This document shows positions 1 through 64,000 of a stretch of DNA of 64,000 bases, in pieces. The notes under the pieces are model-generated. The model was not told where the DNA came from, did not search any database, and saw nothing but the letters and a program-made list of their open reading frames with translations. The DNA lies in the NCBI GenBank assembly GCA_900469475.1, contig UBXG01000017.1, positions 186,001 to 250,000 on the forward strand, written 5' to 3'. Source of the DNA: Hyphomicrobiales bacterium (lineage in GTDB: Bacteria; Pseudomonadota; Alphaproteobacteria; Rhizobiales; Rhizobiaceae). The position numbers and the translations under genes are program-made. Numbering within the stretch: position 1 is the stretch's first letter; each line of letters starts with the position of its first letter.

Positions 1-27
1 CAGCGTAATGTGGGTAAATGGTGACGT

Positions 28-1788
28 TTATCGCATTTCGTCCGGTGCAGCGGTCCCGGTTATACCAAGACCCGACTTCAAAACCGACGCGACAGCGTAC
101 ACCAGCCCAAGTCTGGCAATGCTCAATTCTCGGTTCTTATCGTTAACAAAACGTAATTCCGGTAAATCTTTACCTTTATTCCAGTGTCCGTGGAAGGAAC
201 TGGCCAAATCGTAAAGATAAAAAGCGATGCGATGCGGCTCTTGAGACTGAGCTGCAGCTTCGATGATTCGCGGGAATTCCGCAATCTTCGCAACCAACTG
301 CAATTCAGTAGGATCAGAGATCGCGCCGACGACAGCTTTCGACAGATCCAGCGGGGCTATATCGAGATCCGGGAAGGCTTCCCTGGCCTGACGGAAGACC
401 GACATGCAGCGGGCATGAGCATACTGCACGTAGAAGACCGGATTGTCCTTCGATTGCTCGGTAACCTTGGCAAAATCGAAGTCCAGTGGCTCGGAATTCT
501 TCCGGTAAAGCATCATGAAGCGCACCGAATCGCGGCCGACCTCATCGACGACTTCGCGCAGGGTGACGAAATCGCCCGAGCGCTTCGACATCTTCACCGG
601 TTCGCCATTTCGATACAGCTTGACGAGCTGGCACAGAAGCACCGTCAGCTTCGCAGCACCATCAGAAATGCCGCGGGCCACCGCCTCCAGCCGCTTGACG
701 TAGCCGCCATGGTCCGCGCCGAGGATGTAGATCATCTCGTTGAAGCCGCGGTCGAACTTGTTCTTGAAGTAAGCAACGTCGGCGGCAAAGTAAGTGTAGG
801 AACCATCAGACTTGATCAGCGGGCGGTCGATATCGTCACCCACTTCCGTCGAGCGGAAGAGCGTCTGTTCGCGATCTTCCCAATCTTCCGGCAACTGCCC
901 CTTCGGCGGCGGCAGCGCGCCCTTGTAGACATAGCCCTTGAACGTCAGATCATTGATCGCGGTGCGGATCAGCGCCGCACCATTGGCATGCAGGGTGCGC
1001 TCGGAGAAGAATACGTCATGATGAACGTTCAGCGCCTCCAGGTCTTCCCTTATCATCGCCATCATTGCGTCGATGGCGCGATCCTTGACGATCGGAAGCC
1101 ACTGCTCTTCCGGCATGCCGCGCAGCTTGGTGCCGAATTCCTTGGCGAGCGCTTCACCGACCGGAACGAGATAATCACCGGGATAAAGGCCCGGGGGTAT
1201 CTCGCCGACCTGCTCGCCCAGCGCCTCGCGATAGCGAATAAAGACGGAGCGTGCGAGCACGTCGATCTGCGAGCCGGCATCGTTGATGTAATATTCCTTG
1301 GTGACCTTATAGCCGGAGAAGGCCAGCAGGTTTGCCAGCGCATCGCCGACGACGGCGCCGCGGCAGTGGCCGACATGCATCGGCCCGGTCGGGTTGGCCG
1401 AAACATATTCGACATTGACCGTCTGCCCCTCACCGAGCTTGGAACGGCCGAACTTTTCGCCTTCAGAGATCATCGTGGCCAGCAGCCGCTGCCAATAGCC
1501 GACCGAAAGACGGAGATTGATGAAGCCGGGGCCGGCCACCGAAACCTCGGCGACATCAGCATCTTCCTTCAGCTTGGCGACGATGATTTCGGCAAGCGCA
1601 CGCGGATTCGTGCCGAGCGGCTTGGACAGAACCATGGCCGCATTGGTGGCGACATCGCCGTGAGTGGCATCGCGCGGCGGCTCCACGCCAATACGTCCGA
1701 AATCGAGCTCAGATCGCTTTTCTCGCACAATATCAATTTGTTCGAGAGCGTTCTTAATTCTTACTTCGAAGTCGGTGAAAAGGTTCAT
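28..1788 (-). CDS. argS: arginyl-tRNA synthetase
   Basis: Class I aminoacyl-tRNA synthetase that charges tRNA-Arg in the cytoplasm. The protein (586 aa from the start chosen) has the [11 protein letters not shown] form of the HIGH motif at about residue 130 and a VKMSKRSG form of the KMSKS loop, followed by the DALR anticodon-binding region; length is normal for the family. The reading frame opens with a GTG four codons upstream; I prefer the ATG giving MNLFTDFE, the usual rhizobial N-terminus, although an adjacent ATG at 1791 is equally possible. It lies just downstream of dgt on the same strand (55 nt apart), so the two are probably cotranscribed. Confidence 0.97.
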
Positions 1789-1843
1789 CATATCGTCCAC
1801 GCATTAGCTTCGCGAGCCGCTATCGGCCCGACGCCGCCGCTGC

Positions 1844-3061
1844 CTACCGCAAATCGGGAGTCTGGTCAAACAGGCGCTTGTGGGCGCTGATGGCGTAGGT
1901 GTCCGTCATGCCGGCGAGATAGTCGCCGACATGCCTTGCCTTGGGGGCGATCGCCAACCCGGCAATATGATCGACCCAATAATGGCTCTGCATCTCCCTG
2001 GGATTTTCCATATAGGCGCGGAAAAGGTCCGTGACGATCTGCGCCGCGCCGGCACGGATGCGCATGATGTCGGGATGACGGTAGATGCGCTTGAACAGCA
2101 TCTGTTTGATCAGCTTGTCGGTTTCGGCCATCTCGGGCGAGAAGGTCGCGATGATCCGCCCGGCAGCCCGAATGTCGGCCACATTGCGGGGCTTGATTTC
2201 AGCGAGCGCCTGCTGCGAAACGGCGATCACATCCTCCACCATGCGGGTGATCTGCCGGCGCATGATTTCGTTCGTGAAGCGGCTCGCCTCCAGATGCGGA
2301 TAACGTGCCCTCACCTCGGTCATCAGCTTGGCAAGAAACGGCACCTCCTCCAGCATGTCGAAGGTCAAATAGCCAGAGCGTAAGCCGTCATCGATGTCGT
2401 GCGTATTGTAGGCGATGTCATCTGCGATCGCGGCGACCTGCGCTTCAAGGCTGGCATAGGAGGCGATTTCGAGATCGTGGATCTCGCAATAATCGAGGAT
2501 CGGCCGCGGCACCGGACCTTGGATGCCGTTGCCATCAGGCGTCATCAGCGGTCCATTGTGCTTCACCAGGCCCTCAAGCGTTTCCCAGGTGAGGTTGAGC
2601 CCGTCAAAATCAGCATAACGGCGCTCGAGCTTGGTGACGATGCGCAGGGATTGGGCGTTGTGATCGAAGCCGCCATAGGGCAGCAGCACCTCATGCAGTG
2701 CATCCTCACCCGTATGACCGAAAGGCGTGTGGCCGAAATCGTGGACAAGCGCCACCCCCTCCGCCAGATCCTCATCCAGCTTCAGGGCTCGCGCCAGGGC
2801 GCGGGCGATCTGCGCCACCTCGATCGTATGCGTCAGCCGAGTGCGGTAGTGGTCGCCATCCTGAGCGATGAAGACCTGCGTCTTATGCTTCAACCGCCGG
2901 AAGGCGGTCGCATGGACGATCCGGTCGCGGTCGCGCTGGAATTCGGAGCGTGTCGGGCTCGATCCTTCTTCGTAGAGCCGTCCGCGCGATTCCCAGGGAT
3001 TCGTTGCATAGGCTGCCTTTTCCCCGTACCCGAAACCCAGTGCATGCGTATCAATCGTCAT
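1844..3061 (-). CDS. dgt: deoxyguanosinetriphosphate triphosphohydrolase-like protein
   Basis: HD-domain hydrolase of the dGTPase family, which cleaves dNTPs to deoxynucleosides and triphosphate. Visible features are an N-terminal [19 protein letters not shown] segment, the metal-binding [11 protein letters not shown] histidine and the [16 protein letters not shown] stretch carrying the HD pair. I start at the ATG encoding [13 protein letters not shown] (405 aa) because the 13 residues upstream of it look non-conserved. It precedes argS on the minus strand. Whether the physiological substrate is dGTP or another dNTP cannot be read from the sequence. Confidence 0.93.
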
Positions 3062-3368
3062 TATCAATCCATTTCCGGCATTTGGCTCCCGCACCGCCAT
3101 CAGCGCGACAGTGGTTTCCCTGCAATCGATCCCTGCCCGTGCCCGGCAATGCGGACATATGTCCGCTCTTCCTACATCCCGGCCATTGACGCCGCTTTGC
3201 GGCCTTCATACCTATAGACAAGAAAACAGCAAAATGGCGTCTGGCTCAACCAGGAAACCATAGCTGTCGCCGGCCTGACTTTCATGTTAAAGGCTACGAA
3301 TATCAGCCGTTTGAAAGTTCGACGGCTTAATGGTTCTCTCCGGATCTTGACCCCGGCAGGAGGAAGAT

Positions 3369-3701
3369 ATGACTGAGACAAGTGTTACCCTATCGGATGC
3401 CGCGGCCAAGCGAATCGCTGCTATCGTCGGCGCGGATGCCGGAAAGCGCGCTCTTCGCGTCGCTGTCGAAGGCGGTGGCTGTTCGGGTTTTTCCTATAAA
3501 TTCGATCTCGTCGAAGGCCCAGAAGCTGACGACATCATTGTCGAAAAGAACAATGCGACCGTCCTGATCGATCAGCTGTCGCTGGTCTATATGGCAGGCT
3601 CGGAGATCGATTTCGTCGACAATCTTCTCGGCCAATCCTTTCAGATCAAGAATCCGAATGCGGTCGCAAGTTGCGGCTGCGGCACAAGTTTTGCCATCTG
3701 A
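3369..3701 (+). CDS. erpA: iron-sulfur cluster insertion protein ErpA (HesB/IscA family)
   Basis: A-type Fe-S carrier, 110 aa, that receives a cluster and delivers it to target apoproteins. The three family cysteines are present: one in GGGCSGFSY near residue 36 and the C-terminal CGCGTSF pair. A strong ribosome site (GGAGGAAG) ends just before the ATG. The gene is transcribed divergently from dgt, with about 300 nt between starts, and is followed by xthA on the same strand after 129 nt. ErpA versus IscA naming is by similarity to rhizobial homologues located beside dgt. Confidence 0.93.
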   Translation: MTETSVTLSDAAAKRIAAIVGADAGKRALRVAVEGGGCSGFSYKFDLVEGPEADDIIVEKNNATVLIDQLSLVYMAGSEIDFVDNLLGQSFQIKNPNAVASCGCGTSFAI

Positions 3702-3830
3702 TCCTCACTCAGCTTTTCCACAGTTTGATGACCGGCCAGGAGCCTTCGCTTCGGGCCGGCTTTCATATGGGCTGTAGTCAAGCCGACCGGCTGCGGATAC
3801 AACAGGGCGAAGCAAAGGAATGAGCCGCCC

Positions 3831-4622
3831 ATGAAAATCGCCACCTGGAACATCAACGGCGTCAAAGCGCGTATCGAGAACCTCTGCCAGTGGCTGAAGG
3901 ACTCGAACCCGGACATCGTCTGCCTGCAGGAGATCAAGACCGTCGATGAAGGCTTTCCGCGGCTGGAGATCGAAGCGCTTGGCTATCACGTCGCAACGCA
4001 TGGGCAAAAGGGCTTCAACGGCGTTGCGATTCTCTCGAAAACCAAGCCGGATGAGGTGACGCGCGGCTTGCCAGGTGACGACAGCGACGAACAGGCTCGC
4101 TTCATCGAAGCGGTGTTCTCCGTTGAAGGACACGGCGCCTTGCGGGTGTGCTGCCTTTATCTGCCGAACGGCAATCCGGTCGATACGGAAAAATACCCCT
4201 ACAAGCTCGCCTGGATGGAGCGCCTGCGCAAATTCGCCCTGGAGCGCCTGGCCCTTGAAGAGCCCCTGATACTCGCTGGAGACTACAACGTCATCCCCGA
4301 GCCGCATGATTGTTTCGACCCCAAGGTCTGGGAGAGCGACGCACTCTTCCTGCCGCAGACGCGTCAGGCTTTCCGCCAGCTCGAACATCTCGGCTTTACC
4401 GATGCGGTACGTGCGACGACGGACGCGATCAAGCTTTACTCATTCTGGGATTACCAGGCCGGCGCCTGGCCAAAAAACAACGGTATCCGCATCGATCACC
4501 TGATGCTGTCACCAGAGGCAGCCGATCGCCTCACCGGAACGGCAATCGAGAAGCATGTGCGCGCCTGGGAAAAACCTTCCGACCACGTCCCTGTTGTCGC
4601 TCACCTAGATTTCAGCAATTAA
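3831..4622 (+). CDS. xthA: exodeoxyribonuclease III
   Basis: AP endonuclease/3'-exonuclease of base-excision repair, 263 aa, endonuclease/exonuclease/phosphatase fold. Catalytic motifs are all visible: the N-terminal WNINGVKAR, the metal-binding LQEIKT glutamate, GDYNVIPEP, and the C-terminal IDHLM and SDHVPV segments. The ATG is preceded by a GGAATGAGCC region of modest Shine-Dalgarno quality. It converges with exoR, whose stop lies 65 nt beyond. Confidence 0.95.
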   Translation: MKIATWNINGVKARIENLCQWLKDSNPDIVCLQEIKTVDEGFPRLEIEALGYHVATHGQKGFNGVAILSKTKPDEVTRGLPGDDSDEQARFIEAVFSVEGHGALRVCCLYLPNGNPVDTEKYPYKLAWMERLRKFALERLALEEPLILAGDYNVIPEPHDCFDPKVWESDALFLPQTRQAFRQLEHLGFTDAVRATTDAIKLYSFWDYQAGAWPKNNGIRIDHLMLSPEAADRLTGTAIEKHVRAWEKPSDHVPVVAHLDFSN

Positions 4623-4686
4623 GCTTCAATCCCGATCGGGAAAAATTTACCCGTCTCTTCCGGACGGAAGCCCGATGCAATGCCAA

Positions 4687-5514
4687 TCAATCGGGGCCTG
4701 CAACATCGAGTTGATGAGCCATGGAAACGGCCACGCGGCGGTCGTTCTCATTGGCGATGGAGAAGGCCTGCTCCTGCATGTCTTCCATCCAGCTACAGTC
4801 CTTCGGCTTGCACTTGTCGAGTGCCGCCGTCATGAAGGCCAGACCGCGAATGGATTGCCCCTCCTGGAACAAGAGATTGCCAAAAACGGCCATGGCGCCC
4901 GGATGGCCGCTCTTGCGCGCCTGGTTCAGCCATTTCTTGGCCTGCTGCACGTTGGTGGCGCCGCCCTCGCCTGATAGCATCATCTGCGCCAGCTGGAACT
5001 GCGCCTCCGGCACGCCGAAGGTGGATGCCACCTGGAAATAAAGCTGGCGGGACTGATTGAGGTCGATCTTTACGGGGCTATTTGGAATGCCGCTTTTGTA
5101 GTAGCTCGCAAGCGCCAGCAGCGCGTTGATGAAGAAACCGGTGTCTTCCGAACCTGGCTCCACGCCCTGCTGGGCGATCTCGCTATAGATCTTGAAAGCT
5201 TCGAAATCGTTCTGCGTCACGCCATCGCCATCGGCATACATGTTGGCCAAGGCCCAGCGGGAGCCGGTGTGACCCTTTTCGGCGGCATACCGATAGGCTT
5301 CGACCGCCTCTTCCTTCTGCCCGTTCTTATAGGCCTTGAAGCCGAATTTGAAGAGATCGAACGGACCCGATTCCTTGGTGACGCCGGCATTGATGTCGAA
5401 TGCTTTGGCTTGCCCTGCCAGCACCACCGCAGTGGCAAGAGACAGGCTGAGCATCATAACTCTCGCTGATATGAACTCGGACTTAAACATAACAGTCGAT
5501 TTCTTTCGCTCCAT
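4687..5514 (-). CDS. exoR: exopolysaccharide regulatory protein ExoR
   Basis: Periplasmic Sel1-like repeat protein that in Sinorhizobium binds the sensor kinase ExoS and restrains the ExoS/ChvI system controlling succinoglycan, motility and acid response. The protein has an N-terminal signal segment ending near the alanine-rich AKAFDI site, then Sel1/TPR-type repeats such as AAEKGHTGSRWALANMYADG and QLAQMMLSGEGG. Overall sequence matches what I know of rhizobial ExoR closely. I use the ATG at 5514 (275 aa), which has an AGG a few bases upstream; an internal ATG at 5490 is an alternative. The roughly 660 nt upstream contain no gene. Confidence 0.93.
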   Translation of the reverse strand: MERKKSTVMFKSEFISARVMMLSLSLATAVVLAGQAKAFDINAGVTKESGPFDLFKFGFKAYKNGQKEEAVEAYRYAAEKGHTGSRWALANMYADGDGVTQNDFEAFKIYSEIAQQGVEPGSEDTGFFINALLALASYYKSGIPNSPVKIDLNQSRQLYFQVASTFGVPEAQFQLAQMMLSGEGGATNVQQAKKWLNQARKSGHPGAMAVFGNLLFQEGQSIRGLAFMTAALDKCKPKDCSWMEDMQEQAFSIANENDRRVAVSMAHQLDVAGPD

Positions 5515-6171
5515 TCGGACCTGTTACGGCGCTTGCACAAACGCCGCCAGTTTCACGAATGTTTTCCCTGATGGCGCACGAGACTGGATCGCCCTTCGAG
5601 AGGGCGGCTCCTGTGGCGTCCAACCGATGCTGTTTGCCACATTTGCGAGCATAGCTTGCAATTATGTCCAAACCAGCATTTGTCCGGCCGCGATCACGTC
5701 CCGCCGCCGAAGCAGCGTTCGCAATCGTCTTCCGATAATGGAAATCAAAGATCGTCCGGCTGACGATTTCCCTTGGCAGACAACGATTTTTCCCCCGCGT
5801 CGGAAGCATCATCGCTCCGATCTCCGATTTTTGCTTATGCCAAAGTGGAAGTTCACCCATCAACCGCTTACGCACTTTCTATAAGGCTTGCCCCTATGCC
5901 TGCGTAATCGCTGCTCCCCATTTGTGGCGGGAAATGGACAAATTGTAATCTCATCACGTGGCTGCAATGTCTTGAAATAGAGTGTTGCTAATTCGTCACA
6001 AAAATTTTATCGGACTTGAGATTTCTTTAACCATAAATCAGGCAGAAGACCCGGTTTATGCTCCACTTTTCCCGATCCTATAAAAAACGTCGCGAAACCC
6101 GTGAGAGCTCGCGACGTCGATAATAAAGTGAAGGAACTGTCGTTAGGCTCCTTCAATTCAGCGGCTTGTCA
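5515..6171. other. intergenic region exoR upstream
   Basis: A 657-nt stretch between the divergent exoR start and the end of the FadL-like gene. Apart from the terminator at 6087-6117 I see no convincing gene. A 130-residue reading frame on the minus strand (5483-5875) overlaps the exoR start and shows no recognisable domain. The segment 5930-6060 is AT-rich and may hold the exoR promoter region, but no clear -35/-10 pair stands out. Confidence 0.5.
6087..6117 (-). terminator. intrinsic terminator of the FadL-like gene
   Basis: Inverted repeat ACGTCGCGA (6087-6095) and TCGCGACGT (6109-6117) with a 13-nt loop; on the minus strand the stem is followed by a run of six T. It lies 55 nt after the stop of the outer-membrane protein gene. 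Confidence 0.85.
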
Positions 6172-7431
6172 TCAGAAGCTGACTTTCACCGATGTCTGAA
6201 GAGCGGCGACCAAGTCATTGCCGAAGCTGTAGGTCGCATCGTTGCCATAGACGACACCGCCACGCGTGACCGGTCCGGACTTGCCTGATGTCATGAGGCC
6301 GAGAGCGCCGCCGAAATTGAATTGGACATGCTCGGTCGGCTTGTAGGCCACGCCTGCGCCGAGGGTCCATGTATCGGAGTTCATGCCATAGCCGTCGCTC
6401 GTGCCGCGATCCCAGGTCAGGCTGACGGCACCGCTCCACTTGTCGTTGAACTTGTGCCCGACACCGCCGGTGATCGTCCAGCCGTCCTTGTAGAGCAAGT
6501 CGAGCGAGGTCAGTTCGGTCGGACCGCTAGCTTTGCACGATATGCTTCGGGTGGAGCTCGGGCACAGCGCGATGCTTTGCAGGACGCTCCAGTTCGTCCA
6601 TTTGACTGAGCCGAAGGCGAGCCAGTCCGGCGCGATGCCGGTCTGTACCTTCCACTCAAGGGAATCGGGAGCATCGGCCGAGCCGAAAACAGAGGTTACC
6701 TTGCCACCAAAGCCGGGGACGACAGGCGGCGGTACTTCGGTCAGGTCGACGCTACCCTTCAGATTGTCGTATTTGACCCGGCTATTGTAGACGAGGCTCG
6801 TGCGGAAGGCATATTCCGGAATTTCGTAGGCGATACCGGCGCGCCAGCCCCAGCCGTGACCGTCGATGTCAAGCGAACCCATGCCGTTGTAAATGGCAGA
6901 AATCGGGGCCGGAGTGGCGTAGACGAGGCGCGACTTGTAGCCGCTGACTTCCTGATAGAAACCGCCGCCGATCAGACGCAGTTGCCCCGGACCCGCATCG
7001 AACTTGTACGAGCAGGTGGCTGAATAGTTGTTCGTTCGAACCTTGACTTCGGTTTCGTTATTGGCGCCGGCCCAATTTGCACCTTCGTTGAGGTGGCCGC
7101 CGAAAGGCTGCGAATAGTCGGCCATGCAGTCGAGATCATCGGTGATGCCGATCTTGAAGGCAGCATAGGGAATGGCGTAATTTTCCGATGCATCCGTCGA
7201 ACGGCTGCGGTTATTGAGATTGCCATCGGCTGGATTGATGTCCTTGGCATTCTTCAGCTTGCGGTCGGGCATGACATAAGTAACACCGGACTCGAACACA
7301 TAACGGCCCTTGTCGAAGAGCAGATCAATATCATAGCCGCCACGATCAAGGCCGCCCGCAAAGGCAGCACTGGCGAAAGACGAGCCAATAATAAGTGTGA
7401 CTGCGCTCCTCAGCGCAATAGAAAATGCCAT
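6172..7431 (-). CDS. OmpP1/FadL/TodX-family outer membrane transport protein
   Basis: Predicted 14-stranded outer-membrane channel for hydrophobic compounds such as long-chain fatty acids. I start at 7431 (419 aa) because the codon follows a GGGGGAG ribosome site and opens a clean signal peptide (MAFSIALRSAV... cut near FASAAFAGG). The mature part has the aromatic, Gly/Asn-rich alternating pattern of beta barrels, motifs such as YEIPEYAFRTSLVYNSRVKY, and a terminal phenylalanine (SVKVSF), the usual signature for outer-membrane insertion. An upstream extension of the frame (to 7629) has no signal-like character. The substrate is unknown. Confidence 0.88.
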   Translation of the reverse strand: MAFSIALRSAVTLIIGSSFASAAFAGGLDRGGYDIDLLFDKGRYVFESGVTYVMPDRKLKNAKDINPADGNLNNRSRSTDASENYAIPYAAFKIGITDDLDCMADYSQPFGGHLNEGANWAGANNETEVKVRTNNYSATCSYKFDAGPGQLRLIGGGFYQEVSGYKSRLVYATPAPISAIYNGMGSLDIDGHGWGWRAGIAYEIPEYAFRTSLVYNSRVKYDNLKGSVDLTEVPPPVVPGFGGKVTSVFGSADAPDSLEWKVQTGIAPDWLAFGSVKWTNWSVLQSIALCPSSTRSISCKASGPTELTSLDLLYKDGWTITGGVGHKFNDKWSGAVSLTWDRGTSDGYGMNSDTWTLGAGVAYKPTEHVQFNFGGALGLMTSGKSGPVTRGGVVYGNDATYSFGNDLVAALQTSVKVSF

Positions 7432-7934
7432 TGTATCTCCCCCACATGTGCATTCAGTGGTTCGATTGTTGCGATGATCGCGTGAATTGGCAATGTGGCG
7501 CATAAGAGCACAGGTCACGTAAGGGAATGATTGATTTACGTAAGAAAATGAACGCCGCTTCAGAAAATCTATCAGTGTAGGTAATTTTTTCTTTCGAAAT
7601 AGCATTTTGGGTCCCCGATAGATTCTCATTCTTCACAGCAACAATTCTGTTACAATATGACAACAGTTTTGCTTTTCGAGAGTGTCCGGCAACTTTAGGG
7701 GTAATCTGTTTCGCCTGTGCGAAGCTGGCGGCGGATCTGGGGCATAGATCCGGTTCGTTCCATCGAATCGAGGCAATAGACAAAAAAGGCACGCGGCGAA
7801 TACCGCATGCCTTTTTCGATTCTTCGACCTCTGTTTCCTAACGCGACGCCGATGTCTCAGCCTCGATTGCGACGCTTTTCACATTTGGTCGCACATCCGC
7901 CTTTGAGCGAAAACATTGGTTTATGCGAAGCCTC
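7432..7934. other. intergenic region between FadL-like gene and valS
   Basis: A 503-nt gap containing the leader of the FadL-like gene, a terminator for valS at 7782-7817, and AT-rich sequence around 7540-7680. I see no gene in it; short frames on both strands lack ribosome sites and domains. Confidence 0.5.
7782..7817 (-). terminator. intrinsic terminator of valS
   Basis: Stem GGCATGCGG / CCGCGTGCC (minus strand, one G-T wobble) with a six-base loop, followed by TTTTTT. The plus strand also has a T run after the stem, so it may act in both directions. It lies about 120 nt past the valS stop. Confidence 0.75.
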
Positions 7935-10778
7935 TCAGCCAGCCTCACTCACCCGGGCGAGCGCCACCTTGAGGCTCGCCTGCTGCCCTTCGAGCTCGCC
8001 AAGACGCTCGCGCTCCGCGGCGACGATGTCCGGATTGGCATTGGCAACGAACTTCTCGTTCGAAAGCTTGCCGGCAATGCGAGCAATCTCTTGATCGTTC
8101 TTGGCAATCGCCTTTTCGAGGCGTGCTTTCTCAGCGGAGAGATCGATAAGGCTGCCAAGCGGCAAGCAGACCGTCGCCTCGCCGACGACGATCTGAGCGG
8201 CGCCCTTCGGTGCCGTATCGGCAAGCGAAACCGATTCCACGCGCGCCAGCCGCTTGATGGCGGCATCGTGACGGAAGAGGCGCTCGCGCGTCAGGCTATT
8301 GGCATCGACAACAACCAGCGGCGCCGTCGCGGCCGGCGGCACGTTCATTTCCGAGCGAACGGAGCGAATGCCGGAGACCAGATCGATCAGCCAATTGATT
8401 TCATCGGCGGCGACGTTATCGGCATAGGACGGTGCCGGCCAATCCGCATGGCAGATCAAGCCGTCGCGTTCCTTGCCCTCGCCCGCCGTGTGCGCCCAGA
8501 GCTCCTCGGTCATGAAGGGCATGAACGGATGCAGAAGCTTGTAGGTCTCTTCGAGAACATAGGCTGCGCAAGATTGGGCTTCCGCCTTGGCACCCTCGTC
8601 TTCACCGCTGAAGATCGGCTTCAACAGTTCGAGATACCAATCGCAGAACTGATTCCAGATGAAGCGATAGAGCGCGCCTGCCGCATCATTGAAGCGGAAG
8701 CTTTCTAGCGCCTCGGTCACGTCACGCTCTGCGCGCGCCAGCTCCGTCAGGATCCAGCGGTTGACGGTGAGCTCGGCAGCTTCCGGCACGAAATGCGGAT
8801 CGTTCTTGGCGCCGTTCATTTCGGCAAAGCGCGTCGCGTTCCAAAGCTTGGTGCCGAAATTGCGGTAGCCGGCGATGCGAGCCGGGTCGAGCTTCACGTC
8901 GCGACCCTGCGCGGCCATGATCGCCAGCGTGAAACGCAGCGAATCGGCGCCATACTGGTCGATCAGTTCCAACGGATCGATGACGTTGCCCTTGGACTTC
9001 GACATCTTCTGCCCGTTCTTGTCGCGCACCAGAGCGTGAACATAGACCGTGTTGAACGGCTCGACAGGCTCACCACCCTCGTCCTGCATGAAGTGAAGGC
9101 TCATCATCATCATGCGGGCAACCCAGAAGAAGATGATATCGAAGCCGGTGACGAGGACGTTCGTCGGATAGTAGCGTGCCAATTCCGGCGTCTCATCCGG
9201 CCAGCCGAGCGTCGAGAAAGGCCAAAGCGCCGACGAGAACCAGGTGTCAAGCACGTCTTCGTCGCGCGTCAGGATTTCGCCCGGCTTGAAGTTCTCCAAC
9301 AGGTCCTCGACATAGGCCTTCATCGGCCCTTCATGCGACAGGTAATGCTGGATCGCGGCCTGCAGTGCCTCTTCCTCGGTCTTTTCGACGAAGACCTGGC
9401 CATCGGGACCGTACCAGGCCGGAATCTGATGGCCCCACCACAGCTGACGGGAAACGCACCATGGCTGGATGTTTTCCATCCAGTCGTAATAGGTCTTGTC
9501 CCAGCTTTTCGGAACGAGCTTCGTACGCCCTTCGCGGACCGAGGCGATCGCCGGTTCGGCGAGCGTCTTGGCGTCGACATACCACTGTTCCGTCAGGCGC
9601 GGTTCGATCGGCACGCCGCCACGGTCGCCATGCGGAACCGTGTGCTTGTGTGGCTCGATCTTGTCCAGCAGGCCCGATTCTTCGAAAATGCGGACGATGA
9701 TCTTGCGCGCCTCGAAGCGGTCCTTGCCTTCCAGCTCGTCCCAGGCCCCGTGCAGGGCTGCAGGGTTGTCGAGACCTTCAAGGAAATCCTCGTTGTCCTT
9801 GATGGTGATGGTCGCTTCCGGCGTCAGAATGTTGACAACGCGCAGGCCGCGGCGCTTGCCGACGTCGAAGTCGTTGAAATCATGTGCAGGCGTCATCTTG
9901 ACCGCGCCAGTTCCCGCCGTTGGATCCGGATATTCGTCGGCAACGATCGGGATGCGGCGACCGACGATCGGCAGGATAACATGCTTGCCGACGAGCGGCT
10001 TGTAGCGTTCGTCTTCCGGATTAACGGCAACGCCGGTATCGCCGAGCATGGTTTCCGGCCGCGTGGTGGCGACGACGAGATAATCGCGCGTTTCCCACTC
10101 CGTCGGTTTGCCCTCTTCGTCGAAGGCGATCGGATGCTGATAGGTGACGCCGGGTTCCAGCGGATAACGCAGGTACCAGAGATTGCCGTTGACCTCGTGC
10201 TGCTCGACTTCGATGTCCGAAATTGCGGTCAGCATCTTCGGATCCCAGTTGACCAGCCGCTTGTCGCGATAGATCAGACCTTCCTTGTAGAGTGTGACGA
10301 AGACTTCGAGAACCGCCTTGGACAGACCCTCGTCCATTGTGAAGCGCTCGCGCGACCAGTCGCAGGAAGCGCCGAGGCGCTTCAGCTGGTTGAAGATCAA
10401 CCCGCCGGACTCGTCCTTCCACTCCCAGACCTTCTGGATGAAGGCTTCGCGTCCCATCTTGTGGCGATCCGGCTGCTGCCGCTCGGCAAGACGACGCTCG
10501 ACGACCATCTGCGTGGCGATCCCGGCATGGTCCATGCCCGGCTGCCAGAGAACGTCCTTGCCGCGCATGCGCTCGAACCGCACCATGATGTCCTGCAGCG
10601 TGTTGTTCAGCGCATGGCCCATGTGCAGCGAACCGGTCACGTTCGGCGGCGGTATGACGATCGTGAAGGTTTCCGCGCCCGGTTTGGCGTTCGCGCCGGC
10701 GCGAAAGGCGTCGGCCTCATCCCATTTTTGGGCGATCTTCGGTTCGACGGTGGCGGAATCATATGTTTTGTCGAGCAT
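7935..10778 (-). CDS. valS: valyl-tRNA synthetase
   Basis: Class I synthetase charging tRNA-Val, 947 aa from the ATG encoding MLDKTYDSATVEPKIAQKW. The HIGH box is seen as PPNVTGSLHMGHALNNT near residue 45, the editing domain in the middle (NPEDERYKPLVGK, TPAHDFNDFDVGKRRGL), the KMSKS loop as GQKMSKSKGNVIDP, and a C-terminal coiled coil (LSAEKARLEKAIAKNDQEIA) typical of ValS. Twenty further in-frame codons upstream are rejected as non-conserved. It follows the PopZ-like gene on the same strand. Confidence 0.98.
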   Translation of the reverse strand: MLDKTYDSATVEPKIAQKWDEADAFRAGANAKPGAETFTIVIPPPNVTGSLHMGHALNNTLQDIMVRFERMRGKDVLWQPGMDHAGIATQMVVERRLAERQQPDRHKMGREAFIQKVWEWKDESGGLIFNQLKRLGASCDWSRERFTMDEGLSKAVLEVFVTLYKEGLIYRDKRLVNWDPKMLTAISDIEVEQHEVNGNLWYLRYPLEPGVTYQHPIAFDEEGKPTEWETRDYLVVATTRPETMLGDTGVAVNPEDERYKPLVGKHVILPIVGRRIPIVADEYPDPTAGTGAVKMTPAHDFNDFDVGKRRGLRVVNILTPEATITIKDNEDFLEGLDNPAALHGAWDELEGKDRFEARKIIVRIFEESGLLDKIEPHKHTVPHGDRGGVPIEPRLTEQWYVDAKTLAEPAIASVREGRTKLVPKSWDKTYYDWMENIQPWCVSRQLWWGHQIPAWYGPDGQVFVEKTEEEALQAAIQHYLSHEGPMKAYVEDLLENFKPGEILTRDEDVLDTWFSSALWPFSTLGWPDETPELARYYPTNVLVTGFDIIFFWVARMMMMSLHFMQDEGGEPVEPFNTVYVHALVRDKNGQKMSKSKGNVIDPLELIDQYGADSLRFTLAIMAAQGRDVKLDPARIAGYRNFGTKLWNATRFAEMNGAKNDPHFVPEAAELTVNRWILTELARAERDVTEALESFRFNDAAGALYRFIWNQFCDWYLELLKPIFSGEDEGAKAEAQSCAAYVLEETYKLLHPFMPFMTEELWAHTAGEGKERDGLICHADWPAPSYADNVAADEINWLIDLVSGIRSVRSEMNVPPAATAPLVVVDANSLTRERLFRHDAAIKRLARVESVSLADTAPKGAAQIVVGEATVCLPLGSLIDLSAEKARLEKAIAKNDQEIARIAGKLSNEKFVANANPDIVAAERERLGELEGQQASLKVALARVSEAG

Positions 10779-10844
10779 TTTAGGACCGGATCTAGAGGAC
10801 TGGGTGATGCGGGTTGTAAATAGGATGGCTGTGGGCAAGTCAAT

Positions 10845-10873
10845 AAAAAAGCCGCCCCGGAGCCCGGAGCGGC
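10845..10873 (-). terminator. intrinsic terminator of the popZ-like gene
   Basis: Minus-strand stem GCCGCTCCGG / CCGGGGCGGC with one mismatch and a three-base loop, followed by TTTTTT. It separates the DUF2497 gene from valS, implying that valS has its own promoter or relies on readthrough. Confidence 0.8.
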
Positions 10874-10900
10874 GGATCGGCTACCCGAAGCTCAGGCCTG

Positions 10901-11764
10901 TCAGCGGCGCGAACCGCGAGCCACCCTTTCGATTTCCTCACGCACGAGGCGCTCCACAAGGGTCGGCAAGTTATCGTCGAGCCATTCCTGCAGCATGGGG
11001 CGCAGCATCTCCTGGGCAAGCTCGTCAAAGGAGCGACGCGGACCGCCGTCAACGATGGCGGCCAATTCCTCGAACGAGCGGGAAACCTGTGCGCCGGCGG
11101 CTTCCGACAGCAGTGGAGACACAGACACGGCCTGGGCCGACGGCAAGGGTGCTTCCACTTCCATAGCAACGGCTGGTTCCGGCGCCTCAAAAATAGGTGC
11201 CTCGACGGGTGCTGCGACCTGAGGCGCCATAGCGGCAGCCATCGGCTTCTGCTCTTCCATCTTGGGTTCAACCTCGGCCACCCGCAAAACAGGCTGAGCA
11301 ACCGGTGCGGCAACATCTCCAATGGCCTGTCTCAGAGGGAGATCGGCGATCGGCTCGACGTGTACCTCGGCGAGGCGTGCGGCTATGGCTGGCGGCAGCT
11401 CACGCGGCTGCGGCTCCCGTCCGGCATTCAGCAAGGCGGCGGTATTGCGTTCGGACGCAGCGCGCACGCGCGCGGCAACATCGGCCAGCGACAGACCGCG
11501 GCTGGCACCTTCCGGCTCGACAGCGGGCGCCTGCGAATTTGCCGCAACGAAACGCGGATCCTGCTCGGCAGCGCGTGCGCGATCGGCGGCGGCGAATTCT
11601 TCATCTACAGTCAATTGAATGTCGTCGTCACGCATGCCGGAAGCGGCAAAATGCGTCACGGGGGTCGGCTTGACGCCTACGGGTTCATTGCTTTCGATGA
11701 TCCTGCGGATCGACGCCAGAATTTCTTCCATGGACGGTTCACGCACTACATTTGGCTGAGCCAT
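10901..11764 (-). CDS. popZ: PopZ-like polar organizing protein (DUF2497)
   Basis: Small acidic scaffold protein of the DUF2497/PopZ family, which in Caulobacter and Agrobacterium forms a polar hub that anchors chromosome-segregation and cell-cycle proteins. It has the conserved N-terminal helix REPSMEEILASIRRIIES, a long low-complexity middle rich in Ala, Pro and Glu, and the C-terminal oligomerisation helices (LRPMLQEWLDDNLPTLVERL, then VREEIERVARG). The ATG at 11764 is chosen because GGGG lies six bases upstream; the ATG two codons earlier would have no spacing. 287 aa. Confidence 0.88.
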   Translation of the reverse strand: MAQPNVVREPSMEEILASIRRIIESNEPVGVKPTPVTHFAASGMRDDDIQLTVDEEFAAADRARAAEQDPRFVAANSQAPAVEPEGASRGLSLADVAARVRAASERNTAALLNAGREPQPRELPPAIAARLAEVHVEPIADLPLRQAIGDVAAPVAQPVLRVAEVEPKMEEQKPMAAAMAPQVAAPVEAPIFEAPEPAVAMEVEAPLPSAQAVSVSPLLSEAAGAQVSRSFEELAAIVDGGPRRSFDELAQEMLRPMLQEWLDDNLPTLVERLVREEIERVARGSRR

Positions 11765-11964
11765 ATTCATCCCCGTTTTCCCATATTCGACGACCGGAAA
11801 CTCGCACCATAAACTCGCCAGGCGGCACCCGAATCAGGGCCACCCTAGATGACTGTCTTCGGGAACAAAATCACCTGAAAAGCACTAAACCCGGTGATGC
11901 ACAGTTTTGTTACGATCACGACGAATCGCTCTGCTAAGCGTGATTCTGCCACAGGGCGCGACAA

Positions 11965-11992
11965 TAAAAAACAGGCACCCGAAGGTGCCTGT
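11965..11992 (-). terminator. intrinsic terminator of the pcm-like gene
   Basis: Perfect 9-bp minus-strand stem ACAGGCACC / GGTGCCTGT with a TTCG tetraloop and a following T tract. It lies 30 nt after the stop of the methyltransferase gene. Confidence 0.92.
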
Positions 11993-12022
11993 CGCAAGCT
12001 CAATCATCGGACCTTTACGAAA

Positions 12023-12673
12023 TCAGAAGACGAATTCCTTGGCCTTGGCAAAGCCCGGCAGCGGCTTGATCGAGGCGTTGAAGAAGACGTTTTCCGAAAA
12101 TGCACCGCGTTCGCGCATGAAAACGGTGGCGCGGGCGGCATGGCCATAGCCGATAACGGTGATAAGGCGGCCGTCTTCGCCGAGCTGGTCGAGCAGGCCC
12201 TGCGGCAATTGTTCGATCGAACCGTTGAGGAAAATCACATCATAGGGTGCATCGGCGGCATGACCCTTTTCAAGGTCACCGCCAACGACGGTCACATTGT
12301 CGTAGCCAAGCTCGGCAAGATTAGCCTTCGCCTGAGCCGCGAGCTCCTCGTTGGATTCAAGCGCGATAACCTTGCCGGCGAGAAGCGACAAGACGGCGGA
12401 CACGTAACCCGTGCCGCAGCCGACATCGAGAACCTTGTCATCCTTGGTAATGGCGCCGAGCTGCAGCAGCTTTGCAAGCGGCGAGGCTTCCATCAGGAAA
12501 CGGCCAGGAGCGACCTCGATATCGCAATCGACATAGGCCAGGAGCTTCGACTTCTCCGGTACGAAATTTTCGCGCGGCACGGCGAAAAATGCATTCAACA
12601 CGGAATGGGAGGTGACATCCGTCGTCCGGATCTGGTTCTCGACCATCTTCACGCGCGCTGCTTCGAAATCCAT
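12023..12673 (-). CDS. protein-L-isoaspartate O-methyltransferase family protein
   Basis: SAM-dependent methyltransferase of the PIMT family, 216 aa. The N-terminus VENQIRTTDVTSHSVLNAF and the SAM-binding motif KVLDVGCGTGYVSAVL are clear, as is the later GGDLEKGHAADAPYDVIFLNG. A good ribosome site (GAGGAT) precedes the ATG. In many rhizobia this paralogue lies directly upstream of the outer-membrane channel gene tolC; here the next gene is the PopZ-like one, 258 nt away. The true substrate may not be isoaspartate, since the alphaproteobacterial tolC-linked group diverges from classical Pcm. Confidence 0.88.
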   Translation of the reverse strand: MDFEAARVKMVENQIRTTDVTSHSVLNAFFAVPRENFVPEKSKLLAYVDCDIEVAPGRFLMEASPLAKLLQLGAITKDDKVLDVGCGTGYVSAVLSLLAGKVIALESNEELAAQAKANLAELGYDNVTVVGGDLEKGHAADAPYDVIFLNGSIEQLPQGLLDQLGEDGRLITVIGYGHAARATVFMRERGAFSENVFFNASIKPLPGFAKAKEFVF

Positions 12674-13118
12674 CTTATCCTCTTGCGCCCTTGGTGCCAG
12701 AACGAGCTGGCTCTACTTTCTGTTACGCGTGTCTTAATCGCCTGACGCCGCGCTTTCAAGGCATTGCGGCGACGGGCGCAGAGATTCATGGCGAGACGTC
12801 GCCGACGAACAACAATTGACATCCGCAAATACAAGTCAGCGTCCCCGCATCCGGGATATGCGACATCTTGCGGATCCGCCATGCTCCGGACCGGGACGCC
12901 TGTTAGCAAAATGTTAACTTCGCGCGACCACGCTTCGATGCGTTGGACCCGTGTGGTGACCAATCGACCTTCCGGCCCGAAGCCATTCGGCCCAGATATT
13001 AAATTTGAATAGAAGGTGGCTGGGGATGCCTGTTTCTCTCGTTCTTTTCGTCGTAACGTCGCTGCCGCTGGTGGTTTTTCTGGCCGCGAGTCTTTCCTCG
13101 ATGATGTAGGTTTTCCGA
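12674..13118. other. intergenic region, divergent promoters
   Basis: A 445-nt gap between two divergent genes. It should hold the promoters of both. TTGACA at about 12816-12821 followed by AT-rich sequence is a possible -35 element for rightward transcription, but the -10 is unclear. No gene is supported here. Confidence 0.4.
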
Positions 13119-13559
13119 ATGAGGCTTTCGCTCTTCGCCGCAGCGCTTCTCCTTCTCCTGCCCCAAGTCGCGTTGAGCGAGGAAACATCAAGCGAGGATG
13201 AGGCGAAAGACACAGCCCCGATCATCGGACATGTCGTTACCGGAAAGCAGCTCGACGAATGGTGCGAGGAGGACCGAACGCTCGCTTCGGTCTATATTCA
13301 GGGCATTCTCGATGAGGCCCAGCGAACGAAGAACCTGACGATCCGGGCCACGAAGCAAACTCCAAAAAACTCGTCGCGCTACGAGCGCTACCTTCAACAG
13401 TTCGTGGGCGCTTTCTGTCTGCCGCCCGAGCTCAGCAACACAAAGGCAACGACGATAGCCTGCAAATGGATGGCAGAGCACTCCTGGCAACTCGAGCGGC
13501 CCGCCAGTTCTCTAATCGCACGCGCCTATAAATTCGCCTTTCCGTGCCTTGAGGAATAG
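13119..13559 (+). CDS. secreted Rap1a/Tai-family protein
   Basis: Exported protein of 146 aa with a signal peptide (hydrophobic core LFAAALLLLLPQVALS). The mature part follows the Rap1a/Tai immunity-protein pattern: GKQLDEWCEE, then VYIQGILDEAQ, FCLPPEL, a helix with MAEHSWQLERPASSLIARAY and the terminal FPC motif. Members of this fold neutralise type VI amidase effectors in Serratia, but most alphaproteobacterial homologues are uncharacterised, and no effector gene lies nearby, so an immunity role is not implied. Four cysteines could form two disulfides. Confidence 0.72.
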   Translation: MRLSLFAAALLLLLPQVALSEETSSEDEAKDTAPIIGHVVTGKQLDEWCEEDRTLASVYIQGILDEAQRTKNLTIRATKQTPKNSSRYERYLQQFVGAFCLPPELSNTKATTIACKWMAEHSWQLERPASSLIARAYKFAFPCLEE

Positions 13560-14156
13560 GCCCGCCAGCAAGGCCCGATGTTCCATGCTACAACGCCGCT
13601 GCGGACATGCCTCAGAATTTCGAGCACCTATCCAAATGACGGCCCTGTCCGCCAATATTGCATACCGAATGCACAACGGAGACGCTCTTGCGAGATAGGA
13701 TTGCCATCAAGTGGAGAACACCGCGTGCGATACACGAAGGCGCAGCCTCGCATCTCCGTTGACAAATAGTAAGTCCATCTTATAATTAGCGTGCTGAATT
13801 TGATTGACCTCTAGTCCAGCAAAAGGCGGCCCAGTTTTTTCCCTAGACTGGACCGCTTTTGCTTTTAATGGATTGCGAATTCAGCGGCACCGTCAGGCTG
13901 GCGGCTTCGTCATCAACCCGCAATCCAAGTTCATCCCACCGCAAGGAAACGCCGTGCCCAGCCGTTAGAGTGAATGCTCCGGCCGCGCTCTCGCTTGATC
14001 ACGGCGTAGCGATCCTTTGCTCGAGGCTTTGATTAGCTGGATGGAACCGCCGAAATCATTATAGGCGGTGAATGCGAAGGAAAGCTCAGGGGCAACGATT
14101 GCCACAGCTGAAAACACAAAACGAAATCAGATATTTATAAATAGTTTTGAAAGAGA
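13560..14156. other. gene-poor region with a strong hairpin
   Basis: About 600 nt between the Rap1a-like gene and tRNA-Cys. It contains the hairpin at 13818-13867 and otherwise no supported gene; reading frames are short and lack ribosome sites. Confidence 0.5.
13818..13867 (+). terminator. long hairpin, probable terminator
   Basis: AGCAAAAGGCGGCCCAGT (13818-13835) pairs with ACTGGACCGCTTTTGCT (13847-13863) with minor bulges, and TTTT follows closely. It could terminate transcription from the gene ending at 13559, although it lies 260 nt beyond that stop, or be the end of an unannotated small RNA. Confidence 0.55.
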
Positions 14157-14230
14157 TGGAGGCCTCGCCCGGAATCGAACCGGGGTGCAAGGATTTGCAG
14201 TCCTCTGCGTAACCACTCCGCCACGAGGCC
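14157..14230 (-). tRNA. tRNA-Cys (anticodon GCA)
   Basis: The minus strand folds into a complete cloverleaf: acceptor GGCCTCG paired with CGAGGCC, D arm, anticodon loop CTGCAAA giving GCA, and T arm with GGTTCGATTCC. The discriminator base is U, the identity element of tRNA-Cys, and CCA is encoded (14157-14159). Confidence 0.97.
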
Positions 14231-15285
14231 ATCCGAAAGCAATTTGCGTTGTGGTGGCGCGGATTTAGAATGATCCAAAGAAAACCGCAAGGGGGTTCAT
14301 TCCGAATCCTGTCCTTTTTTCATTCCGAAAAGATATTTGCTCATGCGGGCGAGCAAAATGCCGACCCCCTCGGCCTTAACGCGCGGCTCGGTTTCAGGCC
14401 GACGGGACACGCCCGATATAGACAATCAGAGGCGCCTACCCGATCCTTCTTTTGCATCGGCAAAGACCGACTGCAACATGAGGCGCAGCTGCCGACAACG
14501 GGCGAACCCGGATGCTCTGCCAATCGCCCCGAATTATCGCGAACCAACCGGGTCTCAAGAGCAAAAGAACATTGCCGGTTAGCGGGATCGCCACCCGTCC
14601 GGAGGCGCGGTCGATGCCAGCCCATTCAGGTAGGTTATAGGGACCTAAGGTAGATGCTAGAATTAGTACTACCGGTTTGTACGCCACCCACAGACCGGAC
14701 AGTGCCGCGTCCGACGAGACTACGCCCCCAGTAATGTCGTCGGACGCACCACGGCCAGATAGCTGCAATCGCAATGAGGTGGAATGCCAGACGAGCTGCC
14801 CTCTTCTCCGCTACAGAATGATACTCAGTTTTCCCGCCCGACAACTGTTTCACACTCACAGTTCAGTAAAGTGTCTCGAGATCGCGACGCACACAGACGG
14901 CAAACGGCTGAGCTCGATTGCCGTTAACATCATACTTCAGCCGTCTCTACCCTGACTCGCCCCATCGCCCGCCGTCGACTCTAACGCGTGGCGGCGTAAA
15001 CGCTTTCCGTTTCGTGGGCAGGGCCTATTCAAGTGTGATCCGACAGCGTTGTGACCGACGAAGCTCCGCGAATTGCGTCATTTTTGCAACAACGCCGGTT
15101 TTCAAGTAGGGCACATATAGTTCCGTACCCTTAGTATCTTGCCAAATCACCGAAGCAGGTTCAGGAAATGGTTCGCGAAGCTTATTACTTCGCACCTACT
15201 GATAGGGAACATGAACGGGATGGGGTTGGGCACGTCGTTTTTCGGCGCGATATCTCATGCCCAATCAAGAAAGATTGGAGTTATT
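14231..15285. other. long non-coding stretch upstream of the porin
   Basis: More than 1 kb without a supported gene. Minus-strand frames at 14436-14774 and 14635-14859 include short hydrophobic runs (for example IPLTGNVLLLLRPGWFAII) that could be remnants of a decayed membrane-protein gene in two frames, but nothing is recognisable. The final 200 nt presumably hold the porin promoter and an untranslated leader. Confidence 0.4.
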
Positions 15286-16392
15286 ATGAACATCAAGAGC
15301 CTTCTTCTCGGCTCCGCTGCTGCGCTTGCAGCAGTATCCGGTGCTCACGCGGCTGATGCGATCGTCGCAGCTGAGCCGGAGCCGCTGGAATATGTCCGCA
15401 TCTGCGACGCATACGGTGCTGGCTACTTCTTCATCCCGGGCACCGAAACCTGCCTCAAGATCGGCGGTAAGGTACGTACCGAAGGTGAGTGGTACAACGC
15501 TTACAACCGTGACAGCCATCAGGGCACGCTGTGGCATACCCGCGCCGAACTGAACGTTGATACCGCAACCGACACCGAATACGGTCCGCTGAAGACCGAA
15601 ACCATCGTTCGCTGGGACTGGAACGATGGCGGCTCCACCTCCACCAACCTGCTGTGGTCTTACATCAGCCTCGGTGGCTTCACCGTTGGTAAGAAGGACT
15701 CGCAGTACAACCTGTACATCGGCTACGCCGGCGACGTCATCAACGACGACGTGATCTATGACGGCCCGTACGAACTGAACCAGCTGACCTATGAATATGA
15801 CGGCGGCAACGGCTTCTCGGCCGTGATCTCGCTCGAAGATTCCAACTCCGCCACAACAGGTTCGGCATCTTACGGCGCAAGCTGGTGGACGGATGACAGG
15901 CAGAACCACTACGCTCCTGATGTCGTTGCCGGTGCCGGCTTCAAGTCCGGTGCATGGGGCTTCAAGGTCGTCGGCGGTTACGACTCGATCGTCGAAGAAG
16001 GCGCCATCAAGGCTCGTGTCGACGCCGACTTCGGCGCATTCACGGCCTTCTTGATGGGCGGCTGGAACACGGACGGCGACAAGCTCAACAAGTACGCTGG
16101 CACCAACCAAGACGTCTCCGCTTGCACGGCACCGAACGGTACCGTCAATGCATCAAAGTGCGGCTGGGGTGACTGGGCTGTCTGGGGCGGCGTCGGCGTT
16201 CCGGTCAACGATAAGCTGAAGTGGAACCTGCAGCTTGCTTACAGCGACTCGAAGATCTTCGAAGCAACCACGAACCTGAAGTTCAACCCGGTCAAGAACC
16301 TCCTGGTCGAGCCAGAACTGACTTACGTTCATTATGACTATGCCCATGACGACACTGTTTCGGGCATCCTGCGCTTCGAACGCAACTTCTAA
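15286..16392 (+). CDS. major outer membrane porin (alphaproteobacterial porin family)
   Basis: General diffusion porin, 368 aa. The start at 15286 follows TTGGAG and opens a classical signal peptide (MNIKSLLLGSAAALAAVSG, cleaved after AHA). The mature N-terminus with EPLEYVRICDAYGAGYF and the paired cysteines of GTETCLKIGG is the signature of the rhizobial RopA/Omp2b family; the protein ends in phenylalanine (LRFERNF), as expected of a beta barrel. Codon use is strongly biased, in keeping with a highly expressed gene. Upstream in-frame codons to 15139 are rejected. Confidence 0.93.
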   Translation: MNIKSLLLGSAAALAAVSGAHAADAIVAAEPEPLEYVRICDAYGAGYFFIPGTETCLKIGGKVRTEGEWYNAYNRDSHQGTLWHTRAELNVDTATDTEYGPLKTETIVRWDWNDGGSTSTNLLWSYISLGGFTVGKKDSQYNLYIGYAGDVINDDVIYDGPYELNQLTYEYDGGNGFSAVISLEDSNSATTGSASYGASWWTDDRQNHYAPDVVAGAGFKSGAWGFKVVGGYDSIVEEGAIKARVDADFGAFTAFLMGGWNTDGDKLNKYAGTNQDVSACTAPNGTVNASKCGWGDWAVWGGVGVPVNDKLKWNLQLAYSDSKIFEATTNLKFNPVKNLLVEPELTYVHYDYAHDDTVSGILRFERNF

Positions 16393-16426
16393 CCTGATCA
16401 GACTTGACCTCCGATCAGAGAAGGAA

Positions 16427-16459
16427 GGGGGCCGGCTTTCCCTGCCGGCCCCCTTTTTT
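16427..16459 (+). terminator. intrinsic terminator of the porin gene
   Basis: Perfect 10-bp stem GGGGGCCGGC / GCCGGCCCCC with a seven-base loop and a following T6 run, 35 nt after the porin stop. Confidence 0.95.
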
Positions 16460-16599
16460 ATGCAACATCCGCAATCAGCCGCTCCTCCTGCGATCAATAC
16501 GCGTGTCACAGGGATCTCCAGTCAACGAAAAGGGGAACCTAGTCGATGCTCTGGCGTTTAGCGATGAAAGGGACATGGCTGACTACAGGAGTTGGAAAC

Positions 16600-16917
16600 T
16601 TGAAACACCACTTTGCTTCACTCGCCTTGAGTGTGACGCTGGCTATAGGCTCCGCGCTGCCCGCCGCCCTGCCCGCGATGGCCGCGCCGCCGAGCAGTCC
16701 ATCTATATCGCGCGCGTCGGATCTTATCCTTGTGCAAGAGCAAGGATCGCGCCGATGGGGCGATGACGACCGTCCCCGCTGGCGTGATCGCGATCGCCGT
16801 CACTGGCATGGTGACCGCGGCTGGGATCGCCGCCGCCATTGGGATGACAGATGGCGGGACGACCGTCGCTATCATCATCGCCGTCATGGCGGCGTGATAT
16901 TCGAGATTCGGCCTTAG
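16600..16917 (+). CDS. small secreted Arg/Asp/Trp/His-rich protein
   Basis: Predicted exported protein of 105 aa. I propose a TTG start at 16600: AGGAG lies eight bases upstream and the product begins as an ideal signal peptide (KHHFASLALSVTLAIGSALP, cleaved near AMAAPP). The alternative ATG at 16546 would add 18 residues in front of it and has no ribosome site. The mature protein is low complexity, with repeated WRD, WD and RRHW units and a short IFEIRP end. Similar small basic proteins occur in the BA14K-like group of rhizobia and Brucella; the function is unknown. Confidence 0.6.
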   Translation: MKHHFASLALSVTLAIGSALPAALPAMAAPPSSPSISRASDLILVQEQGSRRWGDDDRPRWRDRDRRHWHGDRGWDRRRHWDDRWRDDRRYHHRRHGGVIFEIRP

Positions 16918-17003
16918 TGCGGCCGGTTTCCTTATCGGAATGATACCTGCCAAGCTCACGCCGGACACAAGGTAGGCAGCGGATCACTTCGAGGAATAAC
17001 ACA

Positions 17004-17047
17004 AACAATAAGGCCGCCACCGGAACTCCGGCGGCGGCCTTATTGTT
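17004..17047. terminator. bidirectional intrinsic terminator
   Basis: Nearly perfect inverted repeat starting AACAATAAGGCCGCC and ending GGCGGCCTTATTGTT, with one internal mismatch and a four-base loop. It sits between two convergent small genes and has flanking A/T tracts on both sides. Confidence 0.9.
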
Positions 17048-17084
17048 TTAAGAGGAACCTGCGCCGGTTCCAAGCGTCTTCCGA

Positions 17085-17273
17085 TCAGCGGCAGACGCGC
17101 ACATGGCGGATAACCCAGCGTCCATGAACCTTGCGCTTTACCTTCTTCACATGGCAGTGATGATGATGGTGCTGATGGTAATGACGATGATGCATCGGAG
17201 CGGCCTCGGACGGCACGCTCAAGGCAAAGACCGACGCCACAGCTACTGCAGAAGCAAGAATCAGATTTTTCAT
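17085..17273 (-). CDS. small secreted histidine-rich protein
   Basis: Exported protein of 62 aa. It has a signal peptide (ILASAVAVASVFALSVPSEA) and a tiny mature part with a histidine cluster (MHHRHYHQHHHHHCH) followed by a basic tail KKVKRKVHGRWVIRHVRVCR. AGAGG lies six bases before the ATG. Histidine clusters suggest metal binding (Ni, Zn or Cu) in the periplasm, but that is inference; similar tiny His-rich secreted proteins are common in Rhizobiales and mostly uncharacterised. The start region is preceded by a striking inverted repeat at 17322-17360. Confidence 0.75.
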   Translation of the reverse strand: MKNLILASAVAVASVFALSVPSEAAPMHHRHYHQHHHHHCHVKKVKRKVHGRWVIRHVRVCR

Positions 17274-17584
17274 GTCGAACCTCTAAAGCATTGGGGGACT
17301 ATGCTGCGCGGATCGCGCATTATGTTCATGTGCCGCATCGCATTAACGGCACATGAACATGCCATCACATTCGTGAGAGCAACCATACCTTGAACTAATT
17401 TTTTCAGAAATACCACATATATCCAACCGAGAGCCGCCTCCGCGCGCTCTCGAAAAGCACGGATGCATCATCTTGGCACAATCTCATTAGCCCGCTACCA
17501 TTCGCCATCCCGTGCGAAGAAGAGTGCAGCGCAAGATATTGTTATTGCATCGCAAAAATCCTGGATGAGGCATGCGCTCGATTT
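17274..17584. other. intergenic region with a 14-bp inverted repeat
   Basis: No gene seen. It includes ATGTTCATGTGCCG (17322-17335) and its exact inverted copy CGGCACATGAACAT (17347-17360), 11 nt apart, about 50 nt upstream of the His-rich gene. No T run follows, so it is more likely a regulator site or RNA hairpin than a terminator. Confidence 0.6.
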
Positions 17585-17989
17585 TCAGTCGTCCACCGAA
17601 CGAAGGGGCAACAGGCGCCGAATACGTTCGTCACGAAGATAGAGACCACCCCATGCCATGATGCCGAGCAATAAACTGATAAGTTGTGGTGGAGAACCGA
17701 TTTCTCCGAGACGCAAATGGGTGCAAATGGCGCCGCCGAAGAACCCGGTCGTGAGGATCGCTCCAAGAACCGCGGTGCGCGGAATTGCGTAAAGAACAAC
17801 ACTGATGAGGATGATCAAGCCCACCACCGTGCCTAGATTGGCGGGAAAGCCCGTCTCCGCCATCTGCGGGCCAATCAATGACGGCATAAAGAGATCGACA
17901 GCGGCATCGGCCGCCAATGCAAGAATAACAATCGCGCTCAAAATCCAGCCCAGCGCCACCCCACCACGAAAGCTCGTATTCCCAGCCAT
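17585..17989 (-). CDS. DoxX-like family membrane protein
   Basis: Inner-membrane protein of 134 aa with four predicted hydrophobic segments: LGWILSAIVILALAADAAVD, VVGLIILISVVLYAI, AVLGAILTTGFFGGAIC and LISLLLGIMAWGGLYL. This layout and the RTAVLGAILTTGFFGGAICTH segment fit the DoxX-like group. The ATG at 17989 follows a GGGG site; the 57 codons upstream in frame are not protein-like. Substrate and partner are unknown. Confidence 0.75.
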   Translation of the reverse strand: MAGNTSFRGGVALGWILSAIVILALAADAAVDLFMPSLIGPQMAETGFPANLGTVVGLIILISVVLYAIPRTAVLGAILTTGFFGGAICTHLRLGEIGSPPQLISLLLGIMAWGGLYLRDERIRRLLPLRSVDD

Positions 17990-18285
17990 TTTATCCCCAA
18001 TCCGCCGAATCTGGCCGATATCCCCGAATTGCCCGCCGGCATTGGTGCCTGGCTGACAAGCGGCGGCAATCTGGCATGAGTGGGAAAGACAGGTCAACGA
18101 GGATGCGGTGATCGAACCGAACGAGCCTCTGCGGAAATCACTACCGCGAGGCAGGTGCAATAAAACTGCAAAAATGCGCTGCTATAAGCTCGGCCGCGTT
18201 CATCAGCCTTAAGAACCGCAGAAGCGGAACTAGACTCAACCGGGCGCTCTAGCGCCGTTATCTACTTCAGTTCTGTGGAAAAAAG

Positions 18286-18360
18286 TGGCTCCCCGGGCCG
18301 GATTCGAACCGGCGACCTGTCGATTAACAGTCGAATGCTCTACCGCTGAGCTACCAGGGA
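18286..18360 (-). tRNA. tRNA-Asn (anticodon GTT)
   Basis: Complete cloverleaf on the minus strand: acceptor TCCCTGG with CCGGGGA, D arm, anticodon loop CTGTTAA with GTT, T arm GGTTCGAATCC, discriminator G and an encoded CCA (18286-18288). Confidence 0.97.
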
Positions 18361-18476
18361 ATGCGCTTGGCGCGGTGTGAGCGGGGTAATACAAATGCTT
18401 TCCCGATTTGCCAAGCGGTTTTTTCAAAAAAAATGAATTCTCTTGCATTATTTCCTCGCGCCACCATTTCCTGTGG

Positions 18477-18788
18477 ATGACCGATCAAAGTGAAACGACC
18501 GCAAATGCCGATCGGAATGGCCGGAAAACCCGCCGTTTTGGCATTGATCCCGCGACCCGCGAGCTGGTTTTCGGCTCTGTGAGAATCCCCCTGCCCCGAT
18601 CGCGCCTTGCCCGCGTTGGCGTGGGGATAGCGCTGATTTTCGGCGGTCTGCTCGGCTTCCTGCCGGTGCTCGGCTTCTGGATGCTGCCACTGGGCTTCAT
18701 CGTGCTCTCGCACGACATGCCGATGGTTCGCCGCTGGCGCCGCCGCTTCGCCGTATGGTGGACACGAAAACGCCGCCCGGCAAACTAA
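18477..18788 (+). CDS. conserved hypothetical membrane protein
   Basis: Protein of 103 aa with a polar N-terminus, one long hydrophobic hairpin (VGIALIFGGLLGFLPVLGFWMLPLGFIVLSHD) and a very basic C-terminus (RRWRRRFAVWWTRKRRPAN). The hairpin-plus-basic-tail design resembles small PGPGW-type transmembrane proteins. The ATG at 18477 is taken as start; upstream codons lie in the intergenic A-rich run. It converges with the acetyltransferase gene. Confidence 0.65.
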   Translation: MTDQSETTANADRNGRKTRRFGIDPATRELVFGSVRIPLPRSRLARVGVGIALIFGGLLGFLPVLGFWMLPLGFIVLSHDMPMVRRWRRRFAVWWTRKRRPAN

Positions 18789-18798
18789 CTCTTTTATC

Positions 18799-19356
18799 CT
18801 ATCCCGCGCGAACGGGACGAGCAGGATTGCCGACAACAGTCGCACCGGCGGCAACATCCCTGGTGACGACCGCGCCGGCGCCGATGATCGCGCCATCGCC
18901 TACCGTGATGCCGCCGACCAAGATCGCTCCACCGCCGATCCAGACGCTTCTGCCTATCGTTACCGGCCGTGCGACCTCCATGCCCGCTCCGCGCAGTTCG
19001 GCATCCTTGTGATGTTCGGCACAATAGATATGCACCCCCGGCCCCAGCATGCTGCCGTCGCCGATGCGGACGCTGGCGCTGTCGAGGATGGTGCAGCCGG
19101 CATTCATGTAGACTCGGCGGCCGAGCGAGATATTGATGCCATAGGAGCAATGAAACGGCGCCTCGATGAAGACGCTCTCGCCGATCTCGGCAAAAAGCGC
19201 AGACAGAGCCGGCGCAAGATTGCCGCGCTGGGCGGGCGGCATTGTATTATGTGCATGCACAGCCTCGCGTGCCTGCCAGCGCAAGGCGTCGAGTTCCGGA
19301 TCGAAACAACAGTACCACTCCCCCGCCGCCATTTTCTGCCGCTCACTGAGACCCAT
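18799..19356 (-). CDS. sugar O-acetyltransferase (maltose acetyltransferase/NodL family)
   Basis: Left-handed beta-helix acetyl-CoA-dependent transferase, 185 aa. It has the N-terminal Mac domain (QKMAAGEWYCCFDPELDALR), then hexapeptide repeats such as VRIGDGSMLGPGVHIY, VTIGRSVWIGGGAILVGG and ITVGDGAIIGAGAVVTRDV, and the catalytic histidine in the AEHHKD loop. The family includes Maa, LacA and NodL; the sugar acceptor cannot be decided, and no nod genes are near. Confidence 0.9.
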   Translation of the reverse strand: MGLSERQKMAAGEWYCCFDPELDALRWQAREAVHAHNTMPPAQRGNLAPALSALFAEIGESVFIEAPFHCSYGINISLGRRVYMNAGCTILDSASVRIGDGSMLGPGVHIYCAEHHKDAELRGAGMEVARPVTIGRSVWIGGGAILVGGITVGDGAIIGAGAVVTRDVAAGATVVGNPARPVRAG

Positions 19357-19681
19357 ATTCTCATTCCTCCAATGCCTTCCGAACGTCCCGGCGGCGATCT
19401 TGCAACGCCGCCCGGGGCACAGGCAAGGAAGACCATCGCGCCTTCTTGATCGAACTGCAATCTATGGGTGAAGGTGCGCAGCCTACACCCTTTGATTAGC
19501 AAAACCTCAAATGCACGATCCTGCAGTGAACGCTGCTCCACAGAGCCGCTGCCCTTATGAAAAAGCCCGTCAACGCGGGATTCTTGCCCACAACAAACTG
19601 TCACACAGCTTGTCTATAACCCGCGCTACCGCGGACTTGCGCAAGACCACCGGTTCCGAGCTTTCAAAAGGAAATAGGGAT
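19357..19681. promoter_or_regulatory. ugpB upstream region
   Basis: A 325-nt gap between divergent genes, presumably with the ugp promoter. At 19599-19615 there are two TGTC elements (CTGTCACACAGCTTGTC) spaced 12 nt apart, one more than the 11 nt of a standard Pho box. A phosphate-control site would fit glycerol-3-phosphate uptake, but the match is imperfect. A GAAAGG-type ribosome site precedes the ugpB ATG. Confidence 0.3.
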
Positions 19682-21034
19682 ATGTCGAAACTTAAAAATT
19701 ACATTTCTGCCGCCGCTGCTGGCGTCATGAGCGTCGCCTTGGCGATGCCGGCTGCCGCAGCTCCGGTCAAGTTCGATTTCTGGTTCGGTCTGTCGGGCGA
19801 CCTTCAGCGCGTCGTTGAGACGCTCTGCAAGAATTTCAACGATTCCCAGAAGGATTATGAAGTTTCCTGCGTCAGCCAGGGCAGCTACGACGCCGCTCTG
19901 CAGAACACCATTGCCGCCTTCCGCGCGAACAAGCAGCCGACGATCGTTCAGGTCTACGACGTCGGCACCGCGACCATGATGCTTTCGGGCGCCTACTATC
20001 CGGTCAACAAACTGATGGCTGAAAACGGCTACAAGGTAGACTGGAACAACTATTTCCCGGGTATCGCCCGCTACTACGCCACCTCGAAGGGCGAGCTGCT
20101 CTCCTTCCCCTTCAACTCTTCCACCGCCCTGCTCTACTGGAACAAGGATGCCTTCGCGAAGATCGGCAAGACCGCCGCGCCGAAGACCTGGGAAGAAGCT
20201 GCAGAAGACATGAAGGCGCTTAAGGGTGCCGGCTATGAATGCCCGATGGCCATCAACATCTCCGGCAACGAAAGCTGGCAGCTGATGGAACAATTCTCGG
20301 CCATCCACGATCAGCCGATCGCCACGAAGAACAATGGCTATGACGGCCTCGACGCGCGTCTCACCGTCAACAAGACGAAGTTCGTTAAGTATGTGACGGA
20401 CCTCAAGAGCTGGTACGACCAGGGCCTCATCAAGATCAAGTCCAAGGACCTCGGCCAGGACATGGTTCAGGCTTTCGCCGCCGGCGATTGCCAGATGATC
20501 ATGACCTCGGTCGGCGACCATGGCACGGTCGGCAAGACCCATAAGGCCGACATGAACTGGGATGTTGCCGAGCTTCCGGTCTACGCAGGCACCGAGCGCA
20601 AGAACTCGCTCGTCGGCGGCGCTTCGCTCTGGGTTCTCTCCGGCAAATCGGCTGACGAATATAAGGGCGCTGCCGCGTTCCTGAACTTCATCGCCAAGCC
20701 CGAAACCGCTCTCTTCTGGTCGACCAACACCGGCTACATCCCGGTTACGAAGTCCGGCTTCGAATTCATGAAGTCCTCCGGCTTCTACGACAAGGCTCCC
20801 TTCAAGGGCCGCGAAGTCGCTATCGCCAGCTTGACCGCTTCCGAGCCGACCGCGATCACCCGCGGCATCCGCCTCGGCAGCTTCACGCAGATTCGCGCTG
20901 AGTTCGGCAACCAGATGCAGGCCATCTTCGCCAACAAGGTCAGCGTCCAGGAAGGTATCGACAACCTCGTCAAGAACGGCGACGCCGTTCTTGAGCGCTT
21001 CGAAGCCACCTACAAGGGCAAGCAGCTGCCATAA
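19682..21034 (+). CDS. ugpB: sn-glycerol-3-phosphate ABC transporter, periplasmic binding protein
   Basis: Extracellular solute-binding protein family 1, 450 aa. The ATG at 19682 opens a signal peptide (YISAAAAGVMSVALAMPAAA). The mature N-terminus KFDFWFGLSGDLQRVVETLC is characteristic of UgpB, which delivers sn-glycerol-3-phosphate and glycerophosphodiesters to UgpAE. It heads the ugpBAE run. The gene is well conserved and codon use is strongly biased. Confidence 0.93.
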   Translation: MSKLKNYISAAAAGVMSVALAMPAAAAPVKFDFWFGLSGDLQRVVETLCKNFNDSQKDYEVSCVSQGSYDAALQNTIAAFRANKQPTIVQVYDVGTATMMLSGAYYPVNKLMAENGYKVDWNNYFPGIARYYATSKGELLSFPFNSSTALLYWNKDAFAKIGKTAAPKTWEEAAEDMKALKGAGYECPMAINISGNESWQLMEQFSAIHDQPIATKNNGYDGLDARLTVNKTKFVKYVTDLKSWYDQGLIKIKSKDLGQDMVQAFAAGDCQMIMTSVGDHGTVGKTHKADMNWDVAELPVYAGTERKNSLVGGASLWVLSGKSADEYKGAAAFLNFIAKPETALFWSTNTGYIPVTKSGFEFMKSSGFYDKAPFKGREVAIASLTASEPTAITRGIRLGSFTQIRAEFGNQMQAIFANKVSVQEGIDNLVKNGDAVLERFEATYKGKQLP

Positions 21035-21133
21035 GCGGCAAAGCTCGTAACAGAACGGCGTCCGCCGGGGTTTCCCGGCGGACGTTCGTTATGAAGGCAA
21101 GCGTGGCATCGAGATCTCAAGCCGGTAGAGACA

Positions 21134-22018
21134 ATGGAAAAGCGAGTAACTTTCAACAAATGGAGCGTCGGCATCCTGTTCGCGGTGCCGCAGTTGCTCC
21201 TTATCTTCACCTTTTTCTATTGGCCGGCGGGTCAGGCGGTCTTCTGGTCCTTGACGCTGCAGCAGCCCTGGGGTGGCGGCAATATCTGGGTCGGGCTCGA
21301 CAATTTCAAATCCATTCTGGCCAGCTCCGATTACTGGAACTCGGTCACGATCAGCATCATCTTCGCTGCTATCAGCACAAGTATTTCCATGGCGGGCGGA
21401 CTGATACTTGCGGCGCTGACCGATCGGCAGCTGCGCGGCTCGAAAATCTATCGCGTAGTCCTGATCTGGCCTTACGGTATTGCTGCGCCCGCATCGGCGA
21501 TGGCCTTCCGGTTCATCCTGGCGCCGGAAGCAGGACTCATGGCCGTGGTCAATCAGTGGTGGCCGGGAATATGGGACCCGGGTCTTGACGGCAACGCCGC
21601 CATGGCCTGCGTCATCGCCGCCTTCTCGTGGAAATATATCGGCTACAGCTTCATCTTCTTCCTCGCCGCTTTCCAGGCCATTCCACGCGCGCTCATCGAG
21701 GCGTCCGCCATGGACGGCTCCGGCGTGCTCCGCCGCTTCTGGGACATCCAGTTCCCATTGATCACGCCGACGATCTTCTTCCTGCTCGTCATCAACATCA
21801 CCGAAAGCTTCCAGGATTCATTCGGCATCGTCGACATCATGACTTCGGGCGGCCCGCACAACTCGACCAACCTCATGGTCTACAAGATCTATTCGGACGG
21901 CTTCAAAGGCCTCGATTTTTCCGGTGCGGCGGCGCAGAGCATCATTCTCATGCTGCTGATCGTCCTGCTTACCATCTTCCAGTTCCGCTTCATCGAGAAG
22001 CGCGTGCACTATCGTTGA
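21134..22018 (+). CDS. ugpA: sn-glycerol-3-phosphate ABC transporter permease
   Basis: MalF-type inner-membrane permease, 294 aa, with six hydrophobic segments and the EAA loop (ALIEASAMDGSGVLRRFWDI) that docks onto the ATPase UgpC. It starts 99 nt after ugpB and ends seven nt before ugpE, so the three are cotranscribed. The N-terminus VGILFAVPQLLLIFTFFYWP is as expected for UgpA. Confidence 0.94.
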   Translation: MEKRVTFNKWSVGILFAVPQLLLIFTFFYWPAGQAVFWSLTLQQPWGGGNIWVGLDNFKSILASSDYWNSVTISIIFAAISTSISMAGGLILAALTDRQLRGSKIYRVVLIWPYGIAAPASAMAFRFILAPEAGLMAVVNQWWPGIWDPGLDGNAAMACVIAAFSWKYIGYSFIFFLAAFQAIPRALIEASAMDGSGVLRRFWDIQFPLITPTIFFLLVINITESFQDSFGIVDIMTSGGPHNSTNLMVYKIYSDGFKGLDFSGAAAQSIILMLLIVLLTIFQFRFIEKRVHYR

Positions 22019-22025
22019 GGCTGAC

Positions 22026-22940
22026 ATGGTCGAGCGCACCCCCATCCTTAATTTCTTCACCCACCTGATCCTGCTGCTTGGATTCATCGTCGCTGTAGGC
22101 CCGCTGGCCATCGTCGCCATTGCCGCGTCGCATAACATCACCGACGTCAACAAAGTGCCGATGTCGCTGATCCCCGGCTCGGATTTCTGGGTCAACATGC
22201 AGACGGCATGGACGACCGCCGGTCTCGGTCCCAAGCTGCTGAACAGCCTGATCTTCGCCACCGGCGTTGCGGTGGGCAAAGTGCTCATTTCGGCGATAAC
22301 GGCCTTTTCCCTGGTCTATTTCCGCTATCCGGGCCGCCATTTCATTTTCTGGCTCATCTTCATAACGCTCATGCTGCCGCTTGAAGTGCGTATCGTGCCG
22401 ACCTATGCGGTCGCAGCGAACGTCCTGTCGCCCTTCCAGGGAATTCTCGACATCACCGGCATCACCTGGCTCATCGCAAAGCTTACGGGTATCGAAGTCT
22501 CGCTGAACCTCGGGCTACTCAACTCCTCGATCGGCCTTATCCTGCCGTTGGTCGCGACGGCGACTGGCACCTTTCTTTACCGCCAATTCTTCCTGACGAT
22601 ACCGGACGAGTTGGCTGAAGCCGCGCGCATGGACGGCGCCGGGGCATTGCGCTTCTTCGTCGACATCCTGCTGCCGCTGTCGCGCACCAATATGGCCGCG
22701 CTCGGCACCATCATGTTCCTCTGGGCCTGGAACCAGTATCTCTGGCCGTTGCTGGTAACCACCGATCCCGCCCACGTAACGGCGGTTCACGAGCTCAAGT
22801 CACTCATCCCGAACTTTGGCGGCCTTCCGGAGTGGCATATCGCAATGGCTGGCACGCTGATCATTATGATTCCGCCGCTTGCCGTCGTCGTGCTGATGCA
22901 GCGTTGGGTCGTTCGCGGCATGATCGCTACGGAAAAGTGA
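22026..22940 (+). CDS. ugpE: sn-glycerol-3-phosphate ABC transporter permease
   Basis: MalG-type permease, 304 aa, forming the membrane channel with UgpA. It shows six hydrophobic segments and the EAA motif ELAEAARMDGAGALRFFVDI. It begins seven nt after the ugpA stop. A hairpin terminator follows at 23025. In this locus the ATPase gene is not part of the run but lies beyond, in the opposite direction. Confidence 0.94.
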   Translation: MVERTPILNFFTHLILLLGFIVAVGPLAIVAIAASHNITDVNKVPMSLIPGSDFWVNMQTAWTTAGLGPKLLNSLIFATGVAVGKVLISAITAFSLVYFRYPGRHFIFWLIFITLMLPLEVRIVPTYAVAANVLSPFQGILDITGITWLIAKLTGIEVSLNLGLLNSSIGLILPLVATATGTFLYRQFFLTIPDELAEAARMDGAGALRFFVDILLPLSRTNMAALGTIMFLWAWNQYLWPLLVTTDPAHVTAVHELKSLIPNFGGLPEWHIAMAGTLIIMIPPLAVVVLMQRWVVRGMIATEK

Positions 22941-23024
22941 TATTCTACCCGCCGCGTCGCATTGCTCGGCGCGGGGGCCTTTGAAGACCTCCTTCTCCCG
23001 CTGCGCAACAGATCAAATCTCCAC

Positions 23025-23055
23025 AAAGCATCGGATGGCTTCCATCCGGTGCTTT
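23025..23055 (+). terminator. hairpin terminator after ugpE
   Basis: AAAGCATCGGATGG and CCATCCGGTGCTTT form a 14-bp stem (one wobble) with a three-base loop. The T run is short and partly within the stem. Confidence 0.6.
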
Positions 23056-23166
23056 GCCACGCCTAGCTCCGGCTTCATCTCCATAATCGCAGCCAAGTGA
23101 TGTTCATTGGAGCAAGCGCTTGTGAGCGGGTTTGCGATCGGCAAGCTCCGTCGACCTCCGACACAT

Positions 23167-23199
23167 AAAAAGCCCGGAAGTCGGGAAAACTTCCGGGCT
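23167..23199 (-). terminator. intrinsic terminator of ugpC
   Basis: Minus-strand stem AGCCCGGAAG / CTTCCGGGCT with a nine-base loop, followed by TTTTA. It lies 28 nt beyond the ugpC stop. Confidence 0.88.
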
Positions 23200-23226
23200 A
23201 TACCTACTGAAAACTTATGTTTGAAA

Positions 23227-24339
23227 TCAGCTCGCCAGCACCTTCAGCGGCGTGACCGAAGCAACGGCGTCGAGCCGCAGCCCGGTATCCTGGGCGAAGA
23301 GGTGCGTGTGCTGCTGCGGCAGTTCCAGCGCAACCGACTGACCGGTCTGGCCTGTCGTATGATCGGCAACGGCGACAGCGAAGCTTGAACCGTTGATATC
23401 GCAATGGATGACACGGCCGGCACCGAGTTCTTCGACGAAATCGACCGTTGCCGGGATAGCACCGGGCGTGCCGGCAGGAACGAGGCGTGCATGTTCCGGC
23501 CGGAGGCCGAGGGCAACCGGCTGGCCGGCATGGCGCTTGCCGATGTTGGCGTCGATGGCGATCGGAATGCCGTCGAAGATGAATTGCTCGCCATTGGCCG
23601 CGAAAGTGCCTTCCAGGAAATTCATGGCCGGGGAGCCGATGAAGGAGCCGACGAAACGGGTGCGCGGCGTGTTGTAGACCTCGAGCGGCGTGCCGACCTG
23701 CTCGACATTGCCCTTGTACATGACGACGAGCTTGTCGGCGAGCGTCATGGCCTCGACCTGATCATGCGTCACGAAGACCGAGGTGGCCGACAAACGCTTG
23801 TGCAGGCGGCGGATTTCGACGCGCATCTGCACGCGCAGCTTGGCATCGAGGTTGGAAAGCGGTTCGTCGAAAAGGAAGACCTTCGGCTCGCGTATGATGG
23901 CGCGGCCCATGGCGACGCGCTGGCGCTGACCGCCGGAAAGCTCGGCCGGCTTGCGGGCGAGGAAATCCTCGAGGCCGACGATCTTGGCGGTTTCCTTGAT
24001 GCGGCGGTCACGCTCGGCGCGCGGCACACCCGCGACCTTGAGCGCGTAGCCCATGTTGGCGGCGACATCCATGTGCGGATAGAGCGCGTAGTTCTGGAAG
24101 ACCATGGCGCAGCCGCGCTCGCGCGGCTCGAGCTGGTTGACCACCTTGCCGTCAATGCTGATCTCGCCCGAAGTGATATCCTCAAGGCCGGCAATCATGC
24201 GCAGCAGTGTGGACTTGCCACAGCCGGAAGGTCCGAGGATGACGACAAATTCGCCCGATCGGAAATTCAGGTCGACGCCATGAACGACCGGATTGCGTCC
24301 ATAGGCCTTGCGAACTTGTTCGATGCGGATTTCCGCCAT
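23227..24339 (-). CDS. ugpC: sn-glycerol-3-phosphate ABC transporter ATP-binding protein
   Basis: MalK/UgpC-type ATPase, 370 aa. Walker [10 protein letters not shown] (about residue 37), signature [15 protein letters not shown], Walker [13 protein letters not shown] and the switch histidine in [10 protein letters not shown] are intact; the C-terminal third carries the TOBE regulatory domain ([12 protein letters not shown]). A GGGGAAG site precedes the ATG. It is convergent with ugpBAE rather than being the fourth gene of the operon. The neighbouring Ugp permeases make glycerol-3-phosphate the likely cargo, though such ATPases can serve several importers. Confidence 0.92.
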
Positions 24340-24588
24340 TTTAATCTTCCCCGCCTGTCCATTCTCGGCACGTCAATCGGGTGGACTGCTAGCGAATTTG
24401 CATTACAGAACAGTGACAAGCATTCCTTATACCACAAAGGAGATCGAGTTTTCCCTACGAGAGTTGCGTGTGGCATTCGCTTATGTAACGCGTGGTAGTG
24501 AAACCATTCGACGGTCTGCGTTGTATAAGGGTTTCCGCCGTCGCAAGGCATGCGAGAAGCAACAGAGGATGACCGATCGGCCAGGACC

Positions 24589-26046
24589 ATGACAACAGCG
24601 ATAAAAGAGCCGAACCCCATCCTGCTATGGTTTCGCAAGGATCTTCGCCTGGACGACAACCACGCGCTGCAGTCGGCGGCAACATCGAGCCGCCCTCTAA
24701 TTCCCGTCTATATTCGCGAGCCGGGCGCAACGGAGCGTGGCCCACTTGGCGGAGCACAGGATTGGTGGCTGCATCATTCGCTCGCTGCCCTGCAAACCGC
24801 TCTTGATGCAGTTGGGAACAAGCTCATTCTTCGCCAGGGCGATGCCCTGACGGTGCTTAAAAAACTCATTGACGAAACCGGGGCCGAAGCCGTTGTCTGG
24901 AACCGTCGATACGATCCGGCCGGTATCGAGGTGGACACCCAAATCAAGAAGGCTTTGCGGAGCAAGGGCATCGAGGCCAACAGCTTTGCCGGTCAGCTGC
25001 TGCACGAACCCACGCGCCTGCGCACGGGAACCGGTAACCATTACAAGACTTACACGCCGTTCTGGCGCGCATTCGAGCAATCCGGCGAGCCGCCGTTTCC
25101 GATAAAAGCGCCGGCAAAGCTCCTCGCACCCAGCCGCTGGCCGCAGTCGGACGCGCTCACCTCTTGGTCACTCCTACCCACCAAGCCGAACTGGGCATCG
25201 GAGTTTCCGGACATATGGACGCCAGGTGAAGCCGCGGCACAGGAAAAGCTCGAGACTTTCGTCGATGGCGTCATTGATGGTTATGCGGTCGGCCGCGATT
25301 TTCCGGATAAATCGTCAACCTCCCTGCTCTCGCCACATCTGGCGCTCGGAGAGATATCGCCTGCCCGCATCTGGCATACGACACGCGGACTATCCGGCAA
25401 GATCCCGAGCGATGATATCGTTCGCTTCCGCAAGGAAATTGTCTGGCGGGAGTTCTGCTATCATCAGCTGTTCCATTTCCCAAAGCTCCGGACAGCCAAC
25501 TGGAACGATCGCTACGATGATTTTCCCTGGCTATCGGATGCCAAGCTGTTGGCAAGCTGGCAGCATGGGCAAACAGGTTATCCGATCGTCGATGCCGGCA
25601 TGCGGCAGCTGTGGCGCCATGGCTGGATGCACAATCGCGTTCGCATGATCGCGGCATCTTTCCTGATCAAGGATCTGCTGATCGACTGGCGCGAAGGCGA
25701 AGCCTGGTTTCGCGACACGCTCGTCGATGCCGATCCGGCCGCCAATACGGCAAACTGGCAGTGGGTGGCGGGCTCCGGCGCCGATGCTTCACCCTTCTTC
25801 CGTATCTTCAATCCGGTGCTGCAGGGCGAGAAATTCGATCCGGATGGCGGCTATGTCCGAACTTTCGTGCCGGAGCTCTCCAAACTCGACAACAAATATA
25901 TCCACCGGCCGTTCGAGGCGCCTGATGACGTGCTCAAGCGTGCAGGAATAGAACTCGGCAAACACTACCCCCGTCCCATCGTCGATCATGCCACGGCGCG
26001 GCAGCGTGCGCTCGCCGCGCACGCATCGCTTAAAGATGATGGATAG
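24589..26046 (+). CDS. phrB: deoxyribodipyrimidine photo-lyase
   Basis: Light-driven repair enzyme for cyclobutane pyrimidine dimers, 485 aa. The N-terminal alpha/beta domain opens with LLWFRKDLRLDDNHAL; the FAD-binding helical domain shows SPHLALGEISPARIW, FCYHQLFHFPKL, GYPIVDAGMRQLW, HGWMHNRVRMI and the tryptophan-rich DADPAANTANWQWVAG. All these are class I CPD photolyase marks. I start at the ATG at 24589 (MTTAIKEPNP). It converges with the SDR gene. Confidence 0.95.
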   Translation: MTTAIKEPNPILLWFRKDLRLDDNHALQSAATSSRPLIPVYIREPGATERGPLGGAQDWWLHHSLAALQTALDAVGNKLILRQGDALTVLKKLIDETGAEAVVWNRRYDPAGIEVDTQIKKALRSKGIEANSFAGQLLHEPTRLRTGTGNHYKTYTPFWRAFEQSGEPPFPIKAPAKLLAPSRWPQSDALTSWSLLPTKPNWASEFPDIWTPGEAAAQEKLETFVDGVIDGYAVGRDFPDKSSTSLLSPHLALGEISPARIWHTTRGLSGKIPSDDIVRFRKEIVWREFCYHQLFHFPKLRTANWNDRYDDFPWLSDAKLLASWQHGQTGYPIVDAGMRQLWRHGWMHNRVRMIAASFLIKDLLIDWREGEAWFRDTLVDADPAANTANWQWVAGSGADASPFFRIFNPVLQGEKFDPDGGYVRTFVPELSKLDNKYIHRPFEAPDDVLKRAGIELGKHYPRPIVDHATARQRALAAHASLKDDG

Positions 26047-26049
26047 GCG

Positions 26050-26880
26050 CTATTCCGCTGGATGCGCCGTGATATGCGGCCCGGCCGGCCGGCGCTTGCT
26101 GCCGCTCCCCAAAAAATACCTGAGCACCTTGAAATACAGGCTATAGGGCAGAAACTTCAGCAGCTTTGCCCGATAGACCATGCTCTTCGGGAAACTGATG
26201 TCGAAGGATGGTGATTTCAAGCCGGCGGCGATCGCATCCGCCGCCTGCTGTGCCGACACGATCTCAGGCATGTCGAACTTATTTTGAGCCGTCAACGGCG
26301 TGTCGACATAGCCCGGGGTGATGAGCTGGATGCGGATGCCCATGCGATCGAGCTCGAAGTTCAGGCTTTCCGCCATGTTGATCAGCGCCGCCTTGCTGGC
26401 TCCGTAAGCCGCACCGCCGGGAAGTCCGCCATAACCGGCGACGGATGAGACAAGGGCAACCTGGCCGTATCCCCGCGCCCGCATATGCCGCACCGCCGGA
26501 ACGAGACAGTTGACAACGCCATGGAGATTGACGGCAAAACTGCGTTCGAACACTTCGTGATTAAGATCTTCGCCCCGTGCCGGCAAATAGACGCCGGCGT
26601 TCAGAACCGCCAGGGCAATGGGGCCGTGCTGATATTCAATTGCCGCAACCGTGTGCTCCATGTCCTCTGTATCGGTCACATCGCCGTCGAGCGCGACAAT
26701 GCTGCCTGCAAGCGCGCTTGCCTCGGCCTGCAGCGCCAGAAGCTTGTCGTGGCTGCGCGCCGTAACGGCGACCTTGTAGCCTTCCTCTGCCAGCTTCAGC
26801 GCGAGCGCGCGGCCGATACCGGAACTGGCGCCGGTAATCCAGACGACTCCGTTTTCAGGACGTGCGATGAACGGGCTCAT
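26050..26880 (-). CDS. short-chain dehydrogenase/reductase
   Basis: NAD(P)-dependent oxidoreductase, 276 aa. The cofactor loop TGASSGIGRALA is near residue 16, the NAG motif appears as VLNAGVY, the catalytic Ser in VSSVAGYGG and the YGASKAA tyrosine-lysine pair are in place, and PGYVDTPLT follows. GGAGAAG lies ahead of the ATG. The substrate is unknown. The gene ends only 3 nt from the photolyase stop (convergent). Confidence 0.9.
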   Translation of the reverse strand: MSPFIARPENGVVWITGASSGIGRALALKLAEEGYKVAVTARSHDKLLALQAEASALAGSIVALDGDVTDTEDMEHTVAAIEYQHGPIALAVLNAGVYLPARGEDLNHEVFERSFAVNLHGVVNCLVPAVRHMRARGYGQVALVSSVAGYGGLPGGAAYGASKAALINMAESLNFELDRMGIRIQLITPGYVDTPLTAQNKFDMPEIVSAQQAADAIAAGLKSPSFDISFPKSMVYRAKLLKFLPYSLYFKVLRYFLGSGSKRRPAGPHITAHPAE

Positions 26881-27007
26881 GGCTCTTCTCCTTGGCTGGC
26901 GGCCGCCTACATCAAACGCTTAAACTGCGGCCGTCCGTGGCATTTTAGAAATAGCGCATCATTGTGGCCGCTTTCGGCCAGACTGACGGCGTCATCGGGA
27001 AAACAAT

Positions 27008-27023
27008 GTCTCCAATTGGAGAC
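27008..27023. promoter_or_regulatory. 16-bp perfect palindrome upstream of cysK
   Basis: GTCTCCAATTGGAGAC is a perfect palindrome 153 nt upstream of cysK and 128 nt from the divergent SDR start. It has the size and symmetry of a dimeric regulator site. No regulator is identified. Confidence 0.45.
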
Positions 27024-27175
27024 CGACGACTTGGATGAAAGAGGGAGGTCGAGACGCCCGCCAAGTCGAATTTTGCGAGGCGAATAGATAGCAAGGAACA
27101 GAATTTCTTGCCTATCCCGCCTTGTGAAGGGAAAAGACCGTTCTTACAGTAGTTGCGAACAGAAGGCAGATTCCA

Positions 27176-28216
27176 ATGACCGTCCATCCGTCCGTCCTCG
27201 AAGCAATTGGCAATACGCCGTTGATCAAGCTCAAGGGCGCCTCCGAGGCGACGGGCTCGACCATTCTCGGCAAGGCCGAATTTCTCAATCCCGGTCAATC
27301 GGTGAAGGATCGCGCCGCGCTCTACATCATCCGCGACGCCGAGAAGAAGGGGCTGCTGAGGCCGGGCGGCGTCATCGTCGAGGGCACAGCCGGCAATACC
27401 GGCATCGGCCTGACGCTGGTTGCCAAGGCACTCGGCTACCGCACCGTCATCGTCATTCCTGAGACACAGAGCCAGGAAAAGAAGGATGCATTGAAACTGC
27501 TCGGGGCCGAACTGGTGGAAGTTCCCGCTGTCCCCTACAAGAACCCGAACAACTACGTGAAGGTCTCGGGCCGCCTGGCCGAGCAGCTTGCAAAGACCGA
27601 GCCTAACGGCGCGATCTGGGCAAACCAGTTCGACAACGTTGCCAACCGTCAGGCTCATATTGAGACGACCGCCAAAGAAATCTGGTACGATACCGATGGC
27701 AAGATTGACGGCTTCATCTGCTCGGTCGGTTCCGGCGGCACGCTCGCCGGCGTCGCTATGGGGCTGCATGCCTTTAACAAGGACATCAAGATCGGTATTG
27801 CTGACCCCGAAGGTGCCGCCCTTTATGAATTCTACAAGAACGGCGAGCTGAAATCCTCCGGCTCTTCGATCACCGAGGGCATCGGCCAGGGCCGCATCAC
27901 GGCGAACCTGGAGGGTTTCACGCCCGATTTTGCCTATCAGGTTACCGATGCCGAAGCGCTTCCCTACGTCTTCGATCTGGTCGAATACGAGGGCCTGTGC
28001 CTAGGCGGCTCGACTGCCATCAATATTGCCGGCGCGGTTCGTCTCGCCAGGGATCTCGGCCCCGGACATACGATCGTGACCATCCTGTGCGATTACGGCA
28101 ATCGCTATCAGTCCAAGCTCTTCAATCCGGACTTCCTGAAGTCGAAGGGCCTGCCGCTGCCGGGCTACTTGGAAAAGCGGACTGAAATTGCCGTCCCCTA
28201 CGAAACAACAGCGTGA
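27176..28216 (+). CDS. cysK: cysteine synthase A
   Basis: PLP-dependent O-acetylserine sulfhydrylase, 346 aa, making cysteine from O-acetylserine and sulfide. Marks are the N-terminal AIGNTPLIKLK, the PLP lysine in LNPGQSVKDRAAL, the phosphate-binding EGTAGNTGIGL loop, and VGSGGTLAGV. It is slightly longer than E. coli CysK (323 aa) with a C-terminal tail typical of alphaproteobacterial copies. alaX begins 4 nt after its stop, so the two are cotranscribed. Confidence 0.93.
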   Translation: MTVHPSVLEAIGNTPLIKLKGASEATGSTILGKAEFLNPGQSVKDRAALYIIRDAEKKGLLRPGGVIVEGTAGNTGIGLTLVAKALGYRTVIVIPETQSQEKKDALKLLGAELVEVPAVPYKNPNNYVKVSGRLAEQLAKTEPNGAIWANQFDNVANRQAHIETTAKEIWYDTDGKIDGFICSVGSGGTLAGVAMGLHAFNKDIKIGIADPEGAALYEFYKNGELKSSGSSITEGIGQGRITANLEGFTPDFAYQVTDAEALPYVFDLVEYEGLCLGGSTAINIAGAVRLARDLGPGHTIVTILCDYGNRYQSKLFNPDFLKSKGLPLPGYLEKRTEIAVPYETTA

Positions 28217-28220
28217 CCAT

Positions 28221-28958
28221 ATGACCGTCCATGCCCTCTATCGTGACGATTTCTATCTATCGACGGCCGAAGCAGTCGTTACCGCGATCCACGAAGACGG
28301 GGGCATCGAGCTCGATCAGACCTGCTTTTATGCGACTTCGGGCGGTCAGCCTGGCGATACCGGTTTCCTCGAGCGCGGCGACGGCTCGAGGATCATGCTC
28401 GGTCAAACGAAGCATGGGCCGATCAAGGACATCATCATTCATGTCCCGCTCGAAAATCAGCCCTTGCCCATCGTCGGTGAGAAGCTGGTGCTGCATATCG
28501 ACTGGGCGCGCCGCTACAAGCTGATGCGCATGCATACGGCCTGCCATCTCCTCTCGGTGGTCTGCCCCTATCCGATCACGGGCGCGGCGGTCGGCGAGGA
28601 TGAGAGCAGGGTCGATTTCGACATGGGCGAGACGATCGACAAGGATGAAGTGACGGCGAAGATGATGGCGCTCGTTAATGAGAACCATCCCGTCTTCGTC
28701 CGCTGGATTACCGACGAGGAGCTGATCGCCAATCCGGGCATCGTCAAATCCAAGAATGTGCGCCCGCCGATGGGCCTTGGCCGCGTCAGTCTCGTCTGCA
28801 TCGGCGAGGATTCGGCCATCGACAGCCAGCCTTGCGGCGGCACGCATGTGTCGGAAACGCAGGAGGTCGGCGCGATCCACATCGCCAAGATCGAGAAGAA
28901 GGGCAAGGAAAACCGCCGCTTCCGCATTCGTTTCGGCCTACCGACCAACGAGAATTGA
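28221..28958 (+). CDS. alanyl-tRNA editing protein AlaX
   Basis: Free-standing editing domain, 245 aa, that hydrolyses Ser (and Gly) mis-charged onto tRNA-Ala. Zinc ligands are visible as HTACH near residue 97 and the CGGTH pair (SQPCGGTHVSETQEVG) near the C-terminus. The ATG overlaps nothing but directly follows the cysK stop, so translation is probably coupled. Its place after a cysteine synthase has no obvious biochemical reason. Confidence 0.9.
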   Translation: MTVHALYRDDFYLSTAEAVVTAIHEDGGIELDQTCFYATSGGQPGDTGFLERGDGSRIMLGQTKHGPIKDIIIHVPLENQPLPIVGEKLVLHIDWARRYKLMRMHTACHLLSVVCPYPITGAAVGEDESRVDFDMGETIDKDEVTAKMMALVNENHPVFVRWITDEELIANPGIVKSKNVRPPMGLGRVSLVCIGEDSAIDSQPCGGTHVSETQEVGAIHIAKIEKKGKENRRFRIRFGLPTNEN

Positions 28959-29018
28959 CCGGGTAAGCGCCTATATCTCGATATCAAGACCAATAAACCA
29001 AAGCAGGGAGTGATCATC

Positions 29019-29876
29019 ATGGCAGCGGACAAGAGCCGTTTCGTCGTATCCGCCGACTGGCTGCAGAGCGAGCTGGGCGCCAAGAACCTGCGCATCCTCG
29101 ATGCATCTTTTTATCTGCCGGCGCAGAAGCGCGATGCCGACGCTGAATATGCCAGCGGCCATATTCCCGGCGCGATCCGCTTCGATCAGGACAAGATTGC
29201 AGATCATTCGACGGGCCTGCCGCATATGGTTCCCTCGCCCGAATTTTTCGCGTCCGAAGTCGGCCAGCTCGGCATCAGCGAGAGCGATCGCATCGTTATC
29301 TATGACGGTCCAGGCCTGTTCGCCTCCCCGCGCGTCTGGTGGCTGTTCCATATCGTCATGGGCGCCCCAAACGTCTTCGTGCTCGATGGCGGTCTGGATG
29401 GCTGGAAGGCCGAAGGGCGGCCACTGGAGACGGCGACGCCTGCCTTTGCGCCCGCAACGTTCAAGCCGAAGTTCAACGCCAGCCGCGTCGTCTCGCTCGA
29501 CGAGATGCGAGAAATCGTCGACAACCGTTCGCTGCAGATCGCCGATGCCCGCAGCGCGGGCCGCTTTGCGGCGACCGAGCCGGAGCCGCGCGAAGGCATG
29601 CGCTCGGGTCATATGCCGGGAGCCAGAAGCCTGCCATCAGGCGTCTTCGCCACGAACGGCAAGTTCAAGTCGCTGCCGGAATTGAGGGAAACCATCGAGA
29701 AAGCCGGCATAGATCTCGAAAAGCCCGTGGTGACGACCTGCGGCTCCGGCATTACCGCCGCCATCATCACGCTGGCGCTCGAATCCCTCGACCACGGCAA
29801 CAACAAGCTCTATGACGGCTCCTGGTCGGAATGGGGCAGCAGGGCGGATACGCCTATCGTCACCGGTCAAGATTGA
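29019..29876 (+). CDS. sseA: 3-mercaptopyruvate sulfurtransferase
   Basis: Tandem rhodanese-domain enzyme, 285 aa, transferring sulfur from 3-mercaptopyruvate or thiosulfate to an acceptor. The second domain holds the active loop TTCGSGITA with the catalytic cysteine; the first has the inactive counterpart YDGPGLFASPRVWW. CAGGGAG sits eight bases before the ATG at 29019, so I prefer it over the GTG three codons earlier. The GNAT gene follows after 2 nt. CGSGxT is the loop form associated with mercaptopyruvate specificity. Confidence 0.9.
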   Translation: MAADKSRFVVSADWLQSELGAKNLRILDASFYLPAQKRDADAEYASGHIPGAIRFDQDKIADHSTGLPHMVPSPEFFASEVGQLGISESDRIVIYDGPGLFASPRVWWLFHIVMGAPNVFVLDGGLDGWKAEGRPLETATPAFAPATFKPKFNASRVVSLDEMREIVDNRSLQIADARSAGRFAATEPEPREGMRSGHMPGARSLPSGVFATNGKFKSLPELRETIEKAGIDLEKPVVTTCGSGITAAIITLALESLDHGNNKLYDGSWSEWGSRADTPIVTGQD

Positions 29877-29878
29877 GC

Positions 29879-30445
29879 ATGCCGATCGTGAAGACGCCCT
29901 CGTCCATCAAGGTTCACATCACCCGCCTGGAAATGACCGCTCCGCCCAAGACAAGCTTGCCGGTGCCGGTCAATATCCAGACCGCAATCATGCGGGCGCC
30001 TGGCATCCCGCTGCCCTTCTATCGCTATCTCTATCGCCAGGTCGGCGCCCGCTGGCACTGGGTGGAGCGTCTGCGCCTCTCTGACGAGCAGCTGACCGCT
30101 ATTCTTCACGACCAGCGCAACGATATCAGCGTGCTTTACGTTAACGGCGCTCCGGGTGGATTCTTCGAATATTTCCGGCAGGACGAGGACACGATCGAGC
30201 TCAGCCATTTCGGGCTCATCGAAAATGCGCTCGGCCTCGGCATCGGCAAATGGTTCCTGCTGCAGTCGCTCTACGCCATCTGGACGTTGAACCCGCAGCG
30301 CATCGTGACAACGACGAACAATCTCGATCACCCCAGGGCGTTGCAGCTCTATCAGATGTTCGGATTCTCGCCGATCTCGACCGGAGAAGGCATCGTGCGG
30401 CCCTTGAGCGACAAGGAACTGCTGGAGCTCGCGAAGAAGGGCTGA
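29879..30445 (+). CDS. GNAT-family N-acetyltransferase
   Basis: Acetyl-CoA-dependent acetyltransferase, 188 aa. The acetyl-CoA loop region is LGLGIGKWFLLQSLYAIW, followed by the typical NLDHPRALQLYQMFGF segment where small-molecule acetylation folds usually have the N/Y pair. The start two nt after sseA implies translational coupling. The substrate is unknown. Confidence 0.85.
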   Translation: MPIVKTPSSIKVHITRLEMTAPPKTSLPVPVNIQTAIMRAPGIPLPFYRYLYRQVGARWHWVERLRLSDEQLTAILHDQRNDISVLYVNGAPGGFFEYFRQDEDTIELSHFGLIENALGLGIGKWFLLQSLYAIWTLNPQRIVTTTNNLDHPRALQLYQMFGFSPISTGEGIVRPLSDKELLELAKKG

Positions 30446-30525
30446 CTCTTCGAGATGGCAGGAATCGGGTGGTTTCGCGCCTCGTTTAAGAGCATCACAT
30501 GGCAGATCTCGAAAGGAGCTTTGCC

Positions 30526-31035
30526 ATGCCTTCCATCGCTTTTGCAGCCATGCCTACCTCTGACGCCGAAGCTCTTTGGAGCGGCGGCGCGGATGCCTAC
30601 GGTCACCAGCCGGAGACCATGATTTCCGATGGTCCGGGCCATCCCTGCCGTCACTGCCTGCGCAATATCGATGCCGGCGAAGAGCTGCTCGTCTTCGCCT
30701 ATCGCCCCTTCCCGGAACTGCAGCCCTATGCGGAAACAGGTCCGATCTTCCTGCATAAGACGCCGTGCCGGCGCTACGAGGCGGAAGAGATCCTGCCGCC
30801 TGTGCTGGCGAGCAGCCGGGATTTCATCGTGCGTGGCTATGGCAGGAGCGACCGCATCGTCTACGGGACTGGTGCAGTGACGCCGACCGGCGATATTGCT
30901 GTTTATGCGGCCTCGCTGCTTGAGCGCCCCGACATTGCCTATGTCCATGTCCGCTCGGCGCGGAACAATTGCTACCAATGCCGGATCGACAAAATAGGAG
31001 CGCCGGCATACGCGGATGCCGGCGCCTCCATCTGA
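30526..31035 (+). CDS. DUF1203 family protein
   Basis: Conserved protein of 169 aa with the DUF1203 pattern: an N-terminal cysteine pair in GHPCRHCLRNIDAGEE, then AYRPF, GPIFLHKTPCRRY, and a C-terminal part ending VHVRSARNNCYQCRIDKIG. The CxxC pairs suggest metal or redox chemistry, but no function is established. AAAGGAG lies before the ATG at 30526. It converges with ald. Confidence 0.82.
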   Translation: MPSIAFAAMPTSDAEALWSGGADAYGHQPETMISDGPGHPCRHCLRNIDAGEELLVFAYRPFPELQPYAETGPIFLHKTPCRRYEAEEILPPVLASSRDFIVRGYGRSDRIVYGTGAVTPTGDIAVYAASLLERPDIAYVHVRSARNNCYQCRIDKIGAPAYADAGASI

Positions 31036-31052
31036 CGTACGCGTGATGGGCT

Positions 31053-32171
31053 TTACGCGACGTTCAGAATGCTTTCCGGCGCAACGGCTTCATAACCGAG
31101 CGCTTCGGCTACCGCCTTGTTGGTGATGCGGCCCTTATGGACGTTGAGGCCATTGCGGAGGTGCTTGTCTTCCGCAATAGCGCGCAAGCCACGATCGGCC
31201 AAAGCGAGGCCGTGATAGATCGTGGCGTTGTTCAAGGCATGGGCGGAAGTAACAGGAACCGCACCCGGCATGTTGGCGACGCAATAATGCACGACACCTT
31301 CCACCACATAGGTCGGATCGGAATGCGTCGTCGCATGAGAGGTCTCGAAACAGCCGCCCTGGTCGATGGCGACGTCGACGATAACGGAACCCTGCTTCAT
31401 GCCCGACAGCATTTCGCGCGTGACCAGCTTCGGCGCGGCAGCACCGGGGATCAGCACGGCACCAATGATAAGATCGGCGGAAAAGACCTCTTCTTCCAAT
31501 GCCTGGATGCTGGAATAGCGGGTATGGACGCGGCCGTTGAAGATATCGTCAAGCTGGCGCAGGCGCGGCAGCGAGCGATCGAGAATGCTGACGTCTGCAC
31601 CGAGGCCGGCCGCCATCTTGGCCGCATGCAGGCCGACGACACCGCCGCCGATAATCGTCACCTTGGCCGGCAACACCCCCGGCACGCCGCCGAGCAGGAT
31701 GCCAAGCCCGCCATTGGCCTTTTGCAGAGCTGTCGCACCCGCCTGGATGGATAGGCGACCGGCAACCTCCGACATCGGCGCCAGCAGCGGTAGGCCGCCG
31801 CGCTCGTCTGTCACGGTTTCATAGGCAACAGCTGTAACGCCTGATGCGAGCAGGCCCTTGGTCTGTTCCGGATCGGGCGCGAGATGCAGATAGGTGTAAA
31901 GAAGCTGTCCGTCACGGAGTTGCGCCCATTCGGAGGGCTGCGGCTCCTTGACCTTCACGATCATGTCGCACTTCTCGAAAATATCCTTGGCGCTCGGGGC
32001 GATTTTGGCGCCGGCGGCCGCATAGGCGTGATCATCGGCGCCGATGCCGGCACCGGCTTTCGTTTCTACCCAAACTTCATGGCCGTGGGCGACATATTCG
32101 CGAACGGATGCCGGCGTCAGGCCGACGCGGTACTCGTGGTTCTTGATTTCCTTCGGGCAACCAACGCGCAT
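31053..32171 (-). CDS. ald: alanine dehydrogenase
   Basis: NAD-dependent oxidative deamination of L-alanine to pyruvate and ammonia, 372 aa. The N-terminal substrate domain opens with [20 protein letters not shown] (catalytic Lys/Arg residues) and has YTYLHLAPD; the NAD loop is [22 protein letters not shown] strong GGAGGAAT site precedes the ATG. The divergent Lrp-type gene is its likely regulator, an arrangement frequent in alphaproteobacteria. Confidence 0.95.
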
Positions 32172-32323
32172 TTCATTCCTCCTCGAATGTTTTTGCGTCT
32201 TTCTTTTTCTCCAACTGAAATCAGACCACCACCGCCCCGCAATGTCCTTGCAAAGACGATTTGCGCTGCAGTCATTTTTCGTGATTTATTGCGCGAACAG
32301 GAGTTTTTTCGAAAGATCTTCGA

Positions 32324-32785
32324 ATGTCCGACCTAGACGCCATAGATCATTCGATTCTTCGGATGTTGCAGCAGAACGCCAGGATCACCAATGCGGAACT
32401 GGCCGAGAAGGTCGGTCTTTCGCCCTCGGCCTGTTCGCGGCGGCTCGATATCCTGGAAAAGAGCGGCGTCATCGACGGCTATCACGCGCATCTCTCGCAC
32501 AAGGCGCTTGATTACAAGATGATCGCCTTCGTGCACATCTCGCTGTCAGGCCAGTTCGCCAAGACTCTTTCGGAATTCGAGACGGCGGTGAAGCGCTGCC
32601 CCAATGTACTGTCTTGCTACCTCATGTCGGGCGAATACGATTACATATTGCGCGTCGCCGCGCGCGACCTCGAGGACTACGAGCGCATCCATCGCGACTG
32701 GCTCTCCGCCCTGCCTCACGTCGTAAAAATCAATTCCAGCTTTGCACTGCGCGAGATCATCGACCGGCCGAATGTGGGCTTGTGA
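32324..32785 (+). CDS. Lrp/AsnC family transcriptional regulator
   Basis: DNA-binding feast/famine regulator of 153 aa. The N-terminal winged helix-turn-helix (DHSILRMLQQNARITNAELA, then VGLSPSACSRRLDILEKSG) is followed by the RAM effector domain (FETAVKRCPNVLSCYLMSGEYDY). It is divergent from ald with 152 nt between starts and probably activates ald in response to alanine, by analogy with AldR/BkdR-type pairs. Confidence 0.92.
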   Translation: MSDLDAIDHSILRMLQQNARITNAELAEKVGLSPSACSRRLDILEKSGVIDGYHAHLSHKALDYKMIAFVHISLSGQFAKTLSEFETAVKRCPNVLSCYLMSGEYDYILRVAARDLEDYERIHRDWLSALPHVVKINSSFALREIIDRPNVGL

Positions 32786-32791
32786 TCTTCG

Positions 32792-33595
32792 TCAGCGCAT
32801 ATCCAGCAGCAATGCGCGATGATCGGACACCTCGGGCTCGGCTACAGGATCGAAACGGATGACCTCGACATTCGAAGTCACCAGCATGTAGTCGGCAAAA
32901 CGCGGCTGCTTCTTGTAATGCGAGGTGCGCGTGTCGTCATGTCCCCGTGAAGTGACGAGATCGACAAGGCCCAGGCTGCCGAGGATCTTGAAGGTCTCGC
33001 TATCCGGCAACACGTTGAAGTCACCGCAAACGACCAGCCGGTCGCCCTCTTTCCGAACCTGGCGAATGATCTCGACCAGCGCATGCGCCTGATGGCACCG
33101 GGCTGGCGTATCGCCCTTGCCTTCGAGATCCCGCAGGCCGTGCATATGCGCAATGGTGATGGGATAGCCGCGCTCATAGTCGAACAGGCGGATGCAATGG
33201 GCATTGCGCGAACGCGGATGAGGCCCATAACCATCGGCCGAGAATTCACCATGAACGAAGCCGGCTGCCTGGCCGATGATCGGATAGGTCCGGCGCACGA
33301 AGGTTGCCAGTCCGAACTCGGAATCGAATCGCCGGTCCCTATCGAAAAGATCGCCTCGCGCTACGGGGAGGAAGAAAGCATCGTAAGCTGGCAAAGCAGC
33401 CTTCAGTTCCTCGAAGAGATTGGCGCGCTGCAGGAGCTCGATGCCGTGATCGCGATAGACCAGCCACTCGGCGTCCGCTCCCTGCGTGCGAACCATTTCC
33501 TGTAGGCACAGAACATCCGCATCGATATCAACGAGATAGGGGATTAGCGGCTCATGCAGCCGACCGCCCCATGCATTCAATGAAACGATACGCAT
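32792..33595 (-). CDS. endonuclease/exonuclease/phosphatase family protein
   Basis: EEP-fold hydrolase, 267 aa. Motifs are RIVSLNAWGGRLHE at the N-terminus, LCLQEMVRT (metal Glu), VVCGDFNVLPDS (active Asp/Asn) and the terminal SDHRALLLDM. I start at the ATG at 33595; the GTG three codons upstream overlaps the AGGTGCAGG ribosome site. The substrate may be a nucleic acid, phospholipid or small phosphodiester and is not deducible. Confidence 0.85.
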   Translation of the reverse strand: MRIVSLNAWGGRLHEPLIPYLVDIDADVLCLQEMVRTQGADAEWLVYRDHGIELLQRANLFEELKAALPAYDAFFLPVARGDLFDRDRRFDSEFGLATFVRRTYPIIGQAAGFVHGEFSADGYGPHPRSRNAHCIRLFDYERGYPITIAHMHGLRDLEGKGDTPARCHQAHALVEIIRQVRKEGDRLVVCGDFNVLPDSETFKILGSLGLVDLVTSRGHDDTRTSHYKKQPRFADYMLVTSNVEVIRFDPVAEPEVSDHRALLLDMR

Positions 33596-33736
33596 ATCCT
33601 GCACCTCTCATAGTCAGATCGCCGATCGCAGCGGCCATCGCGATGCGGTACCGATTCGGTACGCCCGGCTACAATTTTAGCGATTATGCTAAACATCCCG
33701 CAAGGCACATCTGATATCCAAAACGGGAAAAGACGG

Positions 33737-34114
33737 ATGAGCCGGGATAACATCATGCAGTTCTCTTCGAAATCTCCCATTCAGGGCAATCTGAAAATCA
33801 AGACACGCGGCTCGTCGCGCCACCATGCGCGGCTCATGGGCCAGGTTCGATATTTCACCAAGCTTGTCACCGGCCGCGTGGTCGACATTTCGACAAGCGG
33901 CATCGCGCTCGACCTGCAGGCGCCGCTTTATGCCGCCGCTGGCAGCAAGGTTCGCGTCGAATGCGACGATATCGGCCTGCTGGATGGTTTCGTGCGCTGG
34001 GCTCACAACGGCCGCATCGGCATCGAATTCGACCGCTCGTCCAATGCATCGGCTAAGGTCGCGTCCTATTTCCGCTTTTTCCACAAGGACATGAAGCCGG
34101 TTCTCAAACGTTGA
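33737..34114 (+). CDS. PilZ domain protein
   Basis: Predicted c-di-GMP receptor of about 125 aa. The PilZ pattern is visible: an Arg-rich stretch SSRHHARLMGQVRYF, then the VVDISTSGIALDL loop matching D/NxSxxG, GSKVRVECDDIGLLDGFVRW and GRIGIEFDR. The RxxxR portion is less canonical (SRHHAR), so binding should be tested. The start is uncertain: ATGs at 33686, 33737 and 33758 are all possible; 33737 has GGAAAAG ahead of it. Confidence 0.78.
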   Translation: MSRDNIMQFSSKSPIQGNLKIKTRGSSRHHARLMGQVRYFTKLVTGRVVDISTSGIALDLQAPLYAAAGSKVRVECDDIGLLDGFVRWAHNGRIGIEFDRSSNASAKVASYFRFFHKDMKPVLKR

Positions 34115-34251
34115 TGGCATGTCGGCTTGAGCCGGCTACGATCCACAATAAGCCTGTCACATTACTGGTGCACACCTTCAAAAATCGTCCTAATCTCCCT
34201 CGCCCGAGAGATGATCGACGGACCATAGCCCCATCGTTGAAGGAGTGTCTT

Positions 34252-36240
<1,989 letters not shown>

Positions 36241-36254
36241 GCACGAATGCTGTC

Positions 36255-36287
36255 GTCCTCTCCTCTCATCGGGGAGAGGACTTTTTT
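36255..36287 (+). terminator. intrinsic terminator of cpdB
   Basis: Stem GTCCTCTCC / GGAGAGGAC followed by TTTTTT, 15 nt after the stop; the T run touches the stop codon of the convergent LysR gene. Confidence 0.9.
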
Positions 36288-37255
36288 CACTCGGCTGCCA
36301 GACGCTTGTCGCCTGGATGGAACATCTCGACGGCGGACTTGAAGTCCTCCTGATTCGGGCACCGCGCCAGGCGCGAGCGGAAAGCCTCGATCATCCATGC
36401 GGCAGCAGGCCCCGGAGGATTGTCGACCTTGCGGACGGCATAGAGCGGGTATTCGCTCTGATCGTAGGCATCGAGAGCCAAAGGCACCAGCCTGCCCTTC
36501 TGCAGATCCTCCATGATGAACGAGGCCGGCAGACCGCCCCAGCCAAGACCACCCCGGATCAACTGATGCTTGGTGGCGATGTCGCTCAGATGCCAGATCT
36601 TGTAGGACAGGACGTTGAAATCCTTGCCATTGGTGAGGTTTGACGCGTCGGTGACGACCAATTGCACTTCTTCGCGTACATCGGCAAGCGTCAACGGCCG
36701 TCCCAGCAAAGCGAGTGGATGCGTCGGGGCAGCAACCGGCATCATGAAGGAATGTCCGATGCGCTCGATCACCAAAGCATCATCCTGTTTCACAACCGAG
36801 CCGCCGATACCGATCGTCGACTTGCCGCTTGTGACAAGCTCAAGCATCGAGCCGAGCTCGCCGGTGTCGAGCCGCAGGGAGACATAAGGAAAACGATCAC
36901 GGAATTCGCGCAGCACGTCGACGGTGGCATGAACCGGCACCATGACGCTGATGGCGACGGCCACCTCCGCCTCGAGCCCGGTCTTCAAACCCTTCACCCT
37001 GGCGCGCATCACTTGCAGATCGGAAAGAATGCGGCGCGCATCCTCAAGCATCACCCTGCCCGCATCCGTCAGCTTCGGCTGGCGCGATCCCGAGCGCTCG
37101 AACAGCGGCATTTCGAGCTGAGCCTCCAGATTGGCGATCGTGTAGCTGATGACCGACTGCGCGCGGTTAAGCGCGCGCGAGGCGGCGGAGAAACTGCCCG
37201 ACTCGGCGACGGTCAGAAAGACCTGCAATTGGTCAAGGGTGGGATTGGGGAGCAT
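36287..37255 (-). CDS. LysR family transcriptional regulator
   Basis: LysR-type regulator of 322 aa. The N-terminal helix-turn-helix (LQVFLTVAESGSFSAASRAL, then NRAQSVISYTIANLEAQL) is followed by a periplasmic-binding-protein-like effector domain (VAVAISVMVPVHATVDVLRE). It is divergent from azoR and likely controls it. CTATCGA at 37268-37274 and TCGATAG at 37305-37311 form an inverted repeat between the two genes. Confidence 0.9.
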   Translation of the reverse strand: MLPNPTLDQLQVFLTVAESGSFSAASRALNRAQSVISYTIANLEAQLEMPLFERSGSRQPKLTDAGRVMLEDARRILSDLQVMRARVKGLKTGLEAEVAVAISVMVPVHATVDVLREFRDRFPYVSLRLDTGELGSMLELVTSGKSTIGIGGSVVKQDDALVIERIGHSFMMPVAAPTHPLALLGRPLTLADVREEVQLVVTDASNLTNGKDFNVLSYKIWHLSDIATKHQLIRGGLGWGGLPASFIMEDLQKGRLVPLALDAYDQSEYPLYAVRKVDNPPGPAAAWMIEAFRSRLARCPNQEDFKSAVEMFHPGDKRLAAE

Positions 37256-37267
37256 CTGCCATCCATT

Positions 37268-37311
37268 CTATCGATAATTCCAATCCATATTATCACAGTT
37301 TTTCTCGATAG
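37268..37311. promoter_or_regulatory. candidate LysR operator between LysR gene and azoR
   Basis: Inverted repeat CTATCGA (37268-37274) and TCGATAG (37305-37311) in the 136-nt divergent intergenic space. AT-rich sequence between the arms fits a promoter. The spacing is wider than a single LysR box, so the arms could be two half sites. Confidence 0.4.
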
Positions 37312-37391
37312 CACTGACGACTTATTTATGGGGGCGAACGTGATCGGACTCTCCCAGCCGATTTAGCAACTTATTGAAAAGGAAAACGGAT

Positions 37392-38006
37392 ATGTCCTCC
37401 ATTCTGCTTCTGACCTCCAGCCCGCGTCCGGACTCGCTCTCCACCAAGATCGCCACCGAGCTGGCCGAGAAGATCAAGTCCAACAACCCGGGCAAGACGC
37501 TCGTCAAGCGCGACCTCGCTTCTGACAACCTGCCCCATATCGACGGCCCGTTCACCGACGCCATCCGCACGCCGGCAGACGCCCGCACGCCCGAGCAGCA
37601 GGAACTGGTCAAGGTTTCCGACGCACTTGTCGACGAGCTGCTCGCAGCAGACACGCTGGTCATCGGCACCGGCCTCATCAACTTCAACATCTATTCCTCG
37701 CTGAAGACCTGGATCGACAACATCGCCCGCGCCGGCCGCACCTTCACCTATACGGAAACCGGCCCGAAGGGCCTTGCCACCGGCAAGAAGGCCTACATCG
37801 TGCTCGCTTCCGGCGGCGTTTACTCGCAAGGCCCAGCTGCACCGCTGAACCATGCCGTTCCTTACCTCAAGTCGGTTCTCGGCTTCATCGGCATTACCGA
37901 TGTCGAGACCGTTTACATCGAGGGTGTCGCCTTCGGTCCGGAAGCTGCTGAGAAGGCTATCGGCGCTGCTCAGGCTCGCGCTTCCGAGCTGGCTCTCGCC
38001 GCTTAA
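37392..38006 (+). CDS. azoR: FMN-dependent NADH-azoreductase
   Basis: Flavodoxin-fold quinone/azo reductase, 204 aa. It shows the N-terminal phosphate loop SSILLLTSSPRPDSLSTKIA, GTGLINFNIYSSLKTWIDNI (family signature) and TYTETGPKGLATGKKAYIVL. An AAAAGGAAAACGGAT leader precedes the ATG at 37392. Likely role: reduction of quinones or electrophiles, under the divergent LysR regulator. Confidence 0.9.
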   Translation: MSSILLLTSSPRPDSLSTKIATELAEKIKSNNPGKTLVKRDLASDNLPHIDGPFTDAIRTPADARTPEQQELVKVSDALVDELLAADTLVIGTGLINFNIYSSLKTWIDNIARAGRTFTYTETGPKGLATGKKAYIVLASGGVYSQGPAAPLNHAVPYLKSVLGFIGITDVETVYIEGVAFGPEAAEKAIGAAQARASELALAA

Positions 38007-38032
38007 TCAATTACTTATTCAGATGATCACAG

Positions 38033-38054
38033 GCGGCCGGTTAAAACCGGCCGC
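38033..38054. terminator. terminator between azoR and the TetR gene
   Basis: Perfect 8-bp stem GCGGCCGG / CCGGCCGC with a TTAAAA loop between convergent genes; a short T-rich stretch follows on the plus strand. Confidence 0.7.
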
Positions 38055-38058
38055 TTTG

Positions 38059-38640
38059 CTATTTTGCTTGCGGCAGCGCCTTTACGAACTGCTTCACGGT
38101 CTCCAGAATTTCGGCCGAAAGAGCCTCGTCATCCGCCACGCGCGCGAGGCCGAGCGCCCCGGTCATCAGGCACGCCGCGATGATCGCCTTTCGCCTTGCT
38201 TCGGCAGTTTCCGGCTCCGGCATGCGCGCCGTCATGGCATTGAAATTCCGTCGCAGGCCTTCCGTCGCAACGGCGCGGACCGTGTCGCTGCTACGCGCCA
38301 AATCCGCCGTCAGCGCCGCATAGGCGCAGCCCTCGCCGCAATGATCCCGGTGTCGCTCACTGAGATAAGTATCGACATATTCGCCGAGCGAGACGCTCGC
38401 CGGATCGATCCCCCTTTCCTCCTGCTGCCGCCGCCATGACCCGATAGCCAAGTCCACGGCTTCCGCCACGAGTTCGTCGCGGGAGGCAAAATGCTTGTAA
38501 AAGCCACCGACGGTGAGACCCGCCTCTTTCATCAGGTCGGCAACACCAATCCCTTCCAATCCTTCTTCGCGCAGACGCTTGGCGGCAAGGGTCACGATGC
38601 GTTCGTGCGTCTTCTGCTTTTCCAATTGTGAGCGGCCCAT
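38059..38640 (-). CDS. TetR/AcrR family transcriptional regulator
   Basis: One-component repressor of 193 aa. The N-terminal helix-turn-helix is THERIVTLAAKRLREEG followed by IGVADLMKEAGLTVGGFYKH; the rest is the helical ligand domain. AAAGGAT precedes the ATG at 38640. It is divergent from an SDR gene, which it probably represses through two copies of a repeated site in the 105-nt space. Autoregulation is likely. Confidence 0.9.
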   Translation of the reverse strand: MGRSQLEKQKTHERIVTLAAKRLREEGLEGIGVADLMKEAGLTVGGFYKHFASRDELVAEAVDLAIGSWRRQQEERGIDPASVSLGEYVDTYLSERHRDHCGEGCAYAALTADLARSSDTVRAVATEGLRRNFNAMTARMPEPETAEARRKAIIAACLMTGALGLARVADDEALSAEILETVKQFVKALPQAK

Positions 38641-38672
38641 CGAAAATCCTTTCATGCCCGGCTTGACAAAAT

Positions 38673-38712
38673 GGATTACGATCATAATCCTTATAGATAA
38701 CGATCATAATCC
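38673..38712. promoter_or_regulatory. tandem TetR-type operator sites
   Basis: GGATTACGATCATAATCC (38673-38690) is a 16/18 palindrome, and its right half ACGATCATAATCC recurs exactly at 38700-38712, 22 nt (two helical turns) further on. A TTGACA element starts at 38663, so binding here would cover the promoter(s). Confidence 0.65.
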
Positions 38713-38745
38713 AGATCGTGACAAAAGCCAACAGGAGCTACGAAT

Positions 38746-39522
38746 ATGCGTCTCAAGAACAAGGTTGCCGTCATCACCGGCGGAAACAGCGGTATTGGCC
38801 TTGCCACCGCCCGCCTCTTCCTCGGCGAAGGCGCCAAGGTCGCCATAACAGGCCGCAACGCCAAGACACTGGCTGCGGCAGCCGAGCAACTTGGCGGCGA
38901 TGTGCTGGCGTTGCAGGCCGACACCACCGATATCCCGGCCATGGAGAAGGCTTTTGCCGAAGCCGCGGAGAAGCTTGGAAAATTCGATGTAGTTTTTGCC
39001 AATGCCGGCATTGCCGGCGATACCCCGCTCGGCAAAACGACGCTTGAGCAGTTCGAAACCATCGTCCGCGTCAATTTTACCGGCGTCTTCTTCACCGTGC
39101 AGGCGGCCCTACCATATCTGAACGATGGCGGCTCGGTGATCCTGAATGGCTCCGTGCATGCCGTTCTCGGCATTCCCGGCGCTTCGGCCTATGCCGGCAC
39201 GAAGGGCGCCGTTCGCGCCATGACCCGCAACCTCGCTTCCGAGCTTGCGCCCCGCGGCATCCGCGTCAACCAGGTGACGCCAGGCGCCACCAAGACACCG
39301 ATCTGGGAGCCGCGCGCAGCCACGCCGGAGGCACTGGATGCGCTGCAGGCGCGCTTTGGCGGCCTAAGTGCGCTCGGCCGCATGAGCGAAGCCGATGAAA
39401 TCGCCAAGGCCGCGCTCTATTTCGCCTCCGATGATTCCGCCAATGTCACGGCGATCGAAATCACGGTCGACGGCGGCGCCGTTAATGCCCCCGCTGGCGC
39501 AAAGATATTCCGCACGGCTTAA
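38746..39522 (+). CDS. SDR family oxidoreductase
   Basis: NAD(P)-dependent short-chain dehydrogenase, 258 aa. Cofactor loop TGGNSGIGLATA, NAGIAG motif, catalytic Ser in LNGSVHAV, YAGTKGA for the Tyr/Lys pair and PGATKTPIW are all present. AGGAG lies ahead of the ATG. Control by the divergent TetR gene suggests induction by the substrate or an electrophile. The substrate is unknown. Confidence 0.9.
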   Translation: MRLKNKVAVITGGNSGIGLATARLFLGEGAKVAITGRNAKTLAAAAEQLGGDVLALQADTTDIPAMEKAFAEAAEKLGKFDVVFANAGIAGDTPLGKTTLEQFETIVRVNFTGVFFTVQAALPYLNDGGSVILNGSVHAVLGIPGASAYAGTKGAVRAMTRNLASELAPRGIRVNQVTPGATKTPIWEPRAATPEALDALQARFGGLSALGRMSEADEIAKAALYFASDDSANVTAIEITVDGGAVNAPAGAKIFRTA

Positions 39523-39633
39523 GCCCTGGCGAAAGTCTAACCAGCCATCGATTTCAGTGAGTGTTATGGGCCGCCTAAGCAGATGCGGGAGGCGGCCCCG
39601 CGTCAGGCGTGCATTAAGCAAATCCGCCAGATA

Positions 39634-39972
39634 TCAGACCTGACGAACCTTTTCGCCATCGCCGAAGAGGCCGGCACCGTTTTGATCGATGATCTGCTGG
39701 CCCTTGCGGAAAGTCGATTCCACCGCGTCATCCGAGGAGGTAAAAACATCGGCGCGGATAAAATTGCGCACCAGGATCTCGCCGTTCACATCCTTCTCAA
39801 TCCGGCCCATAAGGCGGAACTGATTGCCCTCGCGCTGCGGCGTCGCATAGATCATGCAGCCGGCATGCACCTGGGGTTCGACGCTGACTGTCGAGCCGCC
39901 AGACTTTTCAGTGCCCGCCTGCGATGCGCCACCGGTGAAAATCGAAAGGATATTTGAAAAGAACGAAGCCAT
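39634..39972 (-). CDS. HlyU-family protein
   Basis: Small protein of 112 aa with the HlyU pattern: YATPQREGNQFRLMGRIEKD, then NGEILVRNFIRADVF and a terminal helix FRKGQQIIDQNG. HlyU is a transcription activator in Vibrio, but that protein is an ArsR-type winged helix; the rhizobial DUF family bearing this name is distinct and uncharacterised, so a regulatory role is only nominal. Confidence 0.75.
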   Translation of the reverse strand: MASFFSNILSIFTGGASQAGTEKSGGSTVSVEPQVHAGCMIYATPQREGNQFRLMGRIEKDVNGEILVRNFIRADVFTSSDDAVESTFRKGQQIIDQNGAGLFGDGEKVRQV

Positions 39973-40009
39973 GGATCGCCTTTAGCATGAAGGTTGCAGG
40001 GTCGCAAAG

Positions 40010-41260
40010 TCAAATGATCAGGTTTGCCAGGATCTCGTTTTCGGTGATGTCCTCGTAGCCCATGCCGGAACTTTCAAAGTTCGCGATAAGCTGTTTGAAA
40101 TTATCCGGATTCTTCGTCTCGATGCCGATCAGGATGGAGCCGAAATTGCGGGCGCTCTTCTTCAGATATTCGAAGCGGGCGATATCGTCTTCCGGCCCGA
40201 GCATATTGAGGAAATCGCGAAGCGCGCCGGGACGCTGCGCGAGCCGCAGGATGAAGTATTTCTTCAAGCCCGCATAGCGCATGGCGCGTTCCTTGACGTC
40301 AGGCAGGCGCTCGAAGTCGAAATTGCCACCGGAGACCACGGCGACGATGGTCTTGCCGCGGATGCTGTCGCGATCGAGCTTTTCCAGCGCCGTGATCGCC
40401 AGCGCACCTGCCGGTTCCAATACGACGCCTTCGACATTCAGCATATCGGTGATGGTGACGCAGATGGCGTTTTCCTCGATGAGCTTGACCTGCTCAGCCG
40501 CGAAACCCTTCAGCGCAGCGAAGTTCAGCTCGCCGATACGGCCGACGGCAGCGCCATCGACGAAATTATCGACCTTCGCCAGTGTGACCACATGCCCCGC
40601 CTCGATACTGCGCCGCAGGCTCGGCGCGCCGGCGGGTTCGGCGAAGGTGAAGGCGTCACGGGGAAGTTTATCGGCAAAGTAACCGGTGATCCCGGCTGCA
40701 AGGCCTCCACCGCCGACGGGAAGCAGAACGTGATCGGGGATAACGCCATCAGGCAGCTGCTCGGCGATCTCGGCTGCGACCGTCGCCTGCCCTTCGATGA
40801 TATCAGCGTGATCGAAAGGCGGTACCATGACGCCGTCGATCTTTTCGACATGTTCGCGCGCCGCCTGATAGCACTGATCGAAGAAATCGCCGAAGAGCTT
40901 GATGGTGATGAACTCGCCGCCGAAGATGCGGGTCTTGTCGATTTTCTGTTGCGGGGTCGTCACGGGCATATAGACCACACCAGGCACGCCGAAATGGCGG
41001 CAGACGAAGGCAAAGCCCTGAGCGTGATTGCCGGCGGATGCGCAGACGAATGTCTTTCCCGTACCGCCCTCGGCAATCACCTTGCGGAAGAAATTGAAGG
41101 CGCCGCGGATCTTGTAGGACCGGACCGGCGTGAGATCTTCGCGCTTCAGCCAGATATCGGCGCCATAGCGGGCAGAAAGATGCTCGTTCAGCTGCAGCGG
41201 CGTTGCAGGAAAGAGGCCACGCATGGCCTCTATAGCTTCGAGAACAATCTGTTGGTCCAC
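40010..41260 (-). CDS. ilvA: threonine ammonia-lyase
   Basis: PLP enzyme converting threonine to 2-oxobutanoate, 416 aa. The PLP lysine lies in VRSYKIRGAFNFF; CASAGNHAQGFAF and the glycine-rich LPVGGGGLAAGI loop bind PLP phosphate; a single C-terminal ACT-like domain (YFILRLAQRPGALRDFLNML) would give feedback control by isoleucine. The start is a GTG with AAGGACGG ahead of it. Confidence 0.92.
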   Translation of the reverse strand: MDQQIVLEAIEAMRGLFPATPLQLNEHLSARYGADIWLKREDLTPVRSYKIRGAFNFFRKVIAEGGTGKTFVCASAGNHAQGFAFVCRHFGVPGVVYMPVTTPQQKIDKTRIFGGEFITIKLFGDFFDQCYQAAREHVEKIDGVMVPPFDHADIIEGQATVAAEIAEQLPDGVIPDHVLLPVGGGGLAAGITGYFADKLPRDAFTFAEPAGAPSLRRSIEAGHVVTLAKVDNFVDGAAVGRIGELNFAALKGFAAEQVKLIEENAICVTITDMLNVEGVVLEPAGALAITALEKLDRDSIRGKTIVAVVSGGNFDFERLPDVKERAMRYAGLKKYFILRLAQRPGALRDFLNMLGPEDDIARFEYLKKSARNFGSILIGIETKNPDNFKQLIANFESSGMGYEDITENEILANLII

Positions 41261-41615
41261 GGTCTATCCGTCCTTATTCAATCCGCATCCGCTATGGCAC
41301 AGGAAAGATGAGCAAAGAAAGCCTGTTTATCGCGCTTTCAGTTCTGTCATAGCGGTATTCGCCGCACTGACGAGTCATTAACTATTTATGCCCCTGACTG
41401 CGGAAACTCCTAAATCTGCGAGTTGACAGCCAAGCTCCCCCCGCGTCCAATATGACACAGCCATCATGATGATGGTTAGAGGCCCGCCTTAAATCCGATC
41501 CGTCGGCTCCGGCGGGCTTCGCCTTATCCGTGGGCAATAACTTATACTTGCACCCTGGATTGAGAATCGCGTGAAGGATGCTTATCCCAGTTTTATTCAA
41601 GGGGAGAACATCATC
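41261..41615. other. intergenic region
   Basis: A 355-nt gap between divergent genes. It contains an imperfect GCCCGCC/GGCGGGC hairpin (about 41482-41516) and a possible TTGACA element near 41424. No gene is supported. Confidence 0.4.
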
Positions 41616-41957
41616 ATGCGCCTTATACGCCCAGTTATCATTGCGTTCAGTCTCACGGTGCTTGCTTCCTGCGCCTCGCAGGAAAAAAGCTTCGAGAAGA
41701 ACATCCCCATTATGAAGGAAAGCCCGACGGCACGAGCACAGGTCATCGACAAGTGCATGTCACAGCACCTGCCACCGGAAACGCTCGATGAAATCGCATT
41801 CTACGTCAAATCCCAAAGGAGCGAAGCAAAGCGGCTCTTTTGTCAGCGGTTGATGAATGGTGTGGTCGCTGGAAAGATCGGCTATGCCGATTTCAAGGCC
41901 ATGTTCCAGCAAAAGAAAGTAACGCCGGCGCTCGTCAGCGTTCTCAAGGGGCACTGA
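41616..41957 (+). CDS. small lipoprotein of unknown function
   Basis: Protein of 113 aa starting with a lipoprotein signal (IRPVIIAFSLTVLASCAS) whose lipobox LASC puts the lipidated cysteine at about residue 19. AGGGGAG lies ahead of the ATG at 41616. The mature domain has two further cysteines (DKCMSQH and LFCQRL) and is helical. It is the last host gene before the mobile element. Confidence 0.78.
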   Translation: MRLIRPVIIAFSLTVLASCASQEKSFEKNIPIMKESPTARAQVIDKCMSQHLPPETLDEIAFYVKSQRSEAKRLFCQRLMNGVVAGKIGYADFKAMFQQKKVTPALVSVLKGH

Positions 41958-42044
41958 GCCACACACCACGCCGGCACCTATCGATATCTTTCCTGCAAAA
42001 CATTTCCTTGACTGAATCGCTCAAGTGCTTGATGGGAAAGGCAC

Positions 42045-42112
42045 GCGGACGTGGCGAAACTGGTAGACGCAAGGGACTTAAAATCCCTCGGAGTGATCCG
42101 TACGGGTTCGAC
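42045..42112 (+). pseudogene. tRNA-Leu(UAA), 3'-truncated by the mobile element
   Basis: The first 68 nt of a tRNA-Leu are present: acceptor 5' strand GCGGACG, D arm, anticodon loop CTTAAAA with UAA, long variable arm (CGGAGTGATCCG) and half of the T arm (ACGGGTTCGAC). The sequence then changes to GGCATCGAATAAA, with no partner for the T stem or acceptor in the next 100 nt, so the gene cannot give a normal tRNA. The break in the T loop, 130 nt before an integrase gene, marks attL of the inserted element. Confidence 0.88.
42101..42112 (+). other. candidate attachment-site core (attL)
   Basis: TACGGGTTCGAC lies at the junction between tRNA and element. The same 12 nt occur in inverted orientation inside the element's own tRNA-Leu (45722-45733). 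T loops are a known crossover position for tyrosine recombinases. The matching right end is not in the window. Confidence 0.6.
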
Positions 42113-42244
42113 GGCATCGAATAAAATCACATAAAATCATATACTTATAATTCTTGAAGTCATAATTTCTCCGCCTTTTTGGCGTACACATTCCATACAC
42201 AGTCTGATGCACAGTTTTCGAGACGCTAGGATGGGATTGAAAGC

Positions 42245-43468
42245 ATGGCCACGCATGAGATTTTAGGCGGCAAGGTTCTCGTCTATCGCCGCGAGAACAG
42301 TAAGAAATGGCAGTGCTCGACCCGCATTAACGGCAAGAACTGGCGGACAAGCACTGGCGAGGAAAGTCTGGCCCTCGCGAAGGAATTCGCGGAGGACTGG
42401 TTCTTTCGGATGAAGGCGAAGGAAAAGGGTGGCGGCCTGAAGGACGAGAAGACTTTCAAGGAGGCCGCCAAGCGCTACCTTGAAGAATACGACGTGGTGA
42501 CCGGCGGTACGCGCAACCGGACCTATGTGGACGGCAACGAACGTCGGCTGCGTCTGTATCTTACGCCCTTCTTCGGCGAGCTGGGTTTGTCGGAGGTGAC
42601 GGCAGGCAAAGTGCAGGAATACCGGGTCATGCGGTATACCACTGCGCCGGAGGTGGCGCCGGGGAATGATCCCGACGCCAAGCCGGTCAAGAAGCTACCC
42701 GCCAAGAATACCCTGCATCAGGAGATCGTGACCCTTCGGCAGGTCCTCAAGACCGCCATCCGGCACGGCTGGCTGACGCATCTGCCGGATCTGTCCACAC
42801 CCTACAAGTCGGCGGAGAAAATCTCCCATCGGGCATGGTTCTCCCCCGACGAATACAAGCGGCTCTATACCGCGACCCGGAACCGGGCCGAAAAGCATCG
42901 CGACAGGCGCTTCCAGTGGCACGCCGAACAGTTGCACGACTTCGTCCTGTTCATGGCCAATACCGGTCTGCGTCCCGACGAAGCCAAACGGCTTCAGTAT
43001 CGGGATGTCGAGATCGTTGAGGACGAGGAAACCGGCGACACCATCCTGCTGATCCAGGTGCGCGGCAAACGTGGCGTCGGCTATTGCAAGAGCATGCCCA
43101 GCGCCGTTTTCCCATTCGAGCGGCTGGTGAAGCGGAACTCGCCCAAGGCGGATAACCTGATTTTCGCCGACACTCACCCAATGTTATTCAACACGATCTT
43201 GGAAGAGGAAGGGCTCAAATTTGACCGCGAGGGCAGTCGCCGCACGGCCTACAGCCTACGTCACACCTACATCTGCCTCCGGCTCATGGAAGGTGCGGAC
43301 ATCTATCAGGTCGCCAAAAACTGCCGCACCAGCGTCGAGATGATCGAGAAGTATTATGCCTCGCACATCGCGACGAGCATCAGCGCCGCCGCCGTGAACG
43401 TCCGGCGCAAGGTGAAATCGAAGAAGCAGATTGTTGATCATGAGAAGCGGAATATGCATCGGCAATAG
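42245..43468 (+). CDS. int: tyrosine recombinase / site-specific integrase
   Basis: Integrase of 407 aa. The N-terminal part resembles an Arm/core-binding region (NGKNWRTSTGEESLALAKEF); the catalytic domain shows NTGLRPDEAKRL with the first Arg near residue 241, YSLRHTYICLRL with the second Arg, and MIEKYYASH with the nucleophile Tyr. The second catalytic His is replaced by Tyr (YSLRH), common in this branch. Position and orientation directly after the broken tRNA-Leu indicate it catalysed the insertion. The upstream 118 nt are AT-rich, as expected of an attachment region. Confidence 0.93.
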   Translation: MATHEILGGKVLVYRRENSKKWQCSTRINGKNWRTSTGEESLALAKEFAEDWFFRMKAKEKGGGLKDEKTFKEAAKRYLEEYDVVTGGTRNRTYVDGNERRLRLYLTPFFGELGLSEVTAGKVQEYRVMRYTTAPEVAPGNDPDAKPVKKLPAKNTLHQEIVTLRQVLKTAIRHGWLTHLPDLSTPYKSAEKISHRAWFSPDEYKRLYTATRNRAEKHRDRRFQWHAEQLHDFVLFMANTGLRPDEAKRLQYRDVEIVEDEETGDTILLIQVRGKRGVGYCKSMPSAVFPFERLVKRNSPKADNLIFADTHPMLFNTILEEEGLKFDREGSRRTAYSLRHTYICLRLMEGADIYQVAKNCRTSVEMIEKYYASHIATSISAAAVNVRRKVKSKKQIVDHEKRNMHRQ

Positions 43469-43564
43469 CCGGTGGGATGCTATAATTTCAACAGATCTCT
43501 TGTTTTGGATAGCTTCATTTTGCCTAGTCGTTTAAATTGTATTTCGTAATAGCTGGAGGCAAAA

Positions 43565-45613
43565 TTGAATTTTACTATTGAAGAGTTCTGGAAGAAACGT
43601 TTTCAGATTGCACCTGCCGAAACAACAAATCCGCAGCCGGGATGGGTTTCTGCGCAACTTCCGTTAGGCGCATTTGTTGAAGCCCCGCTAGTTCAGAGCG
43701 GTGAATTTGGCACGGCTGATCCAGACACCAGTCCACTCATTCTCGTTTCGGCTCCCGGCGCTGTAGGAAAATCCACGCTAGCTAAGCAAATCGCGGCCCT
43801 GACCGGTGCGATTTATGTTGATCTTGCGACGGCAGAACCTGTCGGAGGTAACTTTCTAAGCGGCGGCTTAGCAAAATCTGGTCTTTTTGGAACCTGGCAA
43901 GCTAACACAACGGCAGTGCTGATTGATGGACTCGATGAGGCACGCATTAGGGTCACGCAAGGCGGTTTTGAATCGTTCCTCGGGGACGTTGTTCAGATGG
44001 CGAAAACTCGGTCAGCTCAAACTCCAGTTCCAACTGTTCTCTTCGGACGGACTGGTGCGATCCAAGATACTTGGTTACTGCTATCAGAAGCTGGCGTGAA
44101 TGCACCGGTGATGGAAATAGGTTTTTATCCACCCGCGCAATCCATCGAGTTCGCGCTTGCGCGGGTAAGGGATAGGAAGCCAGACCGTTCGCATGAAGGC
44201 CCGGAACGAGAAGCTCTTACTCTATTGTTAGAGCGGCTGAAGAAATCCACCAGTCGCGACGGGGATCGATTTGCAGGTTATGCGCCTGTCCTCATGGCAG
44301 TTGCTGATAGGGTTGCTGGTGAAGCAAACCCAAGCGGACTAATCGCTGAAATCAAAGGAGGCGGTCAGCCGGTCACCTTGGAGACCGTCGTTGACGCAAT
44401 CCTCGAGCGGGAACACGCCAAGCTTGGCAGCTTAGAGTTTACCTCTTCTAGCCTCCACGACCAACTGTATACGTCTGGCGAGCAATTGGATCGTATCTGC
44501 GCGCGTGTTTACGGCCAACCCGCTCCTGCACTTCCTAAACTCTCCCCACAAGACGCTAAGACTTATGGTCAAGCGCTGGATACCTGGGTTCCAGAGCATC
44601 CATTCCTCGACGGAACCGCAAAACCGTCATCGGCTGTATTCGAGGCGCGGATAGCAGTTCATGCGTTGCAATCCAAGGAATTTGAAGAGCAGGCTCGGCG
44701 CGTAGAACTACCAAGAGGCACAGCAGCCAACCCCTTCTTAGCCGATTTCTATTTGAATTCAAAATCTGGCCAAACCCAGGAAATACGGCCAGAGCACTTG
44801 GGAATTTTATATTCGTCGATCCGCGCGACCCTTGCTCTAGGCGACACCGCCAGTTTGCAGATAGAACCGTTGGACGAGGATGCTCAGGAGGAAGACGCCC
44901 TTTCGGCGCTTGCCGAAATTTCGGTTGAGCGAGGCAGTACAGGGGAAAGCCATACGTTGGAGCTTAAGACCCAACAAGTTGGAACGATCCACCTTAGTCC
45001 TCACGTAGAAGATGTAAACATCACACTTCAGCTTGCAAAGGTTGAGGTTGGACCAGGCGCTGAAATAACTTTCGTCGCGCCAGTCAACATTCAATGTGGA
45101 CAGCTCTTAATCAACGCCGAACGAGTCATCGTCGAGGCTTTGACGGACGACCCTTCAACCTCCGTCTACCTGGAAAGCAACTCGTCATCCGGGACCACAG
45201 TCAGCACGGTTCCGACCATTAGAGGCAATACCTCTTTGTCAGTAGCTTGGCCAAATTCAGCGGTCTTTCCCTGGACAAGCTTTTCGGCAAACCCGGCTGC
45301 AAATCAAGACCCGCGGATTGAAGAAGGGCTCCGTCGCTTGCGGAAGTTCGTAATTGCATTCCGTTCACATTCAAAAGGTAGCTTGCGACGCTATCGCGAT
45401 AAACTCGATCATGCACGAATGACGAAGGGCGTGGGACAAGCCATCCTGGATGCATTAAAGCAACAAGGAATCATCACCGTAGTCGGAGAGATGTATGACC
45501 TGAATGCTGATGCTCTCGGCGCAAAGGTTGGGGCGACGTATGCGGAATGTATGAGTCGTCAGTTCAGCCCACGCACAGTCGAGTTTGTGGAAACTGTATT
45601 GAAAGCCGATTAG
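43565..45613 (+). CDS. STAND/NACHT-like P-loop NTPase, orphan (defence candidate)
   Basis: Protein of 682 aa from a TTG start, supported by GGAGG six bases upstream. Walker A SAPGAVGKST is at residues 62-71 and a NACHT-style Walker B AVLIDGLDEA at 117-126. After the helical region comes a Thr/Val/Glu-rich, probably beta segment (about 430-590) and a C-terminal winged-helix-like end (ILDALKQQGIITVVGEMYDL). I recognise no family. NTPases of this build commonly act as phage sensors. Base composition is lower in GC than the core, and at least eight in-frame TTA codons are seen. It stands alone between the integrase and the element's tRNA-Leu. Confidence 0.72.
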   Translation: MNFTIEEFWKKRFQIAPAETTNPQPGWVSAQLPLGAFVEAPLVQSGEFGTADPDTSPLILVSAPGAVGKSTLAKQIAALTGAIYVDLATAEPVGGNFLSGGLAKSGLFGTWQANTTAVLIDGLDEARIRVTQGGFESFLGDVVQMAKTRSAQTPVPTVLFGRTGAIQDTWLLLSEAGVNAPVMEIGFYPPAQSIEFALARVRDRKPDRSHEGPEREALTLLLERLKKSTSRDGDRFAGYAPVLMAVADRVAGEANPSGLIAEIKGGGQPVTLETVVDAILEREHAKLGSLEFTSSSLHDQLYTSGEQLDRICARVYGQPAPALPKLSPQDAKTYGQALDTWVPEHPFLDGTAKPSSAVFEARIAVHALQSKEFEEQARRVELPRGTAANPFLADFYLNSKSGQTQEIRPEHLGILYSSIRATLALGDTASLQIEPLDEDAQEEDALSALAEISVERGSTGESHTLELKTQQVGTIHLSPHVEDVNITLQLAKVEVGPGAEITFVAPVNIQCGQLLINAERVIVEALTDDPSTSVYLESNSSSGTTVSTVPTIRGNTSLSVAWPNSAVFPWTSFSANPAANQDPRIEEGLRRLRKFVIAFRSHSKGSLRRYRDKLDHARMTKGVGQAILDALKQQGIITVVGEMYDLNADALGAKVGATYAECMSRQFSPRTVEFVETVLKAD

Positions 45614-45704
45614 GACTTGCTCAATTGCCAACACAAATTTGACAGAAACTCGTTCCGCGCCAATTGCAATATACCGTCAAACCCTATTGTCGGTCATGAT
45701 TAGT

Positions 45705-45994
45705 TGGTGCGGACGACGGGGGTCGAACCCGTAAAGCCAAAGGCCGAGGGATTTTCTTACCAGCTACGGCTTTCGCCGCCGCCATCCGGCGTTTGTGGTC
45801 TGGACTATACCTTCACCCTAGCATTGCCTTAGGTGCTGCCCGTCTAGTCTCTACACCTTCCTCTGGCGAGGCTTGGCTCGGGATTGCCATCTGACAGGTT
45901 TCCCCGACTTTGAGCAGTTCTACAGCCAGCGTTTCCGCCAGTGCACTCAAATTGCGTTTAAGTCCCTTGTGTCTACCAGTTTCACCACGTCCGC
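45705..45994 (-). tRNA. tRNA-Leu (UAA) interrupted by a group I intron
   Basis: The 5' exon (45960-45994, 35 nt) and 3' exon (45705-45755, 51 nt) join into an 86-nt tRNA: acceptor GCGGACG/CGTCCGC, anticodon stem AGGGA/TCCCT, loop CTTAAAA with anticodon UAA, variable arm GCCTTTGGC, T stem ACGGG/CCCGT, discriminator A and an encoded CCA. The joined anticodon arm is identical to that of the broken host gene at 42045, which has no intron. The element thus carries a full replacement for the tRNA it disrupts. Confidence 0.93.
45756..45959 (-). ncRNA. group I self-splicing intron (204 nt) in the anticodon of tRNA-Leu
   Basis: P1 forms between exon/intron ACTTAAA and intron TTTGAGT, giving the obligatory U-G pair at the 5' splice site after U34. 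The P7 guanosine site is seen as GACTA (45845-45849) pairing with TAGTC (45803-45807), within the conserved contexts AGACTAGACGGGC and GGTATAGTCC. P2 and P9 (CGGCGAAAGCCG, 45767-45778) have GAAA loops, and the intron ends in G. The position, between U34 and A35, is that of the cyanobacterial and plastid tRNA-Leu(UAA) intron. No homing endonuclease is encoded. Confidence 0.92.
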
Positions 45995-46121
45995 GTGGTT
46001 CCCTCTGCTAGCAAAGTGGCGGGCCATTCTCAACCGCTAATCGCGCGCTCGGGAGACTTTCCAAAGGAGTTCTAGCAACCTCTAGTGTTGCGCCACCTTG
46101 AAAGATGCACGCGCCCATGTA

Positions 46122-46190
46122 TCAATGCGTAACAGCGCACCTACGCATCGCCCAATGTGTACGCATTGAGCTAGGGAGGCGATGCGTTGC
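46122..46190 (+). other. inverted-repeat cluster, candidate oriT
   Basis: Several overlapping inverted repeats lie just ahead of the relaxase gene: AATGCGTA (46124-46131) with TACGCATT (46160-46167), and CGCATCGCC (46144-46152) with GGCGATGCG (46178-46186). Relaxase genes usually adjoin their nick region, so this is the best oriT candidate. The nick position is unknown. Confidence 0.5.
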
Positions 46191-46286
46191 ACGGTTTTCT
46201 TACCGGCCGCGAAGGGGCGGCACGGAGAAAACCGGCAAGTGCGTCAGGGGACACCCCTGAACCCCGTCCGTGCCAAGGAGAGGCTG

Positions 46287-47360
46287 GTGGCCATCTACCA
46301 CCTGAATGTGAAGAACATCAGCCGGGGCGACGGGCGCTCGATTGTTGCCGCTGCCGCGTACCGCGCGGGAGAGACGCTCCCCAATGATGCCGAGGAACGC
46401 CTTTCGGAGTTCGGCGGGCGGCGTGATGTCGTCGCCAATGAAATCCGCCTCCCCTCTGAGGCGCCGCCCTGGATGGCCGACCGCGCCCAGCTCTGGAATG
46501 CGGTGGAGGCTGCCGAAATCCGTAAAGATGCGCGGCTTGCCAAGGAGATCGAATTCGCGCTGCCGCGCGAGCTGCCGCGCGCGGCCTGGTTGGCAGTCGC
46601 CCGCACCATGGCCGATGCGTACACGACGCAAGGCTTTGTGGTCGATCTCGCCATCCATGATGATGGCACCCGGCATAACCCCCATGTCCACCTGCTTATG
46701 ACCACGCGTGTGGTCACGCCCGAAGGCTTCGGCCCGAAGATCCGCAGCGCGGATGGTCGACTATTCGTAACCGAGGCGCGTGCACTGTGGGCCCGAACCG
46801 CCAACGGCGCATTGAAGGCTGCCGGAGTGTCGGTCACGATCGACAGCCGCAGTCATGCGAAACGCAGGCTGGACCAGACACCCGACCACCATCGCGGACC
46901 GGACCCGGACGAACGGCGCGCACGCAGAGCCCACGCGCGCAAGGAGAGAGACCTGATGAGGCATGAAGAACCCGACAATGACCTGCCCGTGCCGGATCCC
47001 GATGGTGCGCCGATCCATCCCCGTGAACTGGACATAGCCGAAGCGCGGATGCTGGACGACATGCACCGGCTGGCGCCGGTCGATCACGTCGAGCGGGACG
47101 CGGATCTTGACCACGCACGAGCCGCGATTGACGCACAGAACAGTCGCGAGATGGCTGAGGATGAGGCTGTGGCATACCGTCTCGCGCCCGAAGACCTGCT
47201 CGACTGGCTGGATCAGCCAGCCCTGCCGGATGACCCGGGTGATTTGCAGACGCTGGAGCGCTGGGAAGACCATCTGGACTGGCTGGAGCTGGATTCCCAG
47301 CAACCAGTAACCCCCGCAGATGAGGAAATATGGCAGGAGCCTGAGCGCAGCCGCAGGTAG
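46287..47360 (+). CDS. MobA/MobL-type relaxase (HUH endonuclease)
   Basis: Conjugative relaxase of 357 aa that would nick oriT and pilot the strand. I choose the GTG at 46287: AAGGAG lies six bases upstream and the product begins AIYHLNVKNISRGDGRSIV, as the MobA/TraA group does. An AAAAYRAGE motif follows; the metal histidines are in HNPHVHLL (about residues 130-137). Only the relaxase part is present: the helicase domains of Ti-type TraA are missing. The acidic C-terminal tail contains EDLLDWL and EDHLDWL, repeated in the 155-aa protein downstream. Confidence 0.88.
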   Translation: MAIYHLNVKNISRGDGRSIVAAAAYRAGETLPNDAEERLSEFGGRRDVVANEIRLPSEAPPWMADRAQLWNAVEAAEIRKDARLAKEIEFALPRELPRAAWLAVARTMADAYTTQGFVVDLAIHDDGTRHNPHVHLLMTTRVVTPEGFGPKIRSADGRLFVTEARALWARTANGALKAAGVSVTIDSRSHAKRRLDQTPDHHRGPDPDERRARRAHARKERDLMRHEEPDNDLPVPDPDGAPIHPRELDIAEARMLDDMHRLAPVDHVERDADLDHARAAIDAQNSREMAEDEAVAYRLAPEDLLDWLDQPALPDDPGDLQTLERWEDHLDWLELDSQQPVTPADEEIWQEPERSRR

Positions 47361-47398
47361 CACTTGCAAGATGGCAATTCGCGTCCCATCATACGGCT

Positions 47399-47713
47399 AT
47401 GACACAGGTTTACACCGGTTCCATATTGGGAATCCGCGAGATGACGGACAAGCAGCGCGATGCCGCACGCAAGGAACTGGCATGGCTGGAAACCGACCTC
47501 ATTCGTCGGCGCAAGCGCCTTGCATATTGGTCAATGCGCAAGACGCAGGCTGAGACGATACCCGGAATCCGCGAAGAACTGTGTCAGAGCGCGTTCTATT
47601 TTCATGCCCGTGCCCAGGAGTTGGTGAATTCGGGAGAGCGCTTGCGCGCCTATCTCGTCGCCGAGCTTCAGGATCAACCCGAACACCTGCCCGCATATCA
47701 CTACGCCCACTGA
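47399..47713 (+). CDS. hypothetical protein, mobilization region
   Basis: Helical protein of 104 aa (90 aa if started at the Met at 47441), with a heptad-like middle RKELAWLETDLIRRRKRLAY. It lies 38 nt after the relaxase and 22 nt before the next gene on the same strand, so it is probably part of the mobilization operon. No family is recognised; an accessory role at the relaxosome is a guess from position. Confidence 0.55.
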   Translation: MTQVYTGSILGIREMTDKQRDAARKELAWLETDLIRRRKRLAYWSMRKTQAETIPGIREELCQSAFYFHARAQELVNSGERLRAYLVAELQDQPEHLPAYHYAH

Positions 47714-47735
47714 CGGGCTTACGCTGGAGGCGACG

Positions 47736-48203
47736 ATGAATGACGAGGAAGCCTTGTCGTATCTTCTCGACATTGCTCATGATCTGCAAAAAACCATCGA
47801 CGGTCTGGAATATGAAATGGAGCGGATTGTCCATGACATTGCAGGCTCGCGTGACGTAGGCGACTCTATGTCAATTCTGCGGGAACGCCAGAATGCCCAA
47901 GCCGGCTATATGTATGAGCTTGGCAAGGTCGAAGCACGGATTGAGGATATCGAAAACCGTGTCCGGGAACAGGGCGAGCGTGAGACGGAGCGTACCGCTG
48001 ACCAGAAATGGCAGGAAGAGATGCCGGCGGCGCAGGAAGATCTCCTCGACTGGCTTAGGCCCGCGCTCGATGCCCCCGCTTCGCCGCAAGAGCATGACCA
48101 GGACGATCGCCACCATCATTATGAAGGTGAGGAGCGGATGCTCGAGGAAATGCAGCGCGAGGACCGAGAGCCGGAGGATTATCTGGATTGGTGGAAGAGG
48201 TAG
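47736..48203 (+). CDS. acidic coiled-coil protein sharing tail motifs with the relaxase
   Basis: Protein of 155 aa. The first half is a likely coiled coil (LRERQNAQAGYMYELGKVEA, ARIEDIENRVREQGERETER); the second is very acidic and contains EDLLDWLRPAL, EERMLEEMQ and a terminal EPEDYLDWWKR. The relaxase tail has EDLLDWLDQPAL, EARMLDDM and EDHLDWL in a similar arrangement. Shared tails suggest a common partner, perhaps the coupling protein. GCTGGAGG lies ahead of the ATG. Otherwise unknown. Confidence 0.68.
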   Translation: MNDEEALSYLLDIAHDLQKTIDGLEYEMERIVHDIAGSRDVGDSMSILRERQNAQAGYMYELGKVEARIEDIENRVREQGERETERTADQKWQEEMPAAQEDLLDWLRPALDAPASPQEHDQDDRHHHYEGEERMLEEMQREDREPEDYLDWWKR

Positions 48204-48221
48204 CTGAAGCTACCTGTCCAC

Positions 48222-49148
48222 TCAGCGCTTCGCGTACGCAATATCTTCCACGTTCGGCAGCGCAATCGCAGGCTCCAAAGGCAAGCTTTCCTGTTGCCGT
48301 CTGACGGGAATGCGCTTCAGGAAGCGCTCGGAATTCAGCGCCGCCCGCCGCTCCCGCAGGGTCGGATGTGTCGAAAATAGCAAGCCCGGAATGCCGCGGA
48401 ACATCAGCCGGGCATTTTCGCGTTCGAAGGCACTCAATGGCGGGCTGTCGTGGAGTTTTTCCAGCGCCGCAATCATGTGCTCCTTGCTGGTAAGGGCTGC
48501 TCCGATGGCGTCGGCCCAAAACTCGCGCCTGCGCGAGAGGCTAAGCACAAGAAACTCGGAGAGCCAGGTCAGAAGCCACCTTGCCCACCGCTGGAGGGTT
48601 TTGGAAAAGCCGAGATACCACACCAGCGAGTTCTGGAACGAACGGGCCAGACCCATGCGGCGCATATCGTTATTGGCGATGTGGCCAAGTTCGTGACCGA
48701 TGATGGCATCGACTTCGGCCTCATTGAGCGTGTCGATCAGCGGCTGCCCGATCACAACAAGGGCGCTTTCAGGGCTGGAGCCGATGGCATAGGCGTTGTT
48801 GTGGGCCATCACACCCACCCACGGGCGTGTTTTCAGTCCGAGCTGGGCGGCCAAAATGTAGACCCGCTGGGCGAGCGGATCGTCGGGCTCCAGCAGTGTG
48901 ATGCCATGCTGGCGCACTGCGGCCTCGCGCTGCCTGCCGAGCCCGATGAGCCCCCAGAACGTTCCCCACACCGGCACGGCAAGGAAGCCACCCATCGCCG
49001 TCCCCGCCGCAACCCCAAAACCAATTCCAACCGGCGCGGAAAGCAGGCCGGCCCACGCCAGTCCGAACCAGCTGCCGATCACAAGCCCCAGCCATGTCGG
49101 TACACTGCTATTTTGAAGTCTTTGGTAGTTGATTTTGACGTCGGCCAT
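48222..49148 (-). CDS. M48 family membrane metalloprotease
   Basis: HtpX/Ste24-like protease, 308 aa. Two N-terminal membrane helices (TWLGLVIGSWFGLAWAGLL and an Ala/Gly-rich second one) precede the zinc site HELGH (AIIGHELGHIANND) and the third ligand in REFWADAIGA. The catalytic domain is complete. Its start overlaps the last 41 nt of the coupling-protein gene, so the two are translated from one mRNA, which points to a role in transfer (pilus or channel quality control) rather than general heat shock. That role is inference. Confidence 0.88.
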   Translation of the reverse strand: MADVKINYQRLQNSSVPTWLGLVIGSWFGLAWAGLLSAPVGIGFGVAAGTAMGGFLAVPVWGTFWGLIGLGRQREAAVRQHGITLLEPDDPLAQRVYILAAQLGLKTRPWVGVMAHNNAYAIGSSPESALVVIGQPLIDTLNEAEVDAIIGHELGHIANNDMRRMGLARSFQNSLVWYLGFSKTLQRWARWLLTWLSEFLVLSLSRRREFWADAIGAALTSKEHMIAALEKLHDSPPLSAFERENARLMFRGIPGLLFSTHPTLRERRAALNSERFLKRIPVRRQQESLPLEPAIALPNVEDIAYAKR

Positions 49149-50841
49149 GATTGATCCCCTGCGCTACCATTCCGATGCGTTGTCTGCAGATTTCGCTTTT
49201 CTCATGCACGGCGAGCAATGTCTTGAATGGTCGCTTGCCGGCGATATCCGTAATGCCGTAGCGCCAGCCATCGCCCTGCCACCCACCCAACAACTCCCGG
49301 ACCTCGTCGCTTGTCAGCAGTGGGCGACCCAGAAATTGAATGCCTTCGGTCATCGAGAAGTTGGTGTTCGTGGACGCCTCTCCCAACCAGCCACCGAGAT
49401 GCGATGCGACGTTTGCAGTAGCGGTAGTCGTTTGATAGGCATGGGTTGCATGGCCGAGATAATCGCCGATCAGCTTGGACGTCTGGTCGTCATTGATCCC
49501 GAAGAACTGCTTGACGGCGCAATTCAGGAACGGCTGCCAGCTGGCGCCAGGATAGTGTTCCTGGATGGCGTACAGGTTTTGCAGGAAGAACCAGAGCCGA
49601 ACCCCAGCGCCCGCGTGCGTGTTGATCGCATCCCGGTATTCGGGAAATGGCCCGATGTTCAGGAATTCGTCGAGCACGAAGAGGACCGGGATATCGGGAA
49701 TGCGCGGGTTGGCCAGCATGGCATCAAGTGCGGCCTTCAGCACGACCCGAAGCCACCCCGAAAACGTCTTCATCATGTCGAAGGGGATCTCGACATACAC
49801 CGTGGCAGGGCTGTCTTTCAGGTCTTCAAAGCTGAAATCGTTTCCCCGGATACTGTGCTGGATATCCGGGTCCTTCCATTCGTAGAGCTTGCTCGTCAAG
49901 GTATCCTGCAAGACTTTCAGCCCACGCTGCGCGTCTTTTTCGAGCACGGAACGTGCTCCATCTGCGGACGGACGAAACGTCTCCATCTGCTTGGCGAGAT
50001 TGAGGAGTTTCTCGCCCTTGAGGGAGGCCATTTGACAGACGGTGGCCAGCGTTCGGCGATCGGGCGGAGCCTTGTGGCGAACATACATGATGATGGCTGT
50101 CATGAAGCCGACCGCGTCCTCGGAGAAAAACGAAGACGACCTTGGATCACGCGGGAACATTTGCTGGGCGATCGATCGCGCGTCTGCTTCGCGACGAACC
50201 CGACTGACGGGATCAAAGCGATGGACGGGTTTACCGGAGCCGCCATCCAGCGGCGCGATCCGGTACACCGGACCCAGTGTGCTGCGCCACTTCGAGGTGG
50301 CTTCAAACAACTCCCCCTTGGGATCGAGAACGACGCAGCTGCCCCGGTAGCGCAGAAGGTTCGGAATGATGGCCGTCTTACCCTTGCCGGAGCGTGTCGG
50401 CGCGATCGTCAGCAGGTGGCCGTCTCCGTCCCAATGGACAAAGCCGGCGGGCATGGTCTGGCCTTCATCGTTGAACGCACCCAGCAGGATCGAACGGGGA
50501 TCGTCGAAGGCATCCTTGCCCCGCAGGTACGCCCGAAGATCCGTCGAGTTGGGCCATCGTGCCGAACCGTAGAGTGGCGGCGGATCGGCAAGCTGACGCT
50601 CGCGCTCCTGGCGTGCGGTGAGATTGTGCTTGGCGCGCTCAATGATGGGACCTGGATCCCGGCCAGACCGGATGGCGGCTTCCACCGCATCCGCGACCTC
50701 TGGCCCGTAGAGGACCTCCACACGTCGGCGTGCCGAACGCCCCTTCGCATATCGAAACGTCTTTACCGCCCAGTTCCCCACTTTCACAGAGGAAGCAAGA
50801 TCGCGCTGCAAATCGCCCAAAGGATCGTACTTGTTGGTCAT
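49108..50841 (-). CDS. VirD4/TraG-type coupling protein
   Basis: Type IV coupling ATPase of 577 aa that links relaxosome and channel. Walker A APTRSGKGKT is at about residues 147-156 and Walker B appears as IPVLFVLDEFLNIG; NDDQTSKLIGDYLG and RPLLTSDEVRELL are typical of the family. The N-terminal 140 residues show no clear membrane helices, unlike VirD4 and TraG, so membrane attachment may depend on a partner. I start at MTNKYDPLGDLQ. Transcribed towards the relaxase genes, with which it converges. Confidence 0.9.
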   Translation of the reverse strand: MTNKYDPLGDLQRDLASSVKVGNWAVKTFRYAKGRSARRRVEVLYGPEVADAVEAAIRSGRDPGPIIERAKHNLTARQERERQLADPPPLYGSARWPNSTDLRAYLRGKDAFDDPRSILLGAFNDEGQTMPAGFVHWDGDGHLLTIAPTRSGKGKTAIIPNLLRYRGSCVVLDPKGELFEATSKWRSTLGPVYRIAPLDGGSGKPVHRFDPVSRVRREADARSIAQQMFPRDPRSSSFFSEDAVGFMTAIIMYVRHKAPPDRRTLATVCQMASLKGEKLLNLAKQMETFRPSADGARSVLEKDAQRGLKVLQDTLTSKLYEWKDPDIQHSIRGNDFSFEDLKDSPATVYVEIPFDMMKTFSGWLRVVLKAALDAMLANPRIPDIPVLFVLDEFLNIGPFPEYRDAINTHAGAGVRLWFFLQNLYAIQEHYPGASWQPFLNCAVKQFFGINDDQTSKLIGDYLGHATHAYQTTTATANVASHLGGWLGEASTNTNFSMTEGIQFLGRPLLTSDEVRELLGGWQGDGWRYGITDIAGKRPFKTLLAVHEKSEICRQRIGMVAQGINHGRRQNQLPKTSK

Positions 50842-51033
50842 TGTGTCGCCCCGGCCCAACTAGAGCGAGAGTAACAACCGATGTTAGAATTGCAATAGTG
50901 TTTCAATCCTTCATAAGTTGCTGAAATACCCCGATCGCAAAGTCGGAACCGACCGCGATCCCCGGACAGGGAGGCCACGCGTGGACACGCGAGCCTCTTG
51001 CGTGACGCGGTGAACGCCGCAAACGTCTTCTTT

Positions 51034-51063
51034 GGCTGATCTCCGGAACCGGAGATACCAGCC
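51034..51063. promoter_or_regulatory. inverted repeat upstream of the TIR gene
   Basis: TCTCCGG AA CCGGAGA (51040-51055) nested in GGCTG...CAGCC forms a hairpin about 80 nt before the TIR gene and about 200 nt before the divergent coupling gene. No T run follows, so a regulator site for the divergent promoters is more likely than a terminator. Confidence 0.4.
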
Positions 51064-51141
51064 TTTATCCCCAGTATAATTGGAGTATTACCTTGTTCGC
51101 ACTTTCGAAGCGTCGCATATTTCTCGTCCACAGGAGGAAAT

Positions 51142-52104
51142 ATGCCTAGCGTCTTCTTTTCGTACTCACACGCCGATGAAGATCTCAGAGATCAGCTGGA
51201 AAAGCAGTTGTCCATGCTGAAACGACAGGGTGCCATCGACACATGGCATGACCGGCGTATCGGCGCGGGAGAGGAACTAAACCGCGTCATCGATGACCAC
51301 ATCAATACGGACGACATCATCCTTTTGCTCGTCAGTGCCGATTTCATCGCCTCCGACTATTGCTACAACATCGAAATGGAACGTGCCATGGAACGGCACG
51401 CGAAGGGTGAAGCTATCGTTATTCCCGTCATCCTGCGGGCCTGCGACTGGCATCATGCGCCGTTCGGCACATTGATGGCGGTGCCACGGGACGGTAAGCC
51501 CGTGACCCAGTGGCCCGATATTGACGAGGCCTTTCTTCAGGTTGCGAAAGCGGTTCGCGACGCCGCCCAGCGTTCGACGAAAACCCCTCAGCCTGCGCAC
51601 CCCGCTGTTGCCGAGGAGCGACCCGGTGTCACTACCATCGCAATGCCGGCGCCACGGTCGAGCAACCTGCGGCTCGCGAAAACCTTCACGCAGAGAGACA
51701 AGGATCGTTTTCGCGACGAAACCTTCGAGTACATCGCCCGCTTCTTCGAAACCTCCCTCAAGGAACTCGGTGAGCGCAATCCCGGCATTGAAGGTGTCTT
51801 CCGGCGGGTGGATGCGAACCGGTTCTTTGCCACCGTCTACCGCGACGGGAAGGACGTCGCCCGCGGCACCGTCTTTATGGGCGGTGGCGCGTGGGGACGC
51901 GGCATCAATTATGCGCAGGGCGAAACCACCACCAGCAACTCCATGAACGAATCCCTGAATGTCGAGGCCGATGATCAGGCTCTTTATTTGACCAGTCTGG
52001 GCATGGCGTCGTTCGGACGTGATCGAGGCCAAAAGCTTTCGCAGGAAGGCGGCGCCGAACTTTTATGGGACATTTTGATCCGGCCTCTTCAAGACAAACG
52101 CTAG
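51142..52104 (+). CDS. TIR-domain protein (defence candidate)
   Basis: Protein of 320 aa. The N-terminal TIR domain (1-150) has VFFSYSHADEDLRDQLEKQL, the WHDRRIGAGEELN box 2 region and SADFIASDYCYNIEME, in which Glu78 matches the NADase catalytic glutamate. A Pro-rich linker (about 150-180) leads to a second domain (185-320) with a mixed alpha/beta look that I do not recognise; it may sense a signal. AGGAGGAAAT directly precedes the ATG. The next gene starts 15 nt after its stop, so they form a two-gene operon. Confidence 0.82.
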   Translation: MPSVFFSYSHADEDLRDQLEKQLSMLKRQGAIDTWHDRRIGAGEELNRVIDDHINTDDIILLLVSADFIASDYCYNIEMERAMERHAKGEAIVIPVILRACDWHHAPFGTLMAVPRDGKPVTQWPDIDEAFLQVAKAVRDAAQRSTKTPQPAHPAVAEERPGVTTIAMPAPRSSNLRLAKTFTQRDKDRFRDETFEYIARFFETSLKELGERNPGIEGVFRRVDANRFFATVYRDGKDVARGTVFMGGGAWGRGINYAQGETTTSNSMNESLNVEADDQALYLTSLGMASFGRDRGQKLSQEGGAELLWDILIRPLQDKR

Positions 52105-52119
52105 TATTGGGGGAATCGC

Positions 52120-52584
52120 ATGCTTTCGCCTGAAGAATTCACCGTTGGCACGCTCGGCGATGCCCAGCCGCTCAGTCTGATCCTACCGCGCAAGGCATAC
52201 GAGGCCACCATGTTGGTCGGCTGGAGAGATGATGAACCGACCGCAGTCATTCTCTCGGGGCAGTATGCCTTTCACTATTTTCCCAGCGTCGGAAACGATA
52301 ATTGGAAGGGGCTCATTGTACCCAAGGTCCGCATCGAAATGGATGAGGCAAGCCTCTTCGATCCGAACGAAGCGTCTGGAAAATTGGGGGACCTGATCCG
52401 TCTCGACGCGCGGCTCGCGATCCGGGCCAAAAGCGAAAACTCCTACGGACCTTCAGCCGCAGTCACCCTTTATGGTGATCTTCCGCCAGCTGGCGAGTGG
52501 CGCGCGGGTTTCAGCAAGTGGCAGGTCGTGATTGGAGAAGGGGCGAACAAGCGTATTCTCTGGCAAACATCGAACGAGGCTTGA
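52120..52584 (+). CDS. hypothetical protein, partner of the TIR gene
   Basis: Protein of 154 aa, no signal peptide or membrane segment, apparently beta-rich (TAVILSGQYAFHYFPS, AAVTLYGDLPPAGEW). GGGGGAATC lies ahead of the ATG. It is tightly coupled to the TIR gene and probably works with it as sensor, effector modulator or immunity factor; nothing in the sequence decides which. No family is recognised. Confidence 0.65.
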   Translation: MLSPEEFTVGTLGDAQPLSLILPRKAYEATMLVGWRDDEPTAVILSGQYAFHYFPSVGNDNWKGLIVPKVRIEMDEASLFDPNEASGKLGDLIRLDARLAIRAKSENSYGPSAAVTLYGDLPPAGEWRAGFSKWQVVIGEGANKRILWQTSNEA

Positions 52585-52607
52585 AATCGTCCGGTCTTTG
52601 AGGCGGC

Positions 52608-53186
52608 CTAAAGCATGCGCAAGATTTCGCCGGAAAGCGAGCTAATGGCACCGCCGAAGCTGGCGATCATGGCGTCCAGGAACGGCTTTGGACGCAGTTT
52701 GTCCTCATCCAACTCGTATCCGGCATTGCGGACGAGCATGGTGAGGAATACGAGCTGAATTCGGCCATTTCCTTCCCGGAAGGGATGGATGGCATTCAGT
52801 TCGCCGAGAAACCATGCCGCTCCCTCCGCGAAGGCGTCCTGGTCCGCGATGCCGGCAAGATATTCGCGGGACGCCAGTTCCCCGAAAAGCTTCTCCGCTT
52901 CACTCTCAATGTATTCGGGATAGCAGAACCAGTTGTCGCCCTTGCCGGTGCGGATAGCCCGCATTTCACCAGCCCAGTCGTAGACATCCTGGAAAAAGTG
53001 GTGATGCAGGGCGCGATAATGCGTGAAATCCAGTTCGCCGTCTGGAAGCGCCTCGCCAGCGCGGGAATCGAACATCAACTGCTCGAATTCATCCAGCTGG
53101 TCCTGGTCCTCGATGTCGGCTTTATTCCGCAGGACATGGGTGCCGGGATAGCACAGCGGATCTTCGACGGCATTATAACGGACCAC
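52608..53186 (-). CDS. Fic/DOC-family protein
   Basis: Fic-fold protein of 192 aa, starting with a GTG. The catalytic motif HPFREGNGR (residues 134-142) is complete, so AMP transfer to a protein target is expected. The flap region GDNWFCYPEYIE fits class I/VbhT-like Fic domains. I see no (S/T)xxxE(G/N) inhibitory helix in the protein, so an antitoxin in trans is needed. It starts 2 nt after the stop of a small gene that probably serves as that partner. Confidence 0.9.
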   Translation of the reverse strand: MVRYNAVEDPLCYPGTHVLRNKADIEDQDQLDEFEQLMFDSRAGEALPDGELDFTHYRALHHHFFQDVYDWAGEMRAIRTGKGDNWFCYPEYIESEAEKLFGELASREYLAGIADQDAFAEGAAWFLGELNAIHPFREGNGRIQLVFLTMLVRNAGYELDEDKLRPKPFLDAMIASFGGAISSLSGEILRML

Positions 53187-53188
53187 CG

Positions 53189-53398
53189 TCAGCCTTTCTT
53201 GAAGGCTTTGACGATCTCGCTGCGGTAGGCGTCACCCTTGAGTCCGCTGTCGCTCAGCTTCTGCGACAGCGCCTTGGACGCGGCATTCATCTTCAGCCCC
53301 TCGACCTGCGCGAACTTCGCAGCTTTTTTGCCGCCGATGGGCTGGGTCACGACCTTACCGGTCACGGCTGAGCGGGCTGTTTTCATCGATTTGGTCAT
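53189..53398 (-). CDS. small basic protein, presumed Fic partner
   Basis: Protein of 69 aa, basic, helical C-terminus (ALSQKLSDSGLKGDAYRSEI). Position and near-overlap with the fic gene indicate a toxin-antitoxin style pair. It does not contain an evident (S/T)xxxE(G/N) motif as in VbhA, so either inhibition works differently or it is not an antitoxin. Confidence 0.68.
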   Translation of the reverse strand: MTKSMKTARSAVTGKVVTQPIGGKKAAKFAQVEGLKMNAASKALSQKLSDSGLKGDAYRSEIVKAFKKG

Positions 53399-53856
53399 GA
53401 CTCATTCTATCATTTTCGCCAAGCGGTTGCCTACTTCTTTATGGGGCTGTGGGAAAGTGCCGCCTGCCGGCCATTCAGGCCGCACTTGCCTGGCTCGTCC
53501 TGTCGCCTTTGGCGGAAGATACCTGGCCCTGATCGGGATGTGGATGGCGGACGTCCGTCCCTCCGTCGCCGACAAGCCTCCCGATTTACTCCTTTGGTTG
53601 CCGCTTTCGCCTTCTGGAAACCGCTATCGTGGTGAGCCTCGGGGAGGTTTTGCTGGGGTTTTCCCCTCTTTCCGATGCCGGTCCCCCCGCGGGCCGGATT
53701 GGTCGCCAGACTGGACTGATCCGTGCCCCGCGCAATGGACCTTCCGCCGCAAGCGGTCTCCCGAGAAGGCCATTGCGCGTGTCCCGTGGCGATCAGGCCT
53801 GAGTGTCGGCGACCGGCCGCATGGGGTGGCCGGATCAACCTAAGAGGAAAACACCA
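53399..53856. other. GC-rich leader upstream of the ardA operon
   Basis: About 460 nt without a supported gene. It contains hairpin elements (a CCGC/GCGG stem at 53744-53756) and the 13-mer GCGGTCTCCCGAG (53753-53765), which recurs at 57830-57842 in another long leader of the element. Confidence 0.45.
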
Positions 53857-54060
53857 ATGGCAAACACCACTGCACCCAAGGCCCCGACCCACGAAATCTT
53901 CCACGTCGTCGGCGAAAAAGACAAAGCCCGCTGGACCAAGATCGGGGTCGGCTGGGAGCACAGCAAGGGCGACGGACTGAACCTCGTCATCAACTACTCC
54001 CCGCTGGTCGAAGGCCGGACGGTTGTCCGCAAGATCAAGGCCCAGGAGACCGAAGAATGA
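53857..54060 (+). CDS. conserved small protein upstream of ardA
   Basis: Protein of 67 aa with HEIFHVVGEKDKARWTKIGV and HSKGDGLNLVINYSPL. Similar short proteins precede ardA-type genes in conjugative elements of alphaproteobacteria, as far as I recall; function unknown. AAGAGG lies ahead of the ATG. Its stop overlaps the ardA start by 4 nt (ATGA), so the two are coupled. Confidence 0.75.
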   Translation: MANTTAPKAPTHEIFHVVGEKDKARWTKIGVGWEHSKGDGLNLVINYSPLVEGRTVVRKIKAQETEE

Positions 54061-54572
54061 GTGCGGGAGCCATCCATGGCTGGGCGAAGTCGATGTACTT
54101 CGCCCAGCCCTATAATATCAGCGCAACCGGCTTCTATTTTGCCGACATGGAGGAATACATGACCAAAGCTACCGCCGCTGTCGACGATTTCGGCCAACCG
54201 GTCGAAGAGTTCGAGCTCCAATACATCGATGGCGACCATGCCGCGCTGTTCAACGCCCTGCGGGTCTCGCAGGCCAGCCTCGCCGACTGGTTCGAGCTTG
54301 TAGACGAACTCGGTGAGGACGAAGACCGTTATGTGATTGCCTGCCATCTGGCCGATCTCGGCTATGCGATGAACGAACTGGCCGACCGCTGGGATGATTA
54401 TAGCCTGTTTCGCGGCACTGCCGCCGACTACGCGGCGGAAATCGTCGCCGATTGCTACGACCTTCCCGACACCATCGTGGCTTATATCGATTTCGAGCGG
54501 CTTGGCCGGGATATGGTCCTCGGCGGCGATATCGAAGAATTGGCACATGACCTTATCCTCCTCGGAGGATAA
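54057..54572 (+). CDS. ardA: antirestriction protein ArdA
   Basis: DNA-mimic protein of 171 aa, very acidic, that blocks type I restriction enzymes when the element enters a new host. The elongated ArdA pattern is visible: YNISATGFYFADMEEYMTKA, EEFELQYIDGDHAALF, VIACHLADLGYAMNELADRW, and the acidic end LGGDIEELAHDL. Coupled to the small gene before it. It fits a mobilizable element. Confidence 0.88.
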   Translation: MSAGAIHGWAKSMYFAQPYNISATGFYFADMEEYMTKATAAVDDFGQPVEEFELQYIDGDHAALFNALRVSQASLADWFELVDELGEDEDRYVIACHLADLGYAMNELADRWDDYSLFRGTAADYAAEIVADCYDLPDTIVAYIDFERLGRDMVLGGDIEELAHDLILLGG

Positions 54573-54644
54573 GGTCGGCTAACCCAGTTTAGAAGGAAGG
54601 CACAAGCCTCTGCATGAACGCAATTGCTGATTTTTTCGCAGTAA

Positions 54645-54881
54645 TCAGTCAAGAAATACTTCTTCGTCGAATTTCAATGTTCCATGATGAGCCTTATTGA
54701 TGATGGTGAAAACGCGTCGAACGCTTACCAAACGAATCTTTTTTCCCCTCTCGAGGTTATAAAGCGATGATATTCGTGGACTGTTCTGCAATTTTTTAGC
54801 CAAATCTGTGATTTCCCATCCGAGTGCAACCCGATACTCACGAAGTCGTGGAAAGCTGGCCATCTGATGCTCGCGTGTCAT
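54645..54881 (-). CDS. small XRE-like helix-turn-helix protein
   Basis: Protein of 78 aa from the ATG at 54881, which has AAGGGAT five bases upstream; the 22 further residues in frame are rejected. LREYRVALGWEITDLAKKLQ followed by ISSLYNLERGKKI looks like an XRE/Cro helix-turn-helix. Low GC. It may regulate the ardA operon or the genes to its right, from which it diverges. Confidence 0.6.
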   Translation of the reverse strand: MTREHQMASFPRLREYRVALGWEITDLAKKLQNSPRISSLYNLERGKKIRLVSVRRVFTIINKAHHGTLKFDEEVFLD

Positions 54882-55130
54882 AAAATCCCTTAGCACCTTG
54901 AAGTAAAAGGTGACTCGGTAGCTGCAGATGAGAAAAATTTCAATCATTCTGGTCCAATTTGGTCCAAAATAAGCGAAAATAATTTGTTATTTCAATGAAT
55001 TGGCAACCTATCGAAAAATAGCCCTTTACATTTTAAGTCGTACTCGCCAGTGTTCTATTGAATACTAAGCACGGTGTCGTCTCTGGCGACACGAAATGTG
55101 CCCGCTGGACGGATCGACCAGGAGGGCAAC

Positions 55131-55301
55131 ATGAAGAAACACATGAAAAATATTTCAAAGAATGACGATACTAAACCTCGCAAGCCTTCTCGGACGCAGT
55201 CAGAAGGCCTAGAAGCGATGAACCCAGCACTGTTGCGCTATCTTGACACTCTCGACAAAGTTGTTGAGGAATCTTGTAGTGATAGGTTGCAGCGGAATTA
55301 A
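55131..55301 (+). CDS. small hypothetical protein
   Basis: Protein of 56 aa, basic N-terminal half (KKHMKNISKNDDTKPRKPSR) and helical C-terminal half (NPALLRYLDTLDKVVEE). AGGAGGG precedes the ATG. An intrinsic terminator follows directly. No homology recognised. Confidence 0.55.
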   Translation: MKKHMKNISKNDDTKPRKPSRTQSEGLEAMNPALLRYLDTLDKVVEESCSDRLQRN

Positions 55302-55307
55302 CGTCGA

Positions 55308-55330
55308 GGCCCTCACTTGGGGGCCTTTTT
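55308..55330 (+). terminator. intrinsic terminator
   Basis: Stem GGCCCTC / GGGGGCC with an ACTT loop, followed by TTTTT; it ends four bases before the start of the next gene, so that gene depends on readthrough or attenuation. Confidence 0.85.
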
Positions 55331-55333
55331 CTT

Positions 55334-55807
55334 ATGTCGATCAAGCAGCGAGTCATCGATCTTTCCGAAAAGCGTAGCTTCGCCGTTCGTATGAACCGGA
55401 GTTTGAAGACGCATAATCGCTTCTTCAATGCTGAGCTTGAGCTAGACCCGCTCGAGGCTCAAACCATTGCTGGAAAATGGTTGCGTCTTCTCAACAAGGA
55501 CTACGCATTCAAAGACGGAGATTTTGCAATCCTGATCGAAGATGTTCTGGGTGACCTACTCAAGACCATTATCGAACATAGTCCATGCGTGTTCACGCTC
55601 GACCTAGAGCCTGCCAGTGTTTTTTTAGCCGGAAGGGCCGCATTGTGGTTCGTTATCGATCTCTACGATACAATCTTCAACGTAACCAGCGTGCGCGATC
55701 CGGATGTATTGCGGGAAGCAGCAAATGATTTTGTTATCTGGCCCGAAACAGCGAAACATTTTGCCCAGAATTTGAATCTTCCATCACCACGTTATCCGGA
55801 CATGTGA
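55334..55807 (+). CDS. hypothetical protein
   Basis: Protein of 157 aa, soluble, mostly helical, with a central hydrophobic stretch (ASVFLAGRAALWFVIDLYDT). Low GC compared with the core genome. No Shine-Dalgarno site is seen because the start lies on the T run of the preceding terminator. Function and family are unknown. Confidence 0.55.
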   Translation: MSIKQRVIDLSEKRSFAVRMNRSLKTHNRFFNAELELDPLEAQTIAGKWLRLLNKDYAFKDGDFAILIEDVLGDLLKTIIEHSPCVFTLDLEPASVFLAGRAALWFVIDLYDTIFNVTSVRDPDVLREAANDFVIWPETAKHFAQNLNLPSPRYPDM

Positions 55808-55884
55808 GCGCATTGTAAGGGGCAATCAGCTGAGCTGGTGGGTCGTGAAGCATTTCTGACCTTTGTGGTTTTGATCTCGCCATG

Positions 55885-55905
55885 AAAAAACGCCCCCGAG
55901 GGCGC
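55885..55905 (-). terminator. intrinsic terminator of the integrase-linked operon
   Basis: Minus-strand stem CGCCC/GGGCG with a TCG loop followed by a T6 run, about 110 nt beyond the stop at 56013. Confidence 0.75.
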
Positions 55906-56012
55906 TGTTACGTCACGTTACAGATTTCAGAAATGCGACAGAGGAGGTTCGATTTGAACTTACCGGTGCCATTGGATACCTCCATGGTGAATCCTATGAT
56001 CACTATCATCAA

Positions 56013-56315
56013 CTACCATGAAATCTCCAATTCCGGATATTCGGTGACGATCGAGCGACGGCTGGCATCCTGTTCGAGATGGGTAGGCCTCCAGACGTAA
56101 TGGAATTCCTCCCGGTCGAGCCATTCCTCCAATGCCTTGGCGGCATCGGTATCCGAGAGATCGAATGGCAGCTCCTGAACGACGCGGTAATGGCGGTGGC
56201 CCTGGAATGCGACTTCGTCGATCGCGGTGGCGATCGTCTCCGGCTTGAACAGCTTGTTGGCGTATTTGGTTCGCACATTGGCGGCCATCAGGAAATTCCC
56301 CTCAGCACGTTTCAT
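56013..56315 (-). CDS. hypothetical protein coupled to the second integrase
   Basis: Protein of 100 aa, containing KLFKPETIATAIDEVAFQGH, DTDAAKALEEWLDREEFHYV and RSIVTEYPELEIS. Its start overlaps the integrase stop by one base (TGATG), so translation is coupled. It could be a directionality or accessory factor, but no helix-turn-helix is evident. Confidence 0.62.
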   Translation of the reverse strand: MKRAEGNFLMAANVRTKYANKLFKPETIATAIDEVAFQGHRHYRVVQELPFDLSDTDAAKALEEWLDREEFHYVWRPTHLEQDASRRSIVTEYPELEISW

Positions 56316-57187
56316 CAGAAGGCACTCCCCAGGTAGGTATCAGTGATCTTGAGACGGCCATGGCCGAGCTCGGCCGAGATCTGCCGCCGCGCGGCGCGGT
56401 CGGCTTCCCGTTCCTTGGCATCCATCTCGTTCCAGCGCTTGCCGCCCGCGAGCGGACAGGGTTTGCCGGTCAGGACGGCATAGCGCCTTTGCGCATAGGC
56501 ATGACGGAATCCGTGGGTATTGCGCAGGCCCGCCTTGCTGGTCTGGTATTCATAGCTTTTCAGGTGCTCGACATAGGTCAGCTCTGACGGGATCAGGGAA
56601 TCCTGTCCTTTGACCACGGTGACGACGTGCTGCAGCGCGTGGCGCTGTTCCACCGTCGTGATCGGAATCGTTCGTGCCCGTCCACCTTTCGTCCAACTGG
56701 CCTGCAGTGAAATATGGTCGGCACGCATCGCGACATGCGGCCGGAACTTCAAGGCTTCCTCGCGGCGCAGGCCGAAGGCGACCTGCAGCAGGATCGAGGC
56801 TTTGATGTGGGGGCTTTCGATGCTCTGGAATTTGGACTGGTCGAGCGTCTGCGCGCGGTTGCGCGTGACCTCGCCGCGCTCTGCGACGCCATAGGCGGCG
56901 TTGTCGCGGCGGACGACATTCGGCTTGCCGATCTTCTCGGCCCACCAGCGCAACCAGCTGAGCCGGTTACGCACGCTGGCGTCGGTTTTGTCCTCGTCGA
57001 GCCATTTTTCGACAAGGGCTTCAATATGTTTGGGTTTGAGCGATGACGCCGCCGGTAGCTTGTAGCCAAGCTCCTCGAGGTCGTCGGCCATCGCGGTCAG
57101 TCCGCGCTGGCGGTTATTCTGCGTGCCGTGAGAGCCGTCCCGGTTGCGCTTGCAAAGGCGCACCAGGTCCATGGTCAGATCGTCCAT
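56315..57187 (-). CDS. integrase-fold protein (Integrase_1 / phage integrase N-terminal type)
   Basis: Protein of 290 aa. The N-terminal SAM-like part (QNNRQRGLTAMADDLEELGY) and the catalytic domain fit the Integrase_1 group common in ICEs. Catalytic residues seen: Arg141/142 in FGLRREEALKFRP, HGFRHAYAQRR with His/Arg, LGHGRLKITDTYLG with His and the Tyr nucleophile. GGAGAAG lies ahead of the ATG. The element thus has two tyrosine recombinases; this one may serve excision or an internal recombination. Confidence 0.85.
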   Translation of the reverse strand: MDDLTMDLVRLCKRNRDGSHGTQNNRQRGLTAMADDLEELGYKLPAASSLKPKHIEALVEKWLDEDKTDASVRNRLSWLRWWAEKIGKPNVVRRDNAAYGVAERGEVTRNRAQTLDQSKFQSIESPHIKASILLQVAFGLRREEALKFRPHVAMRADHISLQASWTKGGRARTIPITTVEQRHALQHVVTVVKGQDSLIPSELTYVEHLKSYEYQTSKAGLRNTHGFRHAYAQRRYAVLTGKPCPLAGGKRWNEMDAKEREADRAARRQISAELGHGRLKITDTYLGSAF

Positions 57188-58224
57188 CAGACTCTTCTCC
57201 TTTGTTTCAAGGGTGAGTGTTGATGGCCGATGCCTGTCCTTAGATCAGGGCACCCCGCGAAAAGACATCCGCGGCAGGGGCCGGAATGCTGTTAGTCTCC
57301 TTTCGTACGGTAAAAGCCGTCCTGAGCCAGCCGGGTGACTGGCCGATGTGGTATGCCCTGTTGGGCGACCGATACCGGCTCGGGGAGTTGGTATCGGGGA
57401 TTGCGCCGCCGCGGCGGCGCACGAATGTGAGCAAGCATGCTGCTCTCCTTTTGGGTTGGGAAACGGTGAGAAAGATGGATCATGCTTTCGGCTTGATCTG
57501 GCGGGATTGTGAACGATGGCGCCTGTTAAATGCCAGCACCTTGTCGTCGAAAATGATGCCGCTGCGCTCCGTCCGGAATGGGCATCATTCATCCGTCATG
57601 TGAGGTCATTCGTGCAAAAGAATGGAGTGATTGGGATTTGGCGGGTCCGTCACTCCCCAAGGGATTGGCGAGTGACGGACCGCCGCCGCCCGCGCCATCG
57701 GACATGGGATGTCCGACCCGTTCCGCCTTTGGCTTTGTGCCGGTGAGCCCGCGTCTGCGATGGGCATCGGCATGAGGTGGCACCGTGATCCACCTTCAGC
57801 GACCCGCAAGTCGTGTGCCGCCGCCGGAGGCGGTCTCCCGAGCACAGACTGGCGGAACGCTGATGGCGGTGGATCTTGTCGGGGCCACCTGCCGATGGTT
57901 GCCCATCTGGACTGCGGGCTGTCCGGGCCTGCACGCCGCGTCGGCGGAAGCGTGGGCGGCATCTTTGTATGTTGGTGTATGGTTGAGGTTTGGTGGGGAA
58001 AGCCTTCCCCTGACTGCAACCCGGCGGTTTTACGTCACCCCTTCTGCGGGAGAGCCCGCAACGCCCCTTGCAAAGGAACACTTGAAAACGCCGAAAGGCG
58101 CCCAATACTACAAGCTGGAAATCAATCCACGAAACATTCAATCGTTTGCAAATCCGGCCCAAAGGCTGGGGCGCAAGGGCTTTGCCCTACCGCGCCCCGG
58201 GTATCTCAGGGGCGGAGAAATACG
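57188..58224. other. 1-kb GC-rich leader with clustered inverted repeats
   Basis: No convincing gene. It holds GGTCCGTCACTC (57644-57655) with an exact inverted copy GAGTGACGGACC (57670-57681), then TCGGACAT GGG ATGTCCGA (57698-57716), and the 13-mer GCGGTCTCCCGAG (57830-57842) shared with the leader at 53753. A GGGGAAAGCCTTCCCC hairpin lies near 57997. It may be a replication or transfer origin, a regulatory leader or a structured RNA. Confidence 0.5.
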
Positions 58225-58539
58225 ATGAACGGCATTCCTGAGAGCGTAATCCTTGGATTTATCGAATCTCCTGAAGGGGGTAGTACCGCAGGATTTCATC
58301 TGCGGTGCTTCGACACCCATGACAATAAAGAGCCCGGAGATCCGGTAAGCTATATTTCCTTTGGTTATGATCACTGGGTTGGCCCGGAAGATAGAAATGA
58401 CCCGGAATTCATCGCGTTGGCTGAAAAATATGGACCTAAGCGTCTGCTTATCTCGATCAACGGCGGTGACGATCTGGTCTATCTGACTACAAGGTCCGTC
58501 AGAGCCATGATGGCGATCTTTCAGGAATACATTAAGTGA
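58225..58539 (+). CDS. hypothetical protein
   Basis: Protein of 104 aa from an ATG with GGCGGAG upstream. It has the look of a compact alpha/beta domain: ESVILGFIESPEGGSTAGFH, VSYISFGYDHWVGPEDRND and KRLLISINGGDDLVYL. The frame extends far upstream but that part is not protein-like. No family recognised. Confidence 0.6.
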   Translation: MNGIPESVILGFIESPEGGSTAGFHLRCFDTHDNKEPGDPVSYISFGYDHWVGPEDRNDPEFIALAEKYGPKRLLISINGGDDLVYLTTRSVRAMMAIFQEYIK

Positions 58540-58550
58540 ATACCCACAAT

Positions 58551-58577
58551 GCCGCCGACGGAATCTCCGTCGGCGGC
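58551..58577 (+). terminator. hairpin after the 104-aa gene
   Basis: Perfect 11-bp stem GCCGCCGACGG / CCGTCGGCGGC with an AATCT loop, 12 nt after the stop. It lacks a T run, so termination efficiency is uncertain. Confidence 0.6.
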
Positions 58578-58796
58578 AATATCATTGCTTCCAACAGTTT
58601 GATCATTACTGCGCTAACATACGCGTAAAAAATCCGGTTGCGCCCATGCTTTGTACCGTAGGCCCAAGCAATTACCATATATATAGTTAGATCAAGCATA
58701 ACCAAGCCTCTCCGATTTTGCGGTTTCTGGATATACTTGAGGCTAAACGCTTCTATGAGCCCGCTGCAAACGGGCGGTTCGCCAGGAGTTTGCGAA

Positions 58797-60200
58797 ATGA
58801 TCGAACCTATTGAAAAGAAATGGATAACAAGGGAGGAATTTAAGAAAATTAAAACGAGTGAGCGACTTAGGCGGAAACTTAGGCGCATTTTGCACGATGC
58901 CCTATCCAGAATTGCCAAGGACGGGACGGTAGAATGCGGTCGAAGAATGATCCTAGATAAGATATGGGACGAACCCGACAACAGACCTCTACAATTTCAG
59001 ATGGAAGACGGACGCGTAACCGAGGTAGTGAACGTAGACCCAAGAGCTGGCTACCGGCCTGCTATAGCCGTTTTCGAAGCGATCAACTCGCTCCTCCTTG
59101 ATATTGGCGCAAGGTTATCGCGTGATGATATTATTGGACCAGATCATCGAGATTCTGAAATCATCGATGACGAAACGATTAATTTTCTGAACTCCCCCAT
59201 TACCGGTGCATACGAAACTTATGGCCTTAAAGGTCACGTCGGAAAAATTATCGAGCTCAAGAGATTTTTTTCATTCTCGGATTTGTTGAGCACGAGATCT
59301 GGAGGAACCCCTCCCGCAGAGTGCCTAATTAGACGAACACCAGGATCCACTGCTGATTGGGCGTCGTCTCATTTGAGCGACCGAAAAGGCGATCTCACGA
59401 AATATAAACTCTCGGATTACCATCCACGGAGCCTAGACGAAGGGGGAGACCTAAAGGAACTGCATTTCAAAAGTTACAAGCACCGGGAGTATAAAGAATA
59501 CCTCGAACAAGGGTTATTGAAAAACCCACAAAAGCGCATCGAGATGGGGCATGCTGATCCGCTCTTCAACAGAATTCCCAACCCTTTCGGTATCCATGCC
59601 ATTATTGCCTTTAAAGACATGAAAAATTTCCTTTGTTTGCAGCGAAGGCCAGGCCTTGCTTACGAGGCAGGTACAATTTCTTTTGGCTGTGAAGAGCAAT
59701 TGGATAATTCTGATTTCTCCAAAGAATCTGCAGCGAGTTTGGAAAATCTTGTCAACCGGCTCATTCTGGAAGAGGTCTTTCCAGTTGCATCCATTGAGCA
59801 AAACTTAACATTTGGACGTAATATACTTGAAAAAACTGTGGAATTTCAAAAGATACTTTCATTAATATATGCTGAAAATTATTGCTGCCACAATGCTGTG
59901 GCATTTATCAAGCTTAAGCTGGATGCGCAGCAGTATACCACATACTTCAAGGAGCTCTTACAGTTCGGAGGGGATGGGTTTAAGCCGCCATCCGAGGATG
60001 AAGGTCTTCGACTTTGCATGGCCATGGAGCAAGTCGATCGATTTCTGGAGACCGGACGAGGAACGCTAAAGAGCCCTTTTGGACGAAGGAGCGTTGACCT
60101 CGTGCTCGATAGGCTAATCGACAATCAGAACAAAGACGAATTCCGCCCGCACGTCTCAACGGTCTATAGAATGAAGATTGTTCGCGAATTGCTCGGATGA
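58797..60200 (+). CDS. orphan protein of unknown function, low GC
   Basis: Protein of 467 aa. The ATG at 58797 has CCAGGAG eight bases upstream. The N-terminal 220 residues look helical. Around residues 265-330 the run NPFGIHAIIAFKDMKNFLCL, then QRRPGLAYEAGTISFGCEEQ and SLENLVNRLILEEVFP, has the order of a degenerate Nudix fold (strand, QRR, G..E, helix with EE), but the GxxxxxE/REUxEE box is not intact. GC and TTA codon use differ from the core. Possibly a defence or nucleotide-sensing protein; unproven. Confidence 0.6.
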   Translation: MIEPIEKKWITREEFKKIKTSERLRRKLRRILHDALSRIAKDGTVECGRRMILDKIWDEPDNRPLQFQMEDGRVTEVVNVDPRAGYRPAIAVFEAINSLLLDIGARLSRDDIIGPDHRDSEIIDDETINFLNSPITGAYETYGLKGHVGKIIELKRFFSFSDLLSTRSGGTPPAECLIRRTPGSTADWASSHLSDRKGDLTKYKLSDYHPRSLDEGGDLKELHFKSYKHREYKEYLEQGLLKNPQKRIEMGHADPLFNRIPNPFGIHAIIAFKDMKNFLCLQRRPGLAYEAGTISFGCEEQLDNSDFSKESAASLENLVNRLILEEVFPVASIEQNLTFGRNILEKTVEFQKILSLIYAENYCCHNAVAFIKLKLDAQQYTTYFKELLQFGGDGFKPPSEDEGLRLCMAMEQVDRFLETGRGTLKSPFGRRSVDLVLDRLIDNQNKDEFRPHVSTVYRMKIVRELLG

Positions 60201-60318
60201 GTTGCCAATTCACCAGTCCCTCTAAGCGTGTTCGTTTACAACGAAGTTCAACGGAACTGAGTTGTTACTGCCTACCGGTTCATCCTCGACCGAGATGCGA
60301 AAATGCCCAGCGTTCCTG

Positions 60319-60876
60319 CTATTGATTGCATAGACGTACTCTTAAAATCGTGCTCTCGCTGACGCCGAACGCACGCGCAATCCGTACGTACTTCTCTCCG
60401 TTAGCCTTCCTTTCGATCACCTGCGCCTTCTGGCGGGGCGTGAGCTTCGGCTTGCGCCCGAACTTCACCCCCTTGGCCTTCGCCATCGCACGCCCATTGG
60501 CGGTGTTCGCCAGAATCTTCAGGCGCTGCATGCGACCCACCCAGCCACGAAAGTAGGCGATCACGTCGACAAAATCGAAAGCCGTGTCGATATACGGCTC
60601 ATCCAGAAGACGAAGCTGGGCGCCAGCACTTTCGACTTCGCGTAGGATCAAAACCAGATCTAATGGGTCCCTGGCGACACGATCCGACTCGGTGGAAAGC
60701 AACGTGTCCCCAGGTTCGAGGCTCGCCAATAGCCGTAGGAACTCAGGCCGCCCCTTAGTGTCCTTGCCGCTCTTTTTTTCATGGATGATCCGGTCGCAGC
60801 CCGCCTTGCTCAGCCTGTCGAGCTGGTAGGCGAGATCCTGCTTTTTCGTGGAAACACGGGCATAACCATAGATCAT
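60319..60876 (-). CDS. serine recombinase (resolvase/invertase)
   Basis: Small serine recombinase of 185 aa. Catalytic Ser9 is in YGYARVSTKKQDL; the conserved STESDRVARDPLDLVLILRE segment and a C-terminal Hin-type helix-turn-helix (KYVRIARAFGVSESTILRVR) are complete. No transposase accompanies it, so it may resolve dimers of the element or be a remnant of a Tn3-like unit. Two imperfect repeats upstream (60969 and 61096) may be its sites. Confidence 0.9.
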   Translation of the reverse strand: MIYGYARVSTKKQDLAYQLDRLSKAGCDRIIHEKKSGKDTKGRPEFLRLLASLEPGDTLLSTESDRVARDPLDLVLILREVESAGAQLRLLDEPYIDTAFDFVDVIAYFRGWVGRMQRLKILANTANGRAMAKAKGVKFGRKPKLTPRQKAQVIERKANGEKYVRIARAFGVSESTILRVRLCNQ

Positions 60877-61211
60877 TGCTGTTTCCCGCCCTTCAAATAT
60901 ACGAGCGTAAGTGGCTGCAACATGTCAGCTAAGTCTTTCAGTTATTTTATGAATAGCCCCAAATTGCAGACCGTCAGAAATCACGACTTATGCAAGCGGG
61001 GTGGATTCACATTCTGTTACAGGTTTTATAGTTCAGCAATGCTTTAAATACTTGATTCTGTTCTGCCGGTATTCGCCGTACAGACCTCCGGAGGCGACCG
61101 TCAAAAATCGTGATTTTTGCTACCCAGAAAGCGCCGGGGGTTTTGGCCCTGACGGCGGATTCCGCCGGTCATGCACGGCCCGGAATCCGCCCATGTGTCT
61201 TTGGGGGTTTC
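60877..61211. other. resolvase upstream region with candidate res repeats
   Basis: A 335-nt gap. GACCGTCAGAAATC at 60969 begins a 25-nt segment that matches a second one at 61096-61120 in 20 of 25 positions, same orientation. The second copy contains AAAAATC/GATTTTT symmetry. This suits binding sites for the divergent resolvase. No gene seen. Confidence 0.45.
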
Positions 61212-61802
61212 ATGCAGAACACATTCAAGCTTTCGACGCTTCTCTATGTCGCCGCCATGGTTGTGGCTCCCTTCCTGCTCATGCCGCTCTCGGACATGAT
61301 GAGGCTTAACCTGAACCACCTTGGCCTTGCGATCTTCACCACGCCGGTCTTGGGCTTTCTCGCCTACCGTACGTTTCGCAAGGGTCACATCCCAGCGGCG
61401 GCCCCGGCTGCGGCGGAGACTGCACCTGTTGCAAGGGCTACACCTACCGGCTTCGGACGTAGCTGGATCATCGCCGGGGCGGCCATCCTCGCGGTTGTCC
61501 TGACCGGTTATGGCGTCCGCACCGGCTACCTGTTCGTACCGGGCGTGTCCGCGCCACCGATCGAGGGCGCGTACCGGGACGTAGCCGGTTCCAGGGTGGA
61601 GTTTTTGGCTGACGGTACCATGGTGATCACCACCAGCCAGTCCACCGAGACGGGACGATGGTCGCGGCTGGACGCGACCCGCCTGCGGATCGAACCCGGC
61701 TCCATGAGCCTGCTGGCACAGGTCTGCGGCTATCGCTTCACCAGCTACACCGCGTTCACCCTCGACAACTGCGACTTCCGCGCCCGGCTCACACGCCTGT
61801 GA
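61212..61802 (+). CDS. hypothetical membrane protein
   Basis: Protein of 196 aa with two or three membrane segments (LLYVAAMVVAPFLLMPLSDM, LAIFTTPVLGFLAY, SWIIAGAAILAVVLTGYGV) and an external C-terminal domain of about 80 residues (IEGAYRDVAGSRVEFLADGT; TETGRWSRLDATRLRIEPGS) resembling a small lipocalin-like or META-like beta domain. First of five short genes on the same strand. Function unknown. Confidence 0.62.
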   Translation: MQNTFKLSTLLYVAAMVVAPFLLMPLSDMMRLNLNHLGLAIFTTPVLGFLAYRTFRKGHIPAAAPAAAETAPVARATPTGFGRSWIIAGAAILAVVLTGYGVRTGYLFVPGVSAPPIEGAYRDVAGSRVEFLADGTMVITTSQSTETGRWSRLDATRLRIEPGSMSLLAQVCGYRFTSYTAFTLDNCDFRARLTRL

Positions 61803-61858
61803 GCGATATCAGCCGGATCCTGAACGATCGTTGCTAAACCATTCCCTACGAGGTTTTC

Positions 61859-62476
61859 ATGCTTTCCCATGCCCAACGGCTTGCTGTGCTCGCGCTCCTT
61901 GTCGCCACAAACCCGGCGCACGCGATGATCGAACAGGTGCCGACCATCGACCCCCTTCAAACGTCCTGCGCCGCGTTCGTTAAGCGAACCCGCCAGAACA
62001 GCGTCGGGCGGTTCGTGTTCGCCATCAATCTCCTGCCGGTCACGAGGAACAGCCCGTTTGGCGATCAGGGACCCGACGGCCCAAACCTTTACAGCAACAT
62101 GGTGGGATTGGACTTCATCCCGATCGATCCGAAGAGCTACGCCGCCATCGTCAAGCACAAGGCACCGGTGTGGATGTTCCTGTCGTTTGATACCAACCCC
62201 GCCGCAGCCGGAACCCTTCGCCGCAACATTGCGTTTGCGGCCTCCGGCAAATGTCAGGCGGGCGAAAACCAGTACACCGCACTCGATACCGTGCCCCTTG
62301 AGATCAAACGCGAGCTTCTCAGCGCGCTCACCGATCTCCGCAACGGCGGCAAAGGCGATCCGAACGCCATATCCGACGACGAAAGCACCCGCATCAGTCG
62401 CCTCTTTCCCGCCAGCGTCGATGCCGAAATGCAGCAGGCGTTGCAGACCCTTAGCACCATCCCTCCCAAGAACTGA
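61859..62476 (+). CDS. hypothetical secreted protein
   Basis: Protein of 205 aa with a signal peptide (RLAVLALLVATNPAHA). The mature part has two cysteines (QTSCAAF and SGKCQAG) and no recognised domain. It lies 56 nt after the membrane protein gene and is probably cotranscribed with the next genes. Confidence 0.6.
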   Translation: MLSHAQRLAVLALLVATNPAHAMIEQVPTIDPLQTSCAAFVKRTRQNSVGRFVFAINLLPVTRNSPFGDQGPDGPNLYSNMVGLDFIPIDPKSYAAIVKHKAPVWMFLSFDTNPAAAGTLRRNIAFAASGKCQAGENQYTALDTVPLEIKRELLSALTDLRNGGKGDPNAISDDESTRISRLFPASVDAEMQQALQTLSTIPPKN

Positions 62477-62511
62477 ATCCCGTGCCGCCCGGCACGGCCA
62501 ACCCCGGAGAC

Positions 62512-62943
62512 ATGAGCATGATGCCTAAACTTGCCCGATACGGACTTGTCGGTGCCGTTGCCGCCCTGCTGGCGACCCCGAGCGCTGCCAACGAGGAGGC
62601 CGACCGAGCCATCCGCCAGCGGAAATGGGAAGCCTACGCCGCCGACATCGTCGCGACATACCCTGCCCGGAAGGCCTATTTCATCCACAACAAGACCCCG
62701 CGAGACCAAGGCCTGGCTGACGAGGTCTATGCGGCCCTCAGGAAGAGCGGCAAGGACGCCTTTCTCTACGACAGCTTTGCGGCGGGCGACATCGCTGGCA
62801 TTCAGGAAAAGGACTGGCGGTCGGTCGAGCAGGCCGACGTTGTGTTTTGCGGCTGCACCGCGCCGGAAGCCAAAGCCGTCGGGGCCACCGTGACCAAACA
62901 AGGCTTCACCGGCCAGTTCGTGGCTCTCTCGGAGCCTAAATGA
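62512..62943 (+). CDS. hypothetical secreted protein
   Basis: Protein of 143 aa starting at the ATG after CCCCGGAGAC; a second ATG three codons on is possible. A signal peptide (LVGAVAALLATPSAA) is followed by an alpha/beta domain with TYPARKAYFIHNKTPRDQGL and EQADVVFCGCTAPEAK. The next gene overlaps by 4 nt (ATGA), so they are coupled. Not recognised. Confidence 0.6.
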   Translation: MSMMPKLARYGLVGAVAALLATPSAANEEADRAIRQRKWEAYAADIVATYPARKAYFIHNKTPRDQGLADEVYAALRKSGKDAFLYDSFAAGDIAGIQEKDWRSVEQADVVFCGCTAPEAKAVGATVTKQGFTGQFVALSEPK

Positions 62944-63350
62944 GCGCCCATCATTTTTGGGCGATGGGTGTTGCGGGGGCTTGCCTGCTGGCAGCTCCCG
63001 CTGCCGCGCAGAGGGAGTCATCCCCGATTTTGCGGCAGGCCTTCCAACTGGCCCCAGCCGACGGCTGTTTCCACTATCAGGGCAACGCCGTCGAATTCGT
63101 CGGTCGTTTTCGGGCTGGCAGCTATGTCGGCGTCACCATGCACACGCTCGATGCGGCGGGCCTGCCCGTTCCGGCCAGCGACGAGCAACGTATCCCCGTC
63201 ATGGATGCGCCGGACTTCAGGGTCCCCGGTCCAGTCTCGTGGTTCGGGCCGCTCCCCGCCAGCCGTGCGTACACCATCAGCTTCATGCCGACAGCGGCGT
63301 TCGGATATCCCGGTCGCGTGACCATCTGCGGGCGTATGGTGCCCCCTTGA
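62940..63350 (+). CDS. hypothetical secreted protein
   Basis: Protein of 136 aa with a signal peptide (AMGVAGACLLAAPAAA) and a beta-rich mature part (SYVGVTMHTLDAAGLPV, RVTICGRMVPP) with two cysteines likely to form a disulfide. Translationally coupled to the preceding gene. Not recognised. Confidence 0.58.
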   Translation: MSAHHFWAMGVAGACLLAAPAAAQRESSPILRQAFQLAPADGCFHYQGNAVEFVGRFRAGSYVGVTMHTLDAAGLPVPASDEQRIPVMDAPDFRVPGPVSWFGPLPASRAYTISFMPTAAFGYPGRVTICGRMVPP

Positions 63351-63491
63351 TCTCCCACACGGTGACATACACGATTTTGGGCGTTGCGCCCCCGCAGAGA
63401 CATCCCGCCAGCCGTCGGTCGGGCATCGGTTCGTTCGAAATTTAACGATAGCCGGAAGCAATCTGCAATTGTGTCCGGCTATCGTGACGTC

Positions 63492-63755
63492 ATGAGCAAG
63501 TTCGCGTTCCTCGTCATCGGCAGTTCGACCGCCATCTTCCTGGCCTCGGGCGGGTATACGCTCGTGCCACGCGAGATTTATGATCCGGCTTGCAACATCA
63601 AGGGAAACATCTCCTACAACGGCGGCCAGAAGATCTACCATATGCCGGGTCAGGACTATTACGCTGAGACGGTGATATCCTACAGCAAAGGCGAGCGGTG
63701 GTTCTGCTCTGAAGCCGATGCGAGGGCTGCCGGGTGGCGGAAAGCCGGAAGATAG
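63492..63755 (+). CDS. sunset-domain protein (ExoI/succinoglycan-nuclease tail type)
   Basis: Protein of 87 aa with an N-terminal membrane/signal segment (FAFLVIGSSTAIFLASGGYT) and a compact domain with CNIKGNISYNGG, KIYHMPGQDYY and GERWFCSEADARAAGW. This matches the short domain often found at the end of rhizobial thermonuclease-like proteins and in ExoI-like proteins; here it stands alone. The remaining 245 nt of the window contain no supported gene. Confidence 0.7.
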   Translation: MSKFAFLVIGSSTAIFLASGGYTLVPREIYDPACNIKGNISYNGGQKIYHMPGQDYYAETVISYSKGERWFCSEADARAAGWRKAGR

Positions 63756-64000
63756 GCGGGCCGACATTTTAGGTTGTTTTGGACGTTGGGGGTGCCCTGC
63801 CACCAACCGTGGCAGGTGGCGGCAGGGCATGTCGCCGGCACGGGCTGAGGTGTGCCGCGACAGGGCGCCAGAGCCATATCAGACGATCCCGACGCGTGTA
63901 AACTTACGGTCTGAAAAATTAGACGATAGCCAATGTCCGCCGAGGGATAGGCTTTATAGCTTGGGCTCAGGATGTATGGTCTCATCAAGAAGACGATTTA

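What the first reader, a model, noticed from the sequence alone, without database searches (positions are those of the whole stretch)
42045..45994. Mobile element breaks tRNA-Leu(UAA) and brings its own intron-interrupted replacement
The host-side tRNA-Leu(UAA) at 42045 stops in its T loop at the element boundary and has no 3' half. About 3.6 kb inside the element lies a complete tRNA-Leu(UAA) of the same anticodon arm sequence, but split by a group I intron. Elements integrating in tRNA genes normally restore the 3' end at the junction; here restoration is replaced by a second gene in trans. If the host has only one UAA-reading tRNA, as many Rhizobiaceae are believed to have, loss of the element would leave UUA codons undecoded unless excision restores the original, which would make the element self-stabilising.
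Basis: partly seen in the sequence, partly recalled or inferred. Interest (0 to 1): 0.88.

Follow-up and report, generated by a model that had tools for sequence, protein, structure and literature searches.

The report
Mobile element replaces broken leucine tRNA
A 38-kb mobile DNA element has cut the only tRNA gene found for the codon UUA into two dead halves and brings its own copy, interrupted by a self-splicing-type intron exactly where its integrase would recombine; related integrases elsewhere do the same, which may show what such introns are good for.

Summary
Confirmed, and wider than claimed. A 38.2-kb element splits the host tRNA-Leu(UAA): 5' half at 42045-42091, 3' half at window-equivalent 80255-80311, sharing an 18-bp anticodon-arm core. 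Neither end is recognised as a tRNA gene. The element's own tRNA-Leu(UAA), with a 204-nt group I intron after U34 (45705-45994, minus), is the only UAA reader found in the 50-contig draft. Relatives show the intact gene.

Of 100 loci of this integrase family, 37 (33 without duplicates) have an intact tRNA beside int and no further tRNA in the sequence held. In 49 a broken tRNA-Leu is readable; 38 of these carry a replacement of the same isoacceptor. At broken UAA genes 29 of 29 replacements have the intron; at CAA genes 1 of 9. Eleven breaks, all in Acidobacteriota, show no replacement.

The principle is published for phages (tRNA-dependent lysogeny). New here: a mobilizable, non-phage lineage crossing phyla, and a replacement interrupted inside the attachment core. 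Inferred: the intron hides the replacement from the integrase while splicing restores the tRNA. A hitch-hiking intron is not excluded: intronless UAA replacements exist too. Splicing, excision and need for the gene are untested.

The parts
42045..42091 (+). host 5' part of tRNA-Leu(UAA): acceptor 5' strand, D arm, anticodon arm (left half of the split gene)
   Evidence: 100% identical over query positions 1-48 to the intact tRNA-Leu(UAA) of G297; sequence
42074..42091 (+). attL core, 18 bp, repeated at attR (window-equivalent 80255-80272, outside the window)
42092..42119 (+). element-derived tRNA-like remnant after the core (variable-arm and T-arm-like, without acceptor 3' strand)
   Evidence: ARAGORN calls no gene here
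42245..43468 (+). tyrosine integrase Int1 (407 aa)
   Evidence: PF00589 22.5 bits, E 1.1e-4, below the curated cut-off of 27.1; 78% identical to the integrase of the Oricola indica element; family
43565..45613 (+). ORF of unknown family (682 aa) between int and the intron tRNA
   Evidence: no Pfam match, no PADLOC match
45705..45994 (-). complete replacement tRNA-Leu(UAA) gene, 290 bp including CCA, split by a group I intron
   Evidence: ARAGORN -i; alignment with 24 others
45960..45994 (-). 5' exon, ends ...GACTT (U34)
45756..45959 (-). 204-nt group I intron, inserted after U34 in the anticodon loop
   Evidence: RF00028 51.2 bits; boundaries; consensus structure
45705..45755 (-). 3' exon, begins AAAATC, ends CCA
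46005..46033 (-). promoter-like sequence of the replacement gene (TTGAG[AC], 17 bp, TAGCAG)
   Evidence: pattern check: in the window and 7 others of 16 intron tRNA-Leu genes (R. pisi, Breoghania, G029, G045, G068, G152, G062), absent in the other 8; in only 3 of 26 element copies
46182..47360 (+). MobA/MobL relaxase
   Evidence: PF03389 E 2.4e-52
49108..50859 (-). TraG/VirD4-type coupling protein
   Evidence: PF02534 E 1.5e-53
56315..57187 (-). further recombinase-type protein (Integrase_1 / Phage_int_SAM_2), also in the Oricola indica element at 65% identity

Best explanation
A mobilizable integrative element inserts by a tyrosine integrase into the anticodon arm of the host's only detected tRNA-Leu(UAA) gene. 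Unlike most relatives that target other tRNAs, it does not rebuild the gene at the junction. The cell then depends on the element's own tRNA-Leu(UAA). That gene has a group I intron after U34, in the middle of the attachment core. Inferred: the intron removes the contiguous core from the replacement so that the integrase does not attack it, and splicing restores the loop in the RNA. Shown: the split site and both halves, the intact gene in relatives, no other UAA tRNA in the draft, the type and place of the intron, and a recurrent pairing of this integrase family with a tRNA-Leu of the broken isoacceptor. Inferred: expression, splicing, excision, lethality without the replacement, and the shield role of the intron.
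For: Split gene and attR. No other UAA tRNA. Intact gene beside the same neighbour in relatives. Within one integrase family (100 loci; classified): 37 loci (33 without four pairs of identical integrases) have an intact tRNA beside int and none shows a tRNA downstream; of 49 loci with a readable broken tRNA-Leu, 38 carry a replacement, and in all 38 the isoacceptor fits (29 UAA, of which 24 complete, 4 cut by the contig end and 1 with N's; 9 CAA). Cis against trans needs 2 changes on the integrase tree among the rows so scored, 4 if all other rows count as non-cis. Int and intron-tRNA distances correlate (Mantel r 0.50, p 0.0002, n 26). In 25 of 25 complete UAA copies the intron sits between GACTT and AAAATC; 77 consensus pairs, 32 with changes on both sides, and an invariant U-G pair at the 5' splice site. 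In L190 attR is visible and the shared core is only GACTTAAAA, which the intron cuts in two. Intron-bearing replacements match the broken host gene in the three stem bases before the loop in 19 of 24 pairs; intronless ones differ in 7 of 8 CAA pairs and in the three UAA pairs of other lineages (G107, G305, G369). Sister elements in Rhizobium pisi, Breoghania corrubedonensis and Oricola indica also carry the intron tRNA on the strand opposite to the host tRNA. UUA is used: 12 TTA in 11,193 codons of host-side ORFs, in 9 of 33 ORFs.
Against: No expression, splicing or excision data; draft genome. 11 of 49 broken tRNA-Leu loci, all Acidobacteriota (10 CAA, 1 UAA: L245), show no replacement in the sequence held (up to 7 kb downstream); L240, cut by the contig start, looks like a further UAA break without one, and L175 like a broken tRNA-Arg without repair. 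Six of 100 loci are unclassified. Seven loci with a replacement show only a core-like sequence upstream. Intronless UAA replacements exist in this family (L197, L228) and in other lineages (G107, G305, G369), so an intron is not required; L178 has an intronless CAA replacement with the same loop and the same three stem bases as its target. For 23 of the 37 intact-tRNA loci under 2 kb downstream was held, so a distant extra tRNA there would be missed. Rfam scores the chimeric attL of L168 and L171 as tRNA above gathering (41.7 and 34.1 bits). In Oricola int and intron tRNA lie on two contigs. The promoter-like motif is absent from 23 of 26 element copies.
Confidence: 0.82

Rival explanations
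1. Trans replacement is real but the intron is a passenger: elements captured whatever tRNA-Leu(UAA) alleles were at hand, and a number of bacterial tRNA-Leu(UAA) genes carry this intron anyway.
For: Resident, non-element intron-bearing tRNA-Leu(UAA) genes lie beside wrbA in G329, G105, G203 and G002 and mix with element copies in the tree. CAA replacements mostly lack introns (8 of 9). Intronless UAA replacements occur (L197, L228, G107, G305, G369).
Against: At loci with a readable broken UAA gene 29 of 29 replacements have the intron, although contiguous intronless copies of this gene are common in the family sample (capped list, not counted). Intronless replacements tend to have changed stem bases beside the core.
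Confidence: 0.35
2. The break is an isolated decay or deletion of one element, and the intron tRNA is unrelated cargo.
For: The element-side 3' tRNA remnant looks truncated.
Against: Both host halves are intact and separated by the element; sister and distant elements repeat the pairing.
Confidence: 0.03
3. The tRNA is carried to supply UUA decoding for the element's own genes or to resist tRNA-cutting defences, not to replace the host gene.
For: Element ORFs use TTA 43 times in 9,706 codons against 12 in 11,193 on the host side (ORFs picked mechanically).
Against: Relatives of the same integrase with an intact neighbouring tRNA show no extra tRNA in the sequence held (0 of 37), and the isoacceptor fits the broken gene in 38 of 38.
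Confidence: 0.07
4. Splicing of the intron is a regulated switch that couples tRNA supply to host state or element transfer.
For: The intron is strongly conserved in sequence and structure.
Against: No regulatory partner was seen or searched for; conservation is explained by the need to splice.
Confidence: 0.04

Closest known systems
tRNA-dependent lysogeny of mycobacteriophages (Guerrero-Bustamante and Hatfull 2024, PMC10865867; abstract and passages seen)
   Same: Tyrosine integrase, attB in a host tRNA gene, short core, no rebuilt tRNA, phage-borne tRNA of the same isotype needed for lysogeny; phage Gaia carries tRNA-Leu-CAA downstream of Int.
   Different: Phages of Actinobacteria; 'intron' occurs once in that text, in a reference title. 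Here: a non-phage mobilizable element, other hosts over several phyla, and a group I intron in the replacement.
vTRX32-1-like Rhizobium prophages (PMC8631192; passages seen)
   Same: Integration in a tRNA-Leu with a 12-bp motif; the phage carries a full tRNA-Leu lacking that motif, which the authors suggest prevents super-integration.
   Different: Phage; from the motif I read the target as tRNA-Leu(UAG); the motif is lost by sequence change; the word 'intron' does not occur in the text.
Group I intron of bacterial and plastid tRNA-Leu(UAA) (review PMC4033280; passages seen)
   Same: Same gene, intron in the anticodon loop; RF00028 here.
   Different: Described there for host and plastid genes; here part of the integration module of a mobile element.
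Archaeal tRNA introns and split tRNAs as barriers to integration or spread by attP (Randau and Soell 2008; Sugahara 2012; seen only as cited in PMC4033280 and PMC8371274)
   Same: Idea that interrupting a tRNA gene hides it from integrating elements, or that elements carry introns.
   Different: Archaea; introns spliced by protein enzymes; protection of the host. Here the element would protect its own copy.
Relatives of the same integrase in tRNA-Lys, Met, Phe, Arg, Thr, Trp, Gln and Asn genes
   Same: Homologous integrase (51-64% identity), int beside the tRNA.
   Different: tRNA intact beside int, no replacement gene seen.

Membership tests
tRNA-dependent lysogeny | tyrosine integrase recombining in a host tRNA gene | tested here: met
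   Int1 at 42245-43468 beside attL, attR found; below Pfam's curated cut-off but 78% identical to the Oricola integrase and one of a family
tRNA-dependent lysogeny | functional tRNA not rebuilt at either junction | tested here: met
   ARAGORN calls no gene at attL or attR
[quoted passage not shown]
   45705-45994; isoacceptor fits in 38 of 38 family loci where both are readable, five of them from incomplete copies
tRNA-dependent lysogeny | disrupted host tRNA is the only one of its kind | tested here: met
   in a 50-contig draft
tRNA-dependent lysogeny | the element is a temperate phage | tested here: not met
   MobA/MobL relaxase and coupling protein; no integrase relative among 50,697 phage records at E 1e-40; two weak hits in viral contigs. 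No phage family library was run on the element's proteins.
tRNA-dependent lysogeny | loss of the element tRNA blocks stable integration | not testable with these tools
   needs a mutant
group I intron in tRNA-Leu(UAA) | group I core | tested here: met
   RF00028 51.2 bits in the window; of 21 related loci 9 above gathering, 7 more at E 6.8e-9 to 9.2e-6, 5 below threshold and not rerun (L174, L189; L184, L187, L211 truncated)
group I intron in tRNA-Leu(UAA) | insertion in the anticodon loop with a U-G pair at the 5' splice site | tested here: met
   25 of 25 complete UAA copies
group I intron in tRNA-Leu(UAA) | self-splicing | not testable with these tools
   needs in vitro transcription
integrative mobilizable or conjugative element | integrase, relaxase and coupling protein between two att sites | tested here: met
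integrative mobilizable or conjugative element | complete mating-pair apparatus (would make it an ICE) | tested here: inconclusive
   not seen among the 19 element proteins sent to Pfam; the remaining ORFs were not scanned
cis-restoring tRNA-targeting elements | attP supplies a 3' end that rebuilds the tRNA | tested here: not met
   attL lacks the acceptor 3' strand

The most novel reading that the evidence does not exclude
The group I intron works as an integrase shield. Interrupting tRNA-Leu(UAA) inside its anticodon loop makes the gene invisible to a widespread class of anticodon-loop integrases, and elements that destroy the intronless allele carry the shielded allele with them. By leaving that allele behind at the native locus they spread it among chromosomes. 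This would be a selective reason for the patchy spread and long persistence of group I introns in bacterial tRNA-Leu(UAA).
Probability: 0.35. Interest if true: 0.92.

Novelty: new variant of a known kind. Interest (0 to 1): 0.8.

Why it matters
It extends 'break the host tRNA, bring your own' from phages of Actinobacteria to a family of integrases outside known phages, found in contigs assigned to Pseudomonadota, Acidobacteriota, Planctomycetota and Verrucomicrobiota, and so bears on the question left open in PMC10865867 about how common it is elsewhere. It gives the group I intron in tRNA-Leu(UAA) a concrete, testable function: hiding the gene from integrases. It also predicts that hosts with resident intron-bearing alleles resist these elements.

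Tried and rejected
Isolated deletion at attL: rejected, because attR holds the missing half and sister elements do the same. A second UAA tRNA elsewhere: searched, none found. A phage origin of the integrase: no match in phages at E 1e-40, seven plasmid records under 60% identity, two weak viral contigs. Treating the second integrase near attR (window-equivalent 77512-78888, minus) as a sign of two stacked elements: no internal core was found, so the region is taken as one unit. Treating every intron tRNA-Leu of the family sample as element-borne: rejected, since several sit at the native locus. ARAGORN typed some intron genes as Ser, Phe or Stop because it misplaces the splice site; these were read by eye from the exons. 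A general promoter for the cassette: the motif seen in the window is in 8 of 16 intron tRNA-Leu genes checked and in 3 of 26 element copies, so it is not general. A common stem change in all intronless UAA replacements: four have GCA (L197, L228, G107, G305), but G369 has AGA.

Rows dropped before counts: six of 100 loci unclassified (L175, L214, L220, L227, L235, L240), two of which (L240, L175) look like breaks without repair. Seven loci with a replacement but no 5' half upstream (L188, L197, L198, L207, L208, L228, L243) and L191 (contig starts at int) are not in the 49. L222 is excluded from the complete UAA introns because it is a CAA gene. Four cis pairs have identical integrases in both collections. 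L169 is the same genome as G264. L146 was left out of the tree (short). The Fisher p of 8e-15 treats related loci as independent and is only descriptive.
Full report
OBSERVATION. The window is C11:186001-250000 of a 6.35-Mb, 50-contig genome. At 42045 a tRNA-Leu(UAA) begins and is normal through the anticodon arm; it goes on with a variable-arm-like and T-arm-like stretch but has no acceptor 3' strand. ARAGORN and Rfam find no gene there. On the minus strand at 45705-45994 lies a complete tRNA-Leu(UAA) with a 204-nt intron that matches RF00028 at 51.2 bits, just over the gathering score of 50. The 17-mer of the anticodon arm, with up to 2 mismatches, occurs twice in the genome: at 42075 and at C11:266256, window-equivalent 80256. 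The second place holds the displaced 3' half, complete to CCA, followed by wrbA. The two places share an 18-bp core, so the element measures 38,181 bp with one core. Both halves are 100% identical to the corresponding parts of the intact gene of G297. Intact genes are also seen in G337, G250, G128 and G069; wrbA lies beside the intact gene in G297, G337 and G128.

ONLY UAA READER FOUND. RF00005 has 43 matches in the genome. ARAGORN on all of them gives four tRNA-Leu genes (CAA, UAG, CAG, GAG) and no UAA. No tRNA-Ile was found either, which I attribute from general knowledge to unassembled rRNA operons, where tRNA-Leu(UAA) does not normally lie. Host-side ORFs of the window use TTA 12 times in 11,193 codons, in 9 of 33 ORFs (ORFs picked mechanically), so a reader is needed.

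WHAT THE ELEMENT IS. Of its proteins, 19 were sent to Pfam: they include a MobA/MobL relaxase, a TraG/VirD4 coupling protein, a TIR protein, a resolvase, a ParB-like protein and three tyrosine-recombinase-type proteins. Int1 scores below Pfam's curated cut-off (22.5 against 27.1 bits) but clearly belongs to a family of integrases. No relative occurs in 50,697 phage records at E 1e-40; seven plasmid records and two weak viral contigs were found. I call it an integrative mobilizable element; a full mating apparatus was not seen, but the remaining ORFs were not scanned.

FAMILY SAMPLE. Of 394 genomes of the host's family, 18 encode a relative of Int1 at E 1e-60 or better, 21 copies in all. In 19 of 21 copies an intact tRNA (Lys, Thr, Met, Trp or Phe) abuts int. 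In G264 the tRNA-Leu(UAA) is again split, and an intron tRNA-Leu(UAA) lies on the same contig as the 3' half, on the opposite strand to it; int and the 5' half are on a second contig. A search with the intron tRNA itself found close copies in about 20 genomes; some are resident genes at the native locus.

SURVEY BEYOND THE FAMILY. A scan of the genome collection (84,980 species) with Int1 and the Oricola integrase found 239 relatives, of which the best 80 were kept. With the window and the 19 family copies this makes 100 loci. Classification: 37 have an intact tRNA beside int and no tRNA downstream of it; four of these are duplicates between collections, leaving 33. For 23 of the 37 less than 2 kb downstream was held, for two less than 200 bases. 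In 49 a 5' half of tRNA-Leu(UAA) (30) or tRNA-Leu(CAA) (19) lies upstream of int, its D-loop motif 130-260 bp before it, and departs from the tRNA sequence just after the anticodon loop in most. Of the 30 UAA breaks, 29 carry an intron-bearing tRNA-Leu(UAA): where measured, 23-144 bp downstream of int on the same strand, but 2.2-5 kb away on the opposite strand in the window, R. pisi and Breoghania. Four of the 29 are cut by the contig end inside the gene (L183, L184, L187, L211; in L187 only a few bases of intron remain), one holds N's (L206), and the Oricola case spans two contigs. The thirtieth, L245, shows none. Of the 19 CAA breaks, 8 carry an intronless tRNA-Leu(CAA), one (L222) an intron-bearing tRNA-Leu(CAA), and 10, all Acidobacteriota, none. 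General knowledge offers a reason: UUG can also be read by tRNA-Leu(UAA), so CAA loss may be bearable; this does not help L245. Seven further loci have a replacement but only a core-like sequence upstream, two of them an intronless tRNA-Leu(UAA) (L197, L228); L191 begins at int. Six were not classified; among them L240 looks like a UAA break and L175 like a tRNA-Arg break, both without a replacement. By record titles, intron-bearing cassettes occur in Pseudomonadota, Acidobacteriota and Candidatus Binatota, intronless ones also in Planctomycetota and Verrucomicrobiota; many records are metagenome bins, so single assignments may be wrong.

TREE. On the integrase tree (quick method), cis against trans needs 2 changes among the rows so scored, and 4 if all other rows count as non-cis. 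Trans replacement thus looks like an old habit of whole clades, while the intron label changes more often (14 changes for intron-bearing rows). Int distances and intron-tRNA distances correlate (Mantel r 0.50, p 0.0002, n 26); this fits joint inheritance, although host relatedness may contribute. The window, Rhizobium pisi, Breoghania and Oricola form a starred clade.

WHY THE JUNCTION IS NOT REBUILT. Relatives in other tRNAs have an intact gene beside int. In the window and R. pisi the element's 3' piece ends in the T loop. In Breoghania and Oricola it is the 3' end of another, short-armed tRNA whose acceptor strand does not pair with the host 5' half; Rfam still scores the Breoghania chimera (L168) and a similar one in Maricaulis alexandrii (L171) as tRNA (41.7 and 34.1 bits). 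So cis repair appears to have failed in different ways, as expected once a replacement is carried. In L190 attR is also visible and the shared core is only GACTTAAAA.

THE INTRON. In 25 of 25 complete UAA copies it lies between GACTT and AAAATC, after the first anticodon base. An alignment of the 25 gives 77 consensus pairs, 32 with changes on both sides that keep the pair; the tRNA stems are kept, and the 5' splice site has an invariant U-G pair. Of 21 loci scanned with Rfam, 9 exceed the threshold, 7 more reach E 6.8e-9 to 9.2e-6, and 5 (three truncated) did not pass and were not rerun. A promoter-like motif stands before the gene in the window and in seven others of 16 checked, but in only 3 of 26 element copies. 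The gene looks maintained and spliceable; expression and splicing were not measured.

MECHANISM. The attachment core is the anticodon loop with a few flanking bases. The intron cuts this stretch, so the replacement lacks a contiguous core, while the spliced RNA has the normal loop. Intron-bearing replacements have the same three stem bases before the loop as their broken host gene in 19 of 24 pairs. Intronless CAA replacements differ from theirs in 7 of 8 pairs; the exception is L178. Five intronless UAA replacements were seen: four with GCA (L197, L228; G107, G305) and one with AGA (G369), against GGA in 26 of 31 UAA targets; for G107, G305 and G369 the host half reads GGA. This pattern fits avoidance of self-integration, by intron or by stem change. 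It does not prove it: the intron may simply come with tRNA-Leu(UAA) alleles, and intronless solutions exist.

OTHER LINEAGES. G206 and G344 have a split tRNA-Leu(UAA) with an intron tRNA about 160 bp inside attL. In G344 an integrase gene lies beside attR, on another contig than attL; it gave no hit with Int1 at E 1e-3 and about 27% identity with the window's second integrase. G206 shows only a weak N-terminal match at that place. The pairing may thus have arisen more than once.

LITERATURE. The principle is published for mycobacteriophages (PMC10865867; abstract and passages) and in outline for Rhizobium prophages (PMC8631192; passages). Sinorhizobium phiLM21-like prophages use tRNA-Leu(UAA) but rebuild it (PMC12429752; passages); PMC11476347 (passages) discusses replaced host tRNAs. 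Cluster J mycobacteriophages have group I introns in capsid and tail genes and integrate in a tRNA-Leu (PMC3706429; passages), which is a different matter. The idea that interrupted tRNA genes resist integration is archaeal (cited in PMC4033280 and PMC8371274; passages). Searches, judged from titles, abstract starts and the passages named, showed no report of a group I intron in an element-borne replacement tRNA; most subscription papers are not held. That the tRNA-Leu(UAA) intron is ancient is stated in PMC4033280 for cyanobacteria and plastids.

VERDICT. A real and recurrent system: a new variant of tRNA-dependent integration, in elements that are not known phages, with an intron placed in the attachment core. 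The shield function is the testable core of the finding and is not yet shown.

Noticed in passing
51142-52104 (+): TIR protein matching the Thoeris ThsB model at 482 bits; ThsA was not looked for.
   Followed up: partly
window-equivalent 77512-78888 (-), L004:13512-14888: Second integrase with an Arm-DNA-bind_3 domain near attR, with a partial duplicate next to it; about 27% identical to the integrase beside attR in G344.
   Followed up: partly
window-equivalent 72654-76721, L004:8654-12721: Large SMC/AAA ATPase followed by a trypsin-like protein; weak matches to several defence models.
   Followed up: partly
L076 (G029), L077 (G045), L078 (G195): Intron tRNA-Leu(UAA) in the neighbourhood of the native locus with no integrase listed on the same contig (capped list). 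No halves were found in G029; G045 keeps a stray 3' half on the other strand, G195 a 5'-like piece. They may be elements whose intron tRNA stayed behind as the host gene.
   Followed up: partly
L073 (G107) and L107 (G305): Split tRNA-Leu(UAA) with an intronless, diverged tRNA-Leu(UAA) just inside attL.
   Followed up: partly
L074 (G218): Stray 5' half of tRNA-Leu(UAA) 12.7 kb from an intact copy with an integrase beside it, as if that element restores the 5' instead of the 3' part.
   Followed up: no
L104 and L153 (G369), contig C60:1040-1193: Full intronless tRNA-Leu(UAA)-like copy (84%) directly before a stray 3' half: an element-end replacement in the window's own genus.
   Followed up: partly
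L204, L217, L230, L231, L233, L237, L238, L239, L241, L246, L245, L240: Acidobacterial elements that break tRNA-Leu(CAA) (ten) or UAA (L245, probably L240) with no replacement in the sequence held.
   Followed up: partly
L167 (Rhizobium pisi DSM 30132): Small sister element, attL about 9800 to attR 19301, with the tRNA and element inverted relative to the ilvA and wrbA neighbours.
   Followed up: partly
L054, L057, L060-L062, L065: tRNA-Arg(CCU) genes with a related group I intron; such an intron in Agrobacterium is known (recalled).
   Followed up: no
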